From assembly GCA_017577485.1 (NCBI GenBank), contig PKRI01000001.1, forward strand, positions 1-64,000: a DNA stretch of 64,000 nucleotides. The letters run 5' to 3'. Source of the stretch: Bacillota bacterium (GTDB taxonomy: Bacteria; Bacillota; Sulfobacillia; Thermaerobacterales; RSA17). Shown here piece by piece: positions 1-64,000 of the stretch. The notes below the pieces were generated by a model, which was not told the origin of the DNA, did not search any database, and saw only the letters and a program-made list of their open reading frames with translations. The stretch's first letter is position 1; each line of letters starts with the position of its first letter. Made by a program: the position numbers and the translations under genes.

Positions 1-290
1 CCCCGTAGTCGGTTGGTTTCGTCACCAAGCCCACTACCGGGGAGCGATGGCCTTTCCTCTCATTCAGGCCTTTTTACAGACAATAGCGGACGTGACTCTT
101 GTTCAGTCATCCGCTTGCTCCCCCGAAGATTAGCTCCAAGGCCCCGTGCCCTTAGAGAATTAGGTTTGGGAATAGATCCCTTAGCCAAAATTGCTGCCAC
201 ATAATCTCGTGTCCTCCTACGCGGGTATCCGCAACGGTTTCGCTTTGGCCGTGGCATATTGGGCCTAACGACCGTAGCAGCAACGATGAA

Positions 291-313
291 GGGGCAGGCC
301 ATCAGCCTGCCCC
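291..313 (-). terminator. hairpin downstream of sigA, possible terminator
   Basis: A perfect 9-bp stem (GGGGCAGGC / GCCTGCCCC) has a 5-nt loop, about 110 nt after the sigA stop codon. It has no proper T-tract, so termination is inferred only from position and stability. A second 10-bp inverted repeat (324-346) lies between it and sigA. Confidence 0.3.
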
Positions 314-360
314 TTGTTACCGCGAGATACCCCCTAGGGGTATCTCCTACTGTCATCAGT

Positions 361-399
361 GAACGTGATTTACTGACACCCGAGCGTGACTTACTGACA
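361..399. repeat. two 18-bp direct repeats beside sigA
   Basis: GAACGTGATTTACTGACA (361-378) and GAGCGTGACTTACTGACA (382-399) match at 16 of 18 positions with 21-bp periodicity. Read on the minus strand each begins TGTCAGTAA. Multiple spaced copies of a TGT-starting motif are typical of some insertion-sequence ends, but no transposase is visible in the window. Confidence 0.5.
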
Positions 400-419
400 T
401 CACGAATGAGACCCGACAA

Positions 420-1586
420 CTACTCAAGATAATCCTTGAGCTTCTTGCTCCGGCTGGGATGGCGCAACTTGCGCAGCGCCTTGGCCTCGATCTGCCGGAT
501 GCGCTCGCGGGTAACCCCGAACACCTGGCCCACTTCCTCCAGGGTGCGCGGCCGGCCGTCGTCCAGGCCGAAGCGCAGGCGCAGCACATCGCGCTCACGG
601 CAGGTGAGGGTGTTGAGCACCTCCTGCAGCTGCTCCTTGAGCAGCGTGTACGAAGCCGCCTCGGCGGGCGCCAGGGCTTCCTCGTCCTCGATGAAGTCCA
701 CCAGGTGGCTGTCCTCTTCCTCGCCGATGGGCGTCTCCAGCGACACCGGCTCCTGGGCGATCTTGAGGATCTCGCGCACCCGGTTGGCGTCGATGCCCAT
801 GCGCTCGCCGATCTCCTCCGGCGTGGGCTCCCGCCCCAGCTCCTGCACCAGCTGCCGCTGGATCCGGATCAGCTTGTTGATGGTCTCGACCATGTGCACC
901 GGGATCCGGATGGTCCGCGCCTGGTCGGCGATGGCCCGGGTGATGGCCTGCCGGATCCACCACGTGGCATAGGTGCTGAACTTGAAGCCCTTGCGGTAGT
1001 CGAACTTCTCCACGGCCTTCAGCAGGCCCAGATTGCCTTCCTGGATCAGATCCAGGAACAGCATCCCGCGGCCCACGTAGCGCTTGGCGATGCTGACCAC
1101 CAGGCGCAGGTTGGCCTCGGCCAGCTTGCGCCGGGCCTCCTCGTCGCCCTGCTCGATGCGCTTGGCCAGTTCCACCTCTTCCTCGGCGGTCAGCAGCGGC
1201 ACGCGGCCGATCTCCTTGAGGTACATCCGGACCGGATCGTCGATGGCCACCCCTTCGGGGACCTCGAGATCGTCGTCCGGCTCTTCCTCGCGGATGCGGC
1301 CGTTGCCCGGGGCCGCGGCTCTGGACTTGCCCTCGTCCTCACCCAGGACGTCGATGCCCATGGAGTCGAGGCGGTCGTAGAGTTCCTCCACCTGCTCCTC
1401 CGTCAACTCGACGTCCTCCAACGCGTCCATGATCTCGTCGTAGGCGAGGGTCCCCTGCTGCCGGCCCCGCTCCACCAGTTCACGAACCTGCTCGATCTCG
1501 AAAACCTTCACGCCGTCCTCCGCAACCCCGTCCTGCTGGGGCACGTTCTTGCTGTTCTGGTCCTGCTTGCGGCTGCGCCTGGCCAC
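420..1586 (-). CDS. sigA: RNA polymerase primary sigma factor SigA (RpoD)
   Basis: Principal sigma-70 factor that directs RNA polymerase to housekeeping promoters. It is 388 aa, close to Bacillus SigA. Residues 1-105 are an acidic region 1.1-like segment. Region 1.2 starts near [12 protein letters not shown] (117-128). Regions 2.1-2.4 include [20 protein letters not shown] (203-222) and RTIRIPVH. Region 4.2 has the helix-turn-helix [20 protein letters not shown] from 348. The GTG start at 1584-1586 is chosen because an AGGAGG lies 8 nt upstream; a GTG three codons earlier (1593-1595) overlaps that ribosome site and the dnaG stop, so it is less likely. It is the last gene of the glyQ-glyS-ppsR-ppdK-dnaG-sigA unit. 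Confidence 0.97.
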
Positions 1587-1591
1587 CCTCG

Positions 1592-3571
1592 TCACCTCCT
1601 CTCGCTCTCGATCCCCCGGAGTTTGCGTTGGAGCTCGTCATGCTCTAGAATCAAACTACCGGGAACCTCTTCTCCGGCGCTCTCGCGCTGAAGAATCAGT
1701 TGCCTCAGTTCACTGGCGCGCCGCTCGATCCTGGCGCGCTCCAACCTCTGCACGCAGTCGTCCACCAGCGCAACAGCGTCGCCCGGCGGCGGTCCGGCCA
1801 TGATGAGGCCGCCGACCCAGGACGCCGCCTCATCCGTAAGTAAGTTATCGAATACTAGCCGGCCCCATGGTTTCCTTTCGGGGCTTGTTTCGCCTGCCGT
1901 TACTTCGCCCGCCGGCGTCCCGTTCCCCCCGGCGGCTGCTCCCATGGGTGATGCACCCGCCAGCCTGGCCATAACCTCCACCGCCTCGCGGGCCCGCGGG
2001 TCGGTAAACGCGCCGGGCTCGACCCGTGCCAGCACCCGCCGCACCAGGTCGGGCTCGTGCAGCAGCGCCCGCACCAGTTCCCGCTCGGCGCGCACGTGCC
2101 CCGGGACCGCCGGGACGCCGCCCGGATGGATGGACCTTCCACCGCGGGACCTTAGCCTACCCACGGCCTCCCGCGACTTATTCCGAATTCCGTCACCACC
2201 CGGGCCGGCGACGCCGCGGCCCGCAGCGGCCCGGCCGCTGACGACAGGATCCGTCACAGCACGGCGCCGTCCCACCAGGCGCGCCAGTTCCGCCCGCAGG
2301 GCTGCCTCGTCGACGCCGAGGCGCTCTGCGAAGCGGCGCATGTAGTCGCTGCGGGCCACCGCGCTCTCCAGCGACGCCCACCAGGGAGCCACCAGGCGAA
2401 CCACCTGGGCCTTGCCCTCGGGCCGCAGCACGTCGTGAGCCTGCAGGGCCCGGTCGAACACGTAGTCCACCAGCGGCTGGGCCCGGTCCAGCAGGGCCTG
2501 GAAGGCCGCCGCGCCCCGCTCCCGGATCAGGCTGTCGGGGTCGTGGCCCTGCGGCAGGCGGACGATGAACACGCTGGAGGCTCGTCCCAGGCGCGCGAAG
2601 TGCTCCAGCCCCCGCATGGTGGCCCGGTCGCCGGCGGCATCGGCATCGTAGGCGATGTAGATCCGGCCGGCGTGCCGCACCAGCATCCGGGCCTGGTCCT
2701 CGCTCAGCGCCGTGCCCAGCGACGCCACCGCTTCCTCGAAGCCCGACTGGTGGGCGGTGACCGCGTCCATGTACCCCTCGACGATGATGGCCCGGTCCCG
2801 CTGGCGCATCCGGCCCCGGGCACGGTCCAGCGCGTACAGGACCCGGCTCTTGTGAAACAGCGGCGTCTCCGGGCTGTTCAGGTACTTGGGCTGGTCGTCG
2901 CCCAGGGTGCGGCCGCCGAAGGCGATGACGCGCCCGCGCTCATCGCGGATCGGGAACATCAGCCGGCCGCGGAAGCGGTCGTAGGTGCTCCCGTCCTCCT
3001 TGCGGATGACCAGGCCCGCCTCCACCAGCAGGTCCGGGGCGACGCCCCTGGACCGCAGCGCCGAGCCCAGGGCGTCCCATTCGGCCTCGGACCAGCCCAG
3101 CCCGAAACTGCGGACGGTTCCGGCCTCGAGGCCCCGCCGGTGCAGGTACTGCCGGGCTCCTTCCGCCGAGGGTGCCCGCAACAGCAGGTTTTCAAAGTAC
3201 CGGGCCGCCCGTTCCATCACATCGAGCAGCGCCTTGCGCTGCGCCTGCAGCCGGCGCTGTTCGGGGCTCAGCGCCCGGTCGGGGAGCGTCACGCCGGCCC
3301 GTTCCGCCAGCAGCTCCAGGGCCTGCCGGAAGTCGAGACCCCGGTGCTCCATCACGAAGGTGAACACGTCGCCGCCCTTCTGGCAGCCAAAGCAGTAGAA
3401 CATCTGCCGGTCGGGCGACACGTTGAACGAGGGCGTGTCTTCGTCGTGGAACGGGCAGAGCCCGACGTAGTTGCGGCCCGCGCGGCGGAGCGCCACGTGC
3501 TCGGAGATCACGTCGACGATGTCGATGCGGCTGCGCACTTCTTCGACGACATCGTCGCGACGGTCGTGCAC
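1592..3571 (-). CDS. dnaG: DNA primase DnaG
   Basis: Synthesises RNA primers at the replication fork with DnaB helicase. It is 659 aa with the GTG start at 3569-3571, which follows a GGGGAGGAGGA ribosome site; the reading frame stays open a further 69 codons upstream but has no homologous sequence there. The N-terminal CHC2 zinc finger is visible as CPFH (39-42) and CFGC (60-63). The catalytic core has EGYMDAV and the TOPRIM acidic residues in [12 protein letters not shown]. The C-terminal third is the variable helicase-binding region, here Gly/Ala-rich and interrupted by low-complexity linkers. The dnaG stop lies just upstream of the sigA start, as in the classic macromolecular synthesis operon. 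Confidence 0.97.
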
Positions 3572-3644
3572 GCTCCTCCTCCCCGCACCTTCGATCTGGG
3601 CCCGTTGACGCTTCGACACCTTCCGGTCAGGTCCTGTCGCTTTA

Positions 3645-3669
3645 ATTATAAAGATTTGTTTCCTATCAA
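3645..3669 (-). promoter_or_regulatory. AT-rich promoter-like patch before dnaG
   Basis: The 113 bp between ppdK and dnaG contain an island of A/T in otherwise GC-rich DNA. On the minus strand it has a consensus -10 TATAAT (3645-3650). A TTGATA lies 13 bp upstream (3664-3669), too close for a normal -35, and the 16-bp-spaced alternative (ATCTTG) is poor. I read it as a likely internal sigma-A-type promoter for dnaG-sigA with an imperfect -35. Confidence 0.45.
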
Positions 3670-3684
3670 GATTCTCTCTTAATT

Positions 3685-6426
3685 TTATGACGATTCCAAG
3701 CCGGCCGGTGTTCCGGGGTCGGCCAGCGCGGCGTGGGCGGCCGCCAGGCGCGCCACCGCCACCCGGAACGGCGAACATGATACGTAGTCGAGGCCCGCCC
3801 GGTGACAGAAGGCGATGGAATCGGGGTCGCCGCCGTGCTCGCCGCAGATGCCCACTTTGAGGCCGGGCCGGGCCGCGCGGCCGGCCGACACCGCCATCCG
3901 GATCAGGCTGCCGACGCCTTCCACGTCCAGGGTGATGAAGGGGTTGGCCTCCAGGATCCCTTCCTCCAGATACCGGTGCAGGAACTTGGCCTCGGCGTCG
4001 TCCCGGCTGAAACCGAAGGTGGTCTGGGTCAGGTCATTGGTGCCGAACGAGAAGAAGTCGGCGAACCGGGCCACCTGGCCGGCGGTGACACACGCCCGGG
4101 GCACCTCGATCATGGTGCCCACGGGGCAGTCCAGCGGCACGCCGGTCTCCCGGGACACCCGGGCCGCCGTTTCCTCCACCAGGCGGCGCAGCCGCTCCAG
4201 TTCCCGGGCCTCGGCCACCAGAGGGATCATGACCTCGGGCCGGGCGTCCACGCCTTCCCGGCGCAGCTGGGCGGCCGCCTCGAACAGGGCCCGGGCCTGC
4301 ATGGCGTAGATCTCGGGGAAGGTAATGGCCAGGCGGCAGCCGCGGTGGCCCAGCATGGGGTTGGCCTCGGCCAGAGCCCGCACCCGGGCCAGCATGCGCT
4401 CCACCCGGGCCAGTTCGGCCGGATCGCCGCCCTCCTGCCGCAGCCGCTGGGCCTCGGCCGCCAGGTGGCCCTCATCGGGCAGGAACTCGTGCAGGGGCGG
4501 GTCCAGCAGGCGAACCGTGACCGGCAGCCCGGCCATGGCCTTGAGAATTCCGTAGAAATCGCCGCGCTGGACCGGCAGCAACTGCTCCAGGGCCTCCCGG
4601 CGCTCCTCCTCCGTTTCCGCCAGGATCATGCGCTGGACCAGGGGCAGGCGGTCGGCGCCCATGAACATGTGCTCGGTCCGGCACAGGCCGATGCCCTCGG
4701 CACCGAAGGCCCGGGCACGGGCGGCGTCCTCGGGGGTGTCGGCGTTGGCGCGCACCCCCAGGCGGCGGATCTGGTCGGCCCACCCCAGCAGCGTCTCGAA
4801 CTCAGGCCGGGTCTCGGGGTCCACCAGCGGCACCTCCTGGGCGAAAACCCGCCCGGTGGAGCCGTCGATGGCGATGCGCGCGCCGGCGGGAAGTTCCACG
4901 TCGCCGATGCGGGCCACGCCCCGCTCCAGGTCGATCTGGACGGCGTCGCAGCCCACCACGCAGGGCTTGCCCATGCCGCGGGCCACGATGGCGGCGTGGC
5001 AGGTCATGCCGCCCCGGCTGGTGAGGATGCCCTGGGCGGCGATCATGCCGTGGATGTCGTCGGGCGTGGTTTCGGGGCGCACCAGGATGACGGCGGTGCC
5101 CGCGGCGGCCAGGCGCTGGGCCTCGTCGGGGTCGAAGACGATGGCTCCCACCGCAGCACCCGGCGACGCCGGCAGTCCCTGGGCCACCGCCTGGCCCGCC
5201 GCTTCAGGCGCCACGGTCTTGTGCAGCAGCCGCTGGATCTGCTGCGGTTCCACCCGCCGCACGGCCTCGCGCTGGTCGATCAGGCCTTCCTGGACCAGGT
5301 CGCAGGCGATACGGACGGCGGCAGCGGCGGTGCGCTTGCCCGCCCTGGTCTGAAGCAGGTACAGGCGGCCCCGCTCCACCGTGAACTCGATGTCCTGCAT
5401 GTCGCGGTAGTGGCGTTCCAGGCGGGCCGCCGCCTCGCTCAGCTGAGCGTACAGGTCCGGGTGCTCCTGGGCCAGGCGACTGATGGGCAGCGGCGTCCGG
5501 ATGCCGGCCACGACATCCTCGCCCTGGGCGTTGGGAAGGTACTCGCCGTAAAGCACCTTCTCGCCGGTGTTGGGGTCGCGGGTGAAGAGCACGCCGGTGC
5601 CCGAGTCGGGGCCCATGTTGCCGAAGACCATGGCCTGGACGTTGACGGCGGTGCCCAGATCGTCGGGGATGCGGTGGGCGCGGCGGTAGACCACCGCCCG
5701 CTCGTTGAGCCAGGACCGGAACACGGCGCCCACCGCCAGCAGCAACTGCTCGCGGGGGTCCAGGGGGAAGGGCCGGCCCGCTTCCCGGGCGGCCAGATCC
5801 AGGTACTCGGCCGTCAGCGCCTCCAGGTCCGCGGCATCCAGGTCCGTGTCGGCGGCGGCGCCCCGGGCGCGCTTCCGGGCCTCCAGGCGCTCCTCGAAGC
5901 GGGCCAGCGGCACCCCCAGCACCACGTCGGCGAACATCTGCACGAAGCGGCGGTAGCAGTCCCAGGCGAAGCGCGGGTCGCCGGTCTGGCGGGCCAATCC
6001 CTGGACCGTGCGGTCGTTGAGGCCCAGGTTGAGGATGGTGTCCATCATGCCGGGCATGGACACGGCGGCCCCGGACCGCACCGACACCAGCAGCGGGTTT
6101 TCCGGGTTTCCGAAGCCCTTGCCCGTGCGGGCCTCAAGGCGCGCCATGGCAGCGAAGACCTGGTCCTCCAGCCCCTCGGGGAAGCGCCCTCCCTGCGCCA
6201 GCGCCTGCCGGCAGGCCTCGGTGGTCACCGTGAAGCCCGGCGGCACCGGCAGGCCGGCCCGGGTCATCTCGGCCAGGTTGGCGCCCTTGCCCCCCAGCAG
6301 GTCCCGCATGCCGCCGTCGCCCTGGTCGAAGTCGTAGACGAACCGCGCCGCCGCGCCGCCTGCTCCCGCTCCCGCCGGCGCTCCCGCGCGCCCTCCCGCG
6401 CCGCCGGCGCCGTCAGTCGTAGCCAA
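3685..6426 (-). CDS. ppdK: pyruvate, phosphate dikinase
   Basis: Interconverts pyruvate, ATP and Pi with phosphoenolpyruvate, AMP and PPi in the cytosol. It is 913 aa, the usual length plus about 25 residues. The N-terminal ATP-grasp domain begins FVYDFDQG (29-36) with GGKGANLAEM at 45-54. The swivelling phosphohistidine domain carries GGMTCHAAIVARG (472-484), His477 being the phosphorylated residue. The C-terminal PEP/pyruvate barrel has SFGTNDLTQTTFGFSRDD and the catalytic-Cys segment VGICGEHGGDP. A 27-residue Gly/Ala stretch precedes the fold. The only start that includes the fold without a long extension is a TTG (6424-6426) inside the end of ppsR (14-bp overlap), with GGGGG about 9 nt upstream. 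The neighbouring ppsR encodes the kinase/phosphorylase that controls this enzyme. Confidence 0.96.
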   Translation of the reverse strand: MATTDGAGGAGGRAGAPAGAGAGGAAARFVYDFDQGDGGMRDLLGGKGANLAEMTRAGLPVPPGFTVTTEACRQALAQGGRFPEGLEDQVFAAMARLEARTGKGFGNPENPLLVSVRSGAAVSMPGMMDTILNLGLNDRTVQGLARQTGDPRFAWDCYRRFVQMFADVVLGVPLARFEERLEARKRARGAAADTDLDAADLEALTAEYLDLAAREAGRPFPLDPREQLLLAVGAVFRSWLNERAVVYRRAHRIPDDLGTAVNVQAMVFGNMGPDSGTGVLFTRDPNTGEKVLYGEYLPNAQGEDVVAGIRTPLPISRLAQEHPDLYAQLSEAAARLERHYRDMQDIEFTVERGRLYLLQTRAGKRTAAAAVRIACDLVQEGLIDQREAVRRVEPQQIQRLLHKTVAPEAAGQAVAQGLPASPGAAVGAIVFDPDEAQRLAAAGTAVILVRPETTPDDIHGMIAAQGILTSRGGMTCHAAIVARGMGKPCVVGCDAVQIDLERGVARIGDVELPAGARIAIDGSTGRVFAQEVPLVDPETRPEFETLLGWADQIRRLGVRANADTPEDAARARAFGAEGIGLCRTEHMFMGADRLPLVQRMILAETEEERREALEQLLPVQRGDFYGILKAMAGLPVTVRLLDPPLHEFLPDEGHLAAEAQRLRQEGGDPAELARVERMLARVRALAEANPMLGHRGCRLAITFPEIYAMQARALFEAAAQLRREGVDARPEVMIPLVAEARELERLRRLVEETAARVSRETGVPLDCPVGTMIEVPRACVTAGQVARFADFFSFGTNDLTQTTFGFSRDDAEAKFLHRYLEEGILEANPFITLDVEGVGSLIRMAVSAGRAARPGLKVGICGEHGGDPDSIAFCHRAGLDYVSCSPFRVAVARLAAAHAALADPGTPAGLESS

Positions 6427-7261
6427 CGCCGAACGCCCCCTTGTTGAGGATCTGCATGACCTCGGCGGCCGTCTCTTCCACCGCCTTGTTGGTCACGTCG
6501 ATGACGGGACAGCCGATGCGCCGGAACACCTGCTCGGCATAGGCCAACTCTTCCCGGATCCGCTCCGGATCGCCGTAGCGGCCGGCCGCCGCCGCCCCCA
6601 GCTTACGCAGGCGCTGCAAGCGGATCTGCTGCAGCTTTTCAGGCTGGATGGTGAGCCCCACCACGCGCCCCGGCGGCAGCCGGAACAGCGCCGCGGGCGG
6701 CTCCACCTCGGGCACCAGCGGCACGTTGGCCACCTTGAGGTTGCGGTTGGCCAGGTACATGCTGACCGGCGTCTTGGAGGTGCGCGAAACGCCGATCAGC
6801 ACCACGTCGGCTTTGGACAGGTTGTGCAGATCCTTGCCGTCGTCACACCGTACGGTGAACTCGATGGCCTCGATGCGGGAGAAGTACTGCTCGTCCAGGC
6901 GGTGGATCAGGCCGGGCTCCAGGCGGGGCTCCATCTTCAGCATCCCGCGCAGGGCCTCCATCACCGGGCCCATGACGTCCACCGAGGGGATGCCGGCCGC
7001 CTCCGCCTCCCGGGCCAGCAGCCGCCGCAGGTCGGGGTGGATCAGCGTGTAGACGATCAGGCACGGGCGCCGGGCCCGGGCCACCACGTCGCGGACGGCG
7101 TCGGCGGTGTCGATGTAAGGCACCCGCCGCACCTCGGCCGCGGTGCCCTGGTTGAACTGGGTGATGGCCGCCCGTACCACCAGTTCGGCGGTCTCGCCCA
7201 GGGAGTCGGAAACCACGTACACGACGGGCCGTGCAGGCTGGCCGTCGGCCCCCGCCATCAC
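6413..7261 (-). CDS. ppsR: pyruvate,phosphate dikinase regulatory protein (DUF299/PSRP)
   Basis: Bifunctional regulator of the DUF299 family: it uses ADP to phosphorylate a threonine near the active His of pyruvate,phosphate dikinase (inactivation) and uses phosphate to reverse this. It is 282 aa, typical. The N-terminus VVYVVSDSLGETAELVVRAA and the P-loop GVSRTSKTPVSMYLANR are diagnostic. The start is GTG (7259-7261), with an adjacent in-frame ATG at 7256-7258, both behind GGGGGAG. It is encoded immediately before ppdK with overlap, so enzyme and regulator are translationally coupled. The Bacillus orthologue (yqfL) occupies the same position between glyS and dnaG; the ccpN regulator gene usually beside it is absent here. 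Confidence 0.95.
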   Translation of the reverse strand: MMAGADGQPARPVVYVVSDSLGETAELVVRAAITQFNQGTAAEVRRVPYIDTADAVRDVVARARRPCLIVYTLIHPDLRRLLAREAEAAGIPSVDVMGPVMEALRGMLKMEPRLEPGLIHRLDEQYFSRIEAIEFTVRCDDGKDLHNLSKADVVLIGVSRTSKTPVSMYLANRNLKVANVPLVPEVEPPAALFRLPPGRVVGLTIQPEKLQQIRLQRLRKLGAAAAGRYGDPERIREELAYAEQVFRRIGCPVIDVTNKAVEETAAEVMQILNKGAFGVGYD

Positions 7262-7348
7262 CGGCTTCTCCCCCCGAGCCTGCCCGCTTGCTCGCGAGCC
7301 TGCGCGGTTCTGCCTGCCCGCTTCTCCACCGGAACCTGCCGGTCGCCC

Positions 7349-9427
7349 TCACACCGCCAGTCGCGACAGGTCCAGGGGCCGCCCCACCAGGTCGGCGACG
7401 CCGCGCAGCAGCGCCAACCGGTTGCGGCGGACCCCTTCATCCTCGGCCATCACCAGAACGTCGTCAAGGAACCGGTCCACGGGCGGCCGCAGCCGCGCCG
7501 CCACCCGGTAGAACTCGTCGTATTCGCCGGCCTCCAGCAGGGGCGCGGCCTCGCGGGCCACCGCTTCCAGGTCTTCGTGGAGCCGGCGTTCGGCGTCGTG
7601 CTCGAAGAGGCTGGGGTCGACTTCCCCGCCCTCGAAATTGCGCGACAGGTTGTATGCGCGCCGGAAGGCGGTGTACACGTCGTCGAAGTGGGCGCTGTCC
7701 AGCAGGCGCTGCCCGGCCGCGGCCCGGTCCCACACGTCGGGGACCACGTCGCTGCCGGCGGCCAGGACGGCGTCCACCAGGTCGGGCCGCACCCCGGCCT
7801 CCCGCAGCAAGCCTTCCAGCCGGCCCTGCAGGAAGGCGGCCAGGCGCCGCAGCACCCCTTCGCGGTCTTCGGCTCCCCGCCCTGCCGGCAGGTCGCCGTA
7901 ACCGTCCAGGGCCTGGGACAGGGCCCGGGACAGGGAGATCCCGAGGCCGGCCTCCCGGCAGAGGTTGAGCAGGGCCAGGGCGTGCCGCCGCAGGCCGTAG
8001 GGGTCGTGGGACCCGGTGGGCTCCAGCCCGGCGGCGAAGGCGCCGGCCAGGGTGTCCAGGCGGTCGGCCGCGGCCAGCAGCCGCCCCGGGACGGTGACGG
8101 GCAGGGCCGCGCTGCCGGGCCTGGGCAGGTACTGCTCGGCCAGGGCCTGGGCCACCGGCTCGGGCTCACCGGAGTGGCGGGCGTACTCCCGGCCGGCGAT
8201 GCCCTCCAGTTCCGGGAACTCGAAGACCAGATCGGTCACCTGGTCGGCCTTGGCCAGGTGGGCGGCCCGCAGGGCGTGGGCCCGGTCGTCGCCGGCGACG
8301 CCCAGCTGGCCGGCCAGCCACTCCACCAGGCGCTCCAGGCGGCGGGTCTTGTCCAGCAGGGAGCCCAGTCCCTCCAGGAAGGCCACGTTGGCCAGGCGCG
8401 GCACGTAGCCGGCCAGCGGCTGCCGGCGGTCCTCGTCGTAGAAGAACTTGGCGTCGGCCAGGCGCGCCCGCAGGACCTTCTCGTTGCCGGCGCGGACCAC
8501 GTCCAGGCCCGTGTCGTCGCCGTTGCGCACCGCCACGAACAATGGCATGAGGCGCCCGTCGCCGCCCCGCACCGGGAAATAGCGCTGGTGGACCCGCATG
8601 GTGGTCATCAGCAGTTCTTCGGGCAGGTCCAGGTACTCGGGCGCGAAGGACCCGGTGAAGGCGGTGGGCCATTCCACCAGGTCGGTGACCTCTTCCAGGG
8701 TGCTCTCCTCGACCACGGCCTCGCCGCCCTGGGCGGCCGCCGCCTCCTGGACCAGTTCCAGCACGCGGCGGCGCCGCTGGTCGCGGTCGGCCAGGACGAA
8801 GGCGCGCCGCAGCACCTCGGGCAGGTCGGCGGCGTGGGGCACCGGGTGCGGTCCGGGCGCCAGGGTGCGGTGGCCCCGGGTCAGCCGGCCGGCCTCGACG
8901 CCGGCAAAGGATGCGGGCAGCACTTCGTCGTCCAGCAGGGCCAGGAGCCAACGGACGGGCCGGATGAAGCGCTGGCCCGGCCCCCAGCGCATGGCCCGGG
9001 GAAACTCGATGCGGCCGGGCAGGTCCGATAGGGCCGCCGGCAGCACCTGCCGGGCCGGGCGGCCGGGCTGGTGCCGCCGGGCGAAGACGTAGGGGCCCTG
9101 GGGGGTTTCCCGGATCTCCAGGTCCTGGACCGCCACGCCCTGGCTGCGGGCGAAGCCCTCGGCGGCGCGGGTGGGCCGGCCGTCCTGGTCGAAGGCCGCC
9201 GCCCGCGACGGGCCGCGGACCCACTCCACCAGGTCCTCCTGGACCTCGGCCACGTCGCCGGCCATCAGGATCAGGCGGCGGGGCGAGGCCAGCACCTGCA
9301 CCCGACCCACCTTCAGCCGCAGTTCCTCGAACATGGCCCGGGCCGCCGCCTCCAGGCCCGCGGCGGCGGTGGGCACGAAGCGGGCGGGGATCTCCTCGCA
9401 GCCGATCTCGAAGGCCAGGCGGCTCAT
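7349..9427 (-). CDS. glyS: glycyl-tRNA synthetase beta subunit
   Basis: Beta subunit of the bacterial alpha2beta2 glycyl-tRNA synthetase, which binds tRNA-Gly and carries the anticodon-binding and HD-like domains. It is 692 aa, as in Bacillus. It starts [18 protein letters not shown], the conserved N-terminus of the family, and includes FPRAMRWG and [10 protein letters not shown]. The C-terminal anticodon-binding part ends [20 protein letters not shown]. The ATG start overlaps the glyQ stop (ATGA), indicating translational coupling. Expression is governed by the T-box upstream of glyQ. Confidence 0.97.
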
Positions 9428-10368
9428 GCCTCATCCCCCCCGCCGGCGGCGGCACCGGCGTCAGGTTCGTGCCGGGCCGGGGTGCCGCGTGCCGCCGCGG
9501 CCGGTTCAAACCCCGCTTCCCGGGCGCCGGCCTCCTGCTCCAGGTAGAGCCGGGCCGCCCGCCGGGCCAGGCGGCCCACCCGGCGGATGTAGTCGGTGCG
9601 CTGGGTGATGCTGACGGCGCCCCGGGCCTCCAGCACGTTGAACAGGTGCGAGCACTTGAGGACGTAATCATAGGCGGCCCGCACCAGTCCCGCCTCCAGC
9701 ACCCGCTCCGCCTCCCGCTCGCAGCGGCGGAAGAAGTCGGTAAGCATCTCCACGTCGGCGATCTCGAAACTGTACTTGGTGTGCTCGTACTCGGCCCGGC
9801 GGAAGACGTCGCCGTAGGTGACGCCGTCCACCCACTGGATGTCGAAGACGTTGGTCTTGCCCTGCAGGTGCGAGGCCAGGCGCTCCAGGCCGTAGGTCAG
9901 TTCCAGGGCGGGCGGGTCCAGGTCGATGCCGCCCATTTGCTGGAAGTAGGTGAACTGGGTGACCTCCTCGCCGTCCAGCCACACTTCCCAGCCCAGGCCC
10001 CAGGCGGCCAGGGTGGGCGCCTCCCAGTTGTCCTCGACGAAGCGGATGTCGTGGACGCGGTCGTCGATGCCCAGGGCCCGCAGGCTTTCCAGGTAGAGTT
10101 CCTGCGCGTCGGGCGGCACCGGCTTGAGGATCACCTGGTACTGCCAGTGCTGGTACAGGCGGTGGGGGTTCTCGCCGTAGCGGCCGTCGGCCGGCCGCCG
10201 GGAGGGCTCCACGTAAGCCACGTTCCACGGCTTGGGTCCCAGCACGCCGAAGAAGGTGGCCGGGTTCATGGTGCCGGCGCCGACCTCGATGTCGTAGGGC
10301 TGCCAGATCAGGCAGCCGTGGTCGGCCCAAAAGCGTTCCAGCCGCAGGATCACTTCCTGAAAGGTCAC
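9424..10368 (-). CDS. glyQ: glycyl-tRNA synthetase alpha subunit
   Basis: Catalytic (class II aminoacylation) subunit that forms glycyl-adenylate and pairs with GlyS. It is 314 aa. [18 protein letters not shown] at the N-terminus and [16 protein letters not shown] and [19 protein letters not shown] are family motifs. The GTG at 10366-10368 is chosen because AAGGAGG is 10 nt upstream and the residues match the family start; 17 more codons upstream are open but are part of the leader. About 20 Ala/Gly-rich residues at the C-terminus extend beyond the usual end. It is the first gene of the operon, directly after the Gly T-box. Confidence 0.97.
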
Positions 10369-10396
10369 GGCGCGCCTGCCTCCTTCGAACCTGCTT

Positions 10397-10690
10397 GAAA
10401 ACGAAAGTCCCTGGCCCATCGGCCAGGGACGGGGTCATCCCGCGGTTCCACCCTGGTTGGTCCCGGACCGCGCCGGCCCGTCTCGCGGTCACCCCGCGCC
10501 GCGCGGGTCGCCGCACCCGCGGGGTGGCGACCGGGCTCCGCCGGAACCCACCTCTTGGGACACCATGGCTCGGGAGCGCCTTCGCCGGGGGCGCCTGCCG
10601 GGCTCCCACCCAGACCCGACTCGCTGGGGAGACGCCGGGACCGGCTACTCCTCTCCGTCATCGCACGGGCATATGGGCAATGCAGTACAG
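10397..10690 (-). promoter_or_regulatory. glyQS T-box riboswitch (Gly, specifier GGC)
   Basis: A tRNA-sensing leader that lets glyQS be transcribed when tRNA-Gly is uncharged. The T-box core AGGGTGGAACCGCGG is at 10440-10454 (minus). A terminator hairpin, GTCCCTGGCC / GGCCAGGGAC, is at 10407-10430 and is followed by TTTCGTTTT. The specifier loop shows the AGTA on its 5' side and GAAGGC on its 3' side, giving GGC (10578-10580) as the Gly specifier codon. The leader starts just downstream of the promoter at 10698-10727 and ends about 30 nt before the glyQ GTG. Confidence 0.93.
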
Positions 10691-10697
10691 CACCATT

Positions 10698-10727
10698 CTT
10701 CTAGCAGACCTCGCCCGGCGCTGTCAA
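10698..10727 (-). promoter_or_regulatory. sigma-A promoter of the glyQS operon
   Basis: A consensus -35 TTGACA (10722-10727) and -10 TAGAAG (10698-10703) are separated by 18 bp. Transcription would begin near 10690, at the 5' end of the T-box leader. Confidence 0.75.
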
Positions 10728-10841
10728 ACCCCGGGGCGGCGCGATGCCGGCCGCACCCGTTTTCCCAGGGAGCGTAAGTCTGGTTTCGGGCCCGTTACCC
10801 CGGTTGCGGGCCGAACCCGGCGCTTCAGTTCCGGTGTTGGC

Positions 10842-10906
10842 CCTACTTATGTAACCCAGACGGGGAATCCGGGTGTTATGTAGCCAAGCAGGACCGATAT
10901 CAGCCC
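10842..10906. repeat. dispersed intergenic motif, copy A
   Basis: This intergenic stretch holds CCTACTTATGTAACCC (10842-10857) and, on the minus strand, GGGCTGATATCGG (10894-10906). Closely similar words recur together in the metY-MFS intergenic region (CCTAGTTATGTACCCT at 41178-41193, and GGGCTGATCTTGG and GGGCTGATATTGG between 41227 and 41290). I know of no named element with these words. The rest of 10728-11113 shows only the tandem repeat listed next. Confidence 0.4.
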
Positions 10907-10946
10907 GGATCGGCCCCGGGGGTCCCCACGGCGCGAGAACAGGTCC

Positions 10947-10990
10947 GATTTTCGCCTCGAGGGCGGGGATTTTTCGCCTCGAGGGCGGGG
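10947..10990. repeat. two tandem 22-23-bp units upstream of the secreted protein gene
   Basis: Two adjacent units (10947-10968 and 10968-10990) share GATTTTCGCCTCGAGGGCGG-type sequence, differing by one extra T. Each is centred on the palindrome CCTCGAGG, so the pair could be a double operator about 125 bp upstream of the gene at 11114; that role is only inferred. Confidence 0.55.
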
Positions 10991-11113
10991 GCAGGGTGAG
11001 TCCGGCGTCCCGTCAAATCCCGCACGCTCCGCCCGATGCCTTCTCTTAGAGAGAAAGCGAGCCTGCCCTCACGTGCCTGCACGCCGTAGGACCTGGGGGA
11101 GGTTGATGCGCGG

Positions 11114-11944
11114 GTGAAGTCCGCAGCCGTGCGGTTGGTCGTGGCCCTGGCCGTGGCGGCGCTGGGCGTCATCCCGGTACCAGGAGCCGCTGCCGGGGAC
11201 ACGGGCGTTCAGCCCGTCACCATCTACGTCAACCGGAAGATGATCGAACCCGAACTGCCGCCGGTGGTGAAGAACGGGCGCGTCCTGGTGCCCATGCGCG
11301 CCGTCTTCGAGGCCCTGGAGGCAGCCGTTTCGTGGGACCTCGAAACCCGGACCGCGACTGTGAAGCGCTGGGACGTGGAGATCAAGCTGACCATCGACGC
11401 CACCGTCGCGTACCGTAACGGCGCGCCGCTGCAGCTGGACGTTCCCGCCAGGTTGATCAACGACCGCACCTTCGTGCCGCTGCGGTTCGTCGCCGAGGCG
11501 CTGGGCGGGAAGGCGGACTGGGATGCGGCCACGCGGACCGTCTGGATCACGGGGCCGCGCAAGCCGGTCTCCTGGCGCGAGATCCCGGTGGACCAACTGC
11601 CGCAGGTGCTGCGCTATGCGTACCAGGAGGCCGTGTCGGGACGGTGGTCCAACCCCGACTGGGGCGACACCCTCTGGTCGCACTTCCAGGAGGGCGGCAA
11701 GACGTACGCCTTGTTCGTCTGGGCCAACCGCCCGACCACCGGCTACAGCGTCACGCTGGAGGACGTCTACGAAGACAAGGGCCAACTGGTCATCGAATTG
11801 ACTTGCCTGCAGCCTGAGCCCGGCGCCGAGGTGGAGCGGAGGGTCACCCATCCCCATTTCGCGCTGGTGGTGGACAAGTTCTATATGGGGTCGAAATGGC
11901 TGACCCTGAACGAAGAGCCGGCCTGCTTCCACCCGTCCGAATGA
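11114..11944 (+). CDS. secreted copper-amine-oxidase-N domain protein
   Basis: Exported protein of unknown role, 276 aa. A signal peptide (about residues 1-27, ending GAAAGDT) precedes two copies' worth of the copper amine oxidase N-terminal domain fold: VTIYVNRKMIEPELPPVVKN followed by VLVPMRAVFEALEAAVSWD, then TFVPLRFVAEALGGKADWD and TVWITG. In Firmicutes this domain is a cell-surface module and does not imply amine oxidase activity. The last 120 residues contain TTGYSVTLEDVYEDKG and a long beta pattern that resemble a PrcB-like domain. The GTG start at 11114 has GGGGGAGG about 11 nt upstream. It stands alone, divergent from glyQ, with the terminator-like hairpin at 11996-12030 behind it. 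Confidence 0.8.
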   Translation: MKSAAVRLVVALAVAALGVIPVPGAAAGDTGVQPVTIYVNRKMIEPELPPVVKNGRVLVPMRAVFEALEAAVSWDLETRTATVKRWDVEIKLTIDATVAYRNGAPLQLDVPARLINDRTFVPLRFVAEALGGKADWDAATRTVWITGPRKPVSWREIPVDQLPQVLRYAYQEAVSGRWSNPDWGDTLWSHFQEGGKTYALFVWANRPTTGYSVTLEDVYEDKGQLVIELTCLQPEPGAEVERRVTHPHFALVVDKFYMGSKWLTLNEEPACFHPSE

Positions 11945-11995
11945 AGCGTGCCGCCGCCGGAGACCCACCTCCGGCAGGCAATTGAGCAGCATGAG

Positions 11996-12030
11996 GCGGC
12001 AGGTCCCTCCCCGCGGGAGGGGCCTGCCGC
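11996..12030. terminator. strong hairpin between convergent genes
   Basis: A 16-bp stem with one G-T wobble (11996-12011 against 12015-12030) and a CGC loop lies between the plus-strand secreted protein gene and the minus-strand DUF4342 gene. It has no T-tract on either side, so bidirectional termination is inferred from position and strength. Confidence 0.6.
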
Positions 12031-12111
12031 TCTGCACGGATCGGTGCCTGCGGATCTCTACCGGACCTCGAGCCGGGGGTACGGCCAAGCGGCCTGGACC
12101 CTGATGCGGCG

Positions 12112-12561
12112 TCAGCCCTGGGCAGGCCCCGCGCCGGTCCCATCGCCGCCGGGCGCACCGGAACCGCCGCCGGCATCCCCGCCCGGCCCGTCATCCCGGC
12201 GCTCGACGATGATGCTGGCCTGGGTGACCATGGCCGCCACCACGCCCAGGGCCGCCAGGGTGGGCAGCACCAGGGCGCCGATGGCCCCCACCGCCACGGG
12301 GATCTCGAACAGGGTGCGGTCGCCGGTCTTGACCACCACCTTGCGGACCGTGGACTCGTGCAGCAGGTGGCGGACCTTCTCGACCAGCTCGCTGCCGCTG
12401 ACCTGGAAGGTCTCGCGGCGGACCCGCTCGCTGGCCTCCAGGTTGATCAGGGCCTGGACCACGTCGCCGCCGGCGGCGTCCAGCGCCTCCTTGGCCTTCG
12501 CATAGGAAACGCCCATCCGCTCACGGATCAGGTCGATCTTCTCCAGTTCCGTCACTGCCAT
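12112..12561 (-). CDS. DUF4342 protein with UBA-like N-terminus
   Basis: Small protein of unknown function, 149 aa from the ATG at 12559-12561. A GTG two codons later (12553-12555) has better spacing from AGGGGG and may be the true start. Residues 1-45 (IDLIRERMGVSYAKAKEALD and the following helix) look like the UBA/EF-Ts N-terminal fold. A DUF4342-type beta segment follows (KVVVKTGDRTLFEIPVAVG). One or two hydrophobic segments are seen near IGALVLPTLAALGVVAAMVT, so it is probably membrane-associated. The tail is Gly/Pro-rich. It lies between recO and the glyQ region. Confidence 0.75.
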   Translation of the reverse strand: MAVTELEKIDLIRERMGVSYAKAKEALDAAGGDVVQALINLEASERVRRETFQVSGSELVEKVRHLLHESTVRKVVVKTGDRTLFEIPVAVGAIGALVLPTLAALGVVAAMVTQASIIVERRDDGPGGDAGGGSGAPGGDGTGAGPAQG

Positions 12562-12619
12562 CCCCCCTGGCTGACTTCCGTTGCTGCCATCCACTGCGGC
12601 CTGCCGCCCGGGACTGCCC

Positions 12620-13423
12620 TCAGGACCCGGCCTGCTCCCGCAGCACGTCCAGGAACGCCCGCGACTGCGGGTAGCGTTCCAGGTGATAAGCCAGATAATC
12701 CCGCGTCAGCGCCGACAGCGCCGCCGCCGCGCCGGGGCTGAGCCGCAGCCCCAGGGCGGCCTTCAGCGGCGCCCGCAGCAAGCCCGTCACCGCCCCCGTC
12801 ACCTCCGCCGGCAGCACCCGCACCATCCCGGCGCCGCGGGCATGGCGGTCGCAGACCACGCCGCCCTCGGCCAGCGACACGGCCACCTCGCCGGCGCTGT
12901 CGGCCACCGGCTCACCGCACGCGATGCAGCGGTCGAAGGTCGGGCGAAACCCCGTCAGGGCCAGCAGCTTCCACTGGAAAGAGAGCAGCAGCCGCTCGAG
13001 CCCGCCCAGCAGGGCCGCCGGGGACTCGGCGTGCACCTCCGGTTCCGCCTCCGCCAGGGCCCGCAGCGTGAACACCAGCAGCGCGTACAGCCGGGGCTGG
13101 GGATCGTTCTCCTGGGTGACGGCGTCCATCAACTCGCAGGCGTAAGAGGCGGCCGCCAGCCGCTCCAGGTGGGCCCGCAGCGGCGCGAAGCTCTCGACCA
13201 CTTCGACCTGGCTGATGCCGTCCAGGTTCCGGCCCTGCCAGCACAGGTACACCGCCCGGGTGAAGGGCTGGATCCCCGCCGCCAGCCGGCTGCGGGGACG
13301 GCGGGCCCCCTTGGCCACCGCCCGGTGCTTGCCCCGGTCGGGCGTGTACATGATGACCAGGCGGTCGGCTTCTGCCAGGTCGTGGGTGCGCAGGACCACG
13401 CCCTCGCAGCGGTAAAGGGCCAC
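12620..13423 (-). CDS. recO: DNA repair protein RecO
   Basis: Recombination mediator that loads RecA onto SSB-coated DNA as part of RecFOR. It is 267 aa with GTG at 13421-13423, preceded by GGAGG 6 nt upstream. The N-terminal OB fold starts ALYRCEGVVLRTHDLAEADR. The C-terminal half has the zinc-knuckle-like CIACGEPV and CDRH of the family. The frame is open for another 283 codons upstream, but that stretch is antisense to another gene and is not RecO. In Bacillus, era-recO-glyQS are contiguous; here a membrane protein gene on the other strand separates era and recO. Confidence 0.95.
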   Translation of the reverse strand: MALYRCEGVVLRTHDLAEADRLVIMYTPDRGKHRAVAKGARRPRSRLAAGIQPFTRAVYLCWQGRNLDGISQVEVVESFAPLRAHLERLAAASYACELMDAVTQENDPQPRLYALLVFTLRALAEAEPEVHAESPAALLGGLERLLLSFQWKLLALTGFRPTFDRCIACGEPVADSAGEVAVSLAEGGVVCDRHARGAGMVRVLPAEVTGAVTGLLRAPLKAALGLRLSPGAAAALSALTRDYLAYHLERYPQSRAFLDVLREQAGS

Positions 13424-13498
13424 GAGCCACCTCCAGGCATCCTGCCCTGCACCGGGAACCGCACCCCGGCCGGGCATCATCGCAGCCGGCATTTCCCC

Positions 13499-13574
13499 GT
13501 CACCGATCGCGCCATCGACCGGCGCCATCGACCGGCGCCATCGACCGGCGTCACCGATCGGGTCATCGACCGGC
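13499..13574. repeat. short tandem repeats between recO and the membrane protein gene
   Basis: Three perfect tandem copies of the 13-mer GCCATCGACCGGC (13511-13549) are flanked by degenerate copies (13499-13510, 13550-13574) of the pattern GYCAYCGAYCGG. They end about 27 bp before the ATG at 13601. A TAGAAT close before that ATG could be a -10, but the matching -35 would fall in these repeats and none is convincing. Confidence 0.7.
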
Positions 13575-13600
13575 CGGCCCCGTGGTAGAATAATCAGGTC

Positions 13601-14218
13601 ATGGCATCCATCCTGCAGGCCTTCCGGGATCCCCAGATCCTGCTGGCCGCCGTCACCGCCCTGGCCGTCTTCGCCACGGCCGCCTGCCTGGTCCAGGCCC
13701 TGTGGTCGGCGGCCGGCGCCGCGGTCCGCCGGCGGGACGCCCGCCAGGCCGCCAGGGCGGCGCTGCCCTGGCTGGCCGGCGCGGTCCTGTCGGCGGTGAT
13801 TACCGAGATCCTCTGGGCCGACTACCTGGCGGTCTTCCGCCCGGGACCCGACCTGGCCGCCGTCCTGGCCGTCCGCTCGGCGGTGCTGAAACTGATCCTG
13901 GTCGGCCTGGCCAAGGCCGCCCTGGTGGCCGCCGCGGTGGTGCTGCTGTTTCCCGTCCTGCGCCTGGGCCGGCGCTGGGCGGCCAGCCCCCGCCTGGCCC
14001 GCCTCGAGGCCCTCTGGCGCCGGTGGGTGCCCAAGGCCGCGCCCTATCTGGTCTATTATGCACTGCTGGCGGTGGTCGTCTCGCTGGTCACCGACCGGCA
14101 GATCCTCTCCCGCCTGCCGGACGTGCCCGTAGACATGGTGGCCCGCAACCTGCAGGAAACCCTGACTCACCAGGTTCTCGAGATGCAGACCCTGATCCTC
14201 GGGCTGTTCGGGGGCTGA
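13601..14218 (+). CDS. hypothetical membrane protein
   Basis: Not recognised. It is 205 aa, with about four hydrophobic segments: ILLAAVTALAVFATAACLVQ near 13-32, LPWLAGAVLSAVITEIL near 56-72, LKLILVGLAKAALVAAAVVL near 97-116, and PYLVYYALLAVVVSLVTD near 148-165. A basic loop (RRRDARQAARAA) follows the first and another (RLGRRWAASPRLARLEALWR) follows the third. It sits on the plus strand between recO and era, both minus, so it is expressed separately and is convergent with era (61-bp gap). No catalytic motif is visible. Confidence 0.75.
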   Translation: MASILQAFRDPQILLAAVTALAVFATAACLVQALWSAAGAAVRRRDARQAARAALPWLAGAVLSAVITEILWADYLAVFRPGPDLAAVLAVRSAVLKLILVGLAKAALVAAAVVLLFPVLRLGRRWAASPRLARLEALWRRWVPKAAPYLVYYALLAVVVSLVTDRQILSRLPDVPVDMVARNLQETLTHQVLEMQTLILGLFGG

Positions 14219-14279
14219 GGCGCGCAGGCCCGGGGTCCGCAGCCTGCGGCTGCCGGGCCGGGGCAGGGCCACGCACCCA

Positions 14280-15257
14280 TCACGTGTCCACGTACCCGAA
14301 CTCCTGGAGGCTGCCGGGCCGGTTGCGCCAGTCGGGCTTCACCTTGACCCACAGTTCCAGGTAGAGGCGCATGCCCAGCAGGGCCTCCAGCTCCCGGCGG
14401 GCGCGGGTGCCCACCTCCTTGAGCACGCGGCCGCCCTGGCCGATCAGGATGCCCTTCTGGGAATCCCGCTCCACGTAGATCACGGCCCGGACGTAAGTGG
14501 GTTTGTCCTCCCCCCGGTCCCGCACCTCTTCCACCACCACGGCCACCGAGTGGGGGACCTCCTCGCGGGTCAGGTGCAGGATCTGTTCCCGCACGAACTC
14601 GGCGATGATCTGCCGCTCGGGCTGGTCGGTGATCATGTCCTCCGGGAAGTAGCGGGGACCCGGCGGCAGCAGGTCCACCACCACCTCCACCAGCCGCTCC
14701 ACGTTGAAGCCCGTCAGCGCCGACACCGGCAGGGCCGCGTGGAACCGTCCCAGGGCCCCATATGCCTCCAGCAGTTCGTCCACCCGGTCGCCGGGCACCG
14801 CGTCCACCTTGTTGAGGACCAGCACCACCGGCGTTTCCAGCGGCGCCAGCAGGTCGGCCACGAAGCGGTCGCCGGCGCCCGGCGGGCCGGCCGAGGCGTC
14901 CACCACAAAGAGGACGGCCTCCACCTCGCTCAGCGCGTTCCGGGCCGTCCGCACCATCTGCTCCCCCAGCCGGTGGCGGGGCCGGTGGACCCCGGGGGTG
15001 TCCACCAGCACGATCTGGGCACCGGGGCGGTTGACCACGCCCAGGATGCGGGTGCGGGTGGTCTGGGGCTTGTCGGAGACGATGGCCAGCTTGCGGCCCA
15101 CCAGGCGGTTCAGCAGGGTGGACTTGCCCACATTGGGCCGGCCCACGATGGCGGCGAACCCGCTGCGGAACTCACCGCCGGCTGCGGGGCCGCCGACTGC
15201 GGGGCCGCCAAGTGCCGGGCCGCCGGTCACGGGACCACCGGCCGCACCGCCGCTCAT
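14280..15257 (-). CDS. era: GTPase Era
   Basis: Essential GTPase that binds the 3' end of 16S rRNA and promotes 30S assembly. It is 325 aa with all G motifs: GRPNVGKST (39-47), DTPGVHRPRH, NKVDAV, and SALTGFNVERL. A C-terminal KH domain includes KGILIGQGGRVLKEVGTRAR. The ATG overlaps the stop of the upstream lipoprotein gene (ATGA). The first 28 residues are an odd Gly-Pro-rich tract with near-repeats of GGPA that precede the fold and are not part of the known family. It is the last gene of the yqfC-to-era operon. Confidence 0.97.
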   Translation of the reverse strand: MSGGAAGGPVTGGPALGGPAVGGPAAGGEFRSGFAAIVGRPNVGKSTLLNRLVGRKLAIVSDKPQTTRTRILGVVNRPGAQIVLVDTPGVHRPRHRLGEQMVRTARNALSEVEAVLFVVDASAGPPGAGDRFVADLLAPLETPVVLVLNKVDAVPGDRVDELLEAYGALGRFHAALPVSALTGFNVERLVEVVVDLLPPGPRYFPEDMITDQPERQIIAEFVREQILHLTREEVPHSVAVVVEEVRDRGEDKPTYVRAVIYVERDSQKGILIGQGGRVLKEVGTRARRELEALLGMRLYLELWVKVKPDWRNRPGSLQEFGYVDT

Positions 15258-16363
15258 TGGAGAGGCTCGACCTCCGTCCCCGGCGGCACCACCAGGATCC
15301 ACGTGGGGCCGGGCACCAGCGTCAGGGGGCTGCCGTCGGCCTCGGTGAACACCGTGGGCGACGGGCGGTCCACCTTGCGCCACCGGGCCTCCCGCATGGT
15401 GCCGGCCGACACCACGAGCGCCTGGCCGCTGCCCACCATGTCCACCTCCAGGCGCCCCTCGGTGTCGCCGCGGATGACCCGGGTACCCGCCAACTGGATG
15501 ATCACGTTTCGCACCTGGAGCGGCTCGCCGCTCCCGCCGTCCACCTGCGGCTCATCGCCCACATAGCGTGTGTACAGGCCGGATTCCTCATCATAGACGA
15601 ACCGCTCCGCGGTGGACCCGCCGCCGGGCCGGCGCACCGCCACCCCGGCGGCTTCCTCGCCCTGGGGCAGGTCGGCGGGCAGCGCGAACCGCCACAGGTC
15701 CGGCAGCGCGGGCTTCAGGGTCCAGCCGCGGTCGCGGATCTTTTCGTGGACCCGCTGGGAACTGGTGTACAGGTTGTGGGGCGGGCGCCGGTCGTCGCCC
15801 CGCCAGAACACGCCGCCCCCGGCGGCGCCGCGGATGTCGTCGATGTCCGGGATCGGCAGCCGGTCGATCTGCGCATAGTGCTGGGGACTGCCCCCCGCGT
15901 GGACGAAGGCGGCCTGCCACTCCAGGGCCAGGTCCAGGAAGTAGGGCCGGGAACTGCGCACCGGGCCGATCTGGTCGGCCTCGCCGGCCCAGAACAGGGC
16001 GGCGAAGCGGGTGACGCCCCCCTCCACCGGCAGCTCGTAGACCAGGTCGGCCTGGGGCAGCCCGTACTGGGGCCGCGCCCGCGGGTGGTTGTCGATGGAC
16101 ACCAGGAACGGCCGGCGTTCCAGCAGTTCGCTCTTGACCGGCAGGCCCGTCAGGGGATGCAGGGTCTCGCCGGGACCCGCCACCGGCAGCCTCGGCTCCT
16201 GGGGATCGGGCTCCTCCTCCCCCTGATCCGGCGGGGTGACGGCGGGAGGCGGCGGTTCCGGTTCGATGACGTGGGGCCGGCCGCAGGCCGCCAGCACCAG
16301 CGCGGCGGCCAGCAGCAGAACCATGACCACGACGGCGGGATGCCGCGACGCGTCGCCCGGCAA
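15254..16363 (-). CDS. YerB-like lipoprotein (DUF3048)
   Basis: Exported lipoprotein of the DUF3048 (YerB) family, 369 aa. The function is not established. The signal peptide ends at the lipobox LAAC, followed by a Pro/Glu linker. The N-terminal domain has LTGLPV and RRPFLVSIDNHPRARPQYGL, and the family motif IGPVRSSRPYF. The C-terminal domain has YEEE-type FVYDEESGLYTRYVGD. The TTG at 16361-16363 is preferred because GAGGAG lies 8 nt upstream and leaves a normal 27-residue signal peptide; a GTG at 16403-16405 overlaps the dgkA stop and is the alternative. It occupies the slot of cdd between dgkA and era in Bacillus. Confidence 0.88.
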   Translation of the reverse strand: MPGDASRHPAVVVMVLLLAAALVLAACGRPHVIEPEPPPPAVTPPDQGEEEPDPQEPRLPVAGPGETLHPLTGLPVKSELLERRPFLVSIDNHPRARPQYGLPQADLVYELPVEGGVTRFAALFWAGEADQIGPVRSSRPYFLDLALEWQAAFVHAGGSPQHYAQIDRLPIPDIDDIRGAAGGGVFWRGDDRRPPHNLYTSSQRVHEKIRDRGWTLKPALPDLWRFALPADLPQGEEAAGVAVRRPGGGSTAERFVYDEESGLYTRYVGDEPQVDGGSGEPLQVRNVIIQLAGTRVIRGDTEGRLEVDMVGSGQALVVSAGTMREARWRKVDRPSPTVFTEADGSPLTLVPGPTWILVVPPGTEVEPLQ

Positions 16364-16401
16364 CGTTCCATCTCCTCGCACTGGCACCCACGCACGGGGG
16401 C

Positions 16402-16863
16402 TCACCGCCGGATGCCCGTGAACACCAGGGCCAGCCCCACCGCCAGCATGGCGCCCACTTCCGCCAGGCGGCCGGGGGACGACCGGGCGATGAGGGCAGG
16501 CAGGTCCGGCAGGTATGGGCCGAACAGCAGCACGCCGACCACCACGGCCACCAGGCCGAACCAGAGCACCGCGCCCGCCGCCAGGTCCTTGGCCAGCCGC
16601 GCCAGCGGGTGCGGCCGGGTGGTCACCAGGTCCACGGCCCGCTCAATGGCCGTGTTCAGCCACTCGGCGCCGATGACCGCGCCCACGGTCAGCATCACCA
16701 CGGCCAGGCGGACGGCGTCGAACCCGAGCCACCGGGCCAGGGCGATGACCATCACGCCGAACCCGGCGTGGATGCGCATGTTGCCCTGGGTCCGCCACAC
16801 ATACCGGAAGCCGTCCCAGGCGAAGCCCAGGGCTTCCCGGAAGTGCCTTCTCCGGTCCCGCAC
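16402..16863 (-). CDS. dgkA: diacylglycerol/undecaprenol kinase DgkA
   Basis: Small integral membrane lipid kinase; in Gram-positives it usually phosphorylates undecaprenol. It is 153 aa with several transmembrane helices. The family signature is clear: GAEWLNTAIERAVDL followed by LARLAKDLAAGAV. About 30 residues at the C-terminus, including one more hydrophobic helix, extend beyond the Bacillus protein. The GTG start is 9 nt downstream of the ybeY stop, with an AGGGTAGG ribosome site. Confidence 0.92.
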   Translation of the reverse strand: MRDRRRHFREALGFAWDGFRYVWRTQGNMRIHAGFGVMVIALARWLGFDAVRLAVVMLTVGAVIGAEWLNTAIERAVDLVTTRPHPLARLAKDLAAGAVLWFGLVAVVVGVLLFGPYLPDLPALIARSSPGRLAEVGAMLAVGLALVFTGIRR

Positions 16864-16869
16864 GAATAC

Positions 16870-17376
16870 CTACCCTTCGTCGCGGGAAAGGCCGAGCCGG
16901 CCCAGGGCCGCTTCCGTCAGGGCCGACATGATCCGTTCGCCCTCGGCGTGGTCGTGGTCGAAGCCCAGCAGGTGCAGCAGGCCGTGCACCACCAGGAAGC
17001 CCAACTCCCGCTGGAAGCGGTGGCCGTAGCGTTCGGCGGCCCGCCGCGCCTCGGGCACGTTGACCACGATGTCGCCCAGCATCACCGGGGCGTCTTCGGG
17101 ATACCCGTAGGGGACGCGGCCGTCCTTGAGGTCCTCGATCTCCACGGGGTCCAGCAGCGGGAACGACAGGACGTCAGTGGTGCGGTCGACGCCCCGGAAC
17201 TCCCGGTTCAACTCGTGGACGCGCTCATCGCCGGTGAGCGTCACCGATACCTCCACCGGCGGCAGCGGCCACCCCAGGACCTCCAGGGCGCTGCGCACCA
17301 CGGCCTTCACCAGAGCGGAGGCGTCGTCCCCGGCACCGGCCTCGTCCAGGATCTCCACCAGCGGGTCGCGGGACAC
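16870..17376 (-). CDS. ybeY: endoribonuclease YbeY
   Basis: Metal-dependent endoribonuclease needed for 16S rRNA 3' maturation and ribosome quality control. It is 168 aa. The zinc site HGLLHLLGFDHDH matches the family motif HxxxHxxGxDH. The preceding LNREFRGVDRTTDVLSFPL and GDIVV segments are also typical. The GTG start lies 3 nt from the stop of the upstream pgpH-like gene, behind a GGGGGG tract. Confidence 0.96.
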   Translation of the reverse strand: MSRDPLVEILDEAGAGDDASALVKAVVRSALEVLGWPLPPVEVSVTLTGDERVHELNREFRGVDRTTDVLSFPLLDPVEIEDLKDGRVPYGYPEDAPVMLGDIVVNVPEARRAAERYGHRFQRELGFLVVHGLLHLLGFDHDHAEGERIMSALTEAALGRLGLSRDEG

Positions 17377-17378
17377 GG

Positions 17379-19655
17379 TCAGCCCCCCGCCTCCACCGAC
17401 GGCGGCGCTTTGGGGGCGGCCTGGGCACCCGGCGCGCCCGGGGCACCCGGGCTGCCAGCCGTGCCTGTGCCCGGCGGCGTGCCGCGGGCGGCGGCCCCGT
17501 CGCCGCCGGGCGCAGGCCGCCTGGCCGGCTGGGCCTGGGACCGCCGGGCCTTCTCCAGTTCCTTCTCCAGCGTCTCCGGGTACTCGATGCGGCTGTGGAA
17601 GATGCCGGTCAGGACCTGGGTGAAGGTCTCGGCGATCTTGTCCAGGTCGGCCAGGGTCAGGTCGCAGTTGTCCAGCTGCCCCCCGTTGAGCCGGTCGCGG
17701 ATCACCTTGCGGACCGTGGCCTCGATGCGGCCCGGCGTCGGCCGTGTCATGGCCCGCACCGCCGCCTCGGCCCCGTCGGCCAGCATGCAGATGGCAGTCT
17801 CCTTGGACTGGGGGATGGGGCCGGGGTACCGGAAGTTCTCTTCCAGCACGCCCTGGCCGTGCTCGTCCTCCAGGGCCTTGTTGTAGAAGTACTCCACCGT
17901 GGTGGTGCCGTGGTGCTCGCGGATGAACTTGATAAGTTCCTCGGGCAGGCCGTACTCCCTGGCCAGTTCCACGCCGTCCCTGACGTGGGACGTGATGATC
18001 AGCGCGCTCAGGTTGGGTGCGATCTTCTCGTGGGGGTTGACCCCGCCGAACTGGTTCTCAATGAAGAAGTAGGGCCGCTTCATCTTGCCCACGTCGTGGT
18101 AGTAAGCGCCCACCCGGGCCAGCAGGGAGTCGGCCCCCACCTGTTCCGCCGCCGCCTCGCAGAGGTTGGCCACCATGATGGAGTGATGGTAGGTGCCCGG
18201 CGCTTCCAGCAGCAGGCGCCTGAGCAGCGGCTGATTGGGGTTGGCCAGTTCCAGCAGCCGCACCGGCGTGAGAATCCCGAAGGCCGTTTCCAGGAACGGC
18301 AGCGTGCCGATGGTGAGGACGGCCGACAGGAAGCCGCCCACCAGGGCCCAGATCACGTTGGTCCACAGGCCCACGTCGTAAAGCGGCGCGCCGGTGACGA
18401 CCAGGGTCCAGATCACCAGGACCACGGCGCCGGTAAGACCCACGTAGAGCCCCGCCCGCATCAGGTCGGACCGCTGGCCCACCCGGGTGACGCTGAAGAT
18501 GCCCACCAGGGCGCTGGCGGCGGTCACCAGCGACACCTGCAGGTCGGCGTCGGCCATCAGGCCGATCAGCCCCGCCAGCAGCACCGTCGCGAAGACGGCC
18601 ACCCGGGCTTCCAGCAGGATGGCCAGCAGCATGCCGGCCGCCGCCAGGGGCATGCCGTAGCGTCCCCCGGGCACGCTGAGGGCGCCCTGGGCCACCAGGA
18701 TGGTCACCAGGCAGATCAGCCCCAGCAGCACCACCCGGGAATCGACCCGCAGCAGGAGCCGGTTGAACATGTAAAGGTAGCCGCCCATGAGGCCCACCGA
18801 CAGCGCCGCCAGCAGCACGGACCCGATGACGGCCGGCAGCGGTCCCTGCTCCCGCAGCACACCGGCGTCGCGCAGGCGCACCAGGTCGTCCTCGGTCACC
18901 GGCTGGCCCCGCTCCACCAGCAGTTGGCCCTTGCGGATGATCACCGGCTCCACGGCGGCCACGGCCTGCTGCCGCGCCGCCAGGGTGGCCTCCTGGTCGA
19001 AGAAGTGGTTGGGCTGCAGCCGGCTCTGGATCAGCAGGCTGACGAACTGCTCGTAGGGGCGGTCGAACTCGTAGGCCCGGACCAGGTCGGGGACCCGCCG
19101 GCGGGCCTGGTCCAGCTCGTCGGGGCGGATGCCCGCGTCCAGCAGCTCGCCGGCCGCCTCCAGGGCGCCGCCCCGGAGCATGTCCAGGGTCTGGCTGTCG
19201 GCCTCCAGGACCTGGAGAGCCGCATCGTCGGTCAGCGTGGCCAGGCCGAGGCGCTCCCGCAGCAGCGCCGCCCGCTCCTCAGGCGGCGTCGACGTCATCG
19301 AGCGGATGCGCCGCACCTCGACGAAGGCGGCTTCGATGTTGTCCAGGACGATCTGCGTGGACTGCTCGTCCTCGGTGTAGATGTCGGGGACCGACGCGGC
19401 CGCCTCGCGGCGCAGCCGGTCGGTGGTGGGCTGGTCTACGAACTCGAAGCTGGCCGGGATGTCCCGGGGCGCCGGGTCGCCCACGTCAAGGCTCAACTGG
19501 TCGGGCGCCAGGCCGGCGTAGAGCAGTCCCGCCAGGGCCGCGGTGACGAAGACCACCCACGCCCAGAGCCGCACCCGGGCCCAGCTCTCGCGGCGCCCGG
19601 AGGCGGCGGTGCGGAGCCTGTTCAGCCACTGGCCGGGGATCGTGCGCAAGCGCAT
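17379..19655 (-). CDS. 7TM-HD phosphodiesterase, PgpH-like (YqfF)
   Basis: Membrane HD-domain protein of the 7TM-HDED/7TM-7TMR_HD family; the Listeria member PgpH degrades cyclic di-AMP. It is 758 aa. It has one N-terminal transmembrane helix, an extracytoplasmic region of about 200 residues, a multi-helix membrane domain, then a cytosolic HD domain with HHSIMVANLCEAAAEQ near 490, YYHDVGKMKRPYFF near 520, TSHVRDGVELA, and REHHGTT. The ATG at 19653-19655 follows TGAGGGTG and is 22 nt past the phoH stop. A Pro/Ala/Gly-rich tail of about 45 residues ends the protein. Confidence 0.93.
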   Translation of the reverse strand: MRLRTIPGQWLNRLRTAASGRRESWARVRLWAWVVFVTAALAGLLYAGLAPDQLSLDVGDPAPRDIPASFEFVDQPTTDRLRREAAASVPDIYTEDEQSTQIVLDNIEAAFVEVRRIRSMTSTPPEERAALLRERLGLATLTDDAALQVLEADSQTLDMLRGGALEAAGELLDAGIRPDELDQARRRVPDLVRAYEFDRPYEQFVSLLIQSRLQPNHFFDQEATLAARQQAVAAVEPVIIRKGQLLVERGQPVTEDDLVRLRDAGVLREQGPLPAVIGSVLLAALSVGLMGGYLYMFNRLLLRVDSRVVLLGLICLVTILVAQGALSVPGGRYGMPLAAAGMLLAILLEARVAVFATVLLAGLIGLMADADLQVSLVTAASALVGIFSVTRVGQRSDLMRAGLYVGLTGAVVLVIWTLVVTGAPLYDVGLWTNVIWALVGGFLSAVLTIGTLPFLETAFGILTPVRLLELANPNQPLLRRLLLEAPGTYHHSIMVANLCEAAAEQVGADSLLARVGAYYHDVGKMKRPYFFIENQFGGVNPHEKIAPNLSALIITSHVRDGVELAREYGLPEELIKFIREHHGTTTVEYFYNKALEDEHGQGVLEENFRYPGPIPQSKETAICMLADGAEAAVRAMTRPTPGRIEATVRKVIRDRLNGGQLDNCDLTLADLDKIAETFTQVLTGIFHSRIEYPETLEKELEKARRSQAQPARRPAPGGDGAAARGTPPGTGTAGSPGAPGAPGAQAAPKAPPSVEAGG

Positions 19656-19677
19656 CGGGACACCCTCAGGCGGGCCG

Positions 19678-20712
<1,035 letters not shown>

Positions 20713-20764
20713 CGGCCGGACGCATCCCCCTTCATCGTGCCGGTCGCAATGGGCATGGTTCAGT

Positions 20765-22132
20765 CTATGGCAAGGACCGGGGGGCGCGCAATAGAGGGCG
20801 GGGACGGGCTGCGGCGGGGCCGGCGGCGGTGCCGGCGCCGCGGGAATGGGCGCCGGGCGCGGCGCCGGGCGGGGCGTCCTGCGGGGCCTCCGGCGCGGCG
20901 TCACCCGGGTCGGGCGGCGCCGGGTGGGGTTCGAAGCGGCCGATGTCTTCGATCACTTCGATGACCATGCGCATGGACACGTGGGACCCCTGCCGCCGGG
21001 GCGGACCGGCCTTGACCGACTGGATGCGGGCGTCCACGTCCAGCCTGCCCAGCAGCCGCGCCTCCAGGCGGCGGCGGGCTTCCTGCGCCGCCTGCTCCGG
21101 CGTCAGTTCCAGGGCCGTTTCTTCGATTTCATAAAAGGTGACGGTCACCAGGCGAAAGGCGGCGCCCTCACCCGCCCATGGCGGCAGCGGCCGCTCAACG
21201 CGGTGCGCTTCGTAGCGGGCGAAGGGCACCCGGCGCGGGCCGCCCACCACGATCTCGCGGCCGGCCAGGGCCAGGCGGCGCTGGCTGGCGAAGCGGCCCG
21301 TGCGCACCGCCAGGTGCTCCACCAGAGGCACCTCGATGTAGCCCTCGTACCAGGTGCGGGCCAGGACGCGGCCCCGGGCCGCCACGGGCCGCCGCGACAG
21401 CGCGGGCGGCTGCTCGCCCGGCGGCGGCATCTCCGCTGCCGGGGGCGGCGCCTCGATGAGGCCGCGGATCAGCACCTGACCGGGGACCACCGTCTCGCCG
21501 GGCGATACCGCCGCCTCCCCCTGCAGCACCAGCACGTCCTCGATGATCCCGGCCCGCTCCGCCACCAGATCGCCGGGGCCGGTGGGCGTTTCCTCGGGCG
21601 GCAGCACCTTTTCGGCCACGGTGATGATGACCCGGGTCCCTACGAACTCCAGACCCACCCAGGCCAGGGCCGGAACCCGCATGATCATGTCCCGGGCCAC
21701 GGCGTCGCGGTCCAGCCCCGGGCGCCAGGCCCCCGGGCGGAGGCCGGCGGCGGCCGCCGCCTCCAGGATCTCGGCGTCGGTCAGCGTCTCGTTGCCCCGG
21801 ACCTCAAAAAACCAGACAAAGGAGCCGAACACGTGCAGGGCCAGCAGCACGGCCGCCGCCGCCAGGATCATCGTGCGGCGCCGGCGCAGCCGCCGCCAGG
21901 TGAAGGGCAGGCCGCGGCGGTCCACCACCCGAAGCCGGCACCCGGCCCGCCGGGCCAGGTCCCGCAGCCGGATCAGGTCGGCGGCGGGCGCCCAGGCCAG
22001 CAAGCGGTCGCCCTGGTAGACCACGTCCCAGAGGGGCACGCCGGCATCGAGGGAGAGGTTCAGCAGGCGCTCGGGCATGTCGCCCCGCACCCGAACCCGC
22101 ACCGCACCCAGCAGGTAAGCCCAGCGGCGCAA
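20765..22132 (-). CDS. yqfD: sporulation protein YqfD
   Basis: Sporulation membrane protein expressed in the mother cell in Bacillus; its biochemical function is not established. It is 455 aa. The N-terminal cytosolic part includes RVRVRGDMPERLLNL, followed by a single transmembrane helix near MILAAAAVLLALHVFGSFVW (about 89-108) and a large extracytoplasmic domain with FEVRGNETLTDAEIL. About 60 Pro/Ala-rich residues extend the C-terminus. The TTG start (22130-22132) has GGGGGG about 9 nt upstream and is 15 nt past the yqfC stop. Confidence 0.92.
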   Translation of the reverse strand: MRRWAYLLGAVRVRVRGDMPERLLNLSLDAGVPLWDVVYQGDRLLAWAPAADLIRLRDLARRAGCRLRVVDRRGLPFTWRRLRRRRTMILAAAAVLLALHVFGSFVWFFEVRGNETLTDAEILEAAAAAGLRPGAWRPGLDRDAVARDMIMRVPALAWVGLEFVGTRVIITVAEKVLPPEETPTGPGDLVAERAGIIEDVLVLQGEAAVSPGETVVPGQVLIRGLIEAPPPAAEMPPPGEQPPALSRRPVAARGRVLARTWYEGYIEVPLVEHLAVRTGRFASQRRLALAGREIVVGGPRRVPFARYEAHRVERPLPPWAGEGAAFRLVTVTFYEIEETALELTPEQAAQEARRRLEARLLGRLDVDARIQSVKAGPPRRQGSHVSMRMVIEVIEDIGRFEPHPAPPDPGDAAPEAPQDAPPGAAPGAHSRGAGTAAGPAAARPRPLLRAPRSLP

Positions 22133-22147
22133 GGCGGCCGCCCCCCG

Positions 22148-22432
22148 TCAGCGCCGGAACTCGACGGCGGCAACGCGCCCGGTCACCATCAACTCCTCGG
22201 CGTCGACGCCGGCGATGACCAGGTCCTCGCCGCGGACCGTCAGGCGGCCGCCCTTCACGGCCACCACGACGCGCTCGGGCAGGTACTCCACCAGGCCGCG
22301 GTGGTTCTGGACCAGCACCTGCAGCCCGCCGATGATGCTGACCCGCGGCAGGTCCAGGACCACATCCCGGGGCAGGTCGAGGAATTCCGCCAGTTGCTTC
22401 CGCCAGGCGGGCCGGCGCGCCGGCACAGCCAT
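22148..22432 (-). CDS. yqfC: sporulation protein YqfC
   Basis: Small sporulation protein of the YabP/YqfC family, 94 aa, with a typical beta-rich pattern: LPRDVVLDLPRVSIIGGLQV, NHRGLVEYLPERVVVAV, GEDLVIAGVDAEELMVTG. It is the first gene of the operon; the start is the ATG at 22430-22432 (or the GTG two codons later), close behind GGGAGGGGG. A sigma-E-like promoter lies 50-80 bp upstream, as expected for the mother-cell regulon. Confidence 0.92.
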   Translation of the reverse strand: MAVPARRPAWRKQLAEFLDLPRDVVLDLPRVSIIGGLQVLVQNHRGLVEYLPERVVVAVKGGRLTVRGEDLVIAGVDAEELMVTGRVAAVEFRR

Positions 22433-22481
22433 TCCCCCTCCCGCCGGGACCGCGGGGCCCGGACGGCGACACCGTCGTTCA

Positions 22482-22511
22482 TGGGTATGGGGAGGCCGCG
22501 GCGCATTATGT
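22482..22511 (-). promoter_or_regulatory. sigma-E-like promoter of yqfC-yqfD
   Basis: On the minus strand ACATAAT (22505-22511) is followed after 15 bp by CATACCCA (22482-22489). The Bacillus sigma-E consensus is an ATA-centred -35 and CATACANT -10 with about 14-15 bp between. Its position upstream of yqfC matches the known sigma-E control of that gene. Confidence 0.6.
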
Positions 22512-22580
22512 GGGACCGCCCGGCAGGCCGCAGGAAGCGGCATCCAGGACCACGAACGTCCTCCGGCGGGAGGGGTGGCG

Positions 22581-23141
22581 GTGACCTGGGGCGACTGGCT
22601 CCGCGGCACCGAGGTGATCCCTGCGCTGCGCCACGACCGGGACCTGGAGGCCGCGCTCAGGTCCCCGTCCCGCGTGCTGTTCCTGCTAAACGCCGATCTG
22701 CGCACCCTGCGGCCGGTGGTGGACCGCTGCCGCGCGGCGGGCAAGGCCGTGTTCGTCCACTACGACCTGGTGGCGGGCCTCAGCGCCGACCGCAGCGGGG
22801 TGGCCTTCCTGGCCGGCTACGCGCGCCCCGACGGGCTCATCAGCACCCGCAGCGCCGTGGCCCGCTTCAGCAAGGACAGCGGCGTCCAGACGGTGCTCCG
22901 GATCTTCGCCCTGGACAGCGCCGCCCTGGCCACCGCCCTGGAAGTCATCGAGCGCACCGCCCCCGACGCCGTGGAGGTGCTGCCGGCGGTGCTGCCGTCG
23001 TGGGTCTTCGCCGAGATCCGCCGGGTCCACCGGGGCCCGGTGATTGCCGGCGGCCTCGTCCGCAACCGGGACGACGTGCGGCGGGCCCTGGCGGCAGGCG
23101 CCAGCGCCGTGTCGGCCAGCAGCCCGGCCCTGTGGAGTTGA
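22581..23141 (+). CDS. glpP: glycerol-3-phosphate responsive antiterminator GlpP
   Basis: RNA-binding regulator that, with glycerol 3-phosphate, allows read-through of leader terminators before glp genes. It is 186 aa. VLFLLNADLRTLRPVVDRCR, VFVHYDLVAGLSADRSGVAF, DGLISTRS, VEVLPAVLPSW and GGLVRNRDDVRRALAAGASA are characteristic. The GTG at 22581 is 7 nt past GGGAGG. It is divergent from yqfC and the first gene of the glp cluster; the terminator at 23272-23314 lies between it and glpF. Confidence 0.94.
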   Translation: MTWGDWLRGTEVIPALRHDRDLEAALRSPSRVLFLLNADLRTLRPVVDRCRAAGKAVFVHYDLVAGLSADRSGVAFLAGYARPDGLISTRSAVARFSKDSGVQTVLRIFALDSAALATALEVIERTAPDAVEVLPAVLPSWVFAEIRRVHRGPVIAGGLVRNRDDVRRALAAGASAVSASSPALWS

Positions 23142-23271
23142 CCCAGGGCGGTGGGCGGCGGGCAGGAATGAGCGGGCCGGTGGTGGAATAGCCCTGTAAC
23201 GCACGCCCGCGGCGTGCGCTGGTCGCTGCGGCCAGGCCACAATCCAGTTTTGGGCCGGAGCCCTGGAGAAA

Positions 23272-23314
23272 GGCCCTGTGCGGAACGACGCCGTCGTTTC
23301 GTGCAGGGCTTTTT
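23272..23314 (+). terminator. leader terminator before glpF, probable GlpP target
   Basis: A long hairpin (23272-23290 against 23292-23310, two mismatches) runs into TTTTTG, a textbook intrinsic terminator. It lies about 140 nt before the glpF ATG and about 130 nt after the glpP stop, where Bacillus glp leaders carry the terminator that GlpP overrides. A second small hairpin, GCACGCC / GGCGTGC (23201-23217), lies upstream. I see no clear promoter in the 310-bp glpP-glpF gap. Confidence 0.8.
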
Positions 23315-23451
23315 GTCTACGCAGCACGCAGGCATGGGGGTGAGGCCGGGGCAAGTGGACGGCAGCAGGGTGCCCCGGGCCGGCGGCGGCGGCCCCACCG
23401 CACCGGCCGGGCCGAGCCGACAGCCGTCTCCATTCGAGGGAGGGCCTGATC

Positions 23452-24156
23452 ATGAGTCCCTTTATGGGCGAACTCATCGGAACCATGATCCTCATCCTGC
23501 TCGGCGACGGCGTGGTGGCCAACGTCCTGCTGGCGCGGTCCAAGGGCCAGAACGCCGGCTGGATCGTCATCACCACCGGGTGGGCCCTGGCGGTGGCCAT
23601 GGGCGTGTACGCGGTGGGCGACATCAGCGGCGCCCACCTGAACCCGGCGGTGACCCTGGGCCTCGCCAGCATCGGCCAGTTCCCGTGGTCCGACGTGCCT
23701 GCATACCTGGTGGCGCAGATGCTGGGCGCCATCCTGGGCGCGGTGCTGGTGTACCTGGCCTACCTGCCCCACTGGGCCGTCACCGACGACCCCGCGCTGA
23801 AGCTGGCCGTATTCTCGACGGGACCGGCGGTGCGGAGCCCCGGCGCCAACCTGGTCACCGAGATCATCGGCACCGCCATGCTGCTGCTGGGCGTCCTGGC
23901 CATCGGCGCCAACCAGCTGGCCCAGGGCCTGAACCCGCTGCTGATCGGCTTCCTGGTCTGGAGCATCGGCCTCTCGCTGGGCGGGCCCACGGGCTATGCC
24001 ATCAACCCGGCCCGCGACCTGGGCCCGCGCATCGCCCACGCCATCCTTCCCATCCCCGGCAAGGGCAGTTCCGACTGGGGCTACGCCTGGGTACCGGTGG
24101 TGGGCCCCATCATCGGCGGCGTGCTGGGTGCGGTGCTGTACAGCGGCCTGTTCTGA
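23452..24156 (+). CDS. glpF: glycerol uptake facilitator GlpF
   Basis: Aquaglyceroporin that lets glycerol cross the cytoplasmic membrane. It is 234 aa with six transmembrane helices and two half-helices marked by the NPA motifs HLNPAVTLG (64-66) and AINPARDLGPR (185-187). Asp189 after the second NPA is the mark of glycerol channels as opposed to water channels. The ATG follows GAGGGAGG. It is the first structural gene after the GlpP-type terminator, upstream of glpK. Confidence 0.95.
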   Translation: MSPFMGELIGTMILILLGDGVVANVLLARSKGQNAGWIVITTGWALAVAMGVYAVGDISGAHLNPAVTLGLASIGQFPWSDVPAYLVAQMLGAILGAVLVYLAYLPHWAVTDDPALKLAVFSTGPAVRSPGANLVTEIIGTAMLLLGVLAIGANQLAQGLNPLLIGFLVWSIGLSLGGPTGYAINPARDLGPRIAHAILPIPGKGSSDWGYAWVPVVGPIIGGVLGAVLYSGLF

Positions 24157-24209
24157 CGGCGGGGCACGCGTCAGGGACGGTCTGCGCGATGCCGACGGGA
24201 GGTTGGTGA

Positions 24210-25712
<1,503 letters not shown>

Positions 25713-25814
25713 TGGAGGCGGCCGGGCCGCCCCGTTGACCGGCAGCGCGGGAGTCAGGGTGCCGGGGGCACGGCGGACCACGCCGGCCCCCGGCCCCATG
25801 AAGGAGGCAGCGGC

Positions 25815-27461
25815 ATGCAGCGCCAGTCGTCGCTGGCTGCTCTGGCCGAAGAGGTTTTCGACCTGCTGATCATCGGCGGGGGCATCACCGGCTGTGGGGT
25901 GGCCCGGGAAGCCGCCCGTCGCGGCCTGCGCACGGCCCTGGTGGAAGCCGGCGACTTCGCCGGCGGCACCAGCAGCCGGTCCACCAAGCTGATCCACGGC
26001 GGCCTGCGCTACCTGAAGGAGTTCGATTTCCAGCTGGTGCGGGAGGCGGTCAGCGAGCGGCAGCGACTGGTGGCCGCCGCGCCCCACCTGGTCCGGCCCA
26101 TATGGTTCGTGTTTCCGGTTTACCGGGGGGACCCCGACCCGCTGTGGAAACTGCGCATCGGCCTCTGGCTCTATGACCGCTATGCCGGCCCCACCCTGGG
26201 CGGCTACCGCCACCGGCCGCTGCCGCCGGCGCGGCTCCTGGAAGAGGAACCGCTGCTGCGGCGCCAGGACCTGGTGGGCGGCGCCATGTACACCGACTCG
26301 GTGACCGACGACGCCCGCCTGACGGTGACCGTGGCCCGGGCCGCAGCGGCCGCCGGGGCGGTGCTGGCCAACCACGCGGCGGTGGTGGGCTTCCTGCGGG
26401 ACGGGTCCGGCCGCGTCACCGGCGCCCGGGTGGAGGACCGCCTGGCCCCAGGCACCGTCATCGAGGTCCGGGCCCGCAAGGTGCTCAATGCCACCGGTCC
26501 CTGGGGCGATCAGGTGCGGCGCCTGGACGAACCTGAAGCCTCCCGCCTGCTGCGGCTGACCAAGGGCATCCACCTGGCCTTCCCGCGCCAGCGCCTGCCG
26601 CTGCGCCACGCGGTGACCATGCGGGGCCCCGACGGGCGGATCATGTTCGCGGTGCCCCGGGGCGACTTCGCGTACGCCGGGACCACCGACACCGTGTACG
26701 AGGGCGATCCCGGCCGCCCGCTGGTGGAGCCCCAGGACGCCCGGTACGTCCTGGAGGCCGTCAACCGCAATTTTCCCGGCGCGGGCCTGGAGCCCGGCGA
26801 CGTGATCAGCGCCTGGGCCGGGCTGCGCCCGCTGATCGACCCCGGCGACACCCGCAGCCCCGGCGCCATCTCCAGGGACTACAAGTTGTTCACCAGCCCG
26901 TCGGGCCTGGTCACCGTGGCAGGCGGCAAGCTGACGGCCTACCGGGCCATGGCCGAGAAGATCGTCGACGAGGTCTTTCCCGCCACCCGTGGGGCTCCGG
27001 TGGACGCCGAGCCGCTGCCCGGCGGGGACCGGCTGCCCTCGGCTGCGGAAATTGACCAGGCGGCCGCGGCCCACGGCCTGGACCGGCGGCAGGTGGAGGT
27101 GCTGGTGGGACGCTATGGCGGCGATTTTGGCAGCGTGCTGGAGGAACTGGAGCCTGGGGCCGCGCCGGCTCCCGCGGCGCCCCAGTCAGGGGATGCCGGC
27201 GTCCAGGACGCGCGGGTCCGCCGCATCCGGGCCGAGGCCCGCTGGGCGGTGCGGCGGGAAATGGCGCAGACCCTGGGGGACCTGCTGTGGCGCCGGGCTC
27301 CCGAAGGGCTGTGGAGTCACGACAACGGCCGCTCGGTGGCCGCGGCGGCCGCGGAAGTCATGGGCGACCTGCTGGGCTGGGACCAGCGCCGCCGGCAGGC
27401 CGAGATCGACGCGTACCTGCAGCAGGTGGAAACCATGCACGCCTGGAAGGCCGGCGTTTGA
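25815..27461 (+). CDS. glpD: aerobic glycerol-3-phosphate dehydrogenase
   Basis: FAD enzyme at the membrane that oxidises glycerol 3-phosphate to dihydroxyacetone phosphate and passes electrons to quinone. It is 548 aa, as for GlpD/GlpO family. The Rossmann FAD motif IIGGGITGCGVAREAARRG is at about 18-36. The family stretch GDFAGGTSSRSTKLIHGGLR follows and GTTDTVYEGDP is present. The C-terminal domain includes a Pro/Ala linker. AAGGAGG is 7 nt before the ATG. Its stop codon lies inside the hairpin at 27453-27491. Confidence 0.96.
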   Translation: MQRQSSLAALAEEVFDLLIIGGGITGCGVAREAARRGLRTALVEAGDFAGGTSSRSTKLIHGGLRYLKEFDFQLVREAVSERQRLVAAAPHLVRPIWFVFPVYRGDPDPLWKLRIGLWLYDRYAGPTLGGYRHRPLPPARLLEEEPLLRRQDLVGGAMYTDSVTDDARLTVTVARAAAAAGAVLANHAAVVGFLRDGSGRVTGARVEDRLAPGTVIEVRARKVLNATGPWGDQVRRLDEPEASRLLRLTKGIHLAFPRQRLPLRHAVTMRGPDGRIMFAVPRGDFAYAGTTDTVYEGDPGRPLVEPQDARYVLEAVNRNFPGAGLEPGDVISAWAGLRPLIDPGDTRSPGAISRDYKLFTSPSGLVTVAGGKLTAYRAMAEKIVDEVFPATRGAPVDAEPLPGGDRLPSAAEIDQAAAAHGLDRRQVEVLVGRYGGDFGSVLEELEPGAAPAPAAPQSGDAGVQDARVRRIRAEARWAVRREMAQTLGDLLWRRAPEGLWSHDNGRSVAAAAAEVMGDLLGWDQRRRQAEIDAYLQQVETMHAWKAGV

Positions 27462-27491
27462 CCCGGACCAGGCCGGCCCGGGTCAAACGCC
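27453..27491. terminator. shared hairpin enclosing two convergent stop codons
   Basis: A perfect 14-bp stem GGCGTTTGACCCGG / CCGGGTCAAACGCC (27453-27466 against 27478-27491) with an 11-nt loop contains the glpD stop (27459-27461) in one arm and the stop of the convergent minus-strand gene (27483-27485) in the other. Neither side has a T-tract; it probably ends both transcripts. Confidence 0.7.
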
Positions 27492-28214
27492 GCGGCGCCA
27501 GCCCACCGGCCGCCAGGGCTGGTAGGCTCGGGGCGGTCCCAGGATCACCGACCACGCCACCGCGCGGGCCAGGGGACTGAGGGCCCAAGCCGCGGCCCCG
27601 CCAGCCGCGCTTGCGGGCGGGCGGTGCAAGCCCTGTTCGGGTTCCTCGCGGCCTGCCCCGGCACCAAGCGCCGCCACCAGCGGTCCCTCGCCTCCCGGCT
27701 CACCCTCGCTCCCGGCCGGCAGCAGCGCGGCTGCTTCAGGCACAGCAGAAGGCACGGCAGAGGGTACGGCGCGCGGCGCGGCGGGACCCGCGGCGGGCGT
27801 CTCCCCCACCGGCCGGCGCCGGCGCACGCGGGGCCTGGGCACCCCGGGCTTCGGACGGGGCGGGCCGTCCACGGGCCGTCCCGCATCCTCCTCGTCGTCC
27901 AGGCGGAACAACTCATCGAAGGGCCAGCCCAGTTCGGGGAAGGGCAGGCCCGTGGGCCGGGGAACCCGCGGTCCGGCCTCGACCCGGCGGGCAGGCCGGG
28001 CAGGCCGGCGCTCCCGCTCCTGGCCCTCGCCGGCAGCACCGGCACCCGTCTCGCCGGCGCCCGTCCCGTCGGCAGCCACCGGGGGCCGGGGGTGTTCCAC
28101 CTCGGCGCGGCGAGGCGGGCCGACCCGGCGGGTGCCGCCGCCGGCCTGGCTGAGCGCCCGCCCCAGCGCGCCCAGCACCACCACCAGCAGCCAGAGGATT
28201 TCAAACCTGTCCAC
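27483..28214 (-). CDS. hypothetical Pro/Arg-rich membrane-anchored protein
   Basis: Not recognised. It is 243 aa, starting with a single hydrophobic helix (ILWLLVVVLGALGRALSQ, about 6-23) and then a long low-complexity Pro/Arg/Gly region. A more ordered segment, LPFPELGWPFDELFRLDDEED, lies near 90-110. The C-terminal end has hydrophobic AWALSPLARAVAWSVILGP. It lies 24 bp after floA and has a weak ribosome site before its GTG, so it is probably co-expressed with nfeD and floA. Codon bias agrees with its neighbours. Confidence 0.55.
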   Translation of the reverse strand: MDRFEILWLLVVVLGALGRALSQAGGGTRRVGPPRRAEVEHPRPPVAADGTGAGETGAGAAGEGQERERRPARPARRVEAGPRVPRPTGLPFPELGWPFDELFRLDDEEDAGRPVDGPPRPKPGVPRPRVRRRRPVGETPAAGPAAPRAVPSAVPSAVPEAAALLPAGSEGEPGGEGPLVAALGAGAGREEPEQGLHRPPASAAGGAAAWALSPLARAVAWSVILGPPRAYQPWRPVGWRRGV

Positions 28215-28238
28215 GATGTGATCAGCCCTCGACCGGCC

Positions 28239-29252
28239 TCAGCCCCGGCCGCCGCCGGCGGGATCCTCGGGATGCGGCGGCTTCGCGGGACCCTCGCCGC
28301 CGATCTGGCGCCGCATGGCCGTGTCGGCCTCGATGTTCCGCAGCATGTACCAGTCCATGACGCCGATGCGGCCCGCCCGCAGCGCCTCGGCCACGGCGAT
28401 GGGGATCTGGGCCTCGGCCTCCACCACCTTGGCCCGCATCTCCTGGACCCGGGCCCGCATCTCCTGCTCCTGGGCGATGGCCATGGCGCGCCGTTCCTCG
28501 GCTTTGGCCTGGGCGATGCGCTTATCGGCCTCGGCCCGGTCGCTCTGCAGCACGGCACCGATGTTGCGGCCCACGTCCACGTCGGCGATGTCGATGGACA
28601 GGATCTCGAAGGCCGTCCCCGAGTCCAGGCCCTTGGCCAGTACCGTGGCCGAGATCCGGTCGGGGTTCTCCAGCACTTCCTTATGGTCTTCCGCCGAGCC
28701 CACGGTGGTGACGATGCCCTCGCCCACCCGGGCGATGATGGTCTCCTCACCGGCGCCGCCCACCAGGCGGTCGATGTTGGCCCGCACGGTCACCCGGGCC
28801 TTGGCCTTCACCTCGATGCCGTCCTTGGCCACGCCGGCGATGACCGGGGTCTCGATGACCTTGGGGTTGACGCTCATCTGCACCGCCTCGAGCACGTCGC
28901 GGCCGGCCAGGTCGATGGCCGCCGCCCGCTCGAAGGACAACTCGATGCCCGCCCGCTCGGCGGCGATCAGGGCGTCCACCACCCTGTCCACGTTGCCGCC
29001 GGCCAGGTAGTGGGCCTCCAGCCGGTCGATGCTGAGGTTCAGCCCGGCCTTGGTGGCCTTGATCATGGGGTTGATCACCCGTGCCGGGGGCACCCGGCGC
29101 AGGCGCATGCCGATCAGGGTCAGCAGGCCCACGCGGACCCCGGCGGCCAGCGCCGAGATCCACAGGCCCACCGGCACGAAGCTGAACAGGATCAGGACCA
29201 GGACGATGATCAGGGCCAGCAGGAGCAGCCCCGCCACCGTGAAGTCAGGCAC
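28239..29252 (-). CDS. floA: flotillin-like protein FloA (YqfA)
   Basis: Membrane scaffold protein of functional membrane microdomains. It is 337 aa. An N-terminal hydrophobic hairpin (about 7-30) anchors it, followed by the SPFH-like core with [40 protein letters not shown], and [21 protein letters not shown] coiled-coil-forming helix, rich in Ala/Glu/Arg, occupies about 240-300. The GTG start is 9 bp after the nfeD stop, behind AGGGTGG. nfeD-floA is the conserved pair. Confidence 0.94.
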
Positions 29253-29261
29253 GATCCACCC

Positions 29262-30647
29262 TCACTCCTCTCCTCCGGCCGGTGAATCGCCGATCTCGGT
29301 CACCACGATGCGCATGCCCTCCACGGCCACCACCCGAACCGGCCGGCCCGCCTCGACGAAGGAGCCTTCGGTCACCACGTCCCAGCGGCGGCCGTCGATC
29401 TCGGCGCTGCCCGCCGGCCGCAGGGGCGTCAGGGCCCGGCCGGTGCGGCCCACCAGTTCCCGCGGGTAGGACGACGCCACGAAGCCTTTCTCTCCGGTGA
29501 GACGCTCACCCAGGGCCAGGCGGTTCCACAGCCCCCTGGCCCCGGCGAACCGGACCAGCACCACCGCCAGCACAAGGCTGGCGCCCAGGGCCGCCAGCAG
29601 GGAGCGCACGGCGTCGGCGGCCGACGGCGCCGTCAGGAAGACGCTCAGGAGCACGGCGCCGATGCCGGCGGCGCCGAAGATGCCGAACCCCGGCATGAAG
29701 ATTTCCACCGACAGCAGCACGATGCCCACCAGGAAGAGCACGACCACTTCCCAGCCGGTGAACCCGGCCAGCATGTGGCCGCCGAAATAGAGGGCGAGGG
29801 CGAGGATGCCCACGATGCCCGGCACGCCGAAGCCGGGCAGGAAGAACTCGGCCACCAGGCCCATGAAGCCCAGGGACAGCAGCACCGCCGCCGCCAGCGG
29901 CGAGGTGACGAAGCGGGCGAAGCGCTCGGCGGGCCGGATCTCCACGTCCACCACCCGGGCGCCCTCCGCTCCGAGGCTGGCCAGCAGCGCCCGGCGGTCC
30001 GCCGCGATGCCGTCGATGAAACCGATCTCCGCGGCCTGCTCGGCGGTCAGCGTCAGGATCCGGCCGGCCTCCTTCAGTCCCTCGATCACCACCGAAGCAT
30101 CCACCATGGCGGCCGCCACCTGGGGATCGCGGCCGCGGCGCCGGGCGGCGGCCTCAAACTCGGCCCGCACCGCGGAAATCGTCTTCTCGTCTGCAGGTCG
30201 GGGTTCAGCGGCGCCGATGGTGGACCCCGGGGCCATGTACAGGTGTTCCGCCGACAGGGCGATGAGGGCGCCGGCGCTGACGGCCCAGTGCTCCACGTAG
30301 ACGGCGGTACGCAGCGGCGACCCGACGATGACCCGGCGGATGTCCAGGGCCGAGTCCAGGCGCCCGCCGGGCGTGTCCAGGACGAACACGATCAACCCTG
30401 CACCCGCCGCCTCCGCCTCGCCGACGGCGCGCTGGATGTAGCGGGCCAGGCCGTGCTCCACGGTGCCTTCCACCCGCACCACGTAGACCAGATCCACCGG
30501 CTCCGGGGGCGCGTCGTCCTGCCCCTGGGCGCGCACCGGCCCTGCGCCCGGAAAAAGCAGCGACAGCAGCGGCAGCGCCAGCGCCGCCGCCAGGACCACC
30601 GCCGTCCACCACCGCCGCCGGGACCGGCGTTCAGTGCCCCCCGTCAC
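29262..30647 (-). CDS. nfeD: NfeD membrane-bound ClpP-class serine protease
   Basis: Partner of flotillin-like proteins. It is 461 aa, the long NfeD type. A signal-like hydrophobic helix (about 15-35) leads to a ClpP-like protease domain where the nucleophile is Ser124 in VSAGALIAL; a lysine near 155 (ADEKTI) is the likely general base. Four or five transmembrane helices then occupy about 250-360. A C-terminal NfeD OB-fold domain has GLWNRLALG and VTEGSFVEAGRPVRVV. The GTG overlaps the 3' end of the antiporter gene by 17 bp. Confidence 0.93.
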   Translation of the reverse strand: MTGGTERRSRRRWWTAVVLAAALALPLLSLLFPGAGPVRAQGQDDAPPEPVDLVYVVRVEGTVEHGLARYIQRAVGEAEAAGAGLIVFVLDTPGGRLDSALDIRRVIVGSPLRTAVYVEHWAVSAGALIALSAEHLYMAPGSTIGAAEPRPADEKTISAVRAEFEAAARRRGRDPQVAAAMVDASVVIEGLKEAGRILTLTAEQAAEIGFIDGIAADRRALLASLGAEGARVVDVEIRPAERFARFVTSPLAAAVLLSLGFMGLVAEFFLPGFGVPGIVGILALALYFGGHMLAGFTGWEVVVLFLVGIVLLSVEIFMPGFGIFGAAGIGAVLLSVFLTAPSAADAVRSLLAALGASLVLAVVLVRFAGARGLWNRLALGERLTGEKGFVASSYPRELVGRTGRALTPLRPAGSAEIDGRRWDVVTEGSFVEAGRPVRVVAVEGMRIVVTEIGDSPAGGEE

Positions 30648-31854
30648 CCTGCACCCCCGCGCCCGACAACGCTCCGGAGTGGGACGCCGCCTCCTGCCGG
30701 ACGATCCGGGTCAGAAGGACCTTCAGGATCGGCGGCGCGACGATGGTGGTGATGACCGACATGGCGACGACCACCGAGTAAAGGTCCTGGCTGATGACGC
30801 CCAGGCTGAGGCCCATCAGGGCCACGATGATGCCCACCTCGCCCCGGGGCATCATGCCCACGCCGATCAACGACGACGACAGCCAGCCCGAACGGAAGGC
30901 CACCAGCCACCCGGCCGCGACCTTGGTGATCATGGCCAGGACCAGCACAGCCAGGGTCAGCCACAGGGTCTGGGCGTTCATGAAGGCGTCCAGCTCCACC
31001 TTCATCCCTACGCTAACGAAAAAGAACGGGACCAGAAACTCGGCCACCGGCTGGACCTGGTGGTCCAGGGCATGCTGGCGCTGGCCCAGTTCCAGGATAA
31101 GGCCGGCGAAGAAGGCGCCGACGATGGCCGCCAGGCCGATCTGGGCCGCCAGCGTGGCCAGGCCCAGCATCAGCACCACGGCCACGAAGAAGACGGTGTA
31201 GCCCTGGGCCGGATCAGGCAGCCGGCCGTTGATCCGCAACATCAGCGGCCGGCCCACCAGCAGCACCCCCGCCACGAAAGCCACCGTCAGGCCGATGATG
31301 GTGCCCAGGCTGGCCCATGACACCGAGCCGGTGGTGGCGATGCCGGCCACCATGGCCAGCACCAGCAGGCCCAGGACGTCGTCGATGACCGCCGCTCCCA
31401 GGATCGTGCGGGACTCGCGGCGCTGGAGCTGGCCCAGGTCGGCCAGCACCCGGGCGGTGATGCCGACGCTGGTGGCCACCATGGCCGACCCCATGAACAG
31501 CGCCGTGGGCAGGTCGGCGTCCAGGGCGTAGATCACCAGGCCGGAGCCCGCCACGAAGGGCAGCACCACCCCGACCACGGCCACGCCCAGGGCCAGCAGG
31601 CCCACCTCCATCATCTCCCGGACGTTGACCTCGAGCCCCACCCGGAACAGCAGGACGATGACCGCCAGTTCGGCCAGGAGGTCGGTGAACTCGGTGGGAT
31701 GCACCCAGTTCAGCACCGAGGGGCCGATGAGGACGCCGGCCAGGATCTCACCCACCACCGCGGGCTGGTTGAGCCGTTCCGCCAGGTAGCCCATGACCTT
31801 GGCCGCCGCGAACATCAGGAACAGCCCTGCAAGAACTTCCGTCGTTTCGTGCAC
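30631..31854 (-). CDS. CPA2-type cation/proton antiporter
   Basis: Integral membrane antiporter of the KefB/NapA (CPA2) family, probably exchanging Na+ or K+ for H+. It is 407 aa with about 12 helices. GEILAGVLIGPSVLN and AELAVIVLLFRVGLEV are typical of helices 2-3. The AVIDDVLGLLVLAM segment carries the paired acidic residues thought to bind the cation. PRGEVGIIVALMG is another family motif. No cytosolic TrkA-N domain is present, so it is a membrane-only version. AAGGAGG lies 6 nt before the GTG. Substrate is not evident from sequence. Confidence 0.88.
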   Translation of the reverse strand: MHETTEVLAGLFLMFAAAKVMGYLAERLNQPAVVGEILAGVLIGPSVLNWVHPTEFTDLLAELAVIVLLFRVGLEVNVREMMEVGLLALGVAVVGVVLPFVAGSGLVIYALDADLPTALFMGSAMVATSVGITARVLADLGQLQRRESRTILGAAVIDDVLGLLVLAMVAGIATTGSVSWASLGTIIGLTVAFVAGVLLVGRPLMLRINGRLPDPAQGYTVFFVAVVLMLGLATLAAQIGLAAIVGAFFAGLILELGQRQHALDHQVQPVAEFLVPFFFVSVGMKVELDAFMNAQTLWLTLAVLVLAMITKVAAGWLVAFRSGWLSSSLIGVGMMPRGEVGIIVALMGLSLGVISQDLYSVVVAMSVITTIVAPPILKVLLTRIVRQEAASHSGALSGAGVQGDGGH

Positions 31855-31869
31855 CGGGGACCTCCTTCG

Positions 31870-32331
31870 TCAGGAAGGCGACTGCAGGCGCGCCAGTTCC
31901 TCGCGGACGATGCGGCTGACCACGCTGCCGTCGGCCCGTCCCTTGACCCGCGGCATCAGCAGCCCCATGACACGGCCCATGTCCTGGGGGCCTTTGGCCC
32001 CCGCCTCGGCCGCGGCCTGCCGGGCCAGTTCGGCAATTTCGGCCTCCGACAGCGGCTCCGGCAGGTAGCCCTGGACCACCTGGATCTCCTGCTCCAGTTG
32101 GGCCACCTGCTCCGCACGGCCCGCCCGGCGATATTCATCGAGGGCTTCCCGCCGCAGTTTCAGTTCCCGGGCCAGGACCTCGATGATCCCCTGCTCGTCC
32201 AGCCGGCGGCCGGCGGCGATGTCGGCGTTCTGGACCGCCGCCCGCAGCATGCGGATGGTGGCCAGGCGCACACGGTCCCCAGCCCGGAGCGCTTCCTTCA
32301 TATCCTGCTCCAGGCGACTGCGCAGGTCCAC
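31870..32331 (-). CDS. yqeY: GatB/YqeY domain protein
   Basis: Small protein of the YqeY family, related to the tail domain of GatB; it may influence tRNA-dependent amidation but its function is not firmly known. It is 153 aa: LRSRLEQDMKEALRAGDRVR near the start, then LEQEIQVVQGYLPEPLSEAE and MGRVMGLLMPRVKGRADGS. The GTG start has a GGGGGGTGAG site. In many Firmicutes rpsU is found just upstream, but the 118-bp gap to the HIT gene here is too short to contain it. Confidence 0.92.
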   Translation of the reverse strand: MDLRSRLEQDMKEALRAGDRVRLATIRMLRAAVQNADIAAGRRLDEQGIIEVLARELKLRREALDEYRRAGRAEQVAQLEQEIQVVQGYLPEPLSEAEIAELARQAAAEAGAKGPQDMGRVMGLLMPRVKGRADGSVVSRIVREELARLQSPS

Positions 32332-32449
32332 TGCTGCTCACCCCCCAACGGCGTCCCGCTCGGCGGCCGCCCCTCCCATGCGGGCGGGGCCGGGCACCGG
32401 TGGGGCGCCGCGAACCATGTCGGCCGTGGGCACGGCTTGGCCCGGGGTC

Positions 32450-32794
32450 CTAGCCCGGGGGCCAGGAGAAGTCGCGCCCGCCGAGGACGTGATAGTGCAG
32501 GTGGAACACCGTCTGGTTGGCGCGGACGCCGTTGTTGACCACCACCCGGAACCCGTCCTCGGCGATCCCCTCCTGGCGGGCGATCTCGCCGATCACCAGT
32601 TGGATGCGGCCGGCCACTTCCTGATCGCACTCCTTGAGGTCGGCCAGGCGGGCCACATGCTTCTTGGGGATGACCAGGATGTGGACCGGCGCCTGGGGGT
32701 TGATGTCGCGGAAGGCCAGCACCAGGTCGTCCTCGTAGACCTTATCGCTGGGGATCTCGCCGTCCCGGATCCGGCAGAAGATGCAGTCACTCAC
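32450..32794 (-). CDS. HIT-family nucleotide-binding protein
   Basis: Histidine triad hydrolase of the HINT branch, 114 aa, acting on nucleoside phosphoramidates or related compounds in the cytosol. The triad HLHYHVLGG is at 98-106. CIFC at 4-7 and HILVIPKKH are typical. The GTG at 32792-32794 (SDCIFCRI) is preferred because AAGGAGG is 8 nt upstream; it overlaps the ddl stop by 8 bp. A GTG three codons further upstream lies in the ribosome site itself. Confidence 0.93.
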   Translation of the reverse strand: MSDCIFCRIRDGEIPSDKVYEDDLVLAFRDINPQAPVHILVIPKKHVARLADLKECDQEVAGRIQLVIGEIARQEGIAEDGFRVVVNNGVRANQTVFHLHYHVLGGRDFSWPPG

Positions 32795-33986
32795 CGGCAC
32801 CACCTCCTTCCGCCGCGGCGTCGGGATCGTAGGACGTGACCAGCGCCTGCTTCTCCTGCCAGCGCTGGATGGCCAGCTGGATCAGGCGGTCGATCAGTTC
32901 GGCGTACGGCAGCCCGCTGGCTTCCCAAAGTTTCGGGTACATGCTGATGGGGGTAAAGCCGGGGATGGTATTGACCTCGTTGACGAACACCTGCCCGGTG
33001 GTCCGGCTCAGCAGGAAATCCACCCGGGCCATGCCCTCGGCGTCTACCGCCCGGTACGCCGCCAGCGCCAGGCGGCGGATCTCCTCGGCCTGCTCCCCGG
33101 TCAGCGGCGCGGGGATCAGCAGCTGGGAGGCGTCGTCCAGGTACTTGGCCCGGTAGTCGTAGAATTCCCTGGACGGAACCACCTCGCCGGGCACCGAGGC
33201 CTGGGGGTCCTCGTTGCCCAGCACACTGACCTCGATCTCCCGCGCCTCGGGCACGGCCTTTTCCACGATGACCTTGCGGTCGTAGCGGAACGCGTCGTCG
33301 AGCCCGGCCTGCAGGGCCGCCCGGTCGCGGCACTTGTGGACGCCGACGCTGGATCCCAGGTTGGCCGGCTTGACGAACACCGGCCAGCCGAAGGCCTCTT
33401 CGATCTCGTCCAGCACCGCCTCGGGTTCCCGGCGCCAGCGGTGGACGCGGTAGCCCCGGTACGGGGTCACCGGCAGGCCGTGCCGGGTGAACAGGTCCTT
33501 CATGACCACCTTGTCCATGGACACCGCCGACGACAGCACACCCGGCCCCACGTAGGGCACGTTGGCCAGTTCCAGCAGGCCCTGGATGGTCCCGTCCTCG
33601 CCGTAGGTACCGTGCAGGACCGGGAAGACCACGTCGATCTCCCGCAGCACCGCCGGCGCGCTGGGCTGCGTCCCTGCCGGGGTGCCCGCCGGCGCCGGCG
33701 CCTCGGTCCCACCCGCCCCCGGCGGCAGCGGGATCAGGCCCCGCACCTGCGGGTCCGCCAGCAGCCCCACCCGCCAGCCGCGGGACGGGTCGATGCCCTC
33801 CTTGAGGAACCCGGCGGCGTCCTCAGGCAGCAGCCAGGCGCCCTCCCGGGTGATGGCGACGGGCACCACCTCGTAGCGCTCCGGGTCCATGGCCGCCATC
33901 ACCGAGGCCGCCGACATCAGGGACACCTCGTGCTCACCGGACCGGCCGCCGAAGATGACGGCCACCCTCAGCCTGCGCCTGTCCAT
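32787..33986 (-). CDS. ddl: D-alanine--D-alanine ligase
   Basis: ATP-grasp ligase forming the D-Ala-D-Ala dipeptide for peptidoglycan. It is 399 aa, longer than short DdlB and in the VanA/DdlA-type size range. FGGRSGEHEVSLMSA at the N-terminus, HGTYGEDGTIQGLLEL, FVKPANLGSSVGVHKC, and VNEVNTIPGFTPISMYPK are hallmarks. A Pro/Ala-rich insert occurs near 90-110. The ATG follows GGGGGTGG. The VanA-type D-Ala-D-Lac alternative is not supported by anything visible here. Confidence 0.94.
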   Translation of the reverse strand: MDRRRLRVAVIFGGRSGEHEVSLMSAASVMAAMDPERYEVVPVAITREGAWLLPEDAAGFLKEGIDPSRGWRVGLLADPQVRGLIPLPPGAGGTEAPAPAGTPAGTQPSAPAVLREIDVVFPVLHGTYGEDGTIQGLLELANVPYVGPGVLSSAVSMDKVVMKDLFTRHGLPVTPYRGYRVHRWRREPEAVLDEIEEAFGWPVFVKPANLGSSVGVHKCRDRAALQAGLDDAFRYDRKVIVEKAVPEAREIEVSVLGNEDPQASVPGEVVPSREFYDYRAKYLDDASQLLIPAPLTGEQAEEIRRLALAAYRAVDAEGMARVDFLLSRTTGQVFVNEVNTIPGFTPISMYPKLWEASGLPYAELIDRLIQLAIQRWQEKQALVTSYDPDAAAEGGGAGE

Positions 33987-34010
33987 GAGGCCACCCCCAG
34001 GTTGGTCCGC

Positions 34011-34739
34011 TCAACGGGACACGAACGGGTTCCCGTCGATCCAGAAACGCCAGGGCTTCTCCGCCCAAGGGCCGGCGTAGTCCACGTTGATGCGGGGACC
34101 GGCGGCCACCCGATCCTCCGGGGCCGGGCCGAACCCCCGGCGCACCGTCAGGGGACCGTGGGTCAGCGGCAGCCCGTTCTGGCGGCGGTCGATGCCCAGC
34201 GCCCGGCACAGCCGGGCGGGCCCAGCGGTCAGGCCGCGCAGGGCCGCCGGCGGCCGCCCGGGCGGCGGCTCCCAGGGGGGCGACCCCGCCCGGGCTTCCA
34301 GCCAGGCCTCATCGTCCGCCGTCAGGTGCAGCCCGCGCCGCCGCGCCATCAGGGGGGCGCCCACGCGGGGCTCCAGGGCCCGCACCAGCACGGCCTCGGG
34401 TTCGTCGCGCCCGGCCGCCACCACGTTGAAGCAGAAATGCATGCCGTAAATCTGGTATACGTAGGCGCACCCGCCCGGATGGTACATTACTTCCGTCCGG
34501 GCCGTGCGCCGGCCCCCATAGGAGTGGGCGGCCCGGTCCAGGGGCCCGCAGTAGGCCTCCACCTCGACGATGATGCCGGAGGCCGGCCCCTCGGGGGTCC
34601 AGTGGACCAGTTCCCTTCCCAGCAGCGCCCGGGCCACCACCAGCGACGGGCGCCGGAAAAACTCCTCCGGGAGCGCCCCGCCGCCGCCGCCTCCGGGCGG
34701 CGCCGTCGTCGACACCGGCGTCGTCCGCGGCACCGTCAC
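34011..34739 (-). CDS. mpg: 3-methyladenine DNA glycosylase (AAG/MPG type)
   Basis: Excises alkylated purines from DNA. It is 242 aa; the AAG fold is shown by EEFFRRPSLVVARALLGREL, VEVEAYCGPLDRAAHS with the conserved catalytic Glu, YGMHFCFNVVA, and GPARLCRALGID. The first 22 residues are a Thr/Pro/Gly-rich tract. GGAGG is 7 nt before the GTG. It is separated from ddl by only 24 bp and divergent from mgtE. Confidence 0.93.
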   Translation of the reverse strand: MTVPRTTPVSTTAPPGGGGGGALPEEFFRRPSLVVARALLGRELVHWTPEGPASGIIVEVEAYCGPLDRAAHSYGGRRTARTEVMYHPGGCAYVYQIYGMHFCFNVVAAGRDEPEAVLVRALEPRVGAPLMARRRGLHLTADDEAWLEARAGSPPWEPPPGRPPAALRGLTAGPARLCRALGIDRRQNGLPLTHGPLTVRRGFGPAPEDRVAAGPRINVDYAGPWAEKPWRFWIDGNPFVSR

Positions 34740-34850
34740 CGCCCCACCTCCAGCACCGTGTTTCGCGGCCGGGCCGCGGTTTCCCGCCGCTCACCTTCGG
34801 GTTCGGCGGCCTTTATACTGGGGATGTGCAGCGGAAGGGAGGTGGATGCC

Positions 34851-36194
34851 GTGGTCACCGCAGCCGGGCTGCGCGAACTGCTGGAAGCAGGTCGCTACCA
34901 GGACATCAAGGCGGCCTTCGAGAACGTCCCCGCCGCCGACGCCGCCCGCATGCTCCTGGAACTGCCCGAACGGCAGCGGGCCCTGGTGTTCCGCCTCCTG
35001 GACAAGGACATCGCCCTGCTGGCCTTCGAGCAGCTGGAGCCCGCCGACCAGCAGGAACTGCTGGAGGCCCTCCAGGACCACGAGGTCCTGCACCTGCTGG
35101 AGGGCATGTCGGCCGACGACCGCGCCCGCCTGCTGGACGAGATGCCGGCCAAGGTGGCAACCCGGCTGCTGGCGCGGCTGACGCCGGAGAACCGGGAAGC
35201 CACGGCCCTGCTGCTGGGTTACGCCCCCGAAACCGCCGGCCGCATCATGACCCCGGACTACATCAGCCTCCGGGCCTCCATGACGGCCCGGGAGGCCCTG
35301 GAGAAGATCCGCCGCGCCGGCGTCGACAGCGAGACCATCTACTATCTCTACGTCACCGACGAGGCCCGCCGCCTGCAGGGAGTGCTGTCCCTGCGCCAGC
35401 TGGTGCTGGCCGACCCCGACGCCGTGGTGGGCGACCTGGCCGAGCGCAACGTGATCCACGTCCACACCGACACCGACCAGGAGCAGGCGGCTCGCCTGAT
35501 CGAGATGCACGACCTGCTGGCCATCCCGGTGGTGGATTCGGAGAACCGCCTGGTGGGCATCGTCACCGTCGACGATGCCGTGGACGTGCTGGACCGCGAG
35601 ACCACCGAGGACTTCGCCCGGCTGGCGGCCATGTCGCCGGCGGAGACCGGCGACCAGTACTTCCGGCTTTCTTTCCTGGGACGGCTGGTGCGGCGCCTGC
35701 CGTGGCTGGTGGTGCTGCTGGTGGCCCAGGTCCTCTCGGGCGGCCTGATCAGCCTCTACGAGCAGACCCTGGCCGACGTCATCGCGCTGGCCGTCTTCAT
35801 CCCCATGATCATGGCCACGTCGGGCAACACCGGCGCCCAGTCGGTGACGCTGGCGGTCCGCGGCCTGGCCACCGGCGAGGTGGAGCCGCGCCACTTCTGG
35901 CGGGTCTTCGCCCAGGAGATCGCCACCGGTTTCGGCCTGGGCCTGGTGCTGGGCGCCGTGGCCTCCCTGGTGGCGCTGCTGATCACCGGGGATCCCCGGC
36001 TGGGCATGGCGGTGGCCGCCGCCATCTGGGGCAACGTCATCGTGGTGGGCGGCATCGGCACCCTGCTGCCCTTCATCCTGCGGGCCGCCCGCGTGGACCC
36101 CGCCGTGGCCTCGGCACCCCTGATCACCACGCTGGGCGACGCCGTGTCGCTGCTGATCTACTTCAACGCGGCCCGGATCCTCTACGGCCTCTAA
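34851..36194 (+). CDS. mgtE: magnesium transporter MgtE
   Basis: Mg2+ channel/transporter in the cytoplasmic membrane, gated by cytosolic Mg2+ binding. It is 447 aa. The superhelical N domain (about 1-125) has LLELPERQRALVFRLLDK. A CBS pair (about 130-255) begins RIMTPDYISLRASMT and has IPVVDSENRLVGIVTVDD. The membrane domain has five helices with IPMIMATSGNTGAQSVTLAV, the selectivity region. The GTG at 34851 is 8 nt from GGGAGG. A TATACT at 34814-34819 is a probable -10; no good -35 is seen. No M-box riboswitch is apparent in the short leader. Confidence 0.95.
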   Translation: MVTAAGLRELLEAGRYQDIKAAFENVPAADAARMLLELPERQRALVFRLLDKDIALLAFEQLEPADQQELLEALQDHEVLHLLEGMSADDRARLLDEMPAKVATRLLARLTPENREATALLLGYAPETAGRIMTPDYISLRASMTAREALEKIRRAGVDSETIYYLYVTDEARRLQGVLSLRQLVLADPDAVVGDLAERNVIHVHTDTDQEQAARLIEMHDLLAIPVVDSENRLVGIVTVDDAVDVLDRETTEDFARLAAMSPAETGDQYFRLSFLGRLVRRLPWLVVLLVAQVLSGGLISLYEQTLADVIALAVFIPMIMATSGNTGAQSVTLAVRGLATGEVEPRHFWRVFAQEIATGFGLGLVLGAVASLVALLITGDPRLGMAVAAAIWGNVIVVGGIGTLLPFILRAARVDPAVASAPLITTLGDAVSLLIYFNAARILYGL

Positions 36195-36209
36195 CCGGCG
36201 CCGCGCCGC

Positions 36210-37229
36210 TCAGTCGCCCGACACCAGCAGCGTCATCCGCCAGCCGTCGTCGCCCTCCTGGAACATGGCCCGCCACCCGGCCGGGCTCCACAGGAAGCGG
36301 TCGGCCACGTAGCCGATCTCGCCGGACGGCAGCTGCACCTGCACCCAGCAGTAGGTGCGCCCGCTCAATTCCACCGTGGGCAGTTCCCGCTCGGACCGGA
36401 TCACCCGCACCACCAGGTGGGACGCCTGGTCCAGGATCCGGGCTTCGGTGGACGGCTCGGCCCGGATGTTGACGCCGGCGCCGGTGACCACCGCGTGGCC
36501 GAAGGCATCCAGCGGGCCGCTGTACAGGGCGTACACGTACGGCGCCGTGAAGACCCTCGGACCGTCGGACCCGCCGGTCATGATGCCGCCCAGGTTGAGG
36601 ATGTCGGTCAGGATCTCCCAGATCAGCGAGTTCTCGGGGTCCCGGTCCAGGCCCCACTGGCGCCGGAAGGACTCCAGGCCGCCGTCTTCACCGAAGCCGG
36701 TCCGGATGTCGGGAGCGACGGCGGCTTCCAGGGCCTCCACGTCGCGGCGGGCCAGGGCCTCCAGCAGCGAGCGCCGGAACCCGGCAAAGGACGCATCCTG
36801 GCTGCCTTCGTCCACCGGCTCCAGCGTCACTTCCTCGAAGGGACCGGGGCTGGGTTCCAGGCCGCCGGCCCACATGGCGCAGCGCCCGGGCAGGACCACC
36901 GCCCCGCCGTCGCCACCGGCACCGTCCCCGCTGCCGGTCTCGCCGTCTCCCGTCGACGGGGTGCCGGCCCCGGGGGCCGCGCCGCCGCCTTCACCGGTTT
37001 CTCCCTGGCCGGGGGCCGCGTCGCCGCCGGTGGACACCACCGGGTCGCGGCGACCGCCGCCGGGTTCGTCGCCCGTCTCCTCGCCCACCGGGATCTCCGC
37101 CGGGCGCGTGATGGGCCGCCCGGCCAGCCAGTCCCAAAAGCTGAAGCTACAGCCGGTCAGCAGCAGCGAGAGGATCGTCAGCAGCGCGATGGCCTGGGCC
37201 TGGCGCAGCCGCCGTCGCTTCGCGTTCAT
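36210..37229 (-). CDS. lipoprotein with C-terminal SH3-type domain
   Basis: Exported lipoprotein of unknown function, 339 aa. The signal peptide with basic start MNAKRRRLRQAQ ends at lipobox LLTGC (about residue 27). A Gly-rich, charged linker spans about 45-110. Residues about 135-230 form a helical region with LLEALARRDVEALEAAVAPD. An SH3-type-3 domain follows at about 245-310: VTGAGVNIRAEPSTEARILD and SGRTYCWVQVQLPSGEIGYV. The ATG start is required by the signal peptide, which makes its first 83 bp overlap the end of hom. It is the last gene of the methionine unit. Confidence 0.85.
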   Translation of the reverse strand: MNAKRRRLRQAQAIALLTILSLLLTGCSFSFWDWLAGRPITRPAEIPVGEETGDEPGGGRRDPVVSTGGDAAPGQGETGEGGGAAPGAGTPSTGDGETGSGDGAGGDGGAVVLPGRCAMWAGGLEPSPGPFEEVTLEPVDEGSQDASFAGFRRSLLEALARRDVEALEAAVAPDIRTGFGEDGGLESFRRQWGLDRDPENSLIWEILTDILNLGGIMTGGSDGPRVFTAPYVYALYSGPLDAFGHAVVTGAGVNIRAEPSTEARILDQASHLVVRVIRSERELPTVELSGRTYCWVQVQLPSGEIGYVADRFLWSPAGWRAMFQEGDDGWRMTLLVSGD

Positions 37230-38213
37230 CGCAGATCACCACCAGCTTGGACCCCGCGGGACGGGCCAGGGTTCCCCGGATCACGTCCCCCACCACGGCG
37301 CAGGCCGTGGCGTCGCCCCCGGCGCCGGGGCCGGAGAGGAACAGGCGTCCCAGGGGACGGGCCTGAATGCAGAGGCCGTTGTCGGGCCCTTCCAGCCCGG
37401 CCAGCGGGTGGCCCGCCGGCAGCACCTGGGGCCCCACCCGCAGCCGCGGCTCCCCGCCGGCCGGTGCCTCCAGCGACACCACCAGCCGCAGGTGCCCGCC
37501 GGCGTCGCGGGCGGCGGCCACGTCGGCCGGGGTGACGTCCTCGATGCCCCGGCACTGGACGTCGGCGGGCCGCCGGCCCCAGGCCAGCAGGCTCAGCACC
37601 GTGCCCTTGCGCGCCGCATCCCGGCCGCTGATGTCGTCGGTGGGGTCCATCTCGGCATAGCCCAGCGCCTGGGCCTCCTTCAGGACTTCCGCCAACGACG
37701 CCCGGGTCCTCTCCATCCGGTGGAGGATGAAATTGCAAGTGCCGTTGAGGACGGCGTCGATACGCTCCACCTGGGCCGCCGCCAGCACCTGCTCGAAGGC
37801 GGCCAGGCAGGGCACGGCGGCCGCCACGGCGCCCTCGATGCCCAGGCGCTGGCCGGCCTCGGCCGCCGCCTCCTGCAGCTGCTCCCAGCGCTCGGCCAGC
37901 AGGGCCTTGTTGGCGGTGACCACCCGCTTGCCGGCCCGCAGGGCCCGCAGCACGTAGGTGCCGGCGGGTTCGACGCCGCCCATCGCCTCGACGACCACGT
38001 CGATGTCGCCGGCCTCGACGATCTCGGCCGGGTCCACGGTGAGCCGCCCGGCGGCGTCCACCGGCCGGGGCTTGGCCGGGTCCCGGACCAGGGCCCGCCG
38101 CCAGGAGATGTCCAGACCGTACTGCCGCCGCCACCGGTGGCGCTGGGCGTCGATGAGCCGGGCCGCAGCCCCGCCCACGACGCCCAGGCCCAGCAGCCCC
38201 ACCCGGATCCGGG

Positions 38214-38217
<4 letters not shown>
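37147..38217 (-). CDS. hom: homoserine dehydrogenase
   Basis: Reduces aspartate semialdehyde to homoserine with NAD(P)H, the branch point to methionine and threonine. It is 356 aa and lacks the C-terminal ACT regulatory domain found in larger homologues. GLLGLGVVGGAAARLI is the Rossmann motif, VVVEAMGGVEPAGTYVLRAL and KRVVTANKALLAERW follow, and NGTCNFILHRME and DDISGRDAARKGTVL contain catalytic residues. The GTG overlaps the metX stop (GTGA). Its last 28 codons overlap the lipoprotein gene in another frame, and the tail rich in Ala/Pro/Asp could be an artefact of GC-rich DNA. Confidence 0.94.
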
Positions 38218-40974
<2,757 letters not shown>

Positions 40975-40998
40975 CCTGTGATTCGGTTGTTGGTGGTA

Positions 40999-41027
40999 AG
41001 TATCGCGCGGGTCGGGGCGGTCGTCAA
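40999..41027 (-). promoter_or_regulatory. sigma-A promoter of the SAM-I/metY operon
   Basis: -35 TTGACG (41022-41027) and -10 GATACT (40999-41004) are 17 bp apart on the minus strand, placing transcription start about 20 nt before the riboswitch P1 helix. Confidence 0.7.
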
Positions 41028-41177
41028 CCCCCCTGGCGGCTCGAATTGTGCCTGTCCCTGCTCTCCGTGGACGCCCCAAGCGGGGTGCTGGCGGCAGGAT
41101 CGAAGGGATTTCGACCGACTTGGAGCCAATTTCTTGGCGAGGGACGGGTGTGCGGCACCGATGATTTCGAAATTCGA

Positions 41178-41290
41178 CCTAGTTATGTACCCTCGGCCCC
41201 ACTTTGAAGTCTTCCGTCAACCAGTAGGGCTGATCTTGGGATTGCGACAGGCTCCCGGCCGCGCCCGGCCTGCAGCAGGGCTGATATTGG
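41178..41290. repeat. dispersed intergenic motif, copy B
   Basis: Two 18-bp direct repeats, CAGTAGGGCTGATCTTGG (41222-41239) and CAGCAGGGCTGATATTGG (41273-41290), match at 16 of 18 positions. CCTAGTTATGTACCCT lies at 41178-41193. The same words occur in the glyQ/11114 intergenic region. The surrounding 41028-41433 is non-coding and locally AT-richer; near its right end a TATCAT (41348-41353) could be the -10 of the MFS gene with a weak -35 about 17 bp upstream. Confidence 0.5.
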
Positions 41291-41433
41291 CCCCGCACCC
41301 CCGGACATAAGACGGGCCCGCCAGGCTTACCCTCCGGGTACTCCTGGTATCATCAGGGCGTACCGCCCAGGAACCCTGTGCCGGCACCGGCGGTTCGCCC
41401 GGCGGTCCGGGCGTTCCGGAAGGGGTATGCCCC

Positions 41434-42789
41434 ATGACCCGGTCCAACCCCCGCCTGTTCACCGGCATGACCGCCTTCATGATCGTGTGGCTGGGCCAGG
41501 TCGTGTCGCTGATCGGCACGGCCATGACCCGCTTCGCCGTCATCTTCTGGGCGTACCAGGAAACCGGGCAGGCCACGTCCCTGGCCCTGGTGGCCCTCTT
41601 CTCCTTCGCGCCGGCGGTGCTGTTGAGCCCCATCGCCGGCGCCCTGGTGGACCGCTGGAACCGCAAGGTGGTCATGGTCTTGAGCGACGCGGCCGCCGGC
41701 GCGGCAACGCTGTCGCTGCTGGTCCTCCACCTGACCGGCCACCTGGAACTGCGTTACGTGTACGCAGCGGCAGCGCTGGCCGGCGCCCTGGAGTCGTTCC
41801 AGTTCCCCGCCTACTCGGCGGCCATCTCCACGGTGGTGCCGCCCAAGCACTTCGGTCGCGCCAACGGGTTGGTCGCCCTGGCCGAGTCCGGCTCGGCGAT
41901 CCTGGCGCCGCCCACGGCCGCGGCCTTGCTGGCCACGCTGGGGCTCACGGGCATCTTCGTCATCGACGTGGTCACGGCGGTCGTCGCCATCGCGGCCCTG
42001 CTGGCCGTCCACATCCCCCAGCCGGAGCGCACCGAAGCCGGCGCCCAGGCGGCCGGGTCGCTGCTGGCCGAAGCCGCCTTCGGTTTCCGCTACATCGGGC
42101 AGCGGCCCAGCCTGCTGGGCCTGCAGTTGATCCTGTGCGCGGTAAACCTGGTGGGCAATTTCGCGCAGACCCTGCAGCCCGCCATGATCCTGGCGCGCAC
42201 CGGCTCCAACCAGGTGACGCTGGCGGCGGTGCAGTCGGCGGCGGGACTGGGCGGCGTGGCCGGCAGCCTGCTGATGACGGCCTGGGGCGGTCCCGCCCGG
42301 CGCGTCCACGGCCTGCTGGCGGGGATCGCGCTGGAAGGGCTGCTGAGCGTGGTGCCCATGGGGTTGGGCCGCGGCCCGGGCGTTTGGGCGGCGGCGGCCT
42401 TCGCGGGCGCCATGTGCATGCCGGTCGTCAACGGCTCCAACCAGGCCATCTGGCAGGCCAAGGTCCATCCCGACGTGCAGGGACGAGTCTTCGCGGCCCG
42501 CCGGGTCATTGCCCACGCCATGGCGCCGGTGGCCATGGCGCTGGCAGGACCCCTGGCCGACCGGGTGATGGAGCCGTCCATGGCGCCGGGCGGCAGCCTG
42601 GCCGGGGTCCTGGGCCCGCTGTTCGGCACGGGCCCCGGGGCCGGCATGGCCGTTCTCATCGTCGTCTCCGGGATCCTGACGGCGCTGGTGGGCCTGGGGG
42701 GCTATCTATTCACGGCGGTGCGCCGCGCCGAGGACCTGCTGCCCGATGTGGTTCAGGTCGCCGGCGCGCGGCCCAGGTCGCCGCTGTGA
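41434..42789 (+). CDS. MFS exporter (EntS/macrolide-efflux type)
   Basis: Major facilitator drug or metabolite exporter, 451 aa, about 12 transmembrane helices. LFTGMTAFMIVWLGQVVSLI starts helix 1; the A-motif-like loop is GALVDRWNRKVVMVLSDAAA. AESGSAILAPPTAAALLATLG and GSNQAIWQAKVHPDVQGRVF are typical of the EntS/MefA branch. The substrate is unknown. The ATG has GGAAGGGG 8 nt upstream. Its last 12 codons overlap the end of the convergent rsmE gene (42753-42789). Confidence 0.85.
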   Translation: MTRSNPRLFTGMTAFMIVWLGQVVSLIGTAMTRFAVIFWAYQETGQATSLALVALFSFAPAVLLSPIAGALVDRWNRKVVMVLSDAAAGAATLSLLVLHLTGHLELRYVYAAAALAGALESFQFPAYSAAISTVVPPKHFGRANGLVALAESGSAILAPPTAAALLATLGLTGIFVIDVVTAVVAIAALLAVHIPQPERTEAGAQAAGSLLAEAAFGFRYIGQRPSLLGLQLILCAVNLVGNFAQTLQPAMILARTGSNQVTLAAVQSAAGLGGVAGSLLMTAWGGPARRVHGLLAGIALEGLLSVVPMGLGRGPGVWAAAAFAGAMCMPVVNGSNQAIWQAKVHPDVQGRVFAARRVIAHAMAPVAMALAGPLADRVMEPSMAPGGSLAGVLGPLFGTGPGAGMAVLIVVSGILTALVGLGGYLFTAVRRAEDLLPDVVQVAGARPRSPL

Positions 42790-43561
42790 TAGAGGAGCAT
42801 GGCCAGGATGGCCGGCGCGGCCGTTTCGGTGCGCAGGATCAGGCGTCCCAGGCTGACCGGCGAGGCGCCGGCCTCCCGCAGCGCATGGGCCTCACCCGGC
42901 GCGAAACCGCCTTCGGGGCCCACGATGACCAGCAGGGAATCCTGCCGGCCGGGCTCCGGTGCACGCTGCGAGGGGGGTCCCCAGCGAGCCTGCATCAACT
43001 GGTAAAGGCCCCGTTCCGATTCCCCTTCCCAGGCCAGGACCACCGAGTCCGGCCCATGCCGGGACCGCCAGTCCGCTGCCCGCGCCAGCAGCTGCTCGAA
43101 GGTCAGGACCGGCTCGACGGCCGGCACCCGCAGGCGCCCGCTCTGCCGGGCCGCCGCCTCGGCCACCCGCCGCCAGCGCTCCACCCGATGGCGGGCCCGG
43201 GCCGGGTCCAGGCGCACCACCGACCGCGCCGCGGCGAAGGGCCAGAAGCCGGCGGCCCCCAGTTCCGTGGCCTTCTCGACCACGTGGTCGAACTTGTCGC
43301 CCTTGATCAGGGCCTGGGCCACGGTCACGGCCAGGCGGGGCTCCCGGTCCGGGCGGCTGCGGCTCACCACCCGCGCCACCAGTTGAGCGGCCCCGGGATC
43401 CACCTGCTCGATCTCCACCAGGTACTCGCTGCCGTCGGAACCTACGGCCGTGAAGCGGTGACCGGCGCCCATGCGCAGCACCCGCACCGCATGATGGACG
43501 TCGTCGCCGGCCAGGACCACGCGATCGCCGCGCATCTGATCGTCGGGAACGAAGAACCGCG

Positions 43562-43565
<4 letters not shown>
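42753..43565 (-). CDS. rsmE: 16S rRNA m3U1498 methyltransferase RsmE
   Basis: SPOUT methyltransferase that modifies U1498 of 16S rRNA. It is 270 aa. The N-terminal PUA-like part starts TRFFVPDDQ and has DDVHHAVRVLRM. The SAM-binding knot includes LLVIVGPEGGFAPGEAHAL and SLGRLILRTETAAPAILAML. The GTG overlaps the prmA stop (GTGA). It is the last gene of the heat-shock operon, a common Firmicute arrangement. Confidence 0.95.
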
Positions 43566-45734
<2,169 letters not shown>

Positions 45735-45771
45735 TCACTCCTGTTCGCGGGTCCGGGGGCGCCTGGCGGTC

Positions 45772-47745
45772 CTACGCGCTGGAACTCCCCGCGTCGTCGG
45801 AAACCTTGAAGTCGGCGTCCACCACCTGCTGGCCGCCGGCCCCGCTGCCGCCCGCCGGGCCGCTGCCCGCCCCGGCGCCGCCGCTGCCCTCGGCACCGGC
45901 GCCGGCACCGCCCGGCCCCGCGCTGCCGCCGGCCGCCTGGGCCTGGGCGTAAACCGCGGCGCCCAGGTCCATCAGCGCCTGCTGCAGCCGCTCCGCCGCC
46001 TGCTTGACGGCCTCCGCGTCGCTGCCCTGGAGGGCCTGCTCCACGTCCCGCATCCGGGCCTCCACGGCCTCGACCTTGTCGGCCGGCGCCTTGTCGCGCA
46101 GGTCGTTCAGGGTCTTGCGGGCCTGGTACAGCAGGGAGTCGGCGTTGTTGCGGGCTTCCACCGCCTCCTTGCGCTTCTTGTCCTCGGCGGCGTACTGCTC
46201 GGCCTCCTTGATCATGCGCTGGACCTCGTCCTCGGTCAGCGTGGTGGAGCCGGTGATGGTGATCTTCTGCTCCCGGCCGGTGCCGCGGTCCCGGGCGCTG
46301 ACCTTCAGGATGCCGTTGGCGTCGATGTCGAAGGTGACCTCGATCTGCGGCACGCCCCGGGGCGCCGGCGGGATGCCGTCCAGGATGAACCGGCCCAGGG
46401 TCTTGTTGTCGGCGGCCATGGGCCGCTCGCCCTGCAGCACGTGGATCTCCACCTGGGTCTGGTTGTCGGCGGCGGTGCTGAAGACCTGGGTCCTGGACGT
46501 GGGAATGGTGGTGTTGCGCTCAATGAGCTTGGTGAACACCCCGCCCAGGGTCTCGATGCCCAGGCTCAGAGGCGTCACGTCCAGCAGGACGATGTCCTTG
46601 ACCTCACCGGCCAGGATGCCGGCCTGGACCGCGGCGCCCAGGGCCACCACCTCGTCGGGGTTGACCCCCTTGAAGGGCTCCTTGCCGAAGAATTCGGTGA
46701 TGGCCCGCTGCACCGCGGGGATGCGGGTGGACCCGCCCACCAGGATGATCTTGTCGATGTCCGAGGGCTTGAGGCCGGCGTCGTTCAGGGCCTGGCGGGT
46801 GGGTCCCATGGTGGCCTCCACCAGGTCCGCCGTCAGTTCCTCGAACTTGGCCCGGGTCAGCGTCACGTCCAGGTGCTTGGGACCGTGCTGGTCGGCGGTG
46901 ATGAAGGGCAGGTTGATGGAGGTCTGCAGCACGCTGGACAACTCGATCTTGGCCTTCTCCGCCGCCTCCTTGAGCCGCTGCAGGGCGGTGCGGTCCTTGC
47001 GCAGGTCAATCCCGTGCTCCCGGGCGAACTGGTCCGCCACCCAGTCGATGATGCGCTGGTCGAAGTCGTCGCCGCCCAGGTGGTTGTTGCCGCTGGTGGC
47101 CCGCACCTCGATGACCTCGGCGTCCATGTCGACGGTCAGGATGGACACGTCGAAGGTGCCGCCGCCCAGGTCGAAGACCAGCACCGTCTGCTCGCCCTGG
47201 CCCAGTTCGCGGCCGTAGGCCAGGGCCGCCGCCGTGGGCTCGTTGATGATGCGCAGGACCTCCAGGCCGGCGATGCGGCCCGCGTCCTTGGTGGCCTGGC
47301 GCTGGGCGTCGGTGAAGTAGGCGGGGACGGTGATGACCGCCTTCGTGACTTCCTCGCCCAGGAAGGCCTCGGCGTCCTGCTTGAGCTTGCGCAGGATGAT
47401 GGCCGAGATCTCCTGTGGCGTGTAAGCCTTGCCGTCGATCTCGACCCGGGCGTCGCCATTGGGGCCCCTGATCACCTTGTAGGGGGCGCGGGCGATCTCG
47501 TCGGCGCACTCGTCGTAGAGGCGTCCCATGAAGCGCTTAATTGAGAACACCGTGCGCTCGGCGTTGGTGACCGCCTGGCGGCGGGCCACCTGGCCCACCA
47601 GCTGCTCCCCGTCTTTGGTCCACGCCACGACGGACGGGGTCGTGCGGCTGCCCTCGGCGTTGGGGATCACCACAGGTTCGCCGCCCTCCAGGGCGGCGAT
47701 GACCGAATTCGTCGTTCCCAGGTCAATGCCCACGACCTTGGCCAT
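45772..47745 (-). CDS. dnaK: chaperone DnaK (Hsp70)
   Basis: ATP-dependent chaperone, 657 aa. The N-terminal ATPase starts [20 protein letters not shown] and has [14 protein letters not shown] and [13 protein letters not shown]. The substrate-binding domain begins about residue 360 ([14 protein letters not shown]). The C-terminal lid ends with a Gly/Ala-rich linker of about 45 residues before the final [11 protein letters not shown]. Firmicute Hsp70s usually lack the indel found in Gram-negatives, consistent here. The ATG overlaps grpE by 23 bp and has AGGAGG 9 nt upstream. Confidence 0.98.
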
Positions 47746-48511
47746 GCTCGGTGTCCTCCTCGTCCTCCTCATCCGTGACGGCGCGCGGCGGCACATCCGC
47801 GTCGCCCTGCGCCGGCCGCCGGGCCACCTGCACCAGCGCCGGGCGCAGCACTTCGTCCTTGAAGGTATATCCTCGCTGCAGCTCTACAGCCACATGCTCC
47901 TCGGGCACCGCGTCGGTCTCCACGTGGCCCACCGCCTCGTGGAAGTGGGGATCGAAGGGCCGGCCCACCGCCTCGATGGGCCGGATGCCGTGACCCGCCA
48001 GGATGTCGAGAAACTGGCGCAGGGTCAGGCGGATTCCCTCGGCAAAGGCCTTGAGGCCGGCACCCGCGGCCGGCCCGGCGGGCCGGTCGTCCCCGGCCCG
48101 CCCGTCCTGGGCGTTCGCTACCGGTTCCAGGGCGGCCAGCGCCCGTTCCAGGTTGTCGACCACGGGCAGCAGGTCCGCGGCCAGGCGGGCCATGGCCCGG
48201 TCACCCCAGCGCTGCTGCTCCTGCATCATGCGGCGCCTGTAATTGGCGAAATCGGCCTGGGTGCGCTGAAGCTGCGCCTCGGTCTCGGCCAGGCGGGCCT
48301 GCGCTTCGGCCAGTTGCGATTCCAGGCCGGCCAGGCGCGCCGCGTCGTCTCCGCCGGCCTGGGCATCAGCGTCGTCCCCGCCCGGGGCCGCATCTTGGGC
48401 CGCACCCGCGCCGGCGTCCGGGGCTGCACCATGGGCCGGATCCGGAGCGGCGCCTGCCGCGGCATCGGCGGCCGCGGCGGCGCCCGGCGCCTCTTCCCGT
48501 TCCGTGCTCAC
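47723..48511 (-). CDS. grpE: nucleotide exchange factor GrpE
   Basis: Releases ADP from DnaK. It is 262 aa with GTG at 48509-48511, 8 nt after GGAGGG. Residues 1-65 are an Ala/Asp-rich low-complexity tail. A coiled coil follows ([20 protein letters not shown], about 70-110), then [19 protein letters not shown] and the beta domain with [20 protein letters not shown] and [17 protein letters not shown]. It sits between hrcA and dnaK. Confidence 0.95.
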
Positions 48512-48631
48512 CCAACGACCCTCCAACCGGGGGACCGACCGGCGCAGCCGGGGTCCCCACATCAAAACGGGGATGCCGCGTTGCGGAACCCCCGTTGGCG
48601 AAACGCCGGACCCCGGGCCCAACCGCCCGGT

Positions 48632-49669
48632 TCAGCCCAGCATGCGCGTCAGCACGTCGGAGACCATCTGGGTAACCAGGTCCACCATGCTCACGACCCG
48701 CGGGTAGTTCATCCGCGTCGGGCCCACCACCGCCAGCCGGCCGATCTCGCGGCCGTCCAGGGTATAGGTGGCGCTGACCACGCTGAACTCCTGCATCTGG
48801 GCCAGCGGGTTCTCCTCGCCGATGACCACCCGCACCCGGCCGCTGCCGGTGTCCAGGCCGTTGAGCAGATCCCGAACCAACTGCTGCTCACCCAGCAGGC
48901 GGATCACCGCGTGGGCGCGCTCGATCTCGCGGAACTCAGGCTGGCGGAACAGGTTGGTGGTGCCGTCCACCAGCACGCGCTCGTCGTCCACGTCGGGCGT
49001 CAGCAGGCGCTCCAGGGTGGCGTCCAGCAGCGCGCGGTACCCCGCCAGTTCCACCTGCAGGTCGCCGATGGCCCGGCGGCTGACCCGCTCGATGGGCATG
49101 CCCGCCAGGCGGTCGGTCAGGACGGCGGCAATCCGCTCCAGATCCTCCGCCCGCGTTTCCGGCGGCACCTCCACCAGGCGGTGGCTGACCAGTCCCTCGT
49201 CGGTGACCAGCACCATCAGGGCCCGACCGGGGCGCAGCAGGATCATCTGCAGCGCGCGGAAGATGGACTGGCTGAACATGGGGCCCTGGATCACCGCCAG
49301 GCAGTCGGTGGCTTCGGAGAGGATGCGGGCCGCCTGGCGCAGGACCGCGTCCACCTCACGGATCTGCTGGGCGAACAGCCTGCGGATGCGCTCCATTTCT
49401 GCAGCCGTCGGCGGCTCCAGATCCATCAGTTCGTCCACGTAGAAGCGGTACCCCTTGGTGGACGGGATCCGACCCGCCGAGGTGTGAGGCTGCTCCAGGT
49501 AGCCCAGTTCCTCCAGATCGGCCATCTCGTTGCGGATGGTGGCGGGGCTGACGCCCAGGCCGTACCGCCGCGCCACCGTCCTGGAGCCGACGGGCTCAGC
49601 GGTGATCACGTAATCCTGAACGATGGCCCGGAGGACCTGCCGCTTTCGTGCGTCCAGCATCGGGATCAC
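48632..49669 (-). CDS. hrcA: heat-inducible repressor HrcA
   Basis: Winged-helix repressor that binds CIRCE and is kept active by GroE. It is 345 aa. The DNA-binding N-terminus has VLRAIVQDYVITAEPVGSRT and LGVSPATIRNEMADLEELGY. PHTSAGRIPSTKGYRFYVDE follows, with the GAF-like dimer domain after it. GTG (49667-49669) is annotated as the start; an ATG three codons later is equally possible. It is the first gene of hrcA-grpE-dnaK-dnaJ-prmA-rsmE and represses itself through the CIRCE at 49685-49711. Confidence 0.96.
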   Translation of the reverse strand: MIPMLDARKRQVLRAIVQDYVITAEPVGSRTVARRYGLGVSPATIRNEMADLEELGYLEQPHTSAGRIPSTKGYRFYVDELMDLEPPTAAEMERIRRLFAQQIREVDAVLRQAARILSEATDCLAVIQGPMFSQSIFRALQMILLRPGRALMVLVTDEGLVSHRLVEVPPETRAEDLERIAAVLTDRLAGMPIERVSRRAIGDLQVELAGYRALLDATLERLLTPDVDDERVLVDGTTNLFRQPEFREIERAHAVIRLLGEQQLVRDLLNGLDTGSGRVRVVIGEENPLAQMQEFSVVSATYTLDGREIGRLAVVGPTRMNYPRVVSMVDLVTQMVSDVLTRMLG

Positions 49670-49684
49670 CAGGGACTTTCACCG

Positions 49685-49711
49685 TTAGCACTCTCGGTGC
49701 CGGAGTGCTAA
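49685..49711 (-). promoter_or_regulatory. CIRCE operator
   Basis: A perfect TTAGCACTC-N9-GAGTGCTAA inverted repeat between the hrcA promoter and the hrcA start. It is the binding site for HrcA. Confidence 0.98.
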
Positions 49712-49724
49712 CGCCTTTGCCGCC

Positions 49725-49754
49725 AAGATATCACTGGGCCCGCGGGAGTGTCAA
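49725..49754 (-). promoter_or_regulatory. sigma-A promoter of the hrcA operon
   Basis: -35 TTGACA (49749-49754) and -10 TATCTT (49725-49730) have an 18-bp spacer on the minus strand; the predicted transcription start lies just before the CIRCE. Confidence 0.85.
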
Positions 49755-49820
49755 CGCGAGGGCACCGGCGCCGCCCGCGGGGTTCCCGGCCCCCTCCCGC
49801 CGGCGGCAGGTCCCGGCAGC

Positions 49821-50158
49821 GTGGCCGCCTTCCGGCAGGCGGCGGAGGTGGTGGAGCGCGACGGTGATCTGATGGTCGACGTGAATCCTATGACGCGCCC
49901 TCAGGCCGGGTCGTGACCCGGCGCACCATCGTCCGCGGCGGGCAGGTCCGCCGCATGGAATTTTCAGTCCGGCCGTTCACCCTGCGGGAACTGGCCGGCT
50001 GGCTGGAGGAGGCCGGGTTCGGCGAGGTCCGGGCTTACGGGGCCGAAGGTGAGCCCTTCGGGCTGCTGAGCCGCCGCATGATCGCGGTGGGTCAAGTAGC
50101 CGGCGCTACAGCAGCGCGGCCCACACCTCGTTGGCCAGCAGCAGGCCCCGGCGGGTGA
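49821..50158 (+). pseudogene. remnant of a SAM-dependent methyltransferase gene
   Basis: On the plus strand, two reading frames together resemble the C-terminal end of a class I SAM methyltransferase. The first, from 49821, reads VAAFRQAAEVVERDGDLMVD and then VN. The second, from 49889, reads YDAPSGRVVTRRTIVRGGQV and continues to FSVRPFTLRELAGWLEEAGF and FGLLSRRMIAV. They join best if one base has been lost near 49887. The 5' half of the gene (SAM-binding part) is absent, replaced by the hrcA promoter. The frame ends by overlapping the 3' end of hemW on the other strand. I regard it as a decayed gene, identified by pattern only. Confidence 0.5.
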
Positions 50159-51314
50159 GGCGGATGCGCCCGCCCGCCCGCTCCAGCAGGCCGCGGCCCG
50201 CCAGGTCGGCCAGTTGGGGGCCGAAGGCCTCCTCGGGCGTCTGGCCGAAGCGCTCCACGAACCAGGCGGCGGGCATGCCCTCCACCAGGCGGGTCCCCAG
50301 CATCAGCGCGTCCGCCATGCGGGTCTTGAGCGGCGGCTCGTCCACCTCGGCCACCGGGCGGCGTCCCTCGGCCAGGGCCCGGGCGTAGGGGCCCAGGAAC
50401 CGCTGGTTGCCCCAGCGGCGCCCGTGCCAGTGGGACCAGGCGCCGGCGCCCAGGCCCAGGAAGTCGCCGTCGGCCCAGTAGTTGAGGTTGTGGCGGCTGC
50501 GGAAGCCGGGCCGGGCGAAATTGGAGATCTCGTAGTGCTCATAGCCGGCGGCCGCCAGGCGCTCCACCGCGTGCCGGTACATGGCCGCCTCGTCCTCTTC
50601 GGCCGGCAGCCGCAGCCGGCCCTCGCGGCGCCAGCGGCCGTAGAGGGTGCCCTCCTCCACCTGAAGCCCATAGCAGGAAAGGTGCTCCGGCGGGCCCGGC
50701 GCCAGCGCCAGCACCCGCTCCAGGGTCTCGCGCCAGTCGTCCCGGGTCTGGCCGGGCAGGCCGAAGATCAGGTCCAGGCCGATGTTGGCGAAGCCGGCCT
50801 GCCGCGCCCGGCGATAACCCACCTCTACCGCCCGCCAGTCGTGAACCCGGCCCGCCGCGGCCAGCAGCCGGTCCTGGGCGGCCTGGGCGCCGATGCTCAG
50901 GCGGTTGACGCCGGCCTCCAGCCAGGCCTCGAGGCGGTCCTGCCGCAGGTCTTCCGGGTTGGCCTCCAGGGTCACCTCGGCCCCCGGGTCCAGGCGGAAA
51001 CTGGAGCGGAGGCACGCCATCAGCCGGCAGAAGTCCCCGGGTTCCAGCAGCGACGGCGTCCCGCCGCCGAAAAACAGGGTGCGGAAGGTCACGGAAGCGA
51101 AGGCGTCGTCGGCGGCGTAGAGGCGGATCTCCGCCATGAGGTCGTCGACGTATCGGGATGCCCGGCCCGGCCGGTGGTGATAGGCGGTGAAGTCGCAGTA
51201 CCAGCACTTGCGGGCGCAGAAGGGAATGTGCACGTAGAGGCCGGGGCCCAGCCGGCTGCGGTCCAGGGCGTCGTCCACGGGGCGCCCTGCAGCCCGGCCC
51301 GCGGTGCCATCCAC
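50106..51314 (-). CDS. hemW: heme chaperone HemW (radical SAM)
   Basis: Radical SAM protein related to coproporphyrinogen dehydrogenase; HemW homologues bind and deliver heme. It is 402 aa. LYVHIPFCARKCWYCDF carries the CxxxCxxC cluster motif, followed by FFGGGTPSLLEPG, LEANPEDL, and GVNRLSIGAQ. The C-terminal HemN-type domain has HNLNYWADGDFLGLGAGAWS. The GTG (51312-51314) is 5 nt from the lepA stop; the frame is open 180 codons further upstream within lepA but that is not HemW. A CPDH-specific extra motif is not evident. Confidence 0.94.
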   Translation of the reverse strand: MDGTAGRAAGRPVDDALDRSRLGPGLYVHIPFCARKCWYCDFTAYHHRPGRASRYVDDLMAEIRLYAADDAFASVTFRTLFFGGGTPSLLEPGDFCRLMACLRSSFRLDPGAEVTLEANPEDLRQDRLEAWLEAGVNRLSIGAQAAQDRLLAAAGRVHDWRAVEVGYRRARQAGFANIGLDLIFGLPGQTRDDWRETLERVLALAPGPPEHLSCYGLQVEEGTLYGRWRREGRLRLPAEEDEAAMYRHAVERLAAAGYEHYEISNFARPGFRSRHNLNYWADGDFLGLGAGAWSHWHGRRWGNQRFLGPYARALAEGRRPVAEVDEPPLKTRMADALMLGTRLVEGMPAAWFVERFGQTPEEAFGPQLADLAGRGLLERAGGRIRLTRRGLLLANEVWAALL

Positions 51315-51319
51315 GGCCG

Positions 51320-53119
<1,800 letters not shown>

Positions 53120-53232
53120 TGCGCCCTGCGCCAACTCCGGCCCCTGCCCATCGAAACAGCGTCGGCCCACCGTCCCGCGGGGGCCGCTGTTCAATTATGG
53201 CGGCAGGCTTTTCCCCTTGTCAAAGCAGGGCT

Positions 53233-54510
53233 TCAGGGGCACCGGGCCTCGGCGTCGCCCTGGGGGATCAGGCCCTGGTCCAGGGCGTCGGCGATGGCCT
53301 GGCCCAGCATGCGGGCGCCGCGGACCGCCTCCTCCAGGGTGTTCTCGACGCTGCCGATCTCCAGCAGTACCGCGCTGCGGGGCAGGTGCTGGTTGAAGCG
53401 GGCGTCGTCGCGGACCTGGATGCCCCGGGACAGCTGGGGGTGATACCGGTTCATCAGGGCTTCCAGGTGCCGGGCCACGCAGTGGTTGCTCCGCCAGCGG
53501 GGGTTGTCGCGGGCGCCCACGACGATCAGCACCCGGGCGAAGGGCCCGTCGGGGCCCGCGGCCGTCACCCGGTCCCGGGGCACGGCGTCGCGGTGCAGGT
53601 CCACCAGCAGCCGCAGGGACGGGTACACGTCGGTGACGGGCCGGCCGTCGCGGAAGTTCTGCAGGGCCTGCAGCGATCGCAGGTAGGCGCCGCCCCGGGT
53701 GACCAGCCCGTTCTGGTAGTCGAACGCCTCGCTGACGTGCAGGACGGGCGTGCCCCGCTCCTCCAGGACCCGGGCCAACTCGGCGCCTACGCGGACGATG
53801 TTCAGGTTGTTGTCGGCGGTGAAGCCGACGACGTTGGGGTCGACGCCGGCGCCGGCGGCTACGGGTCCCAGGAAAGCCTCGGTGGTGTGGGTGTGGTAGA
53901 TGAGCACCGCCGGTTCGCCGGGGTCGGGCGGGGGCGCCGCCGGCCGCTCGGGGCCGGCCCCCTCCTCGGGCAAGTCGCCCCGGCCCGCGGCCAGCAGGGC
54001 CTCGTAGCGCCACTGGGGCAGGACCGCCAGGACGTCCACCGCCAGGGGCCCGGCGTCCTCGGGCATTTCCACCAGGTGCATGGCCGGCAGTTCCGAGGCC
54101 AGCAGCGTCCACGGCCGGCCCAGCTGGATGCCGCCGGCCGTCTCGAAGGCCCGGCGCAGCACGTGGGCCGGCGACAGGGGCACCCAGGACCGGCCGCCGC
54201 CGGCGCCCACCGCCGGGCGGCCCGGCAGGGCCGCCTGCAGCACGCTCTTCAGGGTGTCGGGCTGGAGCAGGGACGAGGACAGCCACCCTGCCAGGCGCAG
54301 CCGCGCCTCTCCCACCAACCCCAGGCCTGCGGGCGACTGATCCCAGCCCAGTTCCCCGCCGGCGGCGGGGACGGCGTCCGGGGCCCGCCACCCGATCAGG
54401 GGCGAACTGAAGTAGATCTGGGACAGGGGACCGGCTACCAGCAGCAGGCCGGCCAGGAGGGCGGCGTAGAGCCCCAGCAGGGACCAGGACGGGCGAAACG
54501 GCGCCGGCAT
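53233..54510 (-). CDS. spoIIP: stage II sporulation protein P
   Basis: Peptidoglycan amidase/endopeptidase of the engulfment complex (SpoIIDMP) in the mother cell. It is 425 aa. A transmembrane anchor lies at about 12-34. The catalytic domain in the second half has AVLIYHTHTTEAFLG, LLVDLHRDAVPRDRV, and LLEIGSVENTLEEA. AAGGGG is 8 nt before the ATG. A CATATATT about 25-30 nt upstream of the ATG resembles a sigma-E -10, but no convincing -35 accompanies it. It precedes lepA, as in Bacillus. Confidence 0.94.
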   Translation of the reverse strand: MPAPFRPSWSLLGLYAALLAGLLLVAGPLSQIYFSSPLIGWRAPDAVPAAGGELGWDQSPAGLGLVGEARLRLAGWLSSSLLQPDTLKSVLQAALPGRPAVGAGGGRSWVPLSPAHVLRRAFETAGGIQLGRPWTLLASELPAMHLVEMPEDAGPLAVDVLAVLPQWRYEALLAAGRGDLPEEGAGPERPAAPPPDPGEPAVLIYHTHTTEAFLGPVAAGAGVDPNVVGFTADNNLNIVRVGAELARVLEERGTPVLHVSEAFDYQNGLVTRGGAYLRSLQALQNFRDGRPVTDVYPSLRLLVDLHRDAVPRDRVTAAGPDGPFARVLIVVGARDNPRWRSNHCVARHLEALMNRYHPQLSRGIQVRDDARFNQHLPRSAVLLEIGSVENTLEEAVRGARMLGQAIADALDQGLIPQGDAEARCP

Positions 54511-54577
54511 GGGACAACCCCTTCCGCTCGGACAAATATATGCCCGGGTGGGAAGGGGCTAGAAGCGGCGGGCAGGG

Positions 54578-54904
54578 TCAGCGCAGTTCCGTAGGCACGA
54601 AGGCGTCGATGATGCCGATGACCAGCGAGGCCAGCAGCGCGCCCAGCACCGTCACCCGCATGGTCGGCACCACGAACTGGGTGCCCCAGATGATGACCGC
54701 CGCCGTCAAGAAGCCCACGAGACCCCTGGCCTGGGGCGAGATGCGGCTGCCGAACAGCGCCTCCACCACGTACCCGACGACGGCGATCAGCACCGCCGCC
54801 ACCAGGGCGTTGACGAAGCCGGCGATTTCGAAGCCGGGGAGGATGAAGCCCAGCACCAGCAGAACGATGGCCGACACCACAAAACGGACGATGAGGCCCA
54901 CCAT
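54578..54904 (-). CDS. phage-holin-4-like small membrane protein (YvlD type)
   Basis: Small integral membrane protein of the phage holin 4 superfamily II, 108 aa with four hydrophobic segments: VRFVVSAIVLLVLGFILPGF, FVNALVAAVLIAVVGYVV, GLVGFLTAAVIIWGTQFVVP and VTVLGALLASLVIGIIDAFV. Despite the family name most chromosomal members have unknown function; nothing suggests a prophage here. AAGGAGG is 7 nt before the ATG. It stands between rpsT and spoIIP, where Bacillus has gpr. Confidence 0.85.
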   Translation of the reverse strand: MVGLIVRFVVSAIVLLVLGFILPGFEIAGFVNALVAAVLIAVVGYVVEALFGSRISPQARGLVGFLTAAVIIWGTQFVVPTMRVTVLGALLASLVIGIIDAFVPTELR

Positions 54905-54974
54905 GGACGGTCCTCCTTCCGGTCGGAGCAGGCACCGGATTTGCGTCCTGGCGCAGCGTAGCGTATCCTTCCTG

Positions 54975-55003
54975 TTGTGCCGGTATGCGGGCCGACTTAT
55001 AAT
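54975..55003 (+). promoter_or_regulatory. probable promoter of rpsT
   Basis: A consensus -10 TATAAT (54998-55003) is 17 bp downstream of TTGTGC (54975-54980), which matches only the first half of the -35 consensus. A 7-bp inverted repeat CCGACTT / AAGTCGG (54992-54998, 55007-55013) overlaps the -10 region. Confidence 0.55.
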
Positions 55004-55032
55004 CGGAAGTCGGACGGTGGGAGGTGAGCCCG

Positions 55033-55299
55033 ATGCCCAACACCCGGTCCGCCGAGAAGCGGCTCCGCCAGACGCGGGTGCGGACCCTGCGCAACCGCAT
55101 CTACAAGTCGCGGGTCAAGACCTTCATCCGGCGGTTCGAAGAGGCGCTGGCCGAGGGTGACCGCGAGCGCGCCGCGGAACTGCTGCGGAAGGCCTCCTCC
55201 GTCATCGACAAGGCGGCCAAGAAGGGCGTGATCCACGCCAACGCCGCCGCCCGTCGCAAGTCCCGACTCTACCGCCTCTTCAACGGCAGCGCCGCGTGA
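55033..55299 (+). CDS. rpsT: 30S ribosomal protein S20
   Basis: 16S rRNA-binding ribosomal protein, 88 aa as usual. It starts MPNTRSAEKRLRQTRVRTLR and continues with basic helices to AAKKGVIHANAAARRKSRLY. The ATG at 55033 is 8 nt after GGGAGG; a GTG three codons upstream is part of that site. It is convergent with holA and the two genes overlap by 20 bp at their 3' ends, which leaves no room for a separate terminator. Confidence 0.97.
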   Translation: MPNTRSAEKRLRQTRVRTLRNRIYKSRVKTFIRRFEEALAEGDRERAAELLRKASSVIDKAAKKGVIHANAAARRKSRLYRLFNGSAA

Positions 55300-56314
55300 G
55301 CGGGCGCAGCTGACGGGTCGCAAGCCGCGTGACCAGCAGGTCCAGCGCGGCTTCGTCGTTTTTGCGGCCGGTCTTGACGTCGGTTTCGGCCTCGACGCAG
55401 GCCATGAGGCCCTGGGCCAGGTCCCACGGCTCCCAGCGGCGGGCCTGCTGCAGCGACTTCTTCACCACGTAGGGATGCAGGCGCAGGCGCTTCTGCAGGT
55501 CGTCGGCGCCCCAGCCGCGGTCGGCCAGCAGGCGCACCTGCAGCAGCGTGCGCATCTGCCGGGTCAGGGCCGCCAGCACCCGCAGGGGCGGCTCGCCGGT
55601 CTCCAGCAGCAGCGGCACCTGCCGGGCGGCGTCGGCCGCCCTGCCCTCGGCCACGGCGTCCAGCAGGTCGAAGATCCGGGCGGGAGCGGCGGCGCTGGCC
55701 ACGGCCCGTACGTGTTCTTCGCCGACCACGGCCCCCTGGCCGGCATAGTCCATGGCCTTGGCCAGTTCCGAGTCCAGGCGGCCGAGGTCGGTGCCCACCA
55801 GCGCCACCAGCAGCAGGGCGGCCGGCCGCGTGATGCGCCCGCCCAGCTCCTGGGCCCGGCGCTGGACCCAATCGGGCGCTTCCTTGGGCCCGGGAGCCCG
55901 GCAGTGGACCACCTGCCCCGCCTGCTCCAGAACCCGGACGGCCTTCAGGCGCCGGTCGGGCTCCGCCGCCACGAACACCAGCGTGGTCGACGGCGTCGGA
56001 TCGGCGGCGTAGGCCTCCAGGTCCGCCAGGTCGCCGGCGCCCAGGCTCCCCCTGCCGCCGCCCAGCCACGGGTCGGCGGCGGCCACCACGACGCGGCGCG
56101 GCCCGAACATGGGCAGTTGCCGGGCGGCCTCCAGCACCGCCTGCAGGCTGTGATCGGCGGCGTCGAAGACCTGGACGTTGAGGGTCGGCTCGCCGGCCAG
56201 CGACCGCAGCCGGTCCAGGAAGGACCGGACCAGATAACCCTCGGTCCCGGTGACCAGGTAAAGGGGCGCCGGTTCGCCCCGCTCCAGGCGGCGGACAGCC
56301 TCGTGATACTCCAT
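55280..56314 (-). CDS. holA: DNA polymerase III delta subunit
   Basis: Clamp-loader subunit that opens the sliding clamp. It is 344 aa. PLYLVTGTEGYLVRSFLDRL at the N-terminus, VVVAAADPWLG, and the C-terminal helical domain with PPLRVLAALTRQMRTLLQVR and HPYVVKKSLQQARRW are typical of HolA. The ATG (56312-56314) has GGAGG 4-5 nt upstream. The upstream comEC frame runs into it for 370 bp. Confidence 0.94.
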   Translation of the reverse strand: MEYHEAVRRLERGEPAPLYLVTGTEGYLVRSFLDRLRSLAGEPTLNVQVFDAADHSLQAVLEAARQLPMFGPRRVVVAAADPWLGGGRGSLGAGDLADLEAYAADPTPSTTLVFVAAEPDRRLKAVRVLEQAGQVVHCRAPGPKEAPDWVQRRAQELGGRITRPAALLLVALVGTDLGRLDSELAKAMDYAGQGAVVGEEHVRAVASAAAPARIFDLLDAVAEGRAADAARQVPLLLETGEPPLRVLAALTRQMRTLLQVRLLADRGWGADDLQKRLRLHPYVVKKSLQQARRWEPWDLAQGLMACVEAETDVKTGRKNDEAALDLLVTRLATRQLRPLTRRCR

Positions 56315-58740
56315 GCTTCCTCCCTTCGCCCGGCGTCGCCGCGGTCCTGGCCGGCCGGCAGCCGGAACCGGCGGGGACCGTCGGGGCCGTAGTACGTGAC
56401 GTCGAGGCCGCGGGGACCGAGGCGCATCCAGACGGCGCCGTGCAGGTCGGTGCGCACGACGACGGACCCGGCGTCATGGAGGCGCTGGAGCACGGGCCCA
56501 TGGGGATGCCCGTAGCCGTTGCGGCGGCCCACCGAGATCACCGCCACCCGGGGACGGACCTGCGCCAGCCACGCCGCCGAGGTGGAGGTGTCGCTGCCGT
56601 GGTGGGCCACCTTCAGCACGTCGGCCTGCAGGGAAAGGCCGGCCTCCAGCAGCGACGCCTCGGCCGCCGCCTCGATGTCGCCCGCCAGCAGCACGCGCCA
56701 GCCTGCCCAGTCCACCCGCAGCACCAGGGAGCGGTCGTTTTCGCTCCAGCCCGCCGCCAGGGCGCCGGCCGGCGGGCCCAGGACATGGACCGGCACGGGA
56801 CCCAACCGCAGGCGGTCGCCCCGCCCCGCCGCCAGGTGCGGCCTTCCACCGCCGGCGGCGGCTGACCACGCGCCGCCCACTGCGGGCAGCGCCGCGCCGT
56901 CCCCCTCGGGCGTCACCAGGAGCGCGCCGGGATACAGCCGGGCCAGCAGGTCCATGCCGCCGGCGTGGTCGGCATCGAAGTGGCTCACCGCCCACCAGTG
57001 AAGGCGCCGTACGCCCCGCGCCCGCAGGAAAGCGGCCAGTTCGCGGCCTGTGCGGCCCGTGTCCACCGCGGCCCAGGCACCGCCGGGGGCGCCGACGGCG
57101 ATGGCGTCGCCCTGGCCCACGTCCAGGAATACCACCTCCAGCCGGCGCGGCACCAGCGCCGCCGTACCCCACACCAGCAGCACCGCCAGCCCCAGGGCGG
57201 CTGCCAGCAGGCGGCGGGGCAGGCCAGGCTCCCGGCGGCGCAGCCGCTCGACGGGCGCCCGCCAGTCGCCGGCCCATCCCAACAGCCACGCGTAGTACAG
57301 GACGGCCCACCAGCCCGGCGGCGACGGGGCGCTCCACACGCCGCCGGCAGCCGCCAGCCACTGGCCGAGCCGGGCCACCAGCCACGCCGCCCCTTCCAGG
57401 GCCGGGATCAGGGGATCGGCGCAGGCCCGGCAGGCGGCGTCCAGCAGCGCCCAGGCGCCGCCTGCGCCCAGCAGCAGGGCAAAGGGCGGCAGCACGATCA
57501 CCGTGGCGGGGGCGCCCGCCCAGGCCAGGTGGCCGAAGGAAGCGGCCAGCAGCGGCGCCAGGGCCAGCTGGGCGGCGGTGCCTCCGGCCAGGCCCCTGGC
57601 GGCTCCCTGCAGGAAGCGGGGCACCCCGACCAGCAGCGCCTCCAGGCGCCCGGCCAGCAGAACCATGCCGGTGACGGCCAGGAAGGACATCCGGAAACTG
57701 AGGTCCAGGGCCGCCAGGGGGCGGGTGGCCAGGGCCCAGCACGCGGCCGCACCCAGCAGGTTGAGGGGGTCCACCGGCCGCCCCAGCAGCGGCGCGGCGC
57801 CCAGCAGCGCCGCGCCCACCGCCGCCCGGTTCACCGGCGCCCCGGCCCCCGCCAGGGCGGCGTACAGGGCTGCCCCGGCAGCCGTCAGGGCCCAGCGCGC
57901 CGGCCCGGCCAGGCCGCACCACGCAACCAGGCGGCCCAGGCCCGCGGCCACCAGGCCCACGTGCAGGCCCGACACCGCCAGCAGGTGGCTGACGCCGGCC
58001 TCCCGGAAGGCGTCCTCCAGGCCCTGGTCCAGGCCGCCGCGGGCGCCGAACAGCAGGGCCTCCAGCAGGCCCGCGGCCTCCGGCGGCAGCGCCTGCCGCA
58101 GCCGGGCCAGGCGCCGGTGACGCCAGGCGTCCAGGGCCCGCCGGGGTGACCAGGGTCCCGGCGTCACCTCCACCCGGCGGGCCTCCACCAGAACGCCCAC
58201 GTGCCGGGCATACCAGTATCGGCGCGCATCGAAGCCGTAGGGGTTGCGGGCGGCCCGCGGCGCCTCGGGCGCGGCGGCTGGAGTCACCGACGCCAGGTCG
58301 CCGGGCAGCGGCCAGCGGCCTGGATCCGGGGGACCACCGGGCCACTGGACGGCCACCCGGCCGCCCACGCCGGGCACCGACAGCAGCAGCCGCAGCCCCC
58401 GGGAGCTGCGCTCCACCGCCTGCACCCGGCCCTGGATGGGCAGCCCGCCGGGGAAGGCCTTCGCCAGGCTGGCCGGCGCCTGCTTGAGCCCGTCCAGAGC
58501 CAGGGCCGCCGCCGCCCCGCCGGCCAGCACCGCAGCCGCCGCCAGGATGGCGGCCGCCGCTGCGGCGCCCGGGCGCCGGTCCCTCACCAGCGGCGCTGCC
58601 AGCAGGATCACGCCCACCACCGCCCCCACCGGGTCGCCGGCAGCCAGCGCGGCGCCGGTAAACAGGCTGCAGCCCACGTGCCAGAGCGGGCGCCGGGCCG
58701 CCGCCGGCGGCAGGGCCGCCCGCGGGGCTGCGCCGTTCAC
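55945..58740 (-). CDS. comEC: DNA uptake channel protein ComEC
   Basis: Inner-membrane channel for single-stranded DNA uptake in natural transformation. The frame is 931 aa. The N-terminal OB-like domain and DUF4131 helices come first. The Competence domain has LFGARGGLDQGLEDAFREAG and HLLAVSGLHVGLVAAGLGRL. A C-terminal metallo-beta-lactamase domain has VFLDVGQGDA, SHFDADHAGGMD and KVAHHGSDTSTS. The expected end is near 56320, just before holA; the frame stays open 124 codons further and ends inside holA at 55945, giving a Trp/Pro/Arg-rich tail with no ComEC match. GTG start overlaps the comEA stop. Confidence 0.9.
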   Translation of the reverse strand: MNGAAPRAALPPAAARRPLWHVGCSLFTGAALAAGDPVGAVVGVILLAAPLVRDRRPGAAAAAAILAAAAVLAGGAAAALALDGLKQAPASLAKAFPGGLPIQGRVQAVERSSRGLRLLLSVPGVGGRVAVQWPGGPPDPGRWPLPGDLASVTPAAAPEAPRAARNPYGFDARRYWYARHVGVLVEARRVEVTPGPWSPRRALDAWRHRRLARLRQALPPEAAGLLEALLFGARGGLDQGLEDAFREAGVSHLLAVSGLHVGLVAAGLGRLVAWCGLAGPARWALTAAGAALYAALAGAGAPVNRAAVGAALLGAAPLLGRPVDPLNLLGAAACWALATRPLAALDLSFRMSFLAVTGMVLLAGRLEALLVGVPRFLQGAARGLAGGTAAQLALAPLLAASFGHLAWAGAPATVIVLPPFALLLGAGGAWALLDAACRACADPLIPALEGAAWLVARLGQWLAAAGGVWSAPSPPGWWAVLYYAWLLGWAGDWRAPVERLRRREPGLPRRLLAAALGLAVLLVWGTAALVPRRLEVVFLDVGQGDAIAVGAPGGAWAAVDTGRTGRELAAFLRARGVRRLHWWAVSHFDADHAGGMDLLARLYPGALLVTPEGDGAALPAVGGAWSAAAGGGRPHLAAGRGDRLRLGPVPVHVLGPPAGALAAGWSENDRSLVLRVDWAGWRVLLAGDIEAAAEASLLEAGLSLQADVLKVAHHGSDTSTSAAWLAQVRPRVAVISVGRRNGYGHPHGPVLQRLHDAGSVVVRTDLHGAVWMRLGPRGLDVTYYGPDGPRRFRLPAGQDRGDAGRREEAWSITRLSAAWSGANRRPFTWSPGPRVIWSGPSWTGCGRWPASRPSTSRSSTPPITACRRCWRPPGNCPCSGRAASWWPPPTRGWAAAGGAWAPATWRTWRPTPPIRRRRPRWCSWRRSPTGA

Positions 58741-59447
58741 GGGACCACGACGTAGGGCCGCAGCCGCTCCAGCACCTTCGGCCCGATGCCGGACACGGCC
58801 AGCAGGTCGTCCACGGTGCGAAACGGCCCGTGGCGCTGCCGGTAGTCCACGATGCGCTGCGCCAGCACCGGCCCGATGCCCGGCAGGCGCTCCAGTTCGG
58901 AAGGCCCGGCGCGGTTGATGTCCACCGGCCGCACGGCGGCGTCACCGCCGGGCGGCGCCGCGCCCGCATTCTCCTGCTGGAAGCCTGCGGCCTGCTGGAA
59001 ACCTGCGGCGCCGTGCTCGGCCACCTCGGCGCGCGATGGGATGTACAGGCGGGAGCCGTCCACCACCGGCGCCGCCAGGTTGACGGCGTCGACGGCGGCA
59101 TCGTCGGTGGGCCCGCCGGCGGCATTCACGGCGTCGATGGCCCGGGCCCCGGCGGGCAGGCGGTACACGCCGGGCTCCCGCACCGACCCGGCCACGTGGA
59201 CCAGCACCTCCGGGGCGTCCCCAGCCCGGGTCTCGCCGGCATCTCCCCCGGCTTCGCCCGAAACGGCGCCACTCCCGGCCGTCGGGCTGGGGGAAGCGCC
59301 GCCTACCTCCACGCCTTCCGCGCCGGCCTTACCGGGATCCGCCGCTCCCGTGGCCGCCACCCGCCCGGCCAGCAGCCAGCCCGCACCCGCCAGGGCCAGC
59401 ACCGCCAGCGCCGCCGCCAGCGACCGCTCCTCCCGGCTCCAAAACAT
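58737..59447 (-). CDS. comEA: competence protein ComEA, DNA receptor
   Basis: Membrane-anchored dsDNA-binding receptor that hands DNA to ComEC. It is 236 aa. One transmembrane helix (LAAALAVLALAGAGWLLAG, about 10-28) is followed by a Gly/Ala linker, an SLBB domain (VLVHVAGSVREPGVYRLPAG, about 80-100), and a C-terminal double helix-hairpin-helix: LERLPGIGPVLAQRIVDYRQ and VSGIGPKVLERL. The ATG has AGGGGG about 8 nt upstream; this site lies in an 11-bp hairpin (59448-59473) that could limit initiation. Confidence 0.94.
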   Translation of the reverse strand: MFWSREERSLAAALAVLALAGAGWLLAGRVAATGAADPGKAGAEGVEVGGASPSPTAGSGAVSGEAGGDAGETRAGDAPEVLVHVAGSVREPGVYRLPAGARAIDAVNAAGGPTDDAAVDAVNLAAPVVDGSRLYIPSRAEVAEHGAAGFQQAAGFQQENAGAAPPGGDAAVRPVDINRAGPSELERLPGIGPVLAQRIVDYRQRHGPFRTVDDLLAVSGIGPKVLERLRPYVVVP

Positions 59448-59473
59448 GACCCGACCCCCTGCGGGATCGGGTC
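59448..59473 (-). promoter_or_regulatory. hairpin covering the comEA ribosome site
   Basis: GACCCGACCCC and GGGATCGGGTC can pair (one G-T wobble) around a short TGC loop immediately upstream of the comEA ATG. The arms include the AGGGGG used as the ribosome site. Regulatory meaning is inference. Confidence 0.35.
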
Positions 59474-59543
59474 ACGCATCCATGCGGGGATTTCGACGCC
59501 GGAATGCCAGGTCCTGCCAGGTGAACCGTGCGGGGAGCGGCGC

Positions 59544-59633
59544 CTACATCAACAGCAGGACCGTCGCCGCCGCGGCCGCCGCGTACAGCCACAGCCACCG
59601 GTCGGACGAGCAGGTGAAAAGCCTCTTGAGCAT
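59544..59633 (-). CDS. possible 29-aa membrane peptide
   Basis: A short frame between leuS and comEA, 29 aa, reads MLKRLFTCSSDRWLWLYAAA and ends ATVLLLM: basic start, then one hydrophobic helix. GGGGGAGGA is 8-10 nt before the ATG, a good ribosome site. Codon use matches neighbours. No family recognised; it may be one of the small single-helix proteins found near comE-leuS loci, or chance. Confidence 0.35.
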   Translation of the reverse strand: MLKRLFTCSSDRWLWLYAAAAAATVLLLM

Positions 59634-59705
59634 GGCGGCATTCCTCCCCCAAAGACCTGCGTCCACTGCCTTGATGGCGTCTTCACGCCGCGGCCGGCCG
59701 CCCCC

Positions 59706-62201
59706 TCAGGATCCCGCCGCCGTCACCACGTTGACCAGGCGGTCAGGGATCACCACCACCCGGGCGGCCTGGCGGCCGTCCAGCAGCGCCCGGACCCGCT
59801 CGTTCTCCAGGGCCAGGCGCCGCAGTTCCTCCTCGCCGGTGCCGGCGGGCACGGTAATGCGGTCGCGCACCTTGCCGTTGACCTGCAGCACCACCGTGAC
59901 CACCTCGTCGCGGGCGATCTCGGGATCGTAGGAGGGCCACCGCTGCAGGTGCACGCTCTCCGTACGCCCCATCTGCTCCCACAGCTCTTCGGCCAGGTGG
60001 GGCGCGAAGGGCGCCAGCATCCGCACCAGCGCGTCGGCCGCCTCATCCCACACGTCCCGGTCCTGCCGCGCGGCCGGCAGCTGGTCGGCGTAGTCCTGCA
60101 GGTCGTTGACGAAGCTCATCAGGGCGCTGACCGCCGTGTTGAACTGCCAGCGCCGGTCGATGTCGTCGGTGACCTTGCGGATGGTCTGGTGCAGCCGCCG
60201 CCGGATGCGCTGGGCCGCCTCCCGGTCGGCACCGGATTCGGCGGTGCCCATGCCGTCCCGCCCGGCCCGGTAGCGCTGCATCAGCCGCCAGATTTTCTGC
60301 AGGAAGCGGTGCACGCCGGCGATGCCGCCGTCGGACCATTCGAAGTCGTTTTCGGGCGGCGCCGCGAACAGGATGTAGACGCGGCCGGTGTCGGCCCCGT
60401 AGTTGCTGACCACTTCCTCGATGCTGACCACGTTGCCCTTGGACTTGGACATCTTGGCCCCGCCCATGACCACCATGCCGTTGGTGAACAGCCGCTGGAA
60501 GGGCTCCGGCGACGGGACCAGGCCCTCGTCATAGAGCACCTTGGTGATGAAGCGCGAGTAGAGCAGGTGCAGGATGGCGTGCTCGATGCCGCCGATGTAC
60601 TGGTCCACCGGCAGCCAGTACCGCACCGCGTCCACGTCGAAGGGCCGGTGCTCGTCGCGGGCCGACGTGTAGCGGTAGTAGTACCAGGACGAGTCCACGA
60701 AGGTGTCCATGGTGTCGGTCTCGCGCCGGGCCGGCCCGCCGCACTGGGGACAGGTGGTGCGGACGAAGCCCTCATGCCTGGCCAGCGGCGAGCCGCCCTC
60801 GCCGGTGAACTCCACGTCGTCGGGCAGCAGCACCGGCAGGTCCTTTTCCGGCACCGGCACGGTGCCGCAGCGGTCGCAGTACACGATGGGGATGGGCGCC
60901 CCCCAGTACCGCTGCCGCGAGATCAGCCAGTCCCGCAGGCGGTAGGTGACGCGCCGCCGGCCCAGGCCCTGCTGCTCCAGCCAGTCGGCCATGCGCTCCC
61001 GGGCCGTGGCGCTGTCCAGCCCGTTGAACTGGCCGGAATTGACCATGGTCCCCTCGCCGGCGTAAGCCTCGGTCATGGTGCCCGGGTCGAGGGTCTCGCC
61101 CGGCGGCTGGACCACCACCCGGATGGGCAGCCCGTACTGCCGGGCGAACTCGAAGTCGCGCTGGTCGTGGGCCGGCACCGCCTGGATGGCGCCGGTGCCG
61201 TAGTCCATCAGCACGTAATCGGCGGTCCAGATGGGGATCTTCTCGCCGGTGGCCGGGTTGACGGCGTAGCGGCCGGTGAAGACGCCCTGCTTGGTGTTGA
61301 GGGTGGTGCGCATCCGCTGGGTCATGTGGCTCATGCGCTCCACGAAGGCGCGCACCTCGGCCTCCTGGGGCGTCCCCCGGGCCAGCTCCAGCGTCAGCGG
61401 GTGCTCCGGCGCCAGCACCATAAAGGTGGCGCCGAAGATGGTGTCGTGGCGGGTGGTGAACACCTTGATGGCGCCGTCGCGGCCCGCCAGGGGGAAGTCG
61501 ATCTCGCACCCGTGGCTGCGGCCGATCCAGTTGGCCTGCATGGTCTTGACCCGCTCCGGCCAGCCGTCCAGGAGCTTCAGGTCGTCCAGCAGGCGGTCGG
61601 CGTAGGCGGTGATGCGGAAGCACCACTGCTCCAGGTCCCGCATCTGGACCTCGGACTCACAGCGCCAGCAGCGGCCCTCTTCCACCTGCTCGTTGGCCAG
61701 CACCGTCTGGCAGCGGGGGCACCAGTTGACCGGCGCCTTCCGCCGGTAGGCCAGGCCCTTCTTGTAGAGCAGCAGGAACAGCCACTGGGTCCACTTGTAG
61801 TAGCCGGGGTGCGAGCAGGCCACTTCCCGCCGCCAGTCATAGGAGTAGCCCATCCGCCGCATCTGGGCGCGGATGGTGTCGATGTTGGCGTAGGTGGACA
61901 CGGCCGGGTGAATGCCGTGCTCGATGGCGTAGTTCTCGGCCGGCATGCCGAAGGAGTCCCAGCCCATGGGGTGCAGCACCTGGTAGCCGTTCATGCGCTT
62001 GAAACGGGCGATCAGGTCGCCGATGGAGTAGACCCGGGTGTGGCCGATGTGCAGCGCCCCCGACGGGTACGGGTACATCTCCAGGCAGTAGAACTTGGGC
62101 CGGGAGGGGTCGGGCTCCACGTCGTAGAGCCGCTGTTCCTCCCAGCGGCGCTGCCACTTCTGCTCCACGGCCGCAGCGTTGTAGCGATCCTCCATGGACA
62201 C
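59706..62201 (-). CDS. leuS: leucyl-tRNA synthetase
   Basis: Class I synthetase that charges tRNA-Leu, with an editing domain. It is 831 aa. HIGH appears as [15 protein letters not shown]; the KMSKS loop is [14 protein letters not shown]. The zinc/CP1 editing region includes [20 protein letters not shown] and the T-rich [10 protein letters not shown] and [18 protein letters not shown] at 62199-62201 is chosen because GGGGGG is about 10 nt upstream; an ATG two codons later is 16 nt from it. Expression is controlled by the T-box leader at 62267-62600. It is the first large gene after that leader. Confidence 0.96.
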
Positions 62202-62266
62202 CGAACGCGCACCCCCCAGCTCGGGCCGTCGCGGGACCCCACGGCCCCTGAAGCCCCTCAAACAGA

Positions 62267-62600
62267 GGCTCCCCCGCCTCAGGGACGGGGGAGCCCGCGG
62301 TACCACCCTAATTGATAAAGCACTGTGGAGCGGATGGGATTCGAACCCACGACCTCGTGAATGCCATTCACGCGCTCTCCCAACTGAGCTACCGCCCCAC
62401 GGAAAACGCTCTATCCACTCGGCGCCTTAACGCGGCGTACACGGGACCGGCTAGGCCGCCTGCCGGCTTCACCGGACCGCCTCCCGGGCGAGTTCGGCGG
62501 CCTCAAGGTCCCGGTTCGCACCGGCCACCGGGTCGCTGGCACCATCGACCGCCTACTGCTCCCGTTCTTCGGCTTGGCGTCGGGATGGATTTGAACAGCG
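62267..62600 (-). promoter_or_regulatory. leuS T-box riboswitch interrupted by a tRNA gene
   Basis: A Leu-specific T-box leader. Stem I shows AGTA (62554-62557) opposite GAACTC with specifier CTC (62490-62492), the AGCGACC/GGTGCGAACC distal motifs, and GAGTGG downstream. The T-box core AGGGTGGTACCGCGG is at 62295-62309. The antiterminator pairs AGGG (62306-62309) with CCCT (62281-62284). The competing terminator pairs GGCTCCCCC with GGGGGAGCC (62267-62295). The hairpin that normally separates GAGTGG from the T-box core is an 8-bp stem, GATAGAGC / GCTTTATC (62408-62415, 62314-62321), and its loop is a full tRNA-Ala gene (62326-62398). Confidence 0.9.
62326..62398 (-). tRNA. tRNA-Ala (anticodon GGC)
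   Basis: A complete 73-nt cloverleaf: acceptor GGGGCGG / CCGCTCC with the G3-U70 pair that marks alanine tRNAs, D arm GCTCAGTTGGGAGAGC, anticodon stem CGTGA / TCACG around ATGGCAT (anticodon GGC at 62363-62365), and T arm GTGGGTTCGAATCCCAT. The discriminator is A. CCA is not encoded (CAGT follows). It lies inside the leuS T-box leader in the same orientation. Confidence 0.96.
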
Positions 62601-62606
62601 CCGCTA

Positions 62607-62636
62607 ATTATACGCAAGGGGACGCGGCATCGTCAA
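62607..62636 (-). promoter_or_regulatory. sigma-A promoter of the leuS leader/tRNA-Ala
   Basis: -35 TTGACG (62631-62636) and a consensus -10 TATAAT (62607-62612) with an 18-bp spacer on the minus strand. Transcription would begin near 62600 and make leader, tRNA-Ala and leuS on one RNA. No other promoter is apparent between this and leuS. Confidence 0.85.
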
Positions 62637-62655
62637 CAGCACCGGCCGGGCGGGG

Positions 62656-63009
62656 TCACGAGGGGGCCTGCTCCAGTTCCACGCGGCGGGCATCGCCCCA
62701 CAGGCGCTCCAGCCCGTAGTAATCGCGCTGCTCAGGGTTCATCACGTGGACGACCACGTCGCCGAAGTCCAGCAGCACCCAGCGCCCGTCGGTGTAGCCC
62801 TCGACTCCCAGCGGCTTGAAGCCGCGGGCCTCCAGTTCCTCCAGCACGTGGTCCACGATGGCCTTCACCTGGATGGGGTTGGCGCCGCTGGCGATGACGA
62901 AATAATCGGTGACGACCGTCAGGTCGCCCACCTCGAGCACAACGACGTCAGCCGCCTTCTTGTCGGCGGCGGCCGTCGCCGCCAGCACCGCCTTCTGGTG
63001 TGCATCCAA
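62656..63009 (-). CDS. rsfS: ribosomal silencing factor RsfS
   Basis: Binds ribosomal protein L14 and prevents subunit joining in starved cells. It is 117 aa, the usual length. ADVVVLEVGDLTVVTDYFVI, ASGANPIQVKAIVDHVLEEL, WVLLDFGDVVVHVMNPEQRD and YYGLERLWGDA are family motifs. The TTG start (63007-63009) has a GGGAGA about 11 nt upstream. It follows the LCP-family gene by 14 bp and precedes the leuS leader by about 20 bp. Confidence 0.94.
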   Translation of the reverse strand: MDAHQKAVLAATAAADKKAADVVVLEVGDLTVVTDYFVIASGANPIQVKAIVDHVLEELEARGFKPLGVEGYTDGRWVLLDFGDVVVHVMNPEQRDYYGLERLWGDARRVELEQAPS

Positions 63010-63023
63010 CGGGTCGCGTCTCC

Positions 63024-64000
63024 CTACTGCTGATTCTGTACGTAATCGCGCCCGACGACGATGGTGATGTCTGCCGGGGCCGAGTCGTCAGGTTCCGCGT
63101 AAACCCGGGCCGTGGCCGTTTGATTCACGATGGCCCGCGCCAGCACCTTGCCCATGGTCTCGTCGCCGTGATGGATCAGCACGATGGTCTCGTCCACGGG
63201 CACCTCGTCCACCACGACCTCCACGTTGTAGCCGTGCTGGCGGAGGCTCTCGGCCACCCGGCTGCCGGCCCCGCCGGGCCCCGACGCGTCGCGCACCAGC
63301 ACCTGCACCACCGTGTCGGGCGGCGGCGTCAGTCGCCAGATCAGGGCGTCCACCAGCTGGCGGGTGCCTTCCTCGTCGTGGAGCCAGTAGTACACGCCGT
63401 TCATCCAGCCGTCGCGGCCCGGAATGGTGTTCATGACGATCTCGTCGGGGCTGAAGCCGGCGGCCATGCGGCCCGCCACCGCCACCAGGTGCACCAGTTC
63501 GGACTCGCTGAGGTTGGTGTCCACCTGGCGGACGATCTCGTCCACGATCTGACCCAGGCGCGGGATGATGCCCAAATCCAGGCCCCGCTGCACCAGCGCC
63601 CGGAGGATCTCCTGCTGCCGCGCGATGCGGGCCAGGTCGCTGTCCTGCCGGTAGCGGGCGTACTGCATGGCCTCGTTGCCGTTCAGGACCCGGCACCCGG
63701 GCTGCAGGTGAATGTAAAGGTTCTGGTAGGGATCTTCGTAATGCATGGGTTTGGGCACGCAGATGTAGACGCCGCCCATCAGGTCGACGATGTTGACGAA
63801 GGCTTCCAGGTTCACCCGCACGTAGCGGTGCACCGGCACGTTCAGCAGGTGGCTGACGGCGGCCATGGACACCGCCGGGCCGCCGAAGGCGTGCGCGTGG
63901 GTGATCTTCGTCGGGTTCTCGCGGATGTAGCGGTGAAGCTGCTCATCCAGCCGGTCCAGCGGGATCTCCACGTAGGTATCCCGGGGGATGGACAGGATGC
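63024..64000 (-). CDS. LytR-CpsA-Psr family protein (5' end missing)
   Basis: Cell-wall glycopolymer ligase family (LCP), attaching teichoic acids or other polymers to peptidoglycan outside the membrane. Only the C-terminal part, about 325 residues, is in the window; the frame continues through the right edge, so the N-terminal anchor is not visible. SIPRDTYVEIPLDRLDEQL is an LCP motif at the cut end, followed by HAHAFGGPAVSMAAVSHLLN, NGNEAMQYARYRQDSDLARI, and ARQQEILRAL. A LytR C-terminal domain has VQVLVRDASGPGGAGSRVAE and TIVLIHHGDE. It lies upstream of rsfS on the same strand. Confidence 0.94.
   Translation of the reverse strand, partial: ILSIPRDTYVEIPLDRLDEQLHRYIRENPTKITHAHAFGGPAVSMAAVSHLLNVPVHRYVRVNLEAFVNIVDLMGGVYICVPKPMHYEDPYQNLYIHLQPGCRVLNGNEAMQYARYRQDSDLARIARQQEILRALVQRGLDLGIIPRLGQIVDEIVRQVDTNLSESELVHLVAVAGRMAAGFSPDEIVMNTIPGRDGWMNGVYYWLHDEEGTRQLVDALIWRLTPPPDTVVQVLVRDASGPGGAGSRVAESLRQHGYNVEVVVDEVPVDETIVLIHHGDETMGKVLARAIVNQTATARVYAEPDDSAPADITIVVGRDYVQNQQ

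Follow-up and report, generated by a model that had tools for sequence, protein, structure and literature searches.

A tRNA-Ala(GGC) gene within the Stem III loop of leucine T-box leaders upstream of leuS

Anatomy of the leuS leader

The window, a 64,000-nucleotide stretch at the start of contig PKRI01000001.1 of a Bacillota bacterium (assembly GCA_017577485.1), carries rsfS and leuS on its minus strand, with a single leader on the same strand between them (Table 1). The initial annotation, made from the sequence alone, had placed a complete tRNA-Ala(GGC) gene inside a leucine T-box riboswitch in this leader and had looked to covariance models to find the one within the other. This is what was found. 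The T-box model RF00230 matched over all 219 of its positions (model 1–219; 94.2 bits against a gathering score of 93, E 2.3e-19), the match taking in Stem I, Stem II, Stem IIA/B, Stem III and the antiterminator; the tRNA model RF00005 matched inside it at 66.3 bits, and ARAGORN made the same call. Stem I, with the leucine specifier CTC that had been read there, forms part of the match.

The tRNA had been described as replacing a small hairpin of the leader. Instead it occupies the loop of Stem III, the base of which (GATAGAGC/GCTTTATC) is kept between the purine string GAGTG and an AA dinucleotide. It had further been credited with all canonical features; the cloverleaf, the GGC anticodon and G3:U70, the alanine identity pair, are all in place, but the 3′ CCA is not encoded. 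The antiterminator and terminator, regarded earlier as normal, are both present and the terminator hairpin has bases in common with the antiterminator, which should make the two structures mutually exclusive; the T-run in the window, however, is weak. The leader matches the RRRNG–Stem III–AA motif as defined in the accessible parts of PMC7778990 and PMC7583486, the latter of which also describes the pairing of the UGGN of the T-box sequence with the NCCA end of the ligand tRNA.

When the 312-nt leader was folded by energy minimization, Stem III, the cloverleaf and the terminator all formed together, with a modest z-score of −1.73 (6 of 100 shuffled sequences folded equally well), and a 135-nt piece lacking the terminator folded into Stem III and the cloverleaf. 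A consensus scan of positions 61500–63500 returned two promoter-like sites, one per strand, as compared with a mean of 0.1 in shuffled sequence. The minus-strand site bears out the promoter proposed earlier for the leader as a promoter-like sequence, and is placed so that it could serve the whole leader, tRNA and leuS included. Within the same interval this simple scan detected no promoter- or terminator-like site that would isolate the nested tRNA, in agreement with the initial annotation.

Table 1. Features of the leuS leader and its flanking genes in the window
Feature	Position	Strand	Basis or remark
rsfS, ribosome silencing factor	62656..63009	-	family search; upstream neighbour in many relatives
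Promoter-like site TTGACG-18-TATAAT	62636-62607	-	11/12 consensus bases; consensus match only
T-box RF00230 with nested tRNA	62578-62278	-	Rfam covariance model
Specifier loop GAA-CTC-GCC, inside GAACTCGCC	62495-62487	-	specifier codon CTC (Leu)
RRRNG purine string GAGTG, 5′ of Stem III	62416..62420	-	sequence reading
Stem III 5′ strand GATAGAGC	62415-62408	-	fold and sequence reading
tRNA-Ala(GGC), 73 nt	62398-62326	-	RF00005, 66.3 bits; ARAGORN tRNA-Ala(ggc)
Stem III 3′ strand GCTTTATC	62321-62314	-	fold and sequence reading
AA, 3′ of Stem III	62312..62313	-	sequence reading
T-box sequence GGGTGGTACCGCG, antiterminator 5′ part	62296..62308	-	Rfam match and sequence reading
Terminator hairpin GGCTCCCCCGTC/GGCGGGGGAGCC, then TCTGTTT	62295-62267	-	fold; T-run weak
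leuS, leucine--tRNA ligase, 829 aa	ATG 62195 to 59706	-	TIGR00396 leuS_bact, 1093 bits

The source assembly (2.09 Mb, 71 contigs, 97.64% complete) yielded 40 tRNA matches, and anticodons were read for 35 and for five further genes. Among the 40 tRNAs, Ala(GGC) is represented by the nested gene alone and Ala(CGC) by one gene; tRNA-Ala(UGC) was not found among these matches, possibly because of an assembly gap such as an unassembled rRNA operon. The genome encodes tRNA-Leu(GAG), the cognate of the CTC specifier. GCC is the main alanine codon, accounting for 74 of 114 alanine codons in three open reading frames of the window, where the leuS frame used took in 37 codons upstream of the ATG. The genome contains 13 T-box matches (E up to 0.001), and only the one at leuS overlaps a tRNA match. 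Elsewhere in the window, a SAM riboswitch (RF00162, 75.2 bits) lies at 40828–40973 on the minus strand.

Recurrence and conservation of the nested tRNA

A comparison with related genomes, suggested in the initial annotation, showed that the arrangement recurs. Two routes were used. A BLASTN search of 61 genomes with the leader of the window gave 30 loci that were read, of which 25 had tRNA-Ala(GGC) together with the T-box motif and five had tRNA-Ala(GGC) with no motif; leuS was present in 24 of the 25 motif-bearing loci, and in the other the contig ends. The second route was a neutral pattern, consisting of a tRNA T-arm, 12–42 nt and GGTGGNACCRCG, that was scanned over a collection of species-representative genomes and returned at least 119 stretches. 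Among 80 of these that were read, a tRNA was called at the match in 42, and all 42 were tRNA-Ala(GGC); the 38 without a call include one carrier (L104) that is cut by the locus end inside the tRNA. The BLASTN loci derive from the window's own leader, whereas the neutral pattern accepts any tRNA with a standard T-arm, so that the exclusive occurrence of tRNA-Ala(GGC) there is a result rather than a choice. A tRNA-Ala pattern allowing two mismatches proved unspecific, catching many other tRNAs; an exact pattern took its place, and of the looser one only the loci were carried forward.

Over loci L044–L307 we collected 129 distinct leaders in which a tRNA is followed by the motif, and 126 of these tRNAs are tRNA-Ala(GGC). 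The other three (Ser, Gln and Gly; L156, L166 and L184) lack T-box surroundings and were set aside as chance matches. A leader entered the set of 126 only if it had GGTGGNACCRCG without deviation and its tRNA was called by ARAGORN; loci that vary in the motif or are truncated, such as L104, are therefore missed, and the counts are lower bounds. Downstream of 113 of the 126 leaders lies leuS on the same strand; the remaining 13 loci hold just 101–1685 nt of downstream sequence. Recurrence in 126 distinct leaders excludes a chance origin of the overlap.

All 20 related loci submitted to Rfam gave a full-length T-box, Stem I included, eight of them above the gathering score, and in all 20 the tRNA lies between Stem I and the antiterminator. 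A missing Stem I match, which the initial annotation had named as refuting its observation, was seen neither in the window nor at these loci. The nested tRNA was matched by RF00005 in 12 and by RF00023 in eight; the latter (tmRNA, of the same clan) matched below its own gathering score, and ARAGORN again gives tRNA-Ala(ggc) at those loci. The tRNA holds the same place in the T-box across the 67 leaders printed.

The specifier is CTC in all ten T-box alignments printed by Rfam. Upstream of the tRNA, AACTCG[CT] is found in 97 of the 126 leaders, and five more matched only as AACTTG, AACTGG or AACTAG; among the 24 leaders without a specifier match, CTC could be seen by eye in 19, and the other five were not settled by reading. 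In 116 of the 126 leaders, RAGNG occurred no more than 45 nt ahead of the tRNA and AA was found close to the T-box motif. With the Stem III strands anchored by these flanking motifs alone, each strand in the 116 leaders paired with its own partner at 4.53 of six positions, as compared with 3.47 for shuffled partners (maximum 3.71 of 1000 shuffles), and 101 distinct strand pairs gave 4.52 against 3.39 (shuffle maximum 3.67); because the shuffles ignore relatedness, part of this excess may reflect descent. Counting consecutive pairs up to eight, Stem III has at least five in 83 of 121 scored leaders, while 29 of the 121 have fewer than four from its base. A stretch of 8 nt with at least six T residues follows the T-box in 97 of 126 leaders as compared with 25 of 115 control stretches, a feature that is weak in the window.

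The distance from the discriminator to the GGTGG motif ranges from 11 to 107 nt over the 129 leaders, with a median of 22 nt. One locus (L062) has an extra insert that extends the gap between tRNA and T-box motif to 118 nt, as against about 25–42 nt. In the tRNA itself, the 3:70 pair is G–U and all seven acceptor pairs form in 126 of 126 nested genes, among which there are 14 different acceptor 5′ strands. CCA is encoded in 96 of the 126 leaders and is not in the other 30, the window included. A pairing of U(−1)G(−2) with A73–C74, which might delay RNase P (an idea drawn from the part of PMC9433436 available to us), was rejected as a conserved feature of nesting, since at least three extra pairs were found in 4 of 126 nested as compared with 11 of 20 free-standing genes.

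In evenly drawn samples, 32 of the 151 genomes from the window's class had the pattern, as did 60 of 299 from the phylum of Desulfofundulus and 20 of 301 from that of Tengunoibacter; the two phyla were read from their named genomes as Bacillota and Chloroflexota, respectively. These tallies exclude matches without a tRNA 3′ end, namely 3 of 35 in the class sample (G010, G141, G143), 1 of 61 in the Desulfofundulus-phylum sample (G511) and 4 of 24 in the Tengunoibacter-phylum sample (G478, G245, G436, G246). They are not additive because the samples overlap: at least G002–G005, G020 and G030 recur in the Desulfofundulus-phylum sample, and G176 is the same contig match as G075. Carriers include Syntrophomonas palmitatica, S. 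wolfei subsp. methylbutyratica, two Desulfofundulus species, Desulfotruncus alcoholivorax, Dictyobacter kobayashii and Tengunoibacter tsumagoiensis, as well as bins whose submitters labelled them Coprothermobacterota, Caldisericota, Armatimonadota or Actinomycetota. Nesting is thus widespread in Bacillota and Chloroflexota and is not unique to the source genome. In phage records, matches to the tRNA-Ala region were short, covering at most 24% of the query in the best 5 of 30, and no record covers 80%.

Copy number and descent

The class tally of 32 counts one genome with a broken nested tRNA (G070), and the pattern missed another (G031) on account of a longer gap; leaving out the former and adding the latter from the BLASTN set gives 32 intact class carriers. 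By the exact pattern, the nested copy is the sole tRNA-Ala(GGC) in 31 of these, among them G002 and G003, each a single contig; G045 has a further, free-standing tRNA-Ala(GGC) besides the nested one. Among the neutral-pattern matches listed, 43 carriers had one copy in 40 cases, two copies in two and none in one, the anticodon loop of the last missing the exact pattern. The nested tRNA itself fits the pattern in 39 of the 40 single-copy carriers, and the fortieth is L104, cut inside the tRNA. Single copy and conservation are indirect support for a working tRNA-Ala(GGC) that would be transcribed, processed and aminoacylated. Since the nested copy is usually the only one in the genome, production of a tRNA other than its ligand from the leader transcript, as the initial annotation had argued, looks unavoidable. 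For annotation, it follows that a tRNA call and a T-box call may both be right on the same bases.

To examine descent, a tree was built from the LeuS proteins encoded downstream of 104 of the 126 nested leaders; it was midpoint-rooted without an outgroup, and the phylum labels are our own, based on record titles and on membership of the samples. A clade of 33 tips (support 0.994) holds 26 of the 28 Chloroflexota-labelled proteins and another (65 tips, 0.993) holds 62 of the 69 Bacillota-labelled ones. The exceptions are four Bacillota-labelled proteins in the Chloroflexota-rich clade, and a small clade of three from Bacillota, two from Chloroflexota and one from a bin labelled Proteobacteria. 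The tree favours an association of long standing, in which some transfer or mislabelling has occurred, over recent spread, and nesting is probably old; an ancient transfer is a possible alternative reading of the tree.

In 52 of the 126 nested leaders rsfS lies within 700 nt upstream, and for ten others there is too little upstream sequence to decide. The class also provided 20 distinct tRNA-Ala(GGC) genes that stand free, and ten of them sit 57–233 nt after rsfS with no T-box motif. These loci would form a natural series in which the riboswitch has gone and tRNA-Ala(GGC) has been retained; we infer that the change ran towards loss of the T-box, because nesting within a T-box is so widely distributed. 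In several of these relatives (L066, L068, L071, L072 and others of the class), the free tRNA after rsfS is preceded by a promoter-like TATAAT or TATGAT, judged by eye. At L072 the free-standing tRNA-Ala(GGC) is followed by a hairpin resembling a terminator remnant and then by leuS.

The broken nested tRNA of G070 is accompanied by an intact copy elsewhere in the genome. A 44-bp repeat of the tRNA 3′ half, 97.7% identical, is shared between the two contigs (L313, G070:C54:1-700; L316, G070:C23 minus strand, ~3376–3450), and a gene of the phage integrase family (PF00589) is located some 140 nt from the intact tRNA. One contig carries Stem I and the intact tRNA, the other the 3′ half of the T-box with leuS, so that the riboswitch is divided between them. 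In this multi-contig assembly a mis-join or a mixture of strains could give the same picture; the arrangement suggests that an integrating element targeted the nested tRNA and thereby split the riboswitch.

A leader with two predicted products

The anatomy of the leader, its conservation, the single copy of its tRNA, the pairing of Stem III and the persistence of the tRNA after loss of the T-box are established. Taken at the level of sequence, they make it likely that a single transcript senses leucine and is also the RNA from which tRNA-Ala(GGC) is made. Stem I would read tRNA-Leu(GAG) through the specifier CUC, and the charging of that tRNA would decide between antiterminator and terminator; tRNA-Ala(GGC) would be carried in the variable loop of Stem III, a place where the T-box appears to tolerate foreign RNA. 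We infer that the tRNA is excised, and that excision follows a decision taken while the leader is being transcribed. RNase P would cut on the 5′ side, and RNase Z (where CCA is not encoded, as in the window) or other nucleases on the 3′ side. In other T-boxes the terminated leader is discarded; here it would become a normal supply of tRNA-Ala, with the T-box terminator doubling as terminator of the tRNA, while read-through would give the tRNA and a leuS mRNA trimmed to begin just upstream of the antiterminator. Output of the tRNA would then be constant whatever the leucine state, as the initial annotation had proposed.

Excision by RNase P and RNase Z is the general route of tRNA maturation. 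CCA is encoded in most leaders but not in the lineage of the window, so the 3′ processing route would differ between lineages; an encoded CCA counteracts RNase Z, according to the portion of PMC4919913 available. Where the nested copy is the sole tRNA-Ala(GGC), selection cannot remove it, which would account for the deep conservation of the arrangement.

In most respects these leaders resemble other transcriptional leucine T-boxes of RF00230, having Stem I with CUC, Stem II, IIA/B, the RRRNG–Stem III–AA motif, a UGGN antiterminator, a terminator and a downstream gene for an aminoacyl-tRNA synthetase. They differ in that the Stem III loop contains a full tRNA gene, usually single-copy, for another amino acid. 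In the usual view a T-box binds a tRNA supplied from another locus; in these cases the leader doubles as a tRNA gene, which is the sole one of its kind in most of the carriers tested. Genes for tRNAs that are co-transcribed with mRNAs, and cut out by RNase P and 3′ nucleases, are well known, but they adjoin a folded regulator rather than lie within it, whereas here excision would split the regulator itself. T-box variants with insertions are described in PMC7583486, in the text of which the phrase ‘tRNA gene’ does not occur. Tandem and contiguous riboswitches (PMC12452182) are likewise composite leaders with more than one functional RNA; those in the part available are arrays of sensors, and a nested tRNA gene is not among them. 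A tRNA gene inside a T-box is likewise absent from the portions consulted of PMC7778990, PMC7583486, PMC4919913, PMC12452182, PMC3766115 and PMC2494555. The initial annotation knew of no described example, and in the literature searched, outside which lie two main comparative T-box surveys, we likewise found no precedent for a T-box with a resident tRNA gene.

If the leader does have two products, RNase P would become a potential player in riboswitch function, terminated leaders would gain a use, and an essential RNA gene could be said to persist within a regulatory RNA over very long times.

How the arrangement came about, and whether the riboswitch makes use of it, admits of several readings. 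An even chance can be given to a frozen accident followed by a ratchet, in which the tRNA landed in the Stem III loop, did no harm and was kept as the sole tRNA-Ala(GGC), leucine sensing taking no notice of it. The single copy in nearly all tested carriers and the survival of the tRNA beyond the T-box are as this reading would have it, and the Stem III loop is known to vary (PMC7583486, in its accessible part). By itself, however, it leaves unexplained why leuS alone (113 of 126) and tRNA-Ala(GGC) alone (126 of 126) are involved, unless the nesting had a single origin. It is compatible with a two-product leader, of which it is the neutral form.

A regulatory role for excision is more tentative. 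On this proposal, removal of the tRNA would be a step of the switch, parting the complex of Stem I and tRNA-Leu from the mRNA and thereby giving leuS a defined 5′ end or resetting the switch. The leader of thrS in Bacillus subtilis is reportedly cleaved, and offers a comparison for an mRNA 5′ end defined in this way. The position of the tRNA is consistent with the proposal: it lies between Stem I and the antiterminator in all 20 loci tested with Rfam and, by construction of the set, ahead of the antiterminator motif in each of the 126 leaders. With five or more consecutive Stem III pairs, as found in 83 of 121 leaders, the two halves could also remain joined by pairing for some time after the cut. 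The lineages nevertheless differ in whether CCA is encoded and in spacing, which counts against the proposal. A wider form of the proposal, to which we would give similarly limited credence, is that these leaders make up a dual-output class, each leader sensing the charging of tRNA-Leu and, whatever its decision, being consumed to make the cell's only tRNA-Ala(GGC). Excision would then be part of the switch, cutting sensor from message and setting both the 5′ end and the lifetime of leuS mRNA; the leucine and alanine branches of the translation machinery would be tied together through RNA processing, and the class would go back to about the time when Bacillota and Chloroflexota split, or earlier.

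Less probable still is a role for the tRNA in cis, either as a decoy whose ACCA end would pair with the nearby antiterminator UGGU or as a timer whose length would give tRNA-Leu longer to bind. A73 is common to alanine and leucine tRNAs, and the motif is close to the discriminator (median 22 nt in 129 leaders) with CCA encoded in 96 of 126; in the other 30, however, the window included, CCA is not encoded, so a decoy cannot be general. We also consider it very improbable that two independent units overlap here, the tRNA having its own promoter inside the leader. Some relatives without a T-box do have promoter-like sequence just before the tRNA, but in the window the sole minus-strand promoter-like site between 61500 and 63500 is upstream of Stem I, by a strict scan that can miss promoters. 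That the element is a structural pseudo-tRNA, a folding domain of the riboswitch that never becomes a tRNA, would fit its constant place in the 67 leaders printed and is largely refuted, hence scarcely credible, because it is the only tRNA-Ala(GGC) gene in most tested carriers, keeps G3:U70 in all 126 and is retained as a tRNA by free-standing relatives that have no T-box.

Two further observations concern the genes next to the leader. In Desulfofundulus and relatives, a gene for an AMP-binding enzyme (PF00501; identified by Pfam in L100 and by eye in L125, L160, L080, L183 and L304–L307) separates the T-box terminator from leuS or takes up all of the downstream sequence present, and at those loci would come under the same leucine control. 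In loci of the Ktedonobacteria type (L108, L076, L264 and L266), a gene for tRNA-Ala(CGC) precedes the nested tRNA-Ala(GGC) by ~320 nt on the same strand, so that one alanine tRNA flanks the T-box and another fills it; such a tandem pair may hint at how the nesting arose.
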